A DNA stretch of 30,645 bases, from IMG/VR virus record IMGVR_UViG_3300047554_000594, positions 1 to 30,645 of that record; one strand, given 5' to 3'. A program made the translations under genes and the position numbers. This document shows positions 1 to 30,645 of the stretch, piece by piece (the stretch's first letter is position 1; every line of letters begins with the position of its first letter). This DNA is from a virus. The notes under the pieces are model-generated. The model saw nothing but the letters and a program-made list of their open reading frames with translations. It searched no databases and was not told the origin of the DNA.

Positions 1-1
1 G

Positions 2-163
2 ATTATAGGCCACAAGGTAGATGAAATCTATACCTGCCTTAATTGTCTAGAGGAAATGATTCGTAAGGAAGAACTTAACCGCATTATCAAACTGCTAGAG
101 CAGCGCACAGACATCATTGACGAATTTGCCTATGCAATCGAACTTATCAAGGGGGAAAAGTGA
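2..163 (+). CDS. Small protein, 5' truncated by window edge
   Basis: An open frame enters from the left edge and stops at 161-163, giving 53 visible residues. It starts with a stretch containing a CxxC pair (Y-T-C-L-N-C) and ends with a helix-forming tail of RIIKLLEQ type. The last 28 codons match those of the gene at 30291-30461 base for base, but everything upstream differs, so the two genes share a C-terminal half joined to unrelated N-termini. Its stop overlaps the GTG start of the next gene. I do not recognise the family. Small phage proteins with an internal RIIKLLE-type helix occur in early regions of actinophages, but their function is unknown to me. Confidence 0.6.
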   Translation: MIGHKVDEIYTCLNCLEEMIRKEELNRIIKLLEQRTDIIDEFAYAIELIKGEK

Positions 164-347
164 AATACGAAGACCAATACGAAACCATCAAAGAAGCCTC
201 TCAACTACTAAGCGCACCCCTAGTCTGGAGCTATGACCTCGATGTCATCCGCAGACACCTCGCCTGTATCTTGGACTGCATAGCTGAGGGCGCTGACCCC
301 GAACCTGCTGCACAAGACTTAGCAACCGCGCTAACAGATGAATTTCA
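80..347. repeat. Terminal direct repeat, left copy
   Basis: This segment matches 30378-30645 at a fixed offset of 30,298 bases. I count five mismatches (185, 186, 201, 219, 220). From 221 to 347 the two copies are identical for exactly 127 bases. The left edge is abrupt: upstream of base 80 the sequences are unrelated. A 127-base exact overlap at a contig end is the pattern a k=127 de Bruijn assembler leaves on a circular or terminally redundant molecule (inference). Confidence 0.9.
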
Positions 348-366
348 CGCTGGGGCGATAGGGTAG
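160..366 (+). CDS. Hypothetical protein (68 aa)
   Basis: GTG start inside a GTGA overlap with the upstream stop, which suggests translational coupling. The protein is mostly helical and acidic at the C-terminus, with no motif I recognise. A second, truncated copy begins at 30458, differing by one amino acid over the visible part. The three silent codon changes against one replacement indicate that the frame is really translated. Function unknown. Confidence 0.7.
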   Translation: MKYEDQYETIKEASQLLSAPLVWSYDLDVIRRHLACILDCIAEGADPEPAAQDLATALTDEFHAGAIG

Positions 367-370
367 AACT

Positions 371-601
371 ATGCTGGAAGACTTGAAGCCTAGCCCACGG
401 TCGAATAGATCGTGCAGAATAAGAACCATCCTCGATGAACTTAGCGAATCAGACCGCGCCATCTTTAGCAAAGCACTAGGGGATTTAGATGCCTACCCTC
501 ACATCTACCTAGCTAGGGCGATGACCGAGCGCGGAATTTTGCTCTCAGATAAGTCTGTGACTAATCACCGGAAAGGTGTATGCTCTTGCTTGAAAGCCTA
601 G
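371..601 (+). CDS. Helix-turn-helix-like DNA-binding protein (76 aa)
   Basis: A basic N-terminus is followed by a compact helical domain. The last third (L-S-D-K-S-V-T-N-H-R-K-G-V-C) looks like a recognition helix of a helix-turn-helix of the kind seen in small actinophage proteins upstream of terminase genes. It overlaps the downstream phosphoesterase gene by 22 bases. A role in DNA binding is inferred from the helix pattern only; a transcriptional or packaging-related function cannot be separated here. Confidence 0.65.
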   Translation: MLEDLKPSPRSNRSCRIRTILDELSESDRAIFSKALGDLDAYPHIYLARAMTERGILLSDKSVTNHRKGVCSCLKA

Positions 602-1737
602 AACCTGCAAAGAAGATAACTGCACCTCAAGGTTGGCGACCTGCCCTAGAAGTTGATGGGGAATCAGGCTGGGCTATCACACCTGGCTTTGCAGACGGCG
701 AGAAGCCTAACTTTGACCAGTTTCTTATTGATGCAGGTTTCGACCCTGCCGAGATTGAGATTGTCGGGACACCTCGCACCTCACGCTGGCAGGTCTATGA
801 CGAGTCTTGGCGAACCTCTTACCGCTTCAACTTTCGGCGAATCACTAAAGATGCTGACCTGAAACTGCTCTGGTCAAATGCTAAGAAAGCCGCGAAGCCA
901 CCTAAGCAACTAGACACCGACCGAGTACTAATTGTTTGCACCGCTGACTATCAGGTGGGCAAGGTTGGTAGCCGAGGCGACACCGATGACCTACTAGCTC
1001 GCATTTTTGCCAGCTTCGCAAAGCTAGAAGACCAGATGAAAAGAGGAAAATACTCTCACATCTACATCCTTGATGCAGGCGACATTATTGAGGGCTTTGA
1101 CAATAAAGCAAGTATGCATCAACTCCGAACCAACAGTCACTCGATTATGGATCAGGTAGACATCGCTGCCTCTATCCAGTTTGACCTAATCAAGATGGCT
1201 CACAAGTATGCACCTGTCACCTATGCCTCTATCGGTTCAAACCACTGTCAATGGCGAGTAAGTGGACAAGCAGTAGGCAAGCCAGGTAATGATGACTGGG
1301 GCATCTTCATCACTAAGCAACTGAGAAAGCTAACCACCGAAACCGGAATGAAAGTAAATTATCTAGTCCCTCACGAATACGATGAGAGCCTAGCCTTTGA
1401 CCCGTTCGGCGATAACTTCCACATCATCGGTTTAGCTCACGGACACCAAGCTGGCAGACCTGAATCTATCCCTAACTGGCTAGACAAACAGGTAGCAGGT
1501 TTACAGGCTGTCACTAACTTCACCATCTTTGTTTCAGGGCATTTCCACTTCTCTATGGTCAGGGAACTAGGCAAAGCTCACAATGGCGGTTCTCGGTGGT
1601 GGATTCAAGCAAGCACCTCAGACAATGGGTCAGACTGGTATCGCTTACAGGGTGGCGGTTCGGACTCAGGCACAGGCATCACCGCTTTTGAGTTAGAGCG
1701 AGGCAAGTTGTTTACTGGCACAGTTTGGAAGTTGTAA
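580..1737 (+). CDS. MRE11-like calcineurin-type metallophosphoesterase/nuclease
   Basis: A 385-residue protein with the ordered metal-binding motifs of calcineurin-like phosphoesterases: Asp123 (A-D-Y-Q), Asp165 and Asp168 (D-A-G-D-I-I-E), Asn221-His222 (G-S-N-H), His287-G-His289 and finally G-H321-F-H323. Actinophage relatives are commonly annotated as MRE11-type double-strand break exo/endonucleases. About 115 residues precede the catalytic domain and may bind DNA. The start at 580 has a good ribosome site (GGAAAGG) within the overlapping upstream gene. In phages such enzymes are thought to process DNA ends for recombination or replication; the exact substrate here is not known. Confidence 0.88.
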   Translation: MLLLESLEPAKKITAPQGWRPALEVDGESGWAITPGFADGEKPNFDQFLIDAGFDPAEIEIVGTPRTSRWQVYDESWRTSYRFNFRRITKDADLKLLWSNAKKAAKPPKQLDTDRVLIVCTADYQVGKVGSRGDTDDLLARIFASFAKLEDQMKRGKYSHIYILDAGDIIEGFDNKASMHQLRTNSHSIMDQVDIAASIQFDLIKMAHKYAPVTYASIGSNHCQWRVSGQAVGKPGNDDWGIFITKQLRKLTTETGMKVNYLVPHEYDESLAFDPFGDNFHIIGLAHGHQAGRPESIPNWLDKQVAGLQAVTNFTIFVSGHFHFSMVRELGKAHNGGSRWWIQASTSDNGSDWYRLQGGGSDSGTGITAFELERGKLFTGTVWKL

Positions 1738-1770
1738 AAAATTCGGGTAGCATATATTTTACGAAAGGGA
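1725..1770 (+). promoter_or_regulatory. Possible promoter before small-gene cluster
   Basis: The short gap between the phosphoesterase stop and the next ATG is AT-rich and holds TTGTAA (1732-1737) and TATATT (1753-1758), spaced 15 bases, shorter than the usual 17. It is followed by a strong ribosome site, GAAAGGGAG. Weak evidence from sequence shape only. Confidence 0.3.
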
Positions 1771-1773
1771 GAA

Positions 1774-1953
1774 ATGACAATAATCAATCAGCCAGCGCAC
1801 TCAATCAGAGGCTTCTACCGAAACCTAGGCGCAAACAAAGCAATAGACCGAGCCATCGAGAACATCAACAAAGATGCAGTCATAAGCACCAACCTAGATG
1901 TCAAACTCCTAGAGCGCATCATCGAAATCCTAGAGGCTGAAAAAAGTGTGTAA
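1774..1953 (+). CDS. Hypothetical small protein (59 aa)
   Basis: ATG at 1774 lies 3-4 bases after a very good ribosome site (ACGAAAGGGAGA), and the frame runs 59 codons to TAA. The predicted protein begins MTIINQPAHSIRG and is helical, ending in an acidic LLERIIEILEAE helix. The overlapping frame from 1725 gives a low-complexity Arg/His/Gln-rich peptide and looks like a shadow. The stop overlaps the GTG start of the next gene. No family recognised. Confidence 0.7.
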   Translation: MTIINQPAHSIRGFYRNLGANKAIDRAIENINKDAVISTNLDVKLLERIIEILEAEKSV

Positions 1954-2308
1954 GGTCGAGGGCTGTGACAAAGAGATTGCTAGTGTCGGAGTCTGCTGGA
2001 CACACTACCAATACGCTTACCGACTCAGGAAGCTAAGAAAACTCCCAGACAGCCTAGACCCAGCCATCCTAGAAGTCATCAACAAACCCAACAAACCGAA
2101 ACCACAATGCTCAATCTGTGGGCTAGAGGTACACGCTAAAGGGCTATGTAAGACACACTACAACCGAGGGCTACGGCGAGCGCCAGAATACAATGACAGT
2201 GAACTAATGAATCAGCTAAAGATTTATTCCCTATCGCTTAGAGCCGAGGGAAAAGAAGAAGCCTATAAAGCCATCCGACAATTCATAGCAAGGATAACTA
2301 ATGCTTGA
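1946..2308 (+). CDS. Double zinc-finger protein (C-x-C-x-H type, 120 aa)
   Basis: Two copies of a small Cys/His module are visible: C-K-V-E-G-C followed by G-V-C-W-T-H-Y near the N-terminus, and C-S-I-C followed by G-L-C-K-T-H-Y around residues 53-71. Each can supply three Cys and one His for a zinc ion. The same module occurs in the HNH protein at 19928 and the protein at 29546. Here it is not fused to a nuclease domain; the C-terminal 45 residues are helical. GTG start, overlapping the previous stop. Probable nucleic-acid binding; role unknown. Confidence 0.75.
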   Translation: MCKVEGCDKEIASVGVCWTHYQYAYRLRKLRKLPDSLDPAILEVINKPNKPKPQCSICGLEVHAKGLCKTHYNRGLRRAPEYNDSELMNQLKIYSLSLRAEGKEEAYKAIRQFIARITNA

Positions 2309-2399
2309 GGGAATGATAGCGATACTAATAGCCGCATTTATTGTGGGCTTTGTAGTGATAGCGATTTGGGATGAGGATGATGACGATGCCGATCTATGA
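2301..2399 (+). CDS. Membrane miniprotein (32 aa)
   Basis: ATG at 2301 overlaps the preceding stop. The 32-residue product has one hydrophobic segment (about residues 4-23, rich in Ile, Ala and Val) followed by a strongly acidic tail D-E-D-D-D-D. It is too short for statistical support, but the tight overlap with both neighbours and a clean transmembrane helix suggest it is real. Function unknown. Confidence 0.5.
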   Translation: MLEGMIAILIAAFIVGFVVIAIWDEDDDDADL

Positions 2400-2565
2400 G
2401 TTCGAGTGCAAAGACTGTATAGACAGCCGCATAACCGTTAGCTGGAACATCAACGACAATATCCCTAACTACAACTGTTCAATCTGTGGACACACAATGG
2501 TCAGGGTGTACTCTGCACCTGCCGTAACATTCAAAGGCACAGGATTCTATAAGACAGACAAATGA
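2386..2565 (+). CDS. FmdB-family zinc-ribbon protein (59 aa)
   Basis: The protein starts MPIYEFEC, the hallmark of the FmdB-type regulatory zinc-ribbon family, with Cys8/Cys11 and Cys31/Cys34 as two CxxC knuckles and a C-terminal FKGTGFYKTD segment also typical of the family. I place the start at 2386 rather than the in-frame ATG at 2371 because family members begin at MPxYEF; GAGGA lies just upstream. Its function in phages is not established; it overlaps the HNH gene downstream by 4 bases. Confidence 0.85.
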   Translation: MPIYEFECKDCIDSRITVSWNINDNIPNYNCSICGHTMVRVYSAPAVTFKGTGFYKTDK

Positions 2566-2897
2566 GCAGATTCCGCCGACCCTGCATAGACTGTGGCGAA
2601 CTAACACAGCCAGGGTACTCACGCTGCCCACGCCACCAAGCCAGAATAGATGAACTAAACAACCTAAGACGGCAACAAGTCAAACAACAAACCGGACAAT
2701 ACTCAGGCAACTATCAACGGTTAGCCAAGATAGTAAGACAAACCGCCTACCTCTGTCACATCTGCGGAGAGGGAGCAAGACACGGCGACCCTTGGGAAGC
2801 TGACCACCTCAACCCCTCAACACCAGTCACAACCCTAGCTGACCTAGCGCCAGCACACCGTAGTTGCAATCAAGCACGAAGCAACAAACCGCTATGA
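2562..2897 (+). CDS. HNH endonuclease next to terminase
   Basis: 111 residues. An N-terminal zinc knuckle (C-I-D-C and C-P-R-H, residues 8-25) is followed by the HNH core: C-H-I-C-G, then the A-D-H motif, a conserved L-A-P-A-H and C-N-Q-A-R. This is the standard HNH nuclease found immediately upstream of terminase genes in many cos-type phages, where it is needed with the terminase for specific DNA cleavage during packaging (known from HK97-like systems). Its position here fits that role. Confidence 0.88.
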   Translation: MSRFRRPCIDCGELTQPGYSRCPRHQARIDELNNLRRQQVKQQTGQYSGNYQRLAKIVRQTAYLCHICGEGARHGDPWEADHLNPSTPVTTLADLAPAHRSCNQARSNKPL

Positions 2898-3018
2898 CCC
2901 CCCTGCCGGCATTAGTGGGAGTGGGGGACATCGTCATAGAGTAGGGCGTCAAACACCCCGACCGCATTTTTACGCACACACCAGCAGTTGAAACCTTTTG
3001 GTTTGGTAGGCTTTTGGT
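2898..3018. other. Intergenic gap before terminase; candidate cos region
   Basis: 121 bases between the HNH and small terminase genes, unusually long for this compact stretch. It starts with a C6 run (2898-2903) that can pair with GGGGG at 2923-2927, followed by a purine-rich stretch and a pyrimidine/purine-skewed section with two CTTTTGG copies near 2994 and 3011. In HNH-type phages the cohesive-end site lies in this neighbourhood. There is no direct evidence of cleavage, so this is only a placement. Confidence 0.3.
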
Positions 3019-3462
3019 ATGCCTAATCCACCGAAGCCAGCCGAGCTAAAGATTCTGCAAGGTAATCCTGGTCAGCGAAAGATACCTCGCAATGATGCTC
3101 TTGCCCCTATGGAGTATGGGTACACTGAACCGCTTAGACCGCTAGGCGAAGTGGGCAAACAATTTTGGGACAGCATCTTTGGTGCAGGTGAGTTGTGGAT
3201 TTCTATTCGCACTGACACTGCGCTAGTGCAAATGGTTTGTGAGCTTATGGATCGGCGACAGACTTTGACCGAGCAGTGGTATGCAGACCCCACTGACCGC
3301 AAACTAAATATGAGCTTGCTTGAAACTGAGAAACAGATTATTAGCGGGCTTTCGCTGTTGGGCTTTACTCCATCTGACCGAACTCGCCTTGGGCTTGTAT
3401 CGGCTAAGACTAAATCTAAGCTCGAGGAATTGTTGGCTCTAAAGGCTGCTAAGAATGGCTAA
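3019..3462 (+). CDS. Terminase small subunit (P27 family)
   Basis: 147 residues with the family signatures: a Pro/Lys-rich N-terminus leading to K-I-L-Q-G-N-P-G-Q-R-K-I-P, a helical core, and a C-terminal G-F-T-P-S-D-R-T-R-L-G motif, typical of P27-type small terminases. The subunit recognises phage DNA and recruits the large subunit for packaging. The ribosome site is modest (GGTAGG, 8 bases upstream). It overlaps the next small frame. Confidence 0.88.
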   Translation: MPNPPKPAELKILQGNPGQRKIPRNDALAPMEYGYTEPLRPLGEVGKQFWDSIFGAGELWISIRTDTALVQMVCELMDRRQTLTEQWYADPTDRKLNMSLLETEKQIISGLSLLGFTPSDRTRLGLVSAKTKSKLEELLALKAAKNG

Positions 3463-3574
3463 ACGGCGATACCGCTTTGGGGATGAATACTACCTGCGCC
3501 TAATTGACCGCTTGGTTGCTCGGCGCTATTTTGAGGCAGCCCGATTTATCGAGGTAGACATTGACAGCCTCTAG
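3455..3574 (+). CDS. Small basic protein between terminase subunits (39 aa)
   Basis: ATG at 3455 overlaps the end of the small terminase, and the frame runs to TAG at 3572, overlapping the large terminase start by 14 bases. The product begins MAKRRYRFGDEYYLRLIDR and is rich in Arg and Tyr. It fills an otherwise empty 98-base gap and could couple translation of the two terminase genes. No family recognised. Confidence 0.5.
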   Translation: MAKRRYRFGDEYYLRLIDRLVARRYFEAARFIEVDIDSL

Positions 3575-5081
3575 TTGGCCACCGCTCTATTTGACCCCTG
3601 TGCCTGCCGAGGCTATTGAGCGAGGCGATGGCGAGTTTGCGGCTATGTTCGCTGAAACCTTTGGCTCTATTGGTAAAGACGGCATTGCAGGTCGAGCAGG
3701 TGAGTCGCTTGTTTTGCGTGATTGGCAAAAAGAGCTTCTTAGGCATCTTTACGCTCGTGATGAGAACGGCGGTCTTTGCGCTCAAATTGCACTGATTGGG
3801 ATGCCTAGAAAGAATGGCAAGAGCGCACTATCGTCTGCTGCAGTTGGTCTTTACAGCTTGATTGCCGAGGGCATAAATGGTGGCGAGGTTATTGCGGTTG
3901 CTGCCGAAAAGGAACAGGCTCGCATTGTGTTTGGCGAAGCGAAGCGAATGGTGGAAAACAGCGAACTCTCTGATTTAGTCCAGGTCTATAAAGATTCTAT
4001 TTTTGTGCCATCTACTAATTCGGTTTTTAAAGTAGTTTCTGCCGAGGCTTACTCGAAAGAGGGATATTCCCCGTCACGAATTATTTTTGATGAAGCTCAC
4101 GCGCATAAAAACCGAGAGCTGTTTGATGTTTTCTCGCTTGCTATGGGAAACCGAGGTAAGCTCGGCCAGCTCGTTGCGATTACAACTGCTGGAGTAAAGA
4201 CTGACTCGACAGGTCAAGACTCAATCGCTTATTCGCTCTATAACTACGGCAAAAGGGTAGCCTCTGGCGAGGTTGTTGATCCGGCTTTCTTTATGGCTTG
4301 GTGGGCTGCCCCAGACGATGCTGACCACCGCGACCCTGCTAACTGGGCGCTCGCTAATCCTGGCTTTGATGACATTGTTAGCCGAGAAGACTTTGAGTCT
4401 GCTGTGCGCCGAACCCCAGAGGCAGAGTTTAGAACTAAGCGAATGAATCAGTGGGTTAGCTCGCAGTTATCTTGGTTGCCCTCTGGCACTTGGGAAGCCT
4501 GCTCGGACACTAAAGAGCTTGACCCTGATGCCGAATACATCCTCGGCTTTGACGGCTCTTTCTCAGGTGACTCGACTGTTATTGTTGGTTGCCAGATTCC
4601 TAAAGCCGATGAAAAACCTTATGTCTTTATGGTCAAGGCTTGGGAAAAGCCAGCAGGTGCAGATGACCTGTGGCGAGTAGACATCCAGGATGCAGAAAAC
4701 ACAATCATTGACTTTTGCGCTCGATTTAAAGTCCGAGAAGTAGCCTGTGACCCTTTCCGCTGGCAAAGGTCTATGGAAGTGATGCAGGATATGGGTGTGC
4801 CGATTGTGGAGTTTCCCTCTACCTCAGCTCGTCGAATGGTGACAGCCTGTGCCAAGTTCTATGATGCGGTAGTCGAGGAAAGGCTAACTCACGATGGCAA
4901 CCCTCTACTAGCTCGCCATTTGTCTAATGCTGTTGTCAAGATTGATAACCTTGGCCCTCGCATTGTGAAAGAGAACCGCAACTCTAACCGCAAAATTGAC
5001 GCGGCTGTTGGCGCGGTTATTGCCTATGACCGAGCAAGCGGTAGAATAGAAGAACAGGTTATACCTGAGTTTTTTATCTAA
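3561..5081 (+). CDS. terL: Terminase large subunit
   Basis: 506 residues with both expected domains. The ATPase has a Walker A-like P-R-K-N-G-K-S at about residues 82-88 and a Walker B, R-I-I-F-D-E-A-H, with Asp177/Glu178. The C-terminal RNase H-like nuclease shows F-D-G-S-F-S-G-D-S starting near Asp331 and a distal acidic residue, K-I-D-A-A-V-G, near Asp480. It pumps DNA into proheads and cuts the concatemer. The start is TTG at 3561 with GAGG six bases upstream; the first methionine codon inside would remove conserved N-terminal sequence. Confidence 0.95.
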   Translation: MTASSWPPLYLTPVPAEAIERGDGEFAAMFAETFGSIGKDGIAGRAGESLVLRDWQKELLRHLYARDENGGLCAQIALIGMPRKNGKSALSSAAVGLYSLIAEGINGGEVIAVAAEKEQARIVFGEAKRMVENSELSDLVQVYKDSIFVPSTNSVFKVVSAEAYSKEGYSPSRIIFDEAHAHKNRELFDVFSLAMGNRGKLGQLVAITTAGVKTDSTGQDSIAYSLYNYGKRVASGEVVDPAFFMAWWAAPDDADHRDPANWALANPGFDDIVSREDFESAVRRTPEAEFRTKRMNQWVSSQLSWLPSGTWEACSDTKELDPDAEYILGFDGSFSGDSTVIVGCQIPKADEKPYVFMVKAWEKPAGADDLWRVDIQDAENTIIDFCARFKVREVACDPFRWQRSMEVMQDMGVPIVEFPSTSARRMVTACAKFYDAVVEERLTHDGNPLLARHLSNAVVKIDNLGPRIVKENRNSNRKIDAAVGAVIAYDRASGRIEEQVIPEFFI

Positions 5082-5090
5082 AGAGGTTGA

Positions 5091-5228
5091 ATGTTAGCAA
5101 CTGGATTACAAATCGCAGGAATTGCGGTTATCGCTGTGGGTGTTGGATTCATCTTCATTCCGGCTGGCATCATAATCGCCGGCATCGGGGCGCTACTCTT
5201 TGGGCTGGCTTTGGAGAGAGGTAACTAA
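5091..5228 (+). CDS. Membrane miniprotein (45 aa)
   Basis: ATG at 5091 after AAGAGG, ending at 5226-5228 in a TAATG overlap with the portal gene. The product is almost entirely hydrophobic (Ile, Gly, Ala, Val), with one long or two short membrane segments broken at F-I-P-A-G, and ends LERGN. The strong ribosome site and exact coupling to the portal gene support it. Function unknown. Confidence 0.65.
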   Translation: MLATGLQIAGIAVIAVGVGFIFIPAGIIIAGIGALLFGLALERGN

Positions 5229-6559
5229 TGCTGAACAGATTGACCGAGAGCAGAGCAATCTCTTTTCAGACCGTTTGGGGAACAGGCTCAGACCTATATC
5301 TTGAGAACGCTGCTGGGGTGAATGTAAACAACAAGACCGCTTTTGAGATTGTTGCTTTTTTCTCAGCAGTTAGCCTAATCAGCGACAGCATCTCAACCCT
5401 GCCTGTTGATTCTTTCATCCGTCAAGACGGTATTCGTAGACCTTTCCGACCTCGCCCAGCTTGGGTTGATCAGCCAGATGTTGATTTGACTCGACAGGGC
5501 CACTATGGTCAGGTTCTAGTTTCGCTACTAATTGACGGCAACGCTTTTGTGCGAATCTTCCGCGATGGCAACGGTGAGATTGTGAACCTTGTCGCACTTG
5601 ACCCCTCAACTGTTGAGGTAAGGCGCAACGGCCTTGGTCGCAAAATCTTCATCATAACCGGCGAGGAAAAGACTCTAACCTCTGAGGATGTCTTGCACAT
5701 TGTGGATGTTATTGAGCCTGGCGCTTTGCGCGGTATGAGCCGAGTCAGCAAGCTCTCAGATGCTCTAGGTGTCGCCTCAGCTTTGCAACAGTATGCAGCC
5801 CGATTCTTTGGTCAGGGTGCAACAACTCAGGGTGTTATCGAGTATCCTGGCCCTCTAACTCAAGAGCAAGCTAAACAACTACAACAGGGCTTCGACTCTC
5901 GTCACAGCGGTTTCCGCAAAGCACACAAAACAGGCATCCTGTCAGGTGGCGCTAAGTATGTTTCAACTCAGGTAGACAATGACTCGGCACAATTCCTAGA
6001 ATCTCGGCGCTTCGCTGTCGAGGAAGTCGCTCGCCTATTCAATATCCCTCTAAGCCTTATGGGGATTCCAGGCACTCAGAGTTACGCATCGGTCGAGCAG
6101 AATCAGATTCAGTTTGTCACAAACACGCTGAGGCCATTTGTCGAGAAACTTGAATGGGCTTACTCTCGCCTGCTACCTGTTGAGGCATTTATCAAGTTCA
6201 ACACCAATGCTCTCCAGCGCGGTGACTTCAACAGCCGTGTGACCGCTTACTCTGTGCTTTCTCAGATGGGCGCTTACTCAGTAAACGAAATCCGCGCACT
6301 CGAAGACTACTCCCCAGTAGATAACGGCGATCAGCACCGAGTTCCACTAGCGAACATCGCACTAACCGCTACCACCATTGTCGAGGAGCAAGAGCGAGTC
6401 AAGATGGCTCAGATGCTCATTCAGGTTGGTTTCGACCCTGCCGATGTTTTGGCCAAGCTCGGTCTGCCACCTATGGCTCACACTGGAGTTCCATCAACAC
6501 AACTGCAACAGGTTGCACAGATTGACCCTGCTAATCCTGCGAGCGTTTACGAGGTCTAA
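5228..6559 (+). CDS. Portal protein (HK97 type)
   Basis: 443 residues, the usual length for HK97/SPP1-like portals. Recognisable blocks include the N-terminal segment F-F-S-A-V-S-L-I-S-D-S-I-S-T-L-P, L-I-D-G-N-A-F-V, the G-M-S-R loop, and F-N-I-P-L-S-L-M-G followed by E-Q-N-Q-I-Q-F in the C-terminal part. The dodecameric portal forms the DNA channel at one capsid vertex and docks the terminase. It lies directly between the terminase and protease genes, the usual order. Confidence 0.95.
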   Translation: MLNRLTESRAISFQTVWGTGSDLYLENAAGVNVNNKTAFEIVAFFSAVSLISDSISTLPVDSFIRQDGIRRPFRPRPAWVDQPDVDLTRQGHYGQVLVSLLIDGNAFVRIFRDGNGEIVNLVALDPSTVEVRRNGLGRKIFIITGEEKTLTSEDVLHIVDVIEPGALRGMSRVSKLSDALGVASALQQYAARFFGQGATTQGVIEYPGPLTQEQAKQLQQGFDSRHSGFRKAHKTGILSGGAKYVSTQVDNDSAQFLESRRFAVEEVARLFNIPLSLMGIPGTQSYASVEQNQIQFVTNTLRPFVEKLEWAYSRLLPVEAFIKFNTNALQRGDFNSRVTAYSVLSQMGAYSVNEIRALEDYSPVDNGDQHRVPLANIALTATTIVEEQERVKMAQMLIQVGFDPADVLAKLGLPPMAHTGVPSTQLQQVAQIDPANPASVYEV

Positions 6560-6817
6560 ATGATTTCATCAGGGCAAATCTCAGTCGGCCTAACACCGAC
6601 CCTAATTGACGGCACTTTCAACAGTAATTTTCGGCTAATGATTCAGAATATGGACAACACCGATACTGTCTGGCTTGGCAATAGCAATGTTTCCTCAACT
6701 AACGGCTTTGGCTTGCTAGGCCAGCAAAGGATTGAGTTTGAGATGAACCCTAGTGAGCAACTTTACGCAATTAGCACTAAGACCGGCCATATCATTACCT
6801 ATTTAAAGCAGGTTTAG
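6560..6817 (+). CDS. Small putative virion protein (85 aa)
   Basis: An all-beta-looking protein with the pattern T-L-I-D-G-T, a central N-M-D-N-T-D-T-V-W-L-G-N-S-N-V and a C-terminal P-S-E-Q-L-Y-A-I-S block. Proteins of this appearance sit in head or tail-tip clusters of many phages and are thought to be small structural or decoration proteins. It starts directly after the portal stop, and the protease follows 2 bases after its own stop. Structural role is inferred from position. Confidence 0.7.
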   Translation: MISSGQISVGLTPTLIDGTFNSNFRLMIQNMDNTDTVWLGNSNVSSTNGFGLLGQQRIEFEMNPSEQLYAISTKTGHIITYLKQV

Positions 6818-6819
6818 CG

Positions 6820-8385
6820 ATGCCTTATTACATCACCGAGAACTCAGCTGATTGCTCTAGCTGGGCTGTTGTCAAAGAAGATGGCGAACTAATCGCCTGT
6901 CACGACACTAAAGAGTCAGCCATTGATCAGGCTGTTGCCATTTCTATCGCTGAGGATGAGCCATTTGAGGGCGAGCGAGCCGCTATCAATGCTCTAAAGC
7001 CAGAGGATTATGTTTCTTGGGATGTTCTAAACCCTGAGATTTTGGCTGAGGTTGTAATGGTCGAGGGCGAGTATGCCGTCATCAAGTTGTATGACTATGA
7101 AGACGGTGTGTTTGTGCCAACTGACAAGATGCTTATTATCAATGTCTTTAAGCTAGAGATTGTGCCTAGACCAACCCTCACTGTCGAGGAAGTTATTGAG
7201 CCAGAGGATAGCGAGCCAGATGAGGAAGAAATCATCTTGGATGAATCTCGCGCAATCAATGAACCTGCCCCTGCCTATATGAGAGCAGCAGCCAGACGAG
7301 GGCTTGAATACTATGAGCAAGGTCTTGGCGGTGACGGTCTAGTAGAGCGCACCATCCGCGAGGCTAGGGCTATGGCTGAGGGCGATGTCAGCGATGACAA
7401 ATGGATTCGGATTGCTGCCTGGATTGCCAGACACCTCGGCGACCTAGATGCTCCAGATGCAGACCCAAACTCAGAGAACTATCCGAGTGCCGGAGTTGTT
7501 GCTCACCTGCTATGGGGTTCAGGGCCATCAAAGCGAGCAGCAGAGCGAACCTTGGCATTTGCTGAGAGTGTAGTTGCTAGAATTAGGGCAGAGCAAGAAA
7601 GCGAAAGAATGACTGAAACTATTTCAGAGCGCGACAAATGGATTGGCGCTGCTTGGGCCATCAAAGCCAAGATTGAGGGATTGCCAGATGAGGCTCGCTC
7701 TATTGGTAAGAATGAAACTCGCATCAACACTGAGGCGCTAGAAATCCGCGAAGACGGCGACGGGATGACCTTTGAGGGGTATGCTGCTGTATTCAACAGC
7801 GACTCAGAGCCACTACCTTTCATTGAGCGTATTGCCCCAGGTGCTTTCAAGCGGTCACTGCAAAGCCGAAATGAAATCAAACTACTCTGGAATCACGATG
7901 CAGGCGAACCTCTAGCATCTGTTCGCGGTGGAACTCTAAAGCTAACCGAAGATGACCGTGGTCTAAAGGTTCAGGCTCGCCTAGCCAACACCACAAAAGG
8001 GCGCGATGTAGCGGAACTCATCCGCTCAAAAACCATTGACTCAATGAGCTTTGGTTTCTCGGTTATCAAAGACTCTTGGTCACGCGATGGCAATCAGCGC
8101 ACCCTCGAATCAGTCCGACTTCACGAGGTCAGCCTAGTATCTTGGCCAGCCTATGAGGGAACTGCTGGCAGTGTGTCAGTGCGCTCATCTCGCAACATTG
8201 ATGCAGACCAACTAGCCGATTCGCTAATGAAGCTAGAACTAGGTGAAGAACTAGACCCAACTCAGGCTAGTCTTATCAATGAGGTTGTTGCTAAACTAAC
8301 CAAGACCGAGGAAGTCCAAGAGGTCGAGGGCGACATTCTTGCTCTTAAGAAAAAGAAACTCGATCTACTAATGAAAGGTCTGTAA
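6820..8385 (+). CDS. Prohead protease with long N-terminal extension
   Basis: 521 residues, far longer than a bare HK97 protease (about 200). Residues 1-45 resemble a short domain ending in a C-H-D-T-K-E-S-A segment, then comes an acidic linker (residues 120-145), and a helical region (about 150-235) with Y-M-R-A-A-A-R-R-G and W-I-A-R-H. The protease domain spans roughly 305-460: F-E-G-Y-A-A-V-F-N, catalytic His359 in W-N-H-D and Ser410 in M-S-F-G-F. It matures the prohead. No separate scaffold gene is visible, so the extension may have a scaffold or assembly role. Confidence 0.9.
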   Translation: MPYYITENSADCSSWAVVKEDGELIACHDTKESAIDQAVAISIAEDEPFEGERAAINALKPEDYVSWDVLNPEILAEVVMVEGEYAVIKLYDYEDGVFVPTDKMLIINVFKLEIVPRPTLTVEEVIEPEDSEPDEEEIILDESRAINEPAPAYMRAAARRGLEYYEQGLGGDGLVERTIREARAMAEGDVSDDKWIRIAAWIARHLGDLDAPDADPNSENYPSAGVVAHLLWGSGPSKRAAERTLAFAESVVARIRAEQESERMTETISERDKWIGAAWAIKAKIEGLPDEARSIGKNETRINTEALEIREDGDGMTFEGYAAVFNSDSEPLPFIERIAPGAFKRSLQSRNEIKLLWNHDAGEPLASVRGGTLKLTEDDRGLKVQARLANTTKGRDVAELIRSKTIDSMSFGFSVIKDSWSRDGNQRTLESVRLHEVSLVSWPAYEGTAGSVSVRSSRNIDADQLADSLMKLELGEELDPTQASLINEVVAKLTKTEEVQEVEGDILALKKKKLDLLMKGL

Positions 8386-8543
8386 TGGCTACCAAAGAAG
8401 AAATCGCAACCGCCATCAAGGTCATTGAGGAAGTTTCAGGCAAGCCTGATTCTGGAGTCATTGCCGAGCTAGTGAAAGAACTCAAAGCCTCTGGGAATCC
8501 TGCAAAGGAAACTAGAGTTATAGAGTCAAAGGAAACTCGATAG
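8385..8543 (+). CDS. Hypothetical small protein (52 aa)
   Basis: ATG at 8385 overlaps the protease stop (TAATG). The 52-residue product begins MATKEEIATAIKVIEEVSG and is helical and charged. It is the last gene before the terminator at 8604. Translation is probably coupled to the protease. No family recognised. Confidence 0.6.
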   Translation: MATKEEIATAIKVIEEVSGKPDSGVIAELVKELKASGNPAKETRVIESKETR

Positions 8544-8603
8544 ATTCCTGCCCACATAAGCGCAGGTCAAAAAGAATAACCCTAACTCTTTCTGGTTTTC
8601 TTT

Positions 8604-8645
8604 ACCCCACTGTTTAATCCCTTTCGCAGTGGGGTTTCTTTTTGC
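8604..8645 (+). terminator. Rho-independent terminator after protease operon
   Basis: A perfect 9-base stem (ACCCCACTG at 8604-8612, CAGTGGGGT at 8627-8635) with a 14-base loop is followed by TTCTTTTTGCTTTTTT. It separates the packaging/protease genes from the capsid gene. Confidence 0.88.
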
Positions 8646-8731
8646 TTTTTTGCTTTTATGTCTATACAATTTGTCTATACATCAACCGATGTAAATAAAA
8701 CACCCAAACATTCTTGGCGGAATGTTACAAG

Positions 8732-8760
8732 CCCTCAGTAGCCCCCTACTGGGGGTTTGT
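8732..8760 (+). terminator. Hairpin in capsid leader (terminator or attenuator)
   Basis: CAGTAG (8736-8741), CCCC loop and CTACTG (8746-8751) form a 6-base stem; alternatively CCCCC (8742-8746) pairs with GGGGG (8751-8755) followed by TTT. The two folds exclude each other. It could terminate upstream readthrough or attenuate capsid transcription. Confidence 0.5.
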
Positions 8761-8924
8761 GCTTTAAGGGGATGGTTTGCCAAGGTTTCAGGGGCAGACT
8801 TGCCAAGGGCGCAGTTACACAATCTCAGTAGAATAGAAGTAGGTTCTGTGTCACTCACGGCCTCTAGCCTGTTCAGCGTTAGCGCGGCAGGATTTCCCAA
8901 ACAAAATCTATTAGGAGAAAACTA

Positions 8925-10076
8925 ATGTCAGAGTTCATCAAGACTCAGGCAGAAGTCCGTTCAAACCTAATCAGCCAGATGCGCGAAGTCCTAGACACCG
9001 CTGAAGCTGAGGGTCGCGGTCTTACTGCTGAGGACAACGCAAAAATCGCTCGCATCGAGGCCGACATTGAAGCCCGTGACGCTGCTATCGCAACCGCTCA
9101 GAAAGTTGCAGAGCGCGAAGCTCGCGCAACCGAAGCTGCTGCATCATTCGTACCTGCTCAGGCTGCAACTGCTACCGATGCAGACTTGCTACGCTCAATC
9201 GCTCGCGGTGAAGTTCGTGGCCACGAGTTCGCTCGTGAGGCTCGTGCAGCCCTAGTTCCATCGGCTAACACTGTTGGTCAGTCATTCTATGACCGCGTAT
9301 TTGAAATCGCTCAGTTGGTTGGCCCAATGCTAACCACCTCAGAGGTATTCAACACCGCTTCTGGTGAGAACCTAGTTATCCCAACCGTAACCGCCACCTC
9401 ATCGGCTGGATCGGTTGCTGCTGGCTCGGCTATCTCAGAGTCAAACCCAACTTTCTCAAGCATCACTCTTGGCGCTGAGAAGTACGGTGCTTTGGTTTCT
9501 GTTGCTTCTGAACTTGTTTCAGACGCAGGCTTCGACATCACTGGCTACATCGCTCAGGAACTTGGAACTGCACTAGGCCTACAGGCTAACTCAGTTCTAA
9601 CCACCAAGCTATCTGCTGCTGCTGGCTCAGTAGTAACCGGTGGCACTGGTGTTGCAGGTGCTTTCACCTACGAGAACCTTGTGGACCTCGTGTACGGCAT
9701 CGCAGATGGCGCTCGCGTTCTTCCAGGCCTAGGCTTCCAGATGAGCAAGACCGGTATCGCTACCGCTCGCAAGCTCAAGGATGGCGCTGGCAACTACATC
9801 TGGACTAACTCAGCAGTAGACGGACAGCCTGGCACTTTGCTTGGTTACAATGTCTTCGAGAATCCAAATGTCGCGGCAGTAGCCACCGGCGCTAAGTCGG
9901 TACTATTCGGACACCTACCATCATTCAAGGTTCGTGTTGCTGGCGGTATCCGCGTAGACCAGAGCGCAGATTACAGCTTCGCTAACGATGTTGTAACCTA
10001 CCGCGGTTTGATTCGCCTTGACGGTGGACTAACCCACGCTACCCACATCGGTTACTTCAAGGGCGCTGCAAGCTAA
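8925..10076 (+). CDS. Major capsid protein (HK97 fold)
   Basis: 383 residues. The first 70 or so are charged and helical (coiled-coil delta domain acting as scaffold, usually cleaved by the prohead protease). Then the capsid domain begins, with L-V-P-S-A-N-T-V-G-Q-S-F-Y-D, followed by T-V-T-A-T-S-S-A-G-S and the typical A-E-K-Y-G-A-L-V-S-V-A-S-E-L E-loop and spine region. The C-terminal F-A-N-D-V-V-T-Y-R-G-L-I-R motif is also classic. It has its own leader, a strong ribosome site (AGGAGAAAA) and a following terminator, consistent with very high expression. Confidence 0.95.
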   Translation: MSEFIKTQAEVRSNLISQMREVLDTAEAEGRGLTAEDNAKIARIEADIEARDAAIATAQKVAEREARATEAAASFVPAQAATATDADLLRSIARGEVRGHEFAREARAALVPSANTVGQSFYDRVFEIAQLVGPMLTTSEVFNTASGENLVIPTVTATSSAGSVAAGSAISESNPTFSSITLGAEKYGALVSVASELVSDAGFDITGYIAQELGTALGLQANSVLTTKLSAAAGSVVTGGTGVAGAFTYENLVDLVYGIADGARVLPGLGFQMSKTGIATARKLKDGAGNYIWTNSAVDGQPGTLLGYNVFENPNVAAVATGAKSVLFGHLPSFKVRVAGGIRVDQSADYSFANDVVTYRGLIRLDGGLTHATHIGYFKGAAS

Positions 10077-10097
10077 CCCTTAGTTCCAGACTGGAAG

Positions 10098-10130
10098 ACC
10101 CTCAGAGTGCGTAGGCTCTGGGGGTTTTCC
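10098..10130 (+). terminator. Terminator after capsid gene
   Basis: CCCTCAGAG (10099-10107) pairs with CTCTGGGGG (10116-10124) with one G-T wobble and an 8-base loop, followed by TTTTCCTTTG. It lies 22 bases after the capsid stop, so it can isolate capsid mRNA from the glycosyltransferase genes. Confidence 0.85.
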
Positions 10131-10136
10131 TTTGTC

Positions 10137-10172
10137 TGTGCTAACCTAAAAACACCTACGCGAAAGGGAGTT
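10137..10172 (+). promoter_or_regulatory. Candidate promoter and ribosome site for glycan cassette
   Basis: GTGCTAACCT (10139-10147, with TAACCT as -10) is similar to GTGCTACCCT at 28341-28350. The expected -35 position falls on the capsid terminator and is not recognisable. The ribosome site GAAAGGGAG (10162-10170) decides the start at 10173. Confidence 0.35.
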
Positions 10173-11360
10173 ATGAGTAAAATCAAGGGCGCTATTTCGG
10201 TCTGGTCTAATACGCCAGGTCAATCTACTGGATACGGAGTCCAAGCCGAGTATCTAGTTCACAGGCTAAAGCGCGATGGCGCTGAGGTAGCCGCTATTTC
10301 TAACTATGGGCTTGAGGGTTCTCTGTCTACCCTCTCGACCCCTTATGGCAAAATCCCTCACTATCCTCGGGGAATGGAAGCCTACTCTAATGATGTTGGC
10401 CCGATGCATCACGCTCACTTCAAAGGCTCTAATAAGGGTTTGCCAGATGCGCTGATTGGTCTTTATGACTGCTGGATTATCAAAGGTCAGGCTTGGGATA
10501 ACATCAACATTGGTTGGTGGACTCCGCTCGATCACGGAACTATGCCCCCACTTGTTGAGGCTTTTCTTCGCAAAGAGAATGTCACCCCGATTGCTATGGC
10601 CCCAAATGGTGTGCGCCAGATGGAGAAAAAGGGCATCGAGTGTGAGTATGTCCCTCACGGCATTGACACTAAAATCTTCAAACCTACAAAGACCATTGAG
10701 GGTCAGCCTGTTCGAGAGTGGATGGGCCTAAAGGATGAGTTTGTTGTGGGAATGAACGCTGCTAACAAATCTTCTGGCTTGGTTCACCGCAAAGCCTTTA
10801 GCGAGAATCTTTTGGCTTTCTCTATCTTTAGACAGCGCCACCCTGACGCGGTTTTGTATCTACACACTGATCCGCTCGGTGGGGGTATTGGTTGGAATCT
10901 GCTAAAGGTTATGGCAGCTTTCGGCATCCCTAAAGAGGCTGTGTTGTTCCCCCCGATGGTGGATTACAAGTATGGTATGCCTCAGCGCGACTTGGCGGCT
11001 CTTTATACGGCGATGGATGTTCTTCTTGCCCCTAGCTATGGTGAGGGTTTTGGCATCCCTACTGTTGAGGCTCAAGCCTGTGGCACTAGGGTTATCGGCT
11101 CTAACTGGGGTGCAACACCTGACTTGGTTGCGGATGACGGTTGGTTGATTGATGGTCAGCCTATGTATGATTCGGCTCAGGATGCTATCTGGACTGTTCC
11201 GCTAGTGCCGTCAATTGTCGAGGCTTTAGAGCAGGCTTACAATGCCCCTAGAGAGCGTTCTAAGGTGTCTATGGAGTTCGCTAAACAGTTTGATGTTGAA
11301 AAGGTCTGGGAAGAAAATTGGCTGCCTGTTATCGGTCGCCTGTTGGAGAAGTCCAAATGA
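10173..11360 (+). CDS. Glycosyltransferase, GT4-like (GT-B fold)
   Basis: 395 residues. The C-terminal half carries the GT4 signature P-S-Y-G-E-G-F-G-I-P-T-V-E-A-Q-A-C-G at about residues 285-305, with the E-x7-E pattern that binds the nucleotide sugar, preceded by L-Y-T-A-M-D-V-L-L-A. The N-terminal half contains G-Q-S-T-G-Y-G, an acceptor-domain glycine loop. The start at 10173 follows GAAAGGGAG; the longer frame from 10107 would run through the terminator. First gene of a three-gene cassette between capsid and connector genes. Likely to transfer a sugar onto a virion protein or a host surface polymer; the acceptor is unknown. Confidence 0.85.
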   Translation: MSKIKGAISVWSNTPGQSTGYGVQAEYLVHRLKRDGAEVAAISNYGLEGSLSTLSTPYGKIPHYPRGMEAYSNDVGPMHHAHFKGSNKGLPDALIGLYDCWIIKGQAWDNINIGWWTPLDHGTMPPLVEAFLRKENVTPIAMAPNGVRQMEKKGIECEYVPHGIDTKIFKPTKTIEGQPVREWMGLKDEFVVGMNAANKSSGLVHRKAFSENLLAFSIFRQRHPDAVLYLHTDPLGGGIGWNLLKVMAAFGIPKEAVLFPPMVDYKYGMPQRDLAALYTAMDVLLAPSYGEGFGIPTVEAQACGTRVIGSNWGATPDLVADDGWLIDGQPMYDSAQDAIWTVPLVPSIVEALEQAYNAPRERSKVSMEFAKQFDVEKVWEENWLPVIGRLLEKSK

Positions 11361-12004
11361 TTCCTGTTCTCGGCTTTTGCACTCTAAAGCGGTTTGACCT
11401 AGCTGAAAGACTACTGGCCTCGATTGATTACCCTGTCGAGCATTTGGTCATTGTCAATAACTCTGGGACTAAATCCTGGTATCCAAAGAAGCCAGAGAGT
11501 GTGAAAAACCTTTGGCACATCGAAGTTCCTTATGGGCTTGGTCTTGTGGGGGCTTGGAATCTGATTGTCAAATCAACACCTTATGCGCCTTATTGGGTTT
11601 TGGTCAATGATGATGCTTGGTTTGAAAAGGGCGCTCTGCAAGCCATCGCCGAGAATGTAGACACTCAGGCTTTAAACTTCTTGCAAGTAAATCCACCTTG
11701 GTCTGCTGTGGTCTTTGGTGAGGGAATGGTCGAGAGAGTTGGATTGTATGATGAGCGATTTTATCCGCTTTATTTCGATGACAATGACCTTGAGCGTAGA
11801 GTGGGTGCGGCGCAAGTTCCGACTAATCACATTCCTGCTGTCATCCATCACGAAAACAGCTCGACACTCAAGAGCGGTTTCGAGGGGCAAAACGCGCGGT
11901 CTTATGTCGCTAATGCTGCCCTCTACAACAAGAAGATGGCAGAGGGTGACAATACTCAAGGGGAATGGTCACTCAGGATTCGGAGAGATAACCGATGGGA
12001 CTGA
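11357..12004 (+). CDS. Glycosyltransferase, GT2-like (GT-A fold)
   Basis: 215 residues. The N-terminal T-L-K-R-F-D-L-A-E-R-L-L-A-S-I strand-helix, the I-V-N-N-S turn, the G-L-V-G-A-W-N segment and the D-D motif in L-V-N-D-D-A-W-F (near residues 83-88, metal/nucleotide-sugar binding) match GT-A transferases. A later D-E-R-F-Y-P-L-Y-F-D-D-N-D block fits the acceptor-side acidic motif of GT2 enzymes. It starts at ATG 11357, overlapping the GT4 stop by 4 bases, and overlaps the next gene by 10, so the three are co-translated. Substrate unknown. Confidence 0.82.
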   Translation: MIPVLGFCTLKRFDLAERLLASIDYPVEHLVIVNNSGTKSWYPKKPESVKNLWHIEVPYGLGLVGAWNLIVKSTPYAPYWVLVNDDAWFEKGALQAIAENVDTQALNFLQVNPPWSAVVFGEGMVERVGLYDERFYPLYFDDNDLERRVGAAQVPTNHIPAVIHHENSSTLKSGFEGQNARSYVANAALYNKKMAEGDNTQGEWSLRIRRDNRWD

Positions 12005-12420
12005 GGATTTATACAGGGGGAACTTTCTCGATGTTTCACAGGGGTCACGCTCAACTGCTGAAACGCTGTGCCGAACTTGGCTCTGTGACTGTTTCTCTGA
12101 ACACGGATCAGTTCATTGCCGCTTACAAGGGGAAACCACCGATTGATACTTATGAGGAGCGTGAAGCTGTTTTGCGCTCTTGTCGCTGGGTTGATGATGT
12201 TATCCCTAACTATGGTGGCGCTGACTCTCGCATCTCTATTGAGATAGTCAAACCTGACATTATTGTTATCGGCTCTGATTGGGCTAGGCGCGACTATTAC
12301 GCTCAAATGGGTTTCACTCAAGACTGGCTCGATGAGCGAGGCATTGGGCTTATGTATGTTCCCTACACTCAGGGCATTTCTACAACAGAGTTGAAGAAAC
12401 GCATTAGCGGTAGAATGTAA
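11995..12420 (+). CDS. TagD-like glycerol-3-phosphate cytidylyltransferase family protein
   Basis: 141 residues, the full length of TagD-type enzymes. It has the nucleotidyltransferase H15-R-G-H18 motif near the N-terminus, a C-R-W-V-D-D-V-I-P block, I-G-S-D-W, and the C-terminal I-S-T-T-E-L-K-K-R-I (128-137). These resemble glycerol-3-phosphate cytidylyltransferases, which make CDP-glycerol from CTP. One oddity: the Asp normally found in the T-F-D-x-x-H stretch is Ser12 here, so activity or substrate may differ. It probably supplies an activated polyol or sugar phosphate to the two transferases. Confidence 0.82.
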   Translation: MGLRIYTGGTFSMFHRGHAQLLKRCAELGSVTVSLNTDQFIAAYKGKPPIDTYEEREAVLRSCRWVDDVIPNYGGADSRISIEIVKPDIIVIGSDWARRDYYAQMGFTQDWLDERGIGLMYVPYTQGISTTELKKRISGRM

Positions 12421-12422
12421 GT

Positions 12423-13031
12423 ATGGCGATTACTAACGGTTACTGTTCTCTGGCAGAGGTCAAGGCTGCTCTAAGAATTACTGACAGCGTAGATGATTCT
12501 CTATTGGAGATGGCTGTTGAGTCTGCCTCTCGCGCGATTGACGGCTACTCAGGGCGCTATTTCTACAACGCTGGAACAGCGACAAAGAACTTCACTGCTA
12601 ATGACTCTTACCTCACCGCTATTGAGGATTTGCAGAGTCTAACCACGCTTGCCACCACCGATGAAGTTGGTGGCACTTACACCACCTGGACTGCTAATGA
12701 CTATCAGCTAGAGCCTCTAAATGGTGTAGCCGATGGCATTACTCAGCCTTACAACGCTATCCGCGCTGTTGGTGACTATGCTTTCCCTTTCTATTCTTCT
12801 GGCCGTCAAGATGCGCTAGTTAGAGTTACCGGTGTTTGGGGTTGGGCTGCTGTGCCTATCGCTGTCAAGCAAGCCTGTGTGATTCAGTCGAGCCGAATCT
12901 TCAAGCGCCTAGACTCGCCTCTGGGTGTCATCTCATCGCCTGACCTTGGCTTTATGCGAGTTGGTTCGCGCCTTGATCCAGATGTTGCACAGTTGATTGA
13001 TCCTTATCGAACTATTAGGACTGCTGTCTAA
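12423..13031 (+). CDS. Head-tail connector protein (HK97 gp6-like)
   Basis: 202 residues. The N-terminus Y-C-S-L-A-E-V-K-A-A-L-R-I, followed by D-D-S-L-L-E-M-A-V-E-S-A-S-R-A-I-D and Y-S-G-R-Y-F, is the usual start of gp6/gp15-type connector proteins, which form a ring under the portal. The C-terminal part has V-W-G-W-A-A-V-P and repeated Arg/Pro segments. It follows the glycan cassette by 2 bases and overlaps the next gene. Confidence 0.85.
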   Translation: MAITNGYCSLAEVKAALRITDSVDDSLLEMAVESASRAIDGYSGRYFYNAGTATKNFTANDSYLTAIEDLQSLTTLATTDEVGGTYTTWTANDYQLEPLNGVADGITQPYNAIRAVGDYAFPFYSSGRQDALVRVTGVWGWAAVPIAVKQACVIQSSRIFKRLDSPLGVISSPDLGFMRVGSRLDPDVAQLIDPYRTIRTAV

Positions 13032-13444
13032 TGGCATCAATCTCGACTCTGAGAACTGAGATTGCGGAGAACCTGGCAACCATTACAGGGCTTCGAGTTT
13101 CCCCTACTGGGCAAATCCCTGACAATGTAAACCCACCCTACGCCATTGTCACCCCTACCTCTGTGGACTATCACAAGGCTTTCAACAACGGCCTAAACAC
13201 TTACAATTTCACTATTACTGTTGTGGTCGGTCGAGCCTCTGAACGCTCGGCACAAAATACTTTAGATGCTTACTGCTCCCCTACTGGGACTCAAAGTATC
13301 AAAGGTGCGGTAGAATCAGATAGGACACTTGATGGGACAGCTTATTCCCTGATTGTGACCGGAATGAGAAACTACGGCTCAATAACAATCGCAGAAACAA
13401 ATTACTTGGCGGCTGAGTTCGACTTGACCGTTCAAGCAGACTAG
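13031..13444 (+). CDS. Tail terminator-like protein
   Basis: 137 residues. The pattern L-R-T-E-I-A-E-N-L, P-P-Y-A-I-V-T-P, F-T-I-T-V-V-V-G and a late A-E-F-D-L-T-V fits the small alpha/beta proteins that cap the tail tube at the head end (lambda gpU / HK97 gp10-13 position). It lies between connector and tail tube genes, as expected. Assignment is based mainly on order and length. Confidence 0.65.
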   Translation: MASISTLRTEIAENLATITGLRVSPTGQIPDNVNPPYAIVTPTSVDYHKAFNNGLNTYNFTITVVVGRASERSAQNTLDAYCSPTGTQSIKGAVESDRTLDGTAYSLIVTGMRNYGSITIAETNYLAAEFDLTVQAD

Positions 13445-13455
13445 AAAGAATAAAA

Positions 13456-13866
13456 ATGGCAAAGACCGTTATTACCTCTCGCTATGTCAGCCTAAACGGA
13501 ACTGACATTAGCTCATCGCTCGCAGGTGCATCTCTTGAGCTGACTGTCGAGGAAGTAGACAAGACCTCTCTAGGCTCAGGCGGATGGCGTGAAGTTGCCG
13601 CTGGTCTAAAGTCAGGTTCTGTGACTCTAAACTTCCAGCAAGACTTTGCAGCAGCTTCAATTGATGCAACCCTTTGGCCTCTAATCGGCACTGAGGGAAC
13701 TGTTGTAATCCGACCATCATCGGGTTCAGTCGGTTCATCTAACCCTGCCTACACTGCTACTGTGCTAATCTCGCAATACACCCCTATTGCTGGCGCTGTT
13801 GGCGACCTCGCTACTTTTGATGTAACTTTCCCAACCGTGGGATCAGTTACTCGCGCAACTGCATAA
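13456..13866 (+). CDS. Major tail (tube) protein
   Basis: 136 residues, all beta. Features common to short tail-tube proteins: L-N-G-T-D-I-S-S near the N-terminus, W-R-E-V-A-A-G-L-K-S-G-S, N-F-Q-Q-D-F, L-W-P-L-I-G, and a late A-V-G-D-L-A-T-F-D-V-T-F-P strand. It polymerises around the tape measure. It is placed directly before the frameshifted chaperone gene, the universal order in siphoviruses. Confidence 0.85.
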   Translation: MAKTVITSRYVSLNGTDISSSLAGASLELTVEEVDKTSLGSGGWREVAAGLKSGSVTLNFQQDFAAASIDATLWPLIGTEGTVVIRPSSGSVGSSNPAYTATVLISQYTPIAGAVGDLATFDVTFPTVGSVTRATA

Positions 13867-13881
13867 CTAGAAAGCTAAAAA

Positions 13882-14282
13882 ATGAAAATCACCCTACGCA
13901 TCAAATTTCTGTCTGGCGATGAGCGCGATGTTATCTGCTCGGCCTCTGACCTTGTAAAGTTCGAGGACAAGTTCAACATCTCGGTTGCAAAGATTGAATC
14001 TGATTTAAGAATTTCTTATTTGCTCTTTCTAGCCTGGTCTGCTGAAACCCGACTGCGCTTGACTGACAAATCCTTTGAAGACTGGATTGAGTTGGTTGAG
14101 TCGGTTGGTGCAGCTGATAACCCAAAATAGTCGGACTCGGTGACGATTCCTCTCATTGGTTTCTAGCGACCCTTGCCTGCGAAACAGGCATCTCACCTAG
14201 AGATTTGATGGAAGAATCTGACCGTATGCTTTGGACTATGAGCCGTTATCTTATTTGGAAGTCTAAGCAACTGAATAAGTAG
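13882..14282 (+). CDS. Tail assembly chaperone with -1 programmed frameshift (G and GT forms)
   Basis: The zero-frame product (13882-14130, 82 aa) ends N-P-K. Just before its TAG is the heptamer C CCA AAA (14121-14127), a canonical slippery site. A -1 slip continues with ATA GTC GGA and runs 51 codons to TAG at 14280-14282, giving a 133-residue fusion, join(13882..14127,14127..14282). The extension contains W-F-L-A-T-L-A-C-E-T-G and ends K-S-K-Q-L-N-K. This matches the lambda G/GT arrangement, in which both forms coat the tape measure during tail assembly, and it sits between tube and tape-measure genes. Confidence 0.9.
14121..14127 (+). promoter_or_regulatory. Slippery heptamer for -1 frameshifting
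   Basis: C CCA AAA in the zero frame, directly followed by the zero-frame stop TAG. Both tRNAs can re-pair with CCC and AAA after the slip. I did not identify a strong downstream pseudoknot. Confidence 0.85.
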
Positions 14283-14288
14283 CGATAG

Positions 14289-14314
14289 CCCCCCTCTCTG
14301 CGAGGGGGGTTTTC
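14289..14314 (+). terminator. Terminator within tail cluster
   Basis: CCCCCCTC (14289-14296) pairs perfectly with GAGGGGGG (14302-14309) across a 5-base loop, followed by TTTTCGTTT. It lies just after the frameshift product stop and probably lowers transcription of tape measure and tip genes relative to the tube. Confidence 0.85.
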
Positions 14315-14337
14315 GTTTAGGCGGTAGAATGTAAGGT

Positions 14338-14910
14338 ATGGCTGAGGAAATTGTCAAATTTTATGGTGTGAAAGAAGCCATTGGTTTGATGCGAACCTTT
14401 GAGCCTGAGATTTACAAGCAACTAAGAAAAGACATCCGAGGCATTGTTGCGCCTGCTGTGTCGAGTATCAAATCAACTGCGCCTAATGTTGCCCCTCTTT
14501 CGGGAATGATACACAATGGGCGAACTGCCTGGACTAAGCCAAAGGTGACTGTAAACATCACCCCTGCACAGCGCAGTCGAGCTTTCGGCAGCACTACCTC
14601 TAACCTTGTTGCTATCTCGGCAACAGGTCAGGGTAGAAAAGTTGGCTTTGACATTGCGGATATGGCTGGGCGAGCTAATCAGCCTAATAAGTATCCGAAG
14701 ACTCGGCGGTTTGTTGATCCTCGCACTGGCGAGGTTGTGCAGAGGCGAGTGAATGGTCAGGGTCGCGGAATGATTGCTAACCTGCCTGCTAAACCCTCTA
14801 GGTATGTTTATCCGGCGATTGAGAAACAGTTGCCTTTTATCCGTTCACAGGTTGCTATCACTATTGAAAAAGCGGCTGACTCGATTAATAGGAAGTTGAA
14901 GCGCGTATGA
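14338..14910 (+). CDS. Putative tail-assembly or minor virion protein (190 aa)
   Basis: A basic protein with a long amphipathic N-terminal helix, then T-A-P-N-V-A-P-L-S-G-M-I and a Gly/Arg-rich middle, and a C-terminal R-Y-V-Y-P-A-I-E region ending in a helix. This layout recalls HK97 gp10-like neck/minor proteins, yet here it follows the chaperone instead of preceding the tube. It overlaps the tape-measure start by 4 bases. The GTAAGG ribosome site is modest. Structural role probable, exact role unsure. Confidence 0.6.
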   Translation: MAEEIVKFYGVKEAIGLMRTFEPEIYKQLRKDIRGIVAPAVSSIKSTAPNVAPLSGMIHNGRTAWTKPKVTVNITPAQRSRAFGSTTSNLVAISATGQGRKVGFDIADMAGRANQPNKYPKTRRFVDPRTGEVVQRRVNGQGRGMIANLPAKPSRYVYPAIEKQLPFIRSQVAITIEKAADSINRKLKRV

Positions 14911-17099
14911 GTATTAAAGCGGTTATTGCTTCACAGTTTGATGCTACTGGCGTTCTAAAGGCACAGAAAGCCTTTGGTGGGCTGTCTAAGAGTATTCGAG
15001 GCACTGTTGGCGCTCTTGGTCTTACTGTTGGTCTAGCGGCTACTGCTAACGCTATCAAGCAAGCTACTAAGGCTGCTGCCGAGGATGCTAAATCTCAGGC
15101 GCTGCTAGCAACTCAGCTTCGCAACACTTTGGGCGCTAATGATGCCCTTATTGGTTCGGTTGAGGAATCTATCCGACAGATGCAGCTTTCGGCTGCTGTT
15201 GCCGATGATGTTTTGCGACCTGCCTTTGCTCAGTTGGTGCGAGCTACTGGCGATGTCGGTAATGCAACTAAGCTCACTCAGTTAGCCCTTGATGTTTCAG
15301 CTGGAACTGGGCGCGACCTAAACTCTGTCGCTATTGCGCTTTCTAAGGCTTATCAGGGCAACACTACTGCCCTCTCTCGCTTGGGCATCAAGGCTGAGAA
15401 AGGTGTTGATGTCTTTGCTCAACTTGAGGAGCAGTTTGGTGGCACTGCTGAGGCTGCTGCCAGAAATGACCCTTTCCAAAGACTGAGCGTAATTATCGGT
15501 GAACTGCAAGAGCAAATCGGTTTCGCTTTCTTGCCCCTACTAAACCGAATCGGCGACTACTTTGCAACCGCTGAGTTTGGCAAAGCCTTTAGCGATATGG
15601 CGATTGCTATCAAGATCGCTGTTGAACAGATTGACATTCTGGCTCGCCGAGTATTTGGACAGAGTGCTTTTACAGTTCTACTCAACATCATCTCTGCTAC
15701 CGCTGTTGGCGCTGCCCAGCTCGCTTTTGTTTTGACCGACATCGCTGACACTGTTTTCAAGATTGTCACTGGCAACTGGGCTGGCGCTGGCAAGAATATG
15801 ACAACATTCTTCGACCGCTATAACAAGTTTGTTGCTGACATCTACAAAGAGCAAGACAAAGCCGCTAAGAACATCGGCAAAAACACTGTCATCTCTACCG
15901 TCACCGGCGGAGTTACTGGCTCTGCTGGTAGCAAGACTGTTTCTGCTGTCAAAAAGGTTTCTGAGGCTGCTAAGGCGCTCGCTGAAAAGGCTAGTGCCGC
16001 TGCTGAGGCTCTAAAGAAACAGAATGAGGCTCTGGCTGAGTTCAAGACCGAACTCGCTGGGCTAACTATTCAGCCTCTTGTTGATGCAGGTCGAGAGATT
16101 GGCCAGTTTGAGCAAAATGCAATGGACAGCTTCAACGCTATCCGCGACACAATTCAGCAAGGCCTACTAGACAAAACCATTGGGGCTAAGGGCGCTGCTA
16201 ACCTGCTCGCTTATGTAAATGCCGAATCTGCTGCCTTTGAGAAGTTGGCTCGCCAGCGTGATGAGCTTGCCGCTAAACGCTCACTAGCGGAGTCTATTTT
16301 CCGCGACACTAAGTCTGCGATTGTTGGTTTAGCTAACCTAAACAGTTTCCTAGAGCGCCAGACAGAAACAGTAACCGAAACAGTTACTCGCATTGTTAGC
16401 GGTGTAAAGATTGCAACTACTCGCACTATCGAGGAATTGAAATCTAACGGCAATATTGTTTCTGGCTTCAAAGCGGTTCTCTCTAAGACTAAAGAGTTTG
16501 CACAACAGCTAAAGACCCTGCGCGAACTTGGTCTTGATCGCAACCTTTACTCTCAGATTGTGCAGTCAGGTGTTGAGGCTGGCTCACAAACCGCTGCTGC
16601 CATCATCGAGGGTGGCGCTGGAACTGTTAGCGAACTAAACAGCCTATTTGCTGACCTAAACAATGTCGGTAATGAGATTGCTAATCAGACTGCCGAGATT
16701 ATGTATGATGCCGGTGAAACTATCACCTCATCACTTATTGCAGGTCTAAAGGCTCAAGAGGAAGCTCTGATTGCCCAGGCTAAGAAAATGGCCGAGGTCT
16801 TTAATCAGTCTTTCACTAGCCAGGTTCAGGCGCTACCTACCCCAACTGTCGAATCAACCGGCAAAGAAACTCTTTCCTTTACTCTGGCAGACATCAAGAA
16901 GATGACTGGCGAACTAGGAACAGGCGCTATTGCACAGCAAAACGCTAAACTAGCGGCACAACTTATCAACCGACCTGAGTATACGGCTTATGGAACTGTT
17001 GTAAACATCTCGGTCAAGGCAGATGCCACAACTAACGGTAAAGCCCTTGGAGCGGCTATTCAAGCCGAGCTAAACAAGTATGCAAAGGCGAGTAAGTAA
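14907..17099 (+). CDS. Tape measure protein
   Basis: 730 residues, the largest gene in the window. Long Ala/Gln/Lys-rich helical stretches (first 110 residues and about 340-560), a conserved-looking block (residues 110-190) with L-D-V-S-A-G-T-G-R and S-K-A-Y-Q-G-N, and membrane-like hydrophobic helices at about 240-275. It sets tail length; at about 1.5 angstrom per residue the tail would be roughly 110 nm (rule of thumb). Central segments may insert into the host membrane during DNA entry. Confidence 0.92.
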   Translation: MSIKAVIASQFDATGVLKAQKAFGGLSKSIRGTVGALGLTVGLAATANAIKQATKAAAEDAKSQALLATQLRNTLGANDALIGSVEESIRQMQLSAAVADDVLRPAFAQLVRATGDVGNATKLTQLALDVSAGTGRDLNSVAIALSKAYQGNTTALSRLGIKAEKGVDVFAQLEEQFGGTAEAAARNDPFQRLSVIIGELQEQIGFAFLPLLNRIGDYFATAEFGKAFSDMAIAIKIAVEQIDILARRVFGQSAFTVLLNIISATAVGAAQLAFVLTDIADTVFKIVTGNWAGAGKNMTTFFDRYNKFVADIYKEQDKAAKNIGKNTVISTVTGGVTGSAGSKTVSAVKKVSEAAKALAEKASAAAEALKKQNEALAEFKTELAGLTIQPLVDAGREIGQFEQNAMDSFNAIRDTIQQGLLDKTIGAKGAANLLAYVNAESAAFEKLARQRDELAAKRSLAESIFRDTKSAIVGLANLNSFLERQTETVTETVTRIVSGVKIATTRTIEELKSNGNIVSGFKAVLSKTKEFAQQLKTLRELGLDRNLYSQIVQSGVEAGSQTAAAIIEGGAGTVSELNSLFADLNNVGNEIANQTAEIMYDAGETITSSLIAGLKAQEEALIAQAKKMAEVFNQSFTSQVQALPTPTVESTGKETLSFTLADIKKMTGELGTGAIAQQNAKLAAQLINRPEYTAYGTVVNISVKADATTNGKALGAAIQAELNKYAKASK

Positions 17100-18325
17100 T
17101 GCCAACTGAGAAAGTCGAGATTGGTTTTGACCTAGTTCTCCCAACTGGGCCATTCTTTACCCTTGACGACCCTGTAAGGGGTCAGCTCAATAATGTTGAT
17201 TACACTCTGGCAGGCTTCGCTTATTATGATGTCACTTCTTATGTCAAAGAGATTTCGCTAGCCAGAGGTAAAAACAACAACCTTGATGCTATTTCTGCTG
17301 GCGACTTTGTGGTGCAGTTAGACAACCGAACTAGGGCTTTTGACCCTGAGTATGACTCATCGCCTTATGCTGGCAACATCCTGCCCAAGCGAGTTGTGCG
17401 CTATTCCATTGATGGGGTTCAAGCGTTCCAGGGTGTTATTGATGACTGGAACTTTGTGTACACCCCTAACGGTGATGCTATTGCTTCCTTTGTTGCCTCA
17501 GATGGTTTTGTGTACCTAAATAACCAAACCCTTGGCTCGGCTACATCCTCGGTGCAACTCTCTGGCGCTCGCATCAACACCATCCTTGATGACCCTTTTG
17601 TGCAGTGGCCAACTGATAACCGCGACATTGATGCTGGTATTGCCACTCTCGGCGCAGATGTCATTCCCGATGACCAGAATGTCTTGGCTTACCTGCAAAC
17701 CGTAGAACGGTCAGAGCAAGGTCTTTTCTTTATCTCTAAAACAGGTGTTGCAACTTTCCGTGATCGAGCGGATGTTTCAACAAGCGACAACATCATTTCA
17801 TTTGCAGATGATGGCTCAGGTATCGCCTATCAAGACCTGCTAATTGGTTATGGTTCGGAAGACTTGACTAATGAGGCTGTTATTGAGTCAGATGTTACAG
17901 GCACTCAGGTCACAGCAACCGATGAAGCATCACAGCAGGAATACGGTATTTTCAACACCACTCTTTCGGGGCTGCTAAACAATTCAACAGACGACTTGGT
18001 TAGTATTGCTGCTCTTGTTATTAAAAAGTATTCACAACCTGTTTACCGCTTTGATCAGCTCTCGGTTCGCCTAAACTCGCTGTCATCGGCTGAGGTGCAA
18101 GATGTTCTTAATCTTGAGCTTGGTGATACGGTTTCAGTTTCATTTACTCCCTCTGAAATACCACCTGCTATTGAGAAGTATGCGACAGTTATCCGCATCA
18201 ATCACACAGTAGATGTTTCAGGGGAGCATTTAGTGACTTTGGGTCTAGCAACTCAAAACTTCACTTACCTCATTTTGGATGACCTAGCCTTTGGTAGACT
18301 AGACCAAGGCGCACTGAGTTTTTAG
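17099..18325 (+). CDS. Minor tail / tail-tip protein (408 aa)
   Basis: It starts in an overlap with the tape-measure stop (TAATG). The N-terminal 130 residues have the D-V-T-S-Y-V-K-E-I-S-L-A-R-G-K and L-D-N-R-T-R-A-F-D-P pattern common to actinophage minor tail proteins, followed by beta-rich domains with a late V-S-G-E-H-L-V-T-L-G-L strand. Such proteins form the baseplate hub. Host binding is more likely in the smaller proteins downstream. Confidence 0.8.
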   Translation: MPTEKVEIGFDLVLPTGPFFTLDDPVRGQLNNVDYTLAGFAYYDVTSYVKEISLARGKNNNLDAISAGDFVVQLDNRTRAFDPEYDSSPYAGNILPKRVVRYSIDGVQAFQGVIDDWNFVYTPNGDAIASFVASDGFVYLNNQTLGSATSSVQLSGARINTILDDPFVQWPTDNRDIDAGIATLGADVIPDDQNVLAYLQTVERSEQGLFFISKTGVATFRDRADVSTSDNIISFADDGSGIAYQDLLIGYGSEDLTNEAVIESDVTGTQVTATDEASQQEYGIFNTTLSGLLNNSTDDLVSIAALVIKKYSQPVYRFDQLSVRLNSLSSAEVQDVLNLELGDTVSVSFTPSEIPPAIEKYATVIRINHTVDVSGEHLVTLGLATQNFTYLILDDLAFGRLDQGALSF

Positions 18326-18335
18326 GAGATTTTAG

Positions 18336-18869
18336 ATGGCTGGATTAGGTCGCAAAACCTGGACTGCATTAGAGGTAGTGACTGCCGCTAATGTTCAGGG
18401 TTATTTGCAAGATCAGACTGTTCAGGTTTATGCCGGAACTGCTGCGCGTTCGTCAGCTCTTGGGACAGCTGTTTCTGAGGGTATGGCGAGTTACCGTTCA
18501 GATTTTAACATCCTTGAGGTGTATGACGGCTCGCAGTGGGTTGGTGTGAATGAGCGCACTGTGACTTCGATGACCGCTACCGCTTACACGGCAACTTTGG
18601 GTATTGCTAATGGTTTGATTTATGCTTCTAACGCTTCGGCTCAAACTATTACTGTTCCAGATGTTTTTGAAACAGGTCAGGGTTTTGAGGTTGTGCGTGA
18701 TGGTGCTGGGACTGTGATTTTGGCTGCTGGTACTGGGGTGAGCTCTTGGGCTGGTGCTGGGACTGCTGGGACTGCTGTGACTTTCAAGATTGACCAACAG
18801 TACAACGGTGCTCAGGTTTTGAAAGTTGCTGCTAATACTTACCGTGTCATTGGAAAGATTTCTGCATAA
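18336..18869 (+). CDS. Tail-tip or fibre adaptor-like protein (177 aa)
   Basis: The start has a good AGGAG site. The N-terminal half (W-T-A-L-E-V-V-T-A-A-N-V-Q-G-Y-L-Q-D-Q) followed by R-S-S-A-L and an E-G-M-A-S-Y block resembles minor tail proteins that join fibres to the tip. The C-terminal half is beta-rich and Gly/Ala/Thr-rich, with codon use leaning to GTG, GGG and TTG, unlike the upstream genes. It overlaps the next gene's ATG. Confidence 0.7.
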   Translation: MAGLGRKTWTALEVVTAANVQGYLQDQTVQVYAGTAARSSALGTAVSEGMASYRSDFNILEVYDGSQWVGVNERTVTSMTATAYTATLGIANGLIYASNASAQTITVPDVFETGQGFEVVRDGAGTVILAAGTGVSSWAGAGTAGTAVTFKIDQQYNGAQVLKVAANTYRVIGKISA

Positions 18870-19435
18870 TGCCTTTTAGTTTAGGGTTTTGGGCTGCGGC
18901 TGGTGCTGGGGGTGGTGCAGCGGCTGGGGCTTATGAGTTGATAAGCACCACAGTTCTGTCTAGCACAAGTTCCAGTGTTAGCTTTACTAGCATTGATACA
19001 ACAACCTATAAACATTTACAGGTTCGAGTTACTGTTGCCGCTAATACTGCTGGTGTTCCTGGCATTTTCGCCACTTTTAACTCTGATTCAGGCACAAATT
19101 ATGCTTATCACTGGTTGCAGGGTTACAACGGCAGCGTGACTTCTAGCTCCCAATTCGACAAAACTTTTATGTTCTTTGGCGATATGGCTGGTAACGCTGT
19201 CGCTAACGCGTTTTCGGCAAATATTATTGACATTTTAGACGCAGGTTCATCGACCAAGTTTAAGACAGTTCGAGGTCTTACAGGGGTACAGTTAGGTGCT
19301 TCTAATAATAGCCAGATTGTTTTGCGTTCTAATTTATGGCGTAGCACTTCGGCTATTACTTCTTTAACTATGACACCGACTGCATCGTCTTTTGCTATCG
19401 GCAGTCGCTTTTCTTTATATGGAATTAAGGGGTAA
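18869..19435 (+). CDS. Fibre-like protein, paralogue 1 (188 aa)
   Basis: A Gly/Ala-rich N-terminal segment (residues 8-20) precedes a beta-rich domain that starts L-I-S-T-T-V-L and V-S-F-T-S-I, then Y-K-H-L-Q-V, and ends R-F-S-L-Y-G-I-K-G. The same landmarks occur in the genes at 19438 and 20482, although overall similarity is low. Likely a receptor-binding or fibre tip protein of the jelly-roll type; inference from position and beta pattern. Confidence 0.7.
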   Translation: MPFSLGFWAAAGAGGGAAAGAYELISTTVLSSTSSSVSFTSIDTTTYKHLQVRVTVAANTAGVPGIFATFNSDSGTNYAYHWLQGYNGSVTSSSQFDKTFMFFGDMAGNAVANAFSANIIDILDAGSSTKFKTVRGLTGVQLGASNNSQIVLRSNLWRSTSAITSLTMTPTASSFAIGSRFSLYGIKG

Positions 19436-19437
19436 TA

Positions 19438-19926
19438 ATGCCAGCAGGAGTTTCGGCTTACACGCCTCTCGCGAATGTGACTTTGGGGTCTAGTGCTGCC
19501 AATGTTACTTTTTCTTCTATTTCTGGCAGTTATAGAGATTTGATACTGATCGGACAGGGACTATCTTCAACAGCTTCAGGTATCAATATCCGATTCAATG
19601 GCGATACCGCAGGAAACTATAATCAAGTTGTAATGTATGGAGATGGTGGTTCTGCTGCTTCAGCCTCAGCATCATCTCAAACATCTTTTCAAGTTGGCCG
19701 TTTTGATAGTTCAACTTTGGCAGACTTTACCGCAAACCTTATGGATTATTCGGCAACCGATAAACATAAAACAAGTTTGCATCGCTATAACTCAAGCGCA
19801 GTTCTAACTGCTGCGAGAGCTGGTCGCTGGGCTTCAACCTCGGCAATTACTTCTTTTGTTTTGTATCTTGATTCGGGAACATTCAACTCAGGATGCACTT
19901 TTGCACTTTATGGGGTATCGAGTTAG
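19438..19926 (+). CDS. Fibre-like protein, paralogue 2 (162 aa)
   Basis: Same landmarks as its neighbour: V-T-F-S-S-I followed by Y-R-D-L-I-L-I, a Ser/Ala-rich middle, S-T-S-A-I-T-S-F-V and a terminal F-A-L-Y-G-V. The S-T-S-A-I-T-S stretch is shared word for word with paralogue 1. Ribosome site AAGGGG, 2-bp gap to its neighbour. Probably arose by tandem duplication and strong divergence. Confidence 0.7.
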
Positions 19927-19927
19927 T

Positions 19928-20482
19928 ATGCCTAAAATTAGAGGACTTTGCACAATAGATGGATGCGAAAAAGCATTAAAGTCAAATGGTATGTGCGCTA
20001 TGCACTGGAAGCGCAACTGGAAATATGGCAGCCCAGACATTACGCATAAACGAGGCGGTAATAACAAGATTGCCGATTTTTGCACGATTGAAGACTGCGA
20101 AAAACCGTATCAAGCTAGTGGTTATTGTTTGATGCATTATCGGCGCTGGAGTCTTTATGGTGACCCTCTAAAGACTATGAAAAGAGAGCAGCCTAAAGGC
20201 GCACAATATAGGTATGTTGTTGCGCCAGTAGGTCATCCTAATTCTAAATCCGATGGGACTATTGCTGAACATCGTTTAGTGATGTCTTTGCATCTTGGCC
20301 GAGCGTTAGAGCCAGGAGAGAATGTTCACCACATAAATGGCGATAAATTTGATAATAGAATTGAAAACCTAGAGTTGTGGTCTAAATCTCAACCTGCTGG
20401 TCAGCGTGTTGAAGATAAAGTTTCTCACGCTGTTGAATTGCTGCGTTTTTATGCGCCTGAGAAATTGGTGGTTGGTATCTGA
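19928..20482 (+). CDS. HNH endonuclease with two N-terminal zinc fingers
   Basis: 184 residues from ATG 19928. Two fingers come first: C-T-I-D-G-C with G-M-C-A-M-H-W, and C-T-I-E-D-C with G-Y-C-L-M-H-Y, each followed by a Y-G-(S/D)-P turn. The nuclease core is A-E-H-R-L-V-M, then [16 protein letters not shown]. This looks like a free-standing homing endonuclease. It sits between two fibre paralogues and its codon use is more AT-rich than the structural genes, both signs of a mobile gene. Confidence 0.88.
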
Positions 20483-21024
20483 TGACTATGACTTTAATTT
20501 CTACGGCTACGGTTGGGGCTGGTGGGACTTCAAGTATATTGTTTAGTTCAATCCCACAAACCTACACTGACCTGCTACTTCTTTTGCAAGTTCGCATCGA
20601 GGCAACGGATGTAGGCGGTCAGTTTGCTCAAATTGTTTGTTACCCAAATAATGTGTCATACCCAGATACGGCCTCTAGTTTTAGAGAACTATATGGAAAC
20701 GGAAATACCGTGACAAGTAGCTCCGCATCTGGCGAATATATCCGACTGGGATATGTTCCATCTGGAACAGCGACTTCAAATGTCTGGTCTAATATTCAGG
20801 TCTATATGCCAAACTATTCTGGCTCGACCAATAAAACATTTTCCTGCGATGGGGTTGCTGAAAATAATGGACTCAATGGTATTCAAAGTGTAATTGCTGG
20901 ACTTAGAACTAATACTGCCGCTTTAAGTAGTTTAAGAATTGAAATCGGAAGAACCCTAAGCCAAAATAGCATTGCCTCTCTTTACGGAATCACCAAAGGC
21001 TCTGGCGGAGCAACCGTCAGCTAA
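20482..21024 (+). CDS. Fibre-like protein, paralogue 3 (180 aa)
   Basis: ATG overlaps the HNH stop (TGATG). Landmarks as in paralogues 1 and 2: L-I-S-T-A-T-V near the N-terminus, L-F-S-S-I-P-Q-T-Y-T-D-L-L-L, and a terminal I-A-S-L-Y-G-I. Between them it is largely beta and Ser/Thr/Asn-rich. Probable fibre or receptor-binding protein; the HNH gene separates it from its relatives. Confidence 0.7.
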   Translation: MTMTLISTATVGAGGTSSILFSSIPQTYTDLLLLLQVRIEATDVGGQFAQIVCYPNNVSYPDTASSFRELYGNGNTVTSSSASGEYIRLGYVPSGTATSNVWSNIQVYMPNYSGSTNKTFSCDGVAENNGLNGIQSVIAGLRTNTAALSSLRIEIGRTLSQNSIASLYGITKGSGGATVS

Positions 21025-21039
21025 CAGTTAGGAAAACAA

Positions 21040-21273
21040 ATGTCAGAAACCCCAGTCAAAATTGTTGTGAACTGTGAAACAGGCGAACAAGAAATCGTGC
21101 CTCTAACTGCCGAGGAAATCGCACAACGCGAAGCCGATGCACAAGCCTTTGCAGAACAGCAAGCCGCCATCGAAGCCGAGAACGCACAGAAAGCTCAAGA
21201 GCGCGCGGATGCTATCGCTGCTTTGACTGCTCTCGGACTTACCGAAGCGCAAATCACTGCACTGGTAGGATAG
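21040..21273 (+). CDS. Fibre-associated or chaperone-like small protein (77 aa)
   Basis: A short N-terminal strand (V-K-I-V-V-N-C-E-T-G) is followed by L-T-A-E-E-I-A-Q-R-E, an Ala/Gln/Glu-rich coiled coil and a C-terminal A-L-G-L-T-E-A-Q-I-T-A-L-V-G. Similar proteins often follow fibre genes in phages and are suspected fibre-assembly chaperones. Role inferred from position. Confidence 0.65.
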   Translation: MSETPVKIVVNCETGEQEIVPLTAEEIAQREADAQAFAEQQAAIEAENAQKAQERADAIAALTALGLTEAQITALVG

Positions 21274-21310
21274 TCTTATCGCCTACGCAACGATAAAGAG
21301 AGAGATCGCT

Positions 21311-21529
21311 GTGTCAGACGAACAAGTGCCTACCTGGGCGCAAGAGCTTATTCGAGAGGTTACTATCCTCAATGAGCGCCTACCTAACCACATCACTTGG
21401 ACTGAGCGCAATGTCTTAGATCACGAGAAGCGCATTAGAACCCTTGAGCAGTTTCGCTGGATGATGGTGGGGATAGCTTCGGTTTCAGGTCTTGTAGGTG
21501 CTTTGTTGTCGAAAGTGTTTGGTGTGTAA
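21311..21529 (+). CDS. Small membrane protein, possible holin or antiholin (72 aa)
   Basis: GTG start after GAGAGAG. The first 45 residues are charged and helical (L-I-R-E-V-T-I-L-N-E-R-L), then one transmembrane helix (about 50-70). This topology resembles XhlA-type lysis proteins that sit before an endolysin. The next gene is the lysin, starting immediately after the stop, which favours a lysis role. Confidence 0.65.
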   Translation: MSDEQVPTWAQELIREVTILNERLPNHITWTERNVLDHEKRIRTLEQFRWMMVGIASVSGLVGALLSKVFGV

Positions 21530-22081
21530 ATGAAGAAACCTATTACTTGCTTCTATGAGCCGATCAAAGGCCCAGGGCGAGAGCGCAGGGATGAGCTAGG
21601 TAACTTTGCCTCTTATCGCACTCAAAAGCACTTAGGCGAAGACTGGGGATTTACTAACGGCTCAGAGGATAAGCCTATTTACTCTATTCACGCTGGAACT
21701 GTTACCGATGTCTATTGGAGTGATGCGCTCGGCTGGAGTGTTGTTGTTGGCCTGCCAGATAATTGCAATTGCGGTTTTGGCAAAGAATCAATTGAATACA
21801 ACCATATGATTCGCAAGCCATCTATCAAGGTTGGCGATAAGGTCGAGGGTAATTATCAATCGCAACTAGGCAATATCGGCGCAACTGGATCATCACTGTC
21901 AAAGTCAGGCGCTAATCACTTACACGCCTCTATGGGGCAAGCAAAGCGCCCTCACACCTTGCCTTTTGACAAAAAGCGCGCAATGTTCCCACTTATTGAT
22001 GAGTCCTCAAAGAACCGTAAGAAGAATCTTGAGGCCAAGAAAAATGCCGTAAACACTGCGGCGCTACCTGAGCCGGAGTAA
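21530..22081 (+). CDS. Endolysin, M23-type metallopeptidase
   Basis: 183 residues. Zinc ligands of the M23 (LytM/lysostaphin) family are visible: His34-x3-Asp38 (H-L-G-E-D), His92 (N-H-M) and the H-L-H pair His130/His132. The A-G-T-V and G-D-K-V-E-G strands fit too. It would cleave peptide bonds of peptidoglycan. There is no signal peptide, so release through a holin is expected, and membrane proteins lie on both sides. The C-terminal 35 residues are charged and low-complexity, possibly a linker or wall-binding tail. Confidence 0.85.
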   Translation: MKKPITCFYEPIKGPGRERRDELGNFASYRTQKHLGEDWGFTNGSEDKPIYSIHAGTVTDVYWSDALGWSVVVGLPDNCNCGFGKESIEYNHMIRKPSIKVGDKVEGNYQSQLGNIGATGSSLSKSGANHLHASMGQAKRPHTLPFDKKRAMFPLIDESSKNRKKNLEAKKNAVNTAALPEPE

Positions 22082-22083
22082 AA

Positions 22084-22362
22084 ATGACTAAAAAGCGTTT
22101 GAAAGCTATCGGTGAGGTTCTTTGGACTGTCATCTGGCGTGGCTTTGGATTGTTTCTATTTATCCTTGGCGGAGCAGCTGGAACTGGCGCTATTGTCACA
22201 GGGTCTTGGATTGATGGCGTTGTTATCGCCTGGATGACTTTGATGCTTGGTGTTGTTGGCGCTATCGGCTATGCCATTGCTACCACTGGAGAAGCTACCA
22301 AGGAAACTGTCGCTAAGGCTACTCAGGATGCAGTCCAGAAAGCCGAAGAAAGCAAGAAGTAG
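22084..22362 (+). CDS. Probable holin (92 aa, two membrane helices)
   Basis: Two hydrophobic helices at about residues 12-35 and 42-68 are separated by a short W-I-D-G turn, and a charged helical tail ends E-E-S-K-K. This is a typical class II holin shape. The gene follows the lysin by 2 bases; its stop abuts the stop of the convergent WhiB gene with no gap. Confidence 0.72.
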   Translation: MTKKRLKAIGEVLWTVIWRGFGLFLFILGGAAGTGAIVTGSWIDGVVIAWMTLMLGVVGAIGYAIATTGEATKETVAKATQDAVQKAEESKK

Positions 22363-22635
22363 TTAGCGCCTAAAGGTTTTGCGCTCGTGGGCTGTTAGTC
22401 CACCCCAAATGCCCCAGTCTTCGTGAGCCGCTAAAGCATAATCTAGGCACTCGAACTTGGTCGGGCATCGGCCACAAATGGTCTTGGCAAATTGGACATC
22501 CCAGCTTGAGGTCTTGCCACCGCTGTAATCTTCGGGGTAATAGAAGTCTGGAAATTGCTCGCACTCAACCCCGTCATTGTCACGAATTGATAACAGTAGT
22601 TTCTTGTATGCCTTTTCTGCTTTGTGCGATGTCAT
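22363..22635 (-). CDS. WhiB-like transcriptional regulator
   Basis: 90 residues with the four Fe-S cluster cysteines Cys25, Cys54, Cys57 and Cys63 (C-x2-C-x5-C) and the G-I-W-G-G turn near residue 73, followed by a basic tail (K-T-F-R-R). WhiB proteins are actinobacterial regulators that act with the primary sigma factor; phage copies (for example in mycobacteriophage TM4) can repress host whiB genes. It is the only minus-strand gene. It starts at 22635 and diverges from the exonuclease gene across a 45-bp gap, so it may also control that promoter. Confidence 0.93.
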   Translation of the reverse strand: MTSHKAEKAYKKLLLSIRDNDGVECEQFPDFYYPEDYSGGKTSSWDVQFAKTICGRCPTKFECLDYALAAHEDWGIWGGLTAHERKTFRR

Positions 22636-22680
22636 AGGTAGAGGCTAAACTGGCGAGAGCAAAATAGCAAAGGGAAAATT
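22622..22680 (+). promoter_or_regulatory. Divergent control region between whiB-like and exonuclease genes
   Basis: TTGTGC (22622-22627) and TAAACT (22646-22651) are spaced 18 bases and would drive the plus-strand recombination operon. The -35 box lies inside the start of the WhiB coding region. A ribosome site, AAAGGGA, precedes the ATG at 22681. A minus-strand promoter is not clear by eye. Confidence 0.45.
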
Positions 22681-23568
22681 ATGAAAACTAGAGAAATGCA
22701 CTTTACAGGTGTCGAGTTCCACGGCATCTTTGAGAATCAATCGCCTGAATGGTATGCGCTGAGAGAGGGTCGCATTGGTGGCTCGGAGATTGGCGCAGTA
22801 TTGGGTCTTTCGCCTTGGACTAGCCCTCTAGCGGTCTATTACAGGCTGACTGGGGAATTGACTAAGGATAACGGCTATAACCGCCGTATGCGCCTTGGAA
22901 CGCTGTTAGAGCAACCTTTACTAGACCTGTTTCAAGAGGAGCATCCTGAGTGGGATGTCTTCAAGGTCGGTTCTTACTCGCCAGAGGCTATGCCTTTTTT
23001 GCTCGCTAACCCTGATGCTTTTTATACCGATGAGAATGGTGAACTGCACCTGATTGAGGTCAAGACTTCTAGGGACTTTTGGAGCGAGATTCCTCTGCAC
23101 TATATGTCACAGGTTCAGTTCTATATGCACACCTTTGGGGTTCGTCACGCTAAAATTGTTGCCCTCACTGCTGGCGATTACAATGAGTTTGATGTCGAGT
23201 ATGACCCTTTTATGGCTGAGGCGATGCTAGAGGCTCTGAGGGGCTTTTATAGCGATTTTGAGCAGGGAATTAGACCACAGTTTGACGGCAGTCTAAGCAC
23301 TTATGAAACTATGCGAGAGATTTACCCTCTCAGCGATGACCGAACCGAGATTGCACAACAGTTAGGCATTGACCTGGTAAATACAGCGGTTGAGATTGAT
23401 GAGCTGACTGTGAAACTAAATGAACTAAAATCAAGAACCCTAGATCAAATGGGTGTCAGTCGGGTAGGTTATATTTCTGTTGATGACGATGAGTTTATTG
23501 TCGCCAGAAGACAGCAAAAGGGTGAGGGTAAACCATTCCTCATCATTAACAAAGGAAAGGGAAAATGA
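22681..23568 (+). CDS. YqaJ-type (lambda exonuclease family) recombination nuclease
   Basis: 295 residues. The N-terminal W-Y-A-L-R-E-G-R-I-G-G-S-E-I and G-L-S-P-W motif opens the YqaJ/lambda exonuclease fold. The catalytic set is visible as Asp112 (N-P-D-A) and Glu126-x-Lys128 (I-E-V-K-T), followed by Q-V-Q-F-Y-M. It would resect double-stranded ends 5' to 3' for single-strand annealing. The last 70 residues are helical and extend past the core. The annealing-type protein lies two genes downstream. Confidence 0.9.
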   Translation: MKTREMHFTGVEFHGIFENQSPEWYALREGRIGGSEIGAVLGLSPWTSPLAVYYRLTGELTKDNGYNRRMRLGTLLEQPLLDLFQEEHPEWDVFKVGSYSPEAMPFLLANPDAFYTDENGELHLIEVKTSRDFWSEIPLHYMSQVQFYMHTFGVRHAKIVALTAGDYNEFDVEYDPFMAEAMLEALRGFYSDFEQGIRPQFDGSLSTYETMREIYPLSDDRTEIAQQLGIDLVNTAVEIDELTVKLNELKSRTLDQMGVSRVGYISVDDDEFIVARRQQKGEGKPFLIINKGKGK

Positions 23569-23753
23569 ATCTACTTATTGGAGATGAAGTCGAGCTGATT
23601 ATTGACTCGATTCACGGCACAACAACTGTGCGAGGTATCTTGACCGCGCTTGGTTTGCACAACACTAAGCCGGATGTTAGTTGGTTTCAGATTGCAGGTT
23701 TGACATCTACTTTCTGGTCAGATGAGGTTACTGAGGTGAATAAAGTTGGCTAA
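23565..23753 (+). CDS. Hypothetical small beta-rich protein (62 aa)
   Basis: It overlaps the exonuclease stop (ATGA) and is preceded by AAAGGGAAA. Composition suggests a small beta-barrel: I-G-D-E-V-E-L-I-I, T-T-T-V-R-G-I-L-T-A-L-G and D-V-S-W-F-Q-I. It overlaps the next gene by 8 bases. No family recognised; position between exonuclease and annealing-type gene suggests a recombination link. Confidence 0.65.
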   Translation: MNLLIGDEVELIIDSIHGTTTVRGILTALGLHNTKPDVSWFQIAGLTSTFWSDEVTEVNKVG

Positions 23754-24279
23754 TTTCAACCCACAGGATTATGAAACTGTCGAGGAAAGAATCAAGCGAT
23801 TTTATGCTGATCACAGTGACGGTCGAATTATTACCGAGAACCTAACCTCGACTATTGACCGACAGGCAGCGACTTGGGTTGTCAAGACCGCTGTTTACTT
23901 TACTGGCGAGGAATTGCTTAGAGGCACACCTAAAGCCACAGGTTTAGCCTTTGAGGTTGATGGGGTCGGAATGGCCAATAAGACTTCGGCTCTAGAAAAT
24001 GCCGAAACCTCAAGCATCGGTCGCGCTCTGGCAAATGCTGGGTATTCAGGTAATAAGCGAGCCACCCGAGAGGAAATGGCTAAGGTCGCTAGGGATGTCA
24101 CCCCTGAGCCTGCTATTGACTGGATTAAGGCTGCCGATGACCTTGCCTGGCAGGGTAAGAAAAAAGAACTGATTGACCTTTACAATAAGGCTAGGCGGAT
24201 GAATGCACCTGCCGACATAGTTGCCAAGATAAAGGACATCGGTAGTGGACTCTCAGCGAAAGAAAATCCTGCTAAGTAG
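23746..24279 (+). CDS. Probable single-strand annealing or recombination protein
   Basis: 177 residues, TTG start with GAGGTG upstream. The core pattern (F-Y-A-D-H-S-D-G-R-I, W-V-V-K-T-A-V-Y, a conserved E-N-A-E-T-S-S-I-G-R-A-L-A-N-A-G-Y) resembles ERF/Sak-like phage annealing proteins, in which the E-T-S-x-x-G-R-A-L block recurs. Its place after a YqaJ nuclease supports an exonuclease/annealase pair. The family assignment is by pattern only. Confidence 0.65.
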   Translation: MANFNPQDYETVEERIKRFYADHSDGRIITENLTSTIDRQAATWVVKTAVYFTGEELLRGTPKATGLAFEVDGVGMANKTSALENAETSSIGRALANAGYSGNKRATREEMAKVARDVTPEPAIDWIKAADDLAWQGKKKELIDLYNKARRMNAPADIVAKIKDIGSGLSAKENPAK

Positions 24280-24454
24280 CATCCTTGAACTGCGCGAGCT
24301 GTATTTGGAACTCACAGACCCTAAATCTGGAGCTAACCCAAATACGGCTAACGCGGTAAAAGAGCAGGCAATTGAAAGGATGATGGAGTATGAGCGATTA
24401 TTCGCCGAGTCTGGTGATTCAGGAACTAACAAGGATTCAACAGGAAGCCGCTAA
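24245..24454 (+). CDS. Hypothetical helical protein (69 aa)
   Basis: GTG start inside the preceding gene (35-base overlap) and a 65-base overlap with the next gene. The product is helical and acidic (L-R-E-L-Y-L-E-L) with a Ser/Gly-rich end. Such deep overlaps lower confidence, but the frame covers a gap that would otherwise be unoccupied. No family recognised. Confidence 0.45.
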   Translation: MDSQRKKILLSSILELRELYLELTDPKSGANPNTANAVKEQAIERMMEYERLFAESGDSGTNKDSTGSR

Positions 24455-24731
24455 AGGGGTTCAGGCTTTGTTTGATGCTGAGGCTAAGTTGGCTTTGGCT
24501 GAAAGAGATTATGAGGTTCGCTTGCAAACAGTCTTTATTGAGGCTGGGGGGACTGTTGCGGATCGTCAAGCGGTTGCAAAACTTGAGGCTGCCGAGGCTC
24601 GCTTTCAGGCTGATTTGGCTAAGGCTGAACTGAACCGAGTTCGGGCAAAGATGAAACAGCTAGAGCTTTCACAGATGGCGACTCAAACCATCGCCAGACA
24701 AATTGAAACAGAGCTTAGAGTCTTGAAATGA
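24390..24731 (+). CDS. Coiled-coil protein of unknown function (113 aa)
   Basis: An extended helix rich in Ala, Glu, Lys and Gln, with blocks A-L-F-D-A-E-A-K-L-A, G-G-T-V-A-D-R-Q-A-V-A and a late N-R-V-R-A-K-M-K. I have seen this pattern in other actinophages, where its function is unassigned. It lies in the recombination region and ends in an ATGA overlap with a membrane miniprotein. Confidence 0.75.
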   Translation: MSDYSPSLVIQELTRIQQEAAKGVQALFDAEAKLALAERDYEVRLQTVFIEAGGTVADRQAVAKLEAAEARFQADLAKAELNRVRAKMKQLELSQMATQTIARQIETELRVLK

Positions 24732-24847
24732 TTGCTCTACTTTTCTGGCTTGCTGCCCTTGTCATCGGTGGGCTGTTCATTGAGAAGCCTGACTGGGTTT
24801 GGCGGATACTGTTTTGGTTAGAGGTGAAGCGGCTTGAAAAAGAGTGA
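24728..24847 (+). CDS. Membrane miniprotein (39 aa)
   Basis: ATG at 24728 overlaps the upstream stop. The 39-residue product has one transmembrane helix (residues 2-18: I-A-L-L-F-W-L-A-A-L-V-I) followed by a Trp-rich amphipathic part and a basic end. Its 3' end overlaps the next gene by 14 bases. Function unknown. Confidence 0.55.
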   Translation: MIALLFWLAALVIGGLFIEKPDWVWRILFWLEVKRLEKE

Positions 24848-25157
24848 CTGGAAGAAACTGTTAGAGCGCGACTTGGGGCGCTGTGTGCATTGTGGGGAAA
24901 CTGAGGCTATCGCGCCGAACCATAGGGCTAATCGGGGGATGGGTGGATCAAAGGAATTAGATAAGCCCTCTAACCTTGTCTTGCTTTGCAGCAGGATAAA
25001 TGGGCTAATCGAGAGTAATGTCTTGTATGCTGGCGAGGCTAAATCTAAGGGTTGGAAATTGTCTAAATGGCAAGAGCCAGAATCAGTCCCAATTTGGGAC
25101 AATGTTGCACAGGCTTGGTTTGTGTTAGATAATGGCTGGATGCGCGAGAGGGTGTAG
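24834..25157 (+). CDS. HNH-type nuclease-like protein (107 aa)
   Basis: TTG start with GAGGTG seven bases upstream. It contains C-V-H-C-G, then P-N-H-R-A-N-R-G-M-G-G-S and N-L-V-L-L-C-S-R-I-N-G-L-I-E-S, the order found in a compact group of phage HNH-like proteins. The last His of a classical HNH is not evident, so activity is uncertain. Its stop codon lies inside the structured element at 25154-25235. Confidence 0.75.
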   Translation: MKKSDWKKLLERDLGRCVHCGETEAIAPNHRANRGMGGSKELDKPSNLVLLCSRINGLIESNVLYAGEAKSKGWKLSKWQEPESVPIWDNVAQAWFVLDNGWMRERV

Positions 25158-25235
25158 AATTAAAAGAGGACAGGCCGCGATGAACGACCTGCCCTCAAAG
25201 AACCGATAATCACACTATCGGCTTTCCTATTCTAC
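25154..25235 (+). ncRNA. Candidate three-way junction structured RNA (82 nt)
   Basis: Three stems can form together. P1: GTAGAAT (25154-25160) with ATTCTAC (25229-25235), 7 pairs. P2: GAGGACAGG (25166-25174) with CCTGCCCTC (25188-25196), 8 pairs and one A-C mismatch, 13-nt loop. P3: AAAG (25197-25200) plus CCGATA (25203-25208) with TATCGGCTTT (25216-25225), 10 pairs, a 2-nt bulge and a 7-nt loop. P2 and P3 abut directly and could stack. It lies between the HNH-like and GNAT genes and includes the HNH-like stop codon. It lacks a D-arm and T-loop, so it is not a tRNA. It could be a small RNA, a leader or a terminator-like element. Confidence 0.55.
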
Positions 25236-25262
25236 GGGATTGCCGAGGATAGGAATAAAATT

Positions 25263-25880
25263 ATGACAACCAGTTTTAATCTGGGAAAGTTCGATTGTGC
25301 CGTTGGGTACTCTAACGAGCTGTATAGAAAAGATGACCTAGTAGTTAGAACTGCGACAGAAAAAGACAAGTCATTTATTGACAAATTGCAAAAAGAAAAT
25401 AGCTACGCTGTTGGATTTATTCAATCAACAATATGGGACAAATATGTCTTCGGTGGCGAGCGCAATTTTGTAGTTTTTATCTGCGAAAAAAATAATGATA
25501 TGGTCGGTTATGTCTTACTAACCCCAGGTCGCGGCCCTTACACCTACACTAAGATTCAACAAATTGCAGTCAGGGAAGATGCTCGCAGGCTAGATTATGG
25601 CTCTGCCTTGGTCGAGGTTGTGCGCGATTTCTGCAACACTTTTAATCGAATCGGTGCAACTTTGCGCTGCCGAATTGACCTAGAATCAAATCGTTTCTGG
25701 CAAGCTCTGGGCTTCAATATGTATGGAGTCTGGGAAAAGGGCAAAGTCAATCATGTCGGCTTCAAGGCTTCCGCAGACATTAACTTATGGAAAATTGACT
25801 TGCACGATAGTATTTTGACCCTATTCAATTCTCAGGAACTTGATAACGGTTTCTGGATTGAAAGCGAGGTCAAAAAATGA
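25263..25880 (+). CDS. GNAT-family acyltransferase
   Basis: 205 residues. The acetyl-CoA motif is in V-R-E-D-A-R-R-L-D-Y-G-S-A-L (about residues 102-116), preceded by strand I-Q-Q-I-A, and a later N-R-F-W-Q-A-L-G-F (about 143-151) is typical of GNAT folds. The D-A-R-R and F-W-x-A-L-G-F pattern resembles phage GNAT proteins that have been compared with the DNA-modifying Mom enzyme; that link is speculative. It starts 27 bases after the structured element and is AT-richer than its neighbours. Confidence 0.8.
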   Translation: MTTSFNLGKFDCAVGYSNELYRKDDLVVRTATEKDKSFIDKLQKENSYAVGFIQSTIWDKYVFGGERNFVVFICEKNNDMVGYVLLTPGRGPYTYTKIQQIAVREDARRLDYGSALVEVVRDFCNTFNRIGATLRCRIDLESNRFWQALGFNMYGVWEKGKVNHVGFKASADINLWKIDLHDSILTLFNSQELDNGFWIESEVKK

Positions 25881-26647
25881 GTATTGAAGTTCAAAATGCA
25901 GTCTGGCGCGAGAGCGCATCAACAGGCAGAGCTAGGTTAGTTCTCTTAGCTATTGCCGACCATCAAGGCGAGATAGGCGCTTGGCCATCTATCGCCACCC
26001 TAGCCGAAATGGCTAATGCCTCAGAGCGGTCAGTTCAACGCGACATCGCCGAGCTAGTTGAATCAGGCGAGCTAATCAAATTAGAACAGCAAGCACCCTC
26101 GCGCGGTCAATACAAATCCAACCTTTACTGGGTCAATTTGCCCTCTGTTGCACACCTAATTTCAGGGGTGACAAATACGGTGTCAGGGGTGACAGAATTG
26201 CAATCAGGGGTGACAGAATCAGCGCCAGGGGTGACAGCAGGTGGCGTACTAACCATTACTAAACCATTACTTAAACCATTACTAAAAGATATACAGCAAA
26301 TCGAGGCTGAGTTTGATGAGTTTTGGTCAATCTATCCAAATCGCAAAGAGAAAACCGCTGCCAAAAAAGCCTTTGTCAAAGCCAGAGAAAAAACCGATGC
26401 TGATACAATCCTTAACGGCGCTCGCCGATACTTGAACGACCCTAATCGCGATCCTGCATTTACAAAACACCCTGCGACTTGGCTGAATGGTGGATGCTGG
26501 GATGATGACCCTATTCCTGCCAAGCTTTCTAAAGCCACTAAGCGCGAGGCAGAAGCTAAACAGGCTGGCGATAATTTTGTGAGAATGTTTACTCAGTCAG
26601 AAACAAAAGAAATTGAATCGGACATCAATTGGGGAGAAATACTATGA
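25877..26647 (+). CDS. Replication initiator with internal origin
   Basis: 256 residues in three parts. An N-terminal winged helix-turn-helix (about 1-80, with W-P-S-I-A-T-L-A and S-E-R-S-V-Q-R-D-I) would bind DNA. A low-complexity linker (about 96-120) with four G-V-T units is encoded by the 21-bp iterons. A C-terminal domain (about 140-215) with F-D-E-F-W-S-I-Y-P-N-R-K and H-P-A-T-W-L-N-G-G-C-W is found in many phage replication proteins. This is the architecture of lambda O: binding domain, origin-coding linker, loader-contact domain. The next gene looks like a helicase loader. Confidence 0.88.
   Translation: MSIEVQNAVWRESASTGRARLVLLAIADHQGEIGAWPSIATLAEMANASERSVQRDIAELVESGELIKLEQQAPSRGQYKSNLYWVNLPSVAHLISGVTNTVSGVTELQSGVTESAPGVTAGGVLTITKPLLKPLLKDIQQIEAEFDEFWSIYPNRKEKTAAKKAFVKAREKTDADTILNGARRYLNDPNRDPAFTKHPATWLNGGCWDDDPIPAKLSKATKREAEAKQAGDNFVRMFTQSETKEIESDINWGEIL
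26163..26236 (+). repeat. Four origin iterons, 21-bp spacing
   Basis: CAGGGGTGACA occurs at 26163-26173, 26184-26194, 26205-26215 and 26226-26236. The copies are identical over 11 bases and exactly 21 bp apart, two turns of the helix, so bound initiators would line up on one face. They lie within the initiator gene, as in the lambda origin. Confidence 0.92.
26251..26283 (+). other. AT-rich triple repeat, probable unwinding element
   Basis: AACCATTACT occurs three times (26251, 26262 and 26274, spacing 11-12 bases) directly after the iterons, followed by AT-rich AAAAGATATA. This is the expected position and form of a DNA-unwinding element. The codons (T-I-T-K-P-L-L-K-P-L-L-K) appear to be subordinate to the DNA pattern. 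Confidence 0.75.
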
Positions 26648-27039
26648 GTCCAGAAGAAACACGCCAGATTGTTGAGTTTGTTTATGCCACTAAAGGCACA
26701 GAGCCAACAGAGAGAACCTTTGCAGCGTGGCACTTGGTAATCGGCAATCTATCATTTGACACAGCTCGACAGTCAGCAATTATGGCGATGCAGGATGAGG
26801 CAATCACCTATCTTGAGCCTAAACACCTGTTAGCTAAAGCAACCAAAATGAAAGAAGCTGCCGAAGCAGAACAGCGCAAACAAAAAGCTATCGCCTTTCA
26901 AGCAAGCGAAAAGGGAGCAGAAATGCCTCTCTGCGCTCACGGTAAAGGCTTACTCTACTGCGACCCTTGCTGTCATCAATCAGCAATCAAGGCTGGACTT
27001 GTCGAAAACAAACCCTACAAACAGAAAATTAGGCTCTAA
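26644..27039 (+). CDS. Probable helicase loader (131 aa)
   Basis: ATG at 26644 after GGGGAG, overlapping the initiator stop. The N-terminal 70 residues (E-E-T-R-Q-I-V-E-F-V-Y, F-A-A-W-H-L-V-I, A-R-Q-S-A-I-M-A-M, Y-L-E-P-K-H-L-L) form an all-helical domain resembling small loader proteins of the G39P/lambda P role. The C-terminus has a Cys/His cluster (P-L-C-A-H-G, Y-C-D-P-C-C-H) that may bind zinc. Role inferred from position after the initiator and from helix pattern. Confidence 0.65.
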   Translation: MSPEETRQIVEFVYATKGTEPTERTFAAWHLVIGNLSFDTARQSAIMAMQDEAITYLEPKHLLAKATKMKEAAEAEQRKQKAIAFQASEKGAEMPLCAHGKGLLYCDPCCHQSAIKAGLVENKPYKQKIRL

Positions 27040-27050
27040 ACTAGGATTTT

Positions 27051-27317
27051 GTGGATGACTATGTCAATTGCCGTAGATGCGGTTTCGGTTGGATACCGAA
27101 GCCAGGGCGAAGAAAAGAACCTGAGCTGTGCGAATCTTGTCGCGCTCGGCCTGCTCTTTCACTTAACTATCACGGCGACAGATGTATTCCTTGGCGCGGA
27201 GCGTTCGACAGAGAAGACAACCCGATGAAAGACGGGGAACTATTTTTGCCTGGCAACCGAATTTGTAATCACAGAGATTGCACAAACCCTATGCACATCG
27301 AGGGTTTAGGCGCATAA
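27051..27317 (+). CDS. Zinc-finger protein (88 aa)
   Basis: GTG start. An N-terminal zinc ribbon (C-R-R-C, then L-C-E-S-C) is followed by C-I-P-W-R-G and a C-terminal I-C-N-H-R-D-C-T-N-P-M-H-I, which is the zinc-binding tail also found in HNH proteins. No nuclease His-Asn core is present. Probable nucleic-acid-binding accessory protein in the replication region. Confidence 0.72.
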   Translation: MDDYVNCRRCGFGWIPKPGRRKEPELCESCRARPALSLNYHGDRCIPWRGAFDREDNPMKDGELFLPGNRICNHRDCTNPMHIEGLGA

Positions 27318-27365
27318 TTGTCAGACAGAAACACTAAACTGAAATAAAAAGAAAGAGGTAAATCA

Positions 27366-27722
27366 ATGGCTATTCCTATCGGCCCTTTTGTGGCTTATGT
27401 AAACGAGGTTCGTGAGTTCTCTTGGGGCAATGTTGCAGACATCGCTCACTCACAGGTCAAGAAGAATGATGCTGGCGAATGGGAAACTGTTGGCCGTGAC
27501 TACTTCTCCATTGTTTTGCCTGCTGGGGTAACTGTCAGCAAGGGCGACAAGATCGAGGTCACTGGCAAGTTCAAGACCAGAGAGTATGAAAAGAAAGACG
27601 GCACTAAGGGCCGCTCGCTAGAGATTCGAGTCGAAACCCTAAAGCCTGTTCAGGGCAGACAGTCTGGCGCTAATGCTATGGCTAGTTTCGGTGCAGTCGA
27701 AATTGAGGATGCACCTTTCTAG
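27366..27722 (+). CDS. ssb: Single-stranded DNA-binding protein
   Basis: 118 residues with an OB-fold pattern (Y-F-S-I-V-L-P, V-S-K-G-D-K-I-E-V-T-G-K-F-K-T-R-E-Y, S-L-E-I-R-V-E-T-L) and a short acidic tail ending E-D-A-P-F, like the D-D-x-P-F tail of bacterial SSBs that recruits partners. It has its own AT-rich upstream region with TAAACT (27335-27340) and an AAAGAGG ribosome site. It coats ssDNA during replication and recombination. Confidence 0.85.
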   Translation: MAIPIGPFVAYVNEVREFSWGNVADIAHSQVKKNDAGEWETVGRDYFSIVLPAGVTVSKGDKIEVTGKFKTREYEKKDGTKGRSLEIRVETLKPVQGRQSGANAMASFGAVEIEDAPF

Positions 27723-27877
27723 TGTTTGCCGTTCTTTATTCTTTCTCTTATGCGCTCATCCTCTTTGCTTTGGCTGGGGATGTTCAGACTGAGTGGTTGA
27801 AGATTCTGGGCATTGTTGCAGGGTCTTGGATGGTGTTTGCTGGGGCTGTTGCAGGTCGGCAACACTTCCGCAAATGA
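27722..27877 (+). CDS. Membrane miniprotein (51 aa)
   Basis: GTG at 27722 overlaps the SSB stop. Two hydrophobic helices (about residues 2-18 and 27-45, with L-I-L-F-A-L-A and I-V-A-G-S-W-M-V-F-A-G) flank a short polar turn, and the protein ends G-R-Q-H-F-R-K. The 4-base overlap with the RusA start suggests coupling. No family recognised. Confidence 0.6.
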   Translation: MFAVLYSFSYALILFALAGDVQTEWLKILGIVAGSWMVFAGAVAGRQHFRK

Positions 27878-28296
27878 TTCTCACTATTTACGGTGAGCCT
27901 AAGCCTCAAGGGTCGAAGTCGGCTTTTAGGCAGGGTAACAGGATTGTGATGGTCGAGGCCTCTAAGGGTTTACCTGAATGGCGCAAACGGGTCATCACAG
28001 CCTGCAACCTTTACAAGCTCGAGCAAATGACTGTCGAGCCTTTTACTACCCCTGTTCGAGTGACGGCTGTCTTTGTGTTGCCTAAACCTAAGAAGCCCAA
28101 GTTTTCTCAGCCTGGCGTTAAGCCCGATTTGGATAAGCTTGTGCGCGGATTGCTTGATCCGATTGTTATTGCCGAAATCCTAAAAGACGACAGCCTAGTG
28201 ACTGAGATAGTTGCTTCAAAGGTTTATGTTGGGGACACTCGGGGTCTGCCTGAGCCTGGGTGTCGAGTAATTATTGAGAAAATAACAGATTTATAA
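27874..28296 (+). CDS. RusA-like Holliday junction resolvase
   Basis: 140 residues. The RusA signature is clear: Y-G-E-P-K-P-Q-G-S-K near the N-terminus, K-P-D85-L-D87-K-L and K-D105-D106-S with the catalytic aspartates. It resolves branched DNA left by recombination and replication, useful before packaging. The start at 27874 is chosen because the family begins at this I-x-G-x-P-x-P strand; the longer frame would add an unrelated Cys-rich peptide. Confidence 0.88.
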   Translation: MILTIYGEPKPQGSKSAFRQGNRIVMVEASKGLPEWRKRVITACNLYKLEQMTVEPFTTPVRVTAVFVLPKPKKPKFSQPGVKPDLDKLVRGLLDPIVIAEILKDDSLVTEIVASKVYVGDTRGLPEPGCRVIIEKITDL

Positions 28297-28322
28297 CAGT
28301 TGATAATTTTCTTGTAAAAAGT

Positions 28323-28350
28323 TTGTCAGGGCGCTGTTTTGTGCTACCCT
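28323..28350 (+). promoter_or_regulatory. Strong promoter candidate for early small-gene operon
   Basis: TTGTCA (28323-28328), 16-base spacer, TACCCT (28345-28350) with TGTGC just before the -10 box. It lies in the only sizeable gap between the RusA gene and the next operon and is followed by AGAAAGGGA and ATG at 28381. Best promoter I can see in the window. Confidence 0.65.
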
Positions 28351-28380
28351 AATTCTGTTAGCAGTTCAGAAAGGGAAAAA

Positions 28381-28524
28381 ATGAAAACTGCAATCATCAG
28401 CCTCTTGGCTCTACTAGCACTAATCAACATTCCGCAGGTCGCAGGCTTTCTAGGCTTTGTAATTCTGCTAGGCGCTGTCGCCTACCTGGTAAAACTAATC
28501 ACTCGAATTGTTAGGAACTACTAA
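28381..28524 (+). CDS. Membrane miniprotein (47 aa)
   Basis: ATG at 28381 follows AGAAAGGGAAAAA. The product has two hydrophobic stretches (about residues 4-20 and 22-38) and a basic end (K-L-I-T-R-I-V-R-N-Y). First gene downstream of the best promoter in the window, so probably made early and in quantity. Overlaps the next ATG. Function unknown; host membrane targeting or superinfection exclusion are possibilities. Confidence 0.7.
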   Translation: MKTAIISLLALLALINIPQVAGFLGFVILLGAVAYLVKLITRIVRNY

Positions 28525-28814
28525 TGCCATTCGCTAGAAAGAAAGACCCAGTAACCTCACACCTAGCCGCCGACTCGGTGCAACACCTAAGCGCGACTCA
28601 GAAAACCATCCTCGACATTCTCAAGAAACCTCACACAGACGAGCAACTAATTGACCGTTATCGAGAACTAGCTCGCAAAGGCAAAGCAAATCCAGCCTCA
28701 GAGTCAGGGATTCGCTCACGCAGATCAGAGCTGCACAACCTAGAACTAATCAAGCCTGTTGGTGAGAGCCTGACACAGTTCAATCGCCGATGCTTAGTTT
28801 GGAGTACCAAATGA
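28524..28814 (+). CDS. Winged-helix DNA-binding protein (96 aa)
   Basis: A D-P-V-T-S-H-L-A-A-D-S N-terminus followed by Q-K-T-I-L-D-I-L and T-D-E-Q-L-I-D-R-Y, then the S-G-I-R-S-R-R-S-E-L recognition helix and a beta wing. This is a well-represented small phage family with a winged-helix fold, probably a transcription regulator. It overlaps the next small gene by 4 bases. Confidence 0.78.
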   Translation: MPFARKKDPVTSHLAADSVQHLSATQKTILDILKKPHTDEQLIDRYRELARKGKANPASESGIRSRRSELHNLELIKPVGESLTQFNRRCLVWSTK

Positions 28815-28939
28815 ACGGCTTTGAGTGGATACTGCCACTGCTAATGCTTGGAGTGCCAGCTCTTTTACTTCTGGCTTTCTTAGCAACCCCAGTCATTCTT
28901 TTCGCTATCTATTTGAAAGTCAAGAAGCGCAATGGCTAA
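28811..28939 (+). CDS. Membrane miniprotein (42 aa)
   Basis: ATG at 28811 overlaps the preceding stop, and its stop overlaps the redoxin start by 8 bases. A hydrophobic stretch from residue 7 to 34 (L-P-L-L-M-L-G-V-P-A-L-L-L-L-A-F-L) is followed by a basic end (K-V-K-K-R-N-G). Fills the 117-base gap between neighbours. Function unknown. Confidence 0.58.
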   Translation: MNGFEWILPLLMLGVPALLLLAFLATPVILFAIYLKVKKRNG

Positions 28940-29192
28940 GATTCCGGTGACCATCTGGACTACTCCAAATTGTGTGCAGTGCCAGATGACAAAAAAAGAG
29001 ATGGATAAACACGGAATCATCTATGAGGTAAAAGACCTGACCACCGAGCCTAAGAAGTTGGCAGAGTTCCAGGCACTCGGTTTCACCTCTGCCCCGATAG
29101 TGACAACAGACATCAAAATCTGGTCTGGATTCAGACTAAGCAAAATCAAAGGTCTAGCAGACTTTATTCACAGCCAGGAAAGGGAAAACTAA
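28932..29192 (+). CDS. NrdH/glutaredoxin-like protein
   Basis: 86 residues with Cys14-Val-Gln-Cys17 in the redox-active loop and a later S-A-P-I-V-T cis-Pro strand and W-S-G-F-R motif typical of NrdH-redoxins, which donate electrons to ribonucleotide reductase. No reductase gene is present in the window, so it would serve the host enzyme and increase nucleotide supply. Common in actinophage genomes. Confidence 0.88.
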   Translation: MAKIPVTIWTTPNCVQCQMTKKEMDKHGIIYEVKDLTTEPKKLAEFQALGFTSAPIVTTDIKIWSGFRLSKIKGLADFIHSQEREN

Positions 29193-29362
29193 TGGCGACA
29201 CCAATCTATGACAAACTCAAAGCCGACTGGACTGAGGCAACCACAGCATCACGCGCTATTGCTAGAGCCGAACTCAAGAAAGAGATTCTGGCACTATTTG
29301 GCGACATCAAGAAACCAACTAAGCAAGTTACTGACCTAATGAAGCGAGTTGAGAATGTCTGA
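29192..29362 (+). CDS. Hypothetical small protein (56 aa)
   Basis: ATG at 29192 after AAAGGGAAAA, overlapping the redoxin stop by 1 base. The product (starts MATPIYDKLKADW) is helical with many Lys and Ala residues and ends K-R-V-E-N-V. It overlaps the next gene by 8 bases. No family recognised. Confidence 0.65.
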   Translation: MATPIYDKLKADWTEATTASRAIARAELKKEILALFGDIKKPTKQVTDLMKRVENV

Positions 29363-29546
29363 CCTTATGGAAATCTCCACTAGCGGATTTACCTCGGCAC
29401 TAACTGAGGCCGCTTCGGAAGCCAGAAAAGCTGAAAGAGAACTAATCCTAGAGGTCATTGACCGAGTTCTAATTGAACAGGATCAGTCCCCAGCCATCAT
29501 TGTCAAAACCATCCAATACCTACGCCACAGAATCGAGATAGCCTAA
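29355..29546 (+). CDS. Hypothetical helical protein (63 aa)
   Basis: ATG at 29355 inside the end of the previous gene; a TTG two codons upstream is less likely. Helix-forming residues dominate (A-L-T-E-A-A-S-E-A-R-K-A-E-R-E-L-I-L-E-V-I). Its overall form is similar to the small proteins at 2-163 and 30291-30461 but I cannot align them convincingly. Stop overlaps the next ATG by 1 base. Confidence 0.6.
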   Translation: MSDLMEISTSGFTSALTEAASEARKAERELILEVIDRVLIEQDQSPAIIVKTIQYLRHRIEIA

Positions 29547-29884
29547 TGACTTGCACCTTTGGCGACTGCATCAAACCAACTATCGGGCGCGGTCTATGTC
29601 GAGCGCACTATGGGCGATTCCGCCGAGGCACACTCTACAAGCCTGAAATCCCTGTGACCCTAAATGCTTCCGGTGAGCGCATCTGCAACTATGAGGGCTG
29701 TGAGGAAATCTACAAGTGTGCCGGTAAATGCGCTACTCACTATTTTGCTGACTACCGCAATTCACAACCTAAGTTCACGCCTGACACTGTGCTTCAAGAC
29801 CTACAAGCTCAGGAAGCGGAGATGAACCGAGCTGAACTAGACAAGTATTGGGAATGGGTAAAGAAAGAGCTGAAAATTGCCTGA
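29546..29884 (+). CDS. Double zinc-finger protein (112 aa)
   Basis: Two Cys/His modules: C-T-F-G-D-C with G-L-C-R-A-H-Y at the N-terminus and C-N-Y-E-G-C with G-K-C-A-T-H-Y around residues 48-67. They match the modules of the proteins at 1946 and 19928. A helical C-terminal half (E-A-E-M-N-R-A-E-L-D-K-Y-W-E-W) follows, and no nuclease core is seen. Probably binds nucleic acid. Confidence 0.75.
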   Translation: MTCTFGDCIKPTIGRGLCRAHYGRFRRGTLYKPEIPVTLNASGERICNYEGCEEIYKCAGKCATHYFADYRNSQPKFTPDTVLQDLQAQEAEMNRAELDKYWEWVKKELKIA

Positions 29885-30098
29885 GTTCACAGATCAGCAG
29901 ACTTGGGAGTTTTGGCAGCGCCTCGAAGCCGAGCGCAATGACCTGAGCTACAAGCAACCTAGACGGCCGCTAGTAGACCAGAAAGAAAGGGACAAGATTA
30001 TGTTCGATGCTGGGAGATTCGCTGAGGGAGCTAGGGACACCGATGCTCTAAAGGCTAACCGCGATATTGGGAAGTACATCTATGGGGGCAAGAAATGA
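29877..30098 (+). CDS. Hypothetical small protein (73 aa)
   Basis: TTG start overlapping the previous stop by 8 bases. The product is polar and helical, with W-E-F-W-Q-R-L-E-A-E-R near the N-terminus and D-A-G-R-F-A-E-G-A-R later, the latter resembling a recurring small-protein motif in actinophage early regions. Function unknown. Confidence 0.6.
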   Translation: MPEFTDQQTWEFWQRLEAERNDLSYKQPRRPLVDQKERDKIMFDAGRFAEGARDTDALKANRDIGKYIYGGKK

Positions 30099-30298
30099 CC
30101 ATCTTAGAGAAGCGGTATTGGTTGCAGGGCTTCAATGCCGGTAGGCAAGAAACCGAAGCCAGGATAAAAGCAAGAATCTGGGACAGGGTTGCGGATTTGA
30201 ACTCCTGCGATAAATCCGACTGCAACTGTGGCCAGATGGCTTACTTTATTGAGTCTTATATCCCTGAATGGTTTGGAGAGGATGAAACAGATGAGTGA
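30095..30298 (+). CDS. Hypothetical small protein (67 aa)
   Basis: ATGA overlap with the upstream stop. A short helix (W-L-Q-G-F-N-A-G-R-Q-E-T-E-A-R) is followed by a Cys cluster (S-C-D-K-S-D-C-N-C) and an acidic end. The three close cysteines might bind metal. Overlaps the next gene by 8 bases. No family recognised. Confidence 0.6.
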   Translation: MTILEKRYWLQGFNAGRQETEARIKARIWDRVADLNSCDKSDCNCGQMAYFIESYIPEWFGEDETDE

Positions 30299-30461
30299 TT
30301 TAAACGACCTGATTGCGACTAACTCGATTAATGCTTTTAATCAGGGTGTGCAGACTGGGGTGAGGCAGGAGCAGGAACGCATTATCAAACTGCTAGAGCA
30401 GCGCACAGACATCATTGACGAATTTGCCTATGCAATCGAACTTATCAAGGGGGAAAAGTGA
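30291..30461 (+). CDS. Small protein sharing its C-terminal half with the first gene
   Basis: ATG at 30291 within the end of the previous gene. 56 residues: an N-terminal part (MSDLNDLIATNSINAFNQG) unrelated to the protein at 2-163, then the same 28 C-terminal residues starting R-I-I-K-L-L-E-Q, encoded by identical bases from 30378 on. The N-terminal part has the N-x-x-G-x-x-x-G spacing common in such early proteins. Function unknown. Confidence 0.65.
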   Translation: MSDLNDLIATNSINAFNQGVQTGVRQEQERIIKLLEQRTDIIDEFAYAIELIKGEK

Positions 30462-30645
30462 AATACGAAGACCAATACGAAATAATCAAAGAAGCCTCAC
30501 AACTACTAAGCGCACCTTTAGTCTGGAGCTATGACCTCGATGTCATCCGCAGACACCTCGCCTGTATCTTGGACTGCATAGCTGAGGGCGCTGACCCCGA
30601 ACCTGCTGCACAAGACTTAGCAACCGCGCTAACAGATGAATTTCA
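30378..30645. repeat. Terminal direct repeat, right copy
   Basis: Right-hand partner of 80-347. It covers the last 28 codons of the gene at 30291-30461 and the first part of the next gene. The mismatches change one residue in the downstream protein (Thr to Ile at residue 9) and are otherwise silent, so both copies look like functional coding sequence. If the molecule is circular, base 30518 joins base 221. Confidence 0.9.
30458..30645 (+). CDS. Second copy of the 68-aa protein gene, 3' truncated
   Basis: GTG start in a GTGA overlap. 62 complete codons are visible before the window ends. Identical to the gene at 160-366 except Ile for Thr at residue 9. If the molecule is circular, this is the same gene reached from the other side, in a slightly different allele. 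Confidence 0.75.
   Translation, partial: MKYEDQYEIIKEASQLLSAPLVWSYDLDVIRRHLACILDCIAEGADPEPAAQDLATALTDEF

Follow-up and report, generated by a model that had tools for sequence, protein, structure and literature searches.

A small antisense RNA gene with a hypervariable loop opposite the leader of a lambda-O-like phage replication-initiator operon

An antisense RNA gene of about 65 nt is well supported, by conserved anatomy and covariation, on the minus strand near positions 25154-25235 of the window, the whole 30,645-nt stretch of IMGVR_UViG_3300047554_000594 that we analyzed. The most probable role of its terminated RNA is to restrain the phage's replication initiator through translation control, with a placement like that of lambda OOP and a logic like that of plasmid copy control. 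Read along the minus strand, the element consists of a TANNNT box, a GCCGAUA start, the hairpin P2, a linker, the hairpin P1 and a U-rich tail (Table 1). The covariance model built for the family (R1) gave a single strong match in the window, at 71.6 bits (E 1.1e-20; 25222-25158, minus strand), leaving no second copy of the element there.

Table 1. Features of the RNA element and its surroundings in the window
Feature	Position	Strand	Evidence or remark
HNH endonuclease gene, ending at the element	24834..25157	+	PHROG 740, E 1.6e-22
U-rich tail TTTTAATTCTA, 3' of P1	25155..25165	-	terminator-like site by pattern scan
-10-like box TAGAAT, facing the putative antisense promoter	25155..25160	+	TANNNT in 61/62 members, 3-7 nt from P1
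Antisense RNA gene (P2 hairpin, linker, P1, start of U-rich tail)	25158..25222	-	covariance-model match
P1, terminator-type hairpin, 13 bp unbroken	25166..25196	-	all 13 pairs with two-sided changes
P2 hairpin CCGAUA-GUGUGAU-UAUCGG	25203..25221	-	six pairs, four with two-sided changes
P2 hypervariable 7-nt loop	25209-25215	-	39 distinct loops
B, P2 3' arm TATCGGC in the sense leader	25216..25222	+	pairs with A (25203-25208) or A'
P3, sense hairpin over the ribosome-binding region (GAGGATAGGA)	25224..25255	+	strand comparison of folds
-10-like box TAGAAT, putative antisense promoter (ATTCTA on +)	25229..25234	-	7 nt before GCCGATA
A' (GCCGA), repeat of the P2 5' arm next to the Shine-Dalgarno	25242..25246	+	changes with P2
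GNAT acetyltransferase gene, between element and initiator	25263..25880	+	PF00583, E 1e-9
Lambda-O-like replication initiator	25877..26647	+	PHROG 270, E 1.7e-37; PHROG 8540 'replication initiation O-like', E 5e-19; PF13730
Four 21-bp iterons (CAGGGGTGACA) and AT-rich repeats inside the initiator gene	26162..26287	+	repeat analysis

The strand of the RNA can be read from the way its longer stem changes. P1 spans 10-14 bp in all 62 unique members (42 distinct sequences, with a mean of 2.5 G.U pairs), and its oppositions on the minus strand comprise 147 G.U cells versus 5 A.C; since these changes read as G.U on the minus strand and as A.C on the plus strand, the structured RNA is the minus strand. 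Folding energies agree, at -23.8 kcal/mol on the minus and -13.3 on the plus strand for P1 of the window, and in 17 of 17 sequences P1 was unbroken and better on the minus strand (mean -23.1 versus -14.0 kcal/mol, p=1.5e-5). Across an alignment of 60 members, 98.3% of cells were paired, 17 of 19 pairs had two-sided changes and the covariation score was 0.641, compared with no more than 0.122 for slid structures and 0.19 for shuffled ones, where the alignment, being model-based and fitted to the structure, leans towards it and shuffle counts from related, non-independent sequences are not exact probabilities. Such an asymmetry of G.U over A.C shows that raw sequence can be enough to tell which strand encodes a structured RNA.

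Both ends of the RNA gene carry signals expected of a short transcription unit. The minus-strand TANNNT box is present in all 62 members, with 7-8 nt between it and P2 in 47 of the 48 unique contexts, and the tail after P1, with a mean of 6.3 T in its first 10 nt (62 members), makes a modest U-tract; the window's minus-strand P1 was itself called terminator-like by the pattern scan. About 70 bp away, the facing plus-strand box may be a sense promoter, given that position -2 is a conserved G, which recalls an extended -10, among the members that have it (61/62). The same TAGAAT forms part of the antisense U-tract and contains the HNH stop codon. No conserved -35 was found among members at either of the two boxes, on either strand. 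As a separate observation, the TAG of this box doubles as the stop codon of the preceding gene in the window (25155-25157) and in two other loci (L061, 3591-3593; L109, 10271-10273), and these three upstream genes are mutually unrelated.

A sequence-only reading of this region had proposed a plus-strand three-way junction at 25154-25235, made of a closing stem and two inner stems. The plus strand does fold in that way (-22.9 kcal/mol, z -3.98, 0 of 200 shuffles as good), and its two inner hairpins are real; the fold is nonetheless on the wrong strand and over-joined, as the junction that connects the hairpins is not real. What had been described as a 10-pair bulged stem is the unbroken 13-bp hairpin of the minus strand, its mismatches being G.U there and A.C on the plus strand. 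Only 2 of 58 homologues have all 7 pairs of the closing stem, which does not covary: a member's own arms pair no better (4.76/6) than arms taken from shuffled members (4.88/6), and these arms, TAGAAT and ATTCTA, are the two facing TANNNT boxes. Covariation, proposed earlier as a check of all three stems, is strong in the two hairpins and absent in the closing stem. In the closest relative that we found (L031/L070, ~95% nt identity), both hairpins are kept and the closing stem is gone. It is most improbable that the functional unit is this junction or some other plus-strand leader RNA, such as an antitermination element or riboswitch, which could point to the fold's z-score and to the -10-like plus-strand box before P1 but is contradicted by the unconserved closing stem, the A.C breaks of P1 on the plus strand and the refuted junction; P3 and A' do act on the plus strand, but outside the fold that was claimed. 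An HK022 put-like antitermination element or a plus-strand riboswitch, considered from the architecture, was dropped when P1 turned out to be a helix of the minus strand.

Other suggestions in that reading met with mixed outcomes. ARAGORN made no tRNA or tmRNA call, in agreement with the statement that the element is not a tRNA, and the idea of a small regulatory RNA survives once moved to the minus strand. An unusual terminator is a loosely apt description of the minus-strand P1, while an RNA-processing site and the plus-strand element as first drawn are unsupported. Among all Rfam 15 families, including ctRNA, RNAI and CopA, there were no matches at the gathering threshold in the window and four member loci.

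We found at least 70 relatives of the element in viral contigs and in the cultured Pontimonas phage phiPsal1, with the weakest accepted member at 27.7 bits and an actinobacterial host group wherever one is known. In phiPsal1 the element (31.3 bits) is flanked by an HNH gene and RepO. It was the initiator protein that led to it, since cultured phage records gave no match when searched at the DNA level with the element of the window or of L109; phiPsal1 is reported to have been lost (PMC6106888), and Nanopelagicales phages have been isolated (PMC10202952). The regions before the initiators of five other cultured actinophages held no convincing model match. A pattern scan of 85k prokaryote genomes returned 32 matches over scattered phyla, the best scoring 23.2 bits by the model, and we treated these as chance. 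A descriptor without fixed stem sequence, run over the viral loci fetched, gave 72 matches, all of them to this RNA family. When the window was compared with unrelated contigs by BLAST within the fetched loci, similarity started at 25154-25155 and ended at about 25249, so the element is a module placed in differing gene contexts; the left boundary given earlier was well placed, and the similarity runs past the right boundary of 25235.

The usual neighbor of this module is the initiator gene. In most members its ORF starts 33-43 nt beyond P2, and the link to the GNAT gene suggested in the earlier reading was dropped, because the element of the relatives precedes a lambda-O-like initiator, from which GNAT, GIY-YIG or HNH genes now and then separate it. 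Among 28 GNAT relatives, the upstream regions lacked the element immediately before the GNAT gene; in L002, the sole GNAT locus that has it, a GIY-YIG gene and the initiator follow the element. The earlier proposal of a cis-acting leader stands in the form of a plus-strand leader with its own Shine-Dalgarno hairpin and A' switch, and its GNAT-specific part is unsupported. The insertions themselves (window 25263-25880; L126; L002; L053; L219) comprise GNAT, GIY-YIG and HNH genes and small ORFs, with GNAT in the window, GIY-YIG in L126 and L002 and a 65-aa ORF in L219, as if the gap were a cargo site.

In the window, the initiator start overlaps the GNAT stop codon (ATGA). The iterons and AT-rich repeats inside the initiator gene form a probable origin, judged from their sequence arrangement: iterons with a period of ~21 bp occur in the initiators of the window, L112, L081, L124 and L219, and the AT-rich repeats behind the window's iterons follow the layout of the lambda origin. 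The phiPsal1 RepO gene has 15-bp repeats of its own. Given that the hairpins adjoin the initiator and its iterons, and that a primer role was once proposed for OOP (PMC3985674), they might be DNA-level origin elements, serving as single-stranded initiation sites or giving rise to a minus-strand RNA that primes synthesis; we regard this as very unlikely, as the strong bias of G.U over A.C and the promoter-terminator anatomy mark an RNA, and the primer idea was given up for OOP.

On the opposite strand, the leader of the initiator operon has a structure of its own. P3 folds better on the plus than on the minus strand across 55 right halves (p=1e-7) and has more G.U pairs on the plus strand. The relationship between P2 and A' is seen in stem variants: CCAACA/TGTTGG (n=9) and CCGATG/CATCGG (n=1) occur in loci fetched via the initiator protein alone, which were retrieved without use of the RNA sequence, and CCAGTA/TACTGG (n=1) occurs in L002, fetched via the GNAT protein. 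A', normally GCCGA, becomes GCCAAC in 9 of 9 CCAACA members and GCCGG in L002, changing along with the P2 stem, so that B has either A or A' as a possible partner. Where the B:A' helix would continue, its next two positions also pair more than in shuffles (0/5000). The window's B:A' has no more than 5 bp, and forcing B:A' costs 4-9 kcal/mol relative to A:B plus P3 in four leaders, with pseudoknot energy ignored. The leader and the minus-strand RNA are thus each structured, and a leader switch is possible.

From this arrangement we infer a route to repression. A minus-strand promoter, the TAGAAT inside the initiator operon leader, would start a ~65-nt RNA at GCCGAUA, which would fold into P2 with its 7-nt recognition loop and the terminator P1 and end in the U-tract. 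The operon mRNA crosses the same DNA in the opposite direction, and its leader would be the exact complement of the antisense RNA. Within the leader, B would pair either with A or with A' beside the Shine-Dalgarno, with P3 masking the ribosome-binding region; kissing of the leader loop by the antisense loop would capture B, so that B:A' could not open the ribosome-binding region. As the antisense RNA accumulated with genome copies, initiator synthesis and replication would drop. GNAT is first in the operon of the window, so control of the initiator would there depend on the leader together with coupling at the ATGA overlap.

Antisense transcription might instead matter in itself, with convergent polymerases hindering sense transcription and transcriptional activation of the origin, as has been reported of lambda pO and pR. 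The two facing -10-like boxes, the lambda pO versus pR data (PMC3985674) and the iterons inside the initiator gene would fit such interference, which we nevertheless consider unlikely because it leaves the P2/A' covariation, the conserved 6-bp stem and the hypervariable loop unexplained.

There are 39 distinct P2 loops in 62 members, with U at loop position 2 in 49. By raw pairwise counts, without a relatedness model, 16 of the 22 pairs with ~97% identity in their flanks have different loops (on average 5.3 of 7 loop bases match), and L052 and L235 are identical at 70 of 70 flanking bases and match at 4 of 7 loop positions. This faster variation of the loop than of its flanks is reminiscent of the specificity loops in plasmid antisense RNAs (PMC10724649) and suggests, as a lead, an incompatibility-type specificity tag. 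We tentatively extend this to a replication-immunity tag, a possible though not favored reading in which the antisense RNA would silence only initiator leaders with a matching loop. If so, co-infecting or resident relatives would exclude like genomes, loops would diversify by frequency-dependent selection, and actinobacterial phages would have 'incompatibility groups'.

The minus-strand RNA might instead regulate host mRNAs, or other mRNAs of the phage, in trans by way of its 7-nt loop, which is the exposed and variable part, its position reflecting genome organization only. L031 (5330-5770) and L070 keep the antisense RNA gene and have lost A' and P3, and GNAT and any detectable initiator are absent from the stretches compared; an extra trans role would fit these two. 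As the general explanation, a trans role seems improbable to us, since A' covaries with P2 across stem variants, the initiator context is nearly constant, and a seed against a host target would be expected to be conserved, not hypervariable.

Restraint of the initiator by an antisense RNA would have parallels in known systems. Lambda pO adjoins the start of O and points towards pR; its transcript is short and terminated, and the promoter affects replication (PMC3985674). Lambda replication is excluded by plasmids that carry oop together with iterons (PMC3349717). At the sequence level the element shares with OOP/pO a short terminated minus-strand RNA whose promoter lies just upstream of an O-type initiator and is transcribed away from it, a face-to-face arrangement with the operon promoter, an overlap with the upstream gene end and, in the window's group, an initiator gene with iterons (four) and an AT-rich region. 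This likeness is one of placement and sequence-level anatomy, without homology shown. The folds differ, P2 here having a hypervariable loop and the leader an A/B/A' switch, and the complement is the initiator operon leader, whereas the best documented target of OOP is the cII 3' end (PMC5869508, PMC12197685). We did not encounter a cII-type gene end as antisense target: the upstream gene was HNH or methyltransferase in the cases read, and antisense overlap with it is limited to the stop-codon region.

In anatomy and covariation the element also resembles plasmid copy-control RNAs, which are antisense to an initiator leader with competing structures. Loop nucleotides set antisense specificity in I-complex and IncL/M plasmids (Inc RNA/RNAI; PMC10724649), and, according to works cited there, long-range pairing in the plasmid leader competes with antisense binding. 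The present RNA differs from these in belonging to a phage, in its separate GC-rich terminator hairpin and in its sequence, and leader-peptide control was not identified here. RNAII of pMV158 is a very small antisense RNA with a terminator hairpin that inhibits initiator translation (PMC4485353); its 5' part is a single-stranded tail, with the loop secondary, whereas the 5' part here is a hairpin. In phage BTP1, the antisense RNA STnc6030 is described in a review as having a part in superinfection exclusion, which phages escape by mutations within the antisense region (PMC12197685), but it targets the tailspike gene and not replication. If our reading is true, a poorly known phage group has an RNA family absent from Rfam 15 that joins an OOP-like placement before an O-type initiator with plasmid-like antisense control by a variable loop, giving a testable mechanism for limiting early replication in such phages and perhaps for excluding relatives.

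Close to its ends the window carries a direct repeat of 268 bp (80-347 and 30378-30645, 98% identical), which begins 79 bases in and is thus not a simple circular overlap. Within the family, L153, L236, L253, L256, L266 and L275 share one P1 sequence with differing P2 loops, P3 types and downstream genes, which is mosaic exchange within the element.
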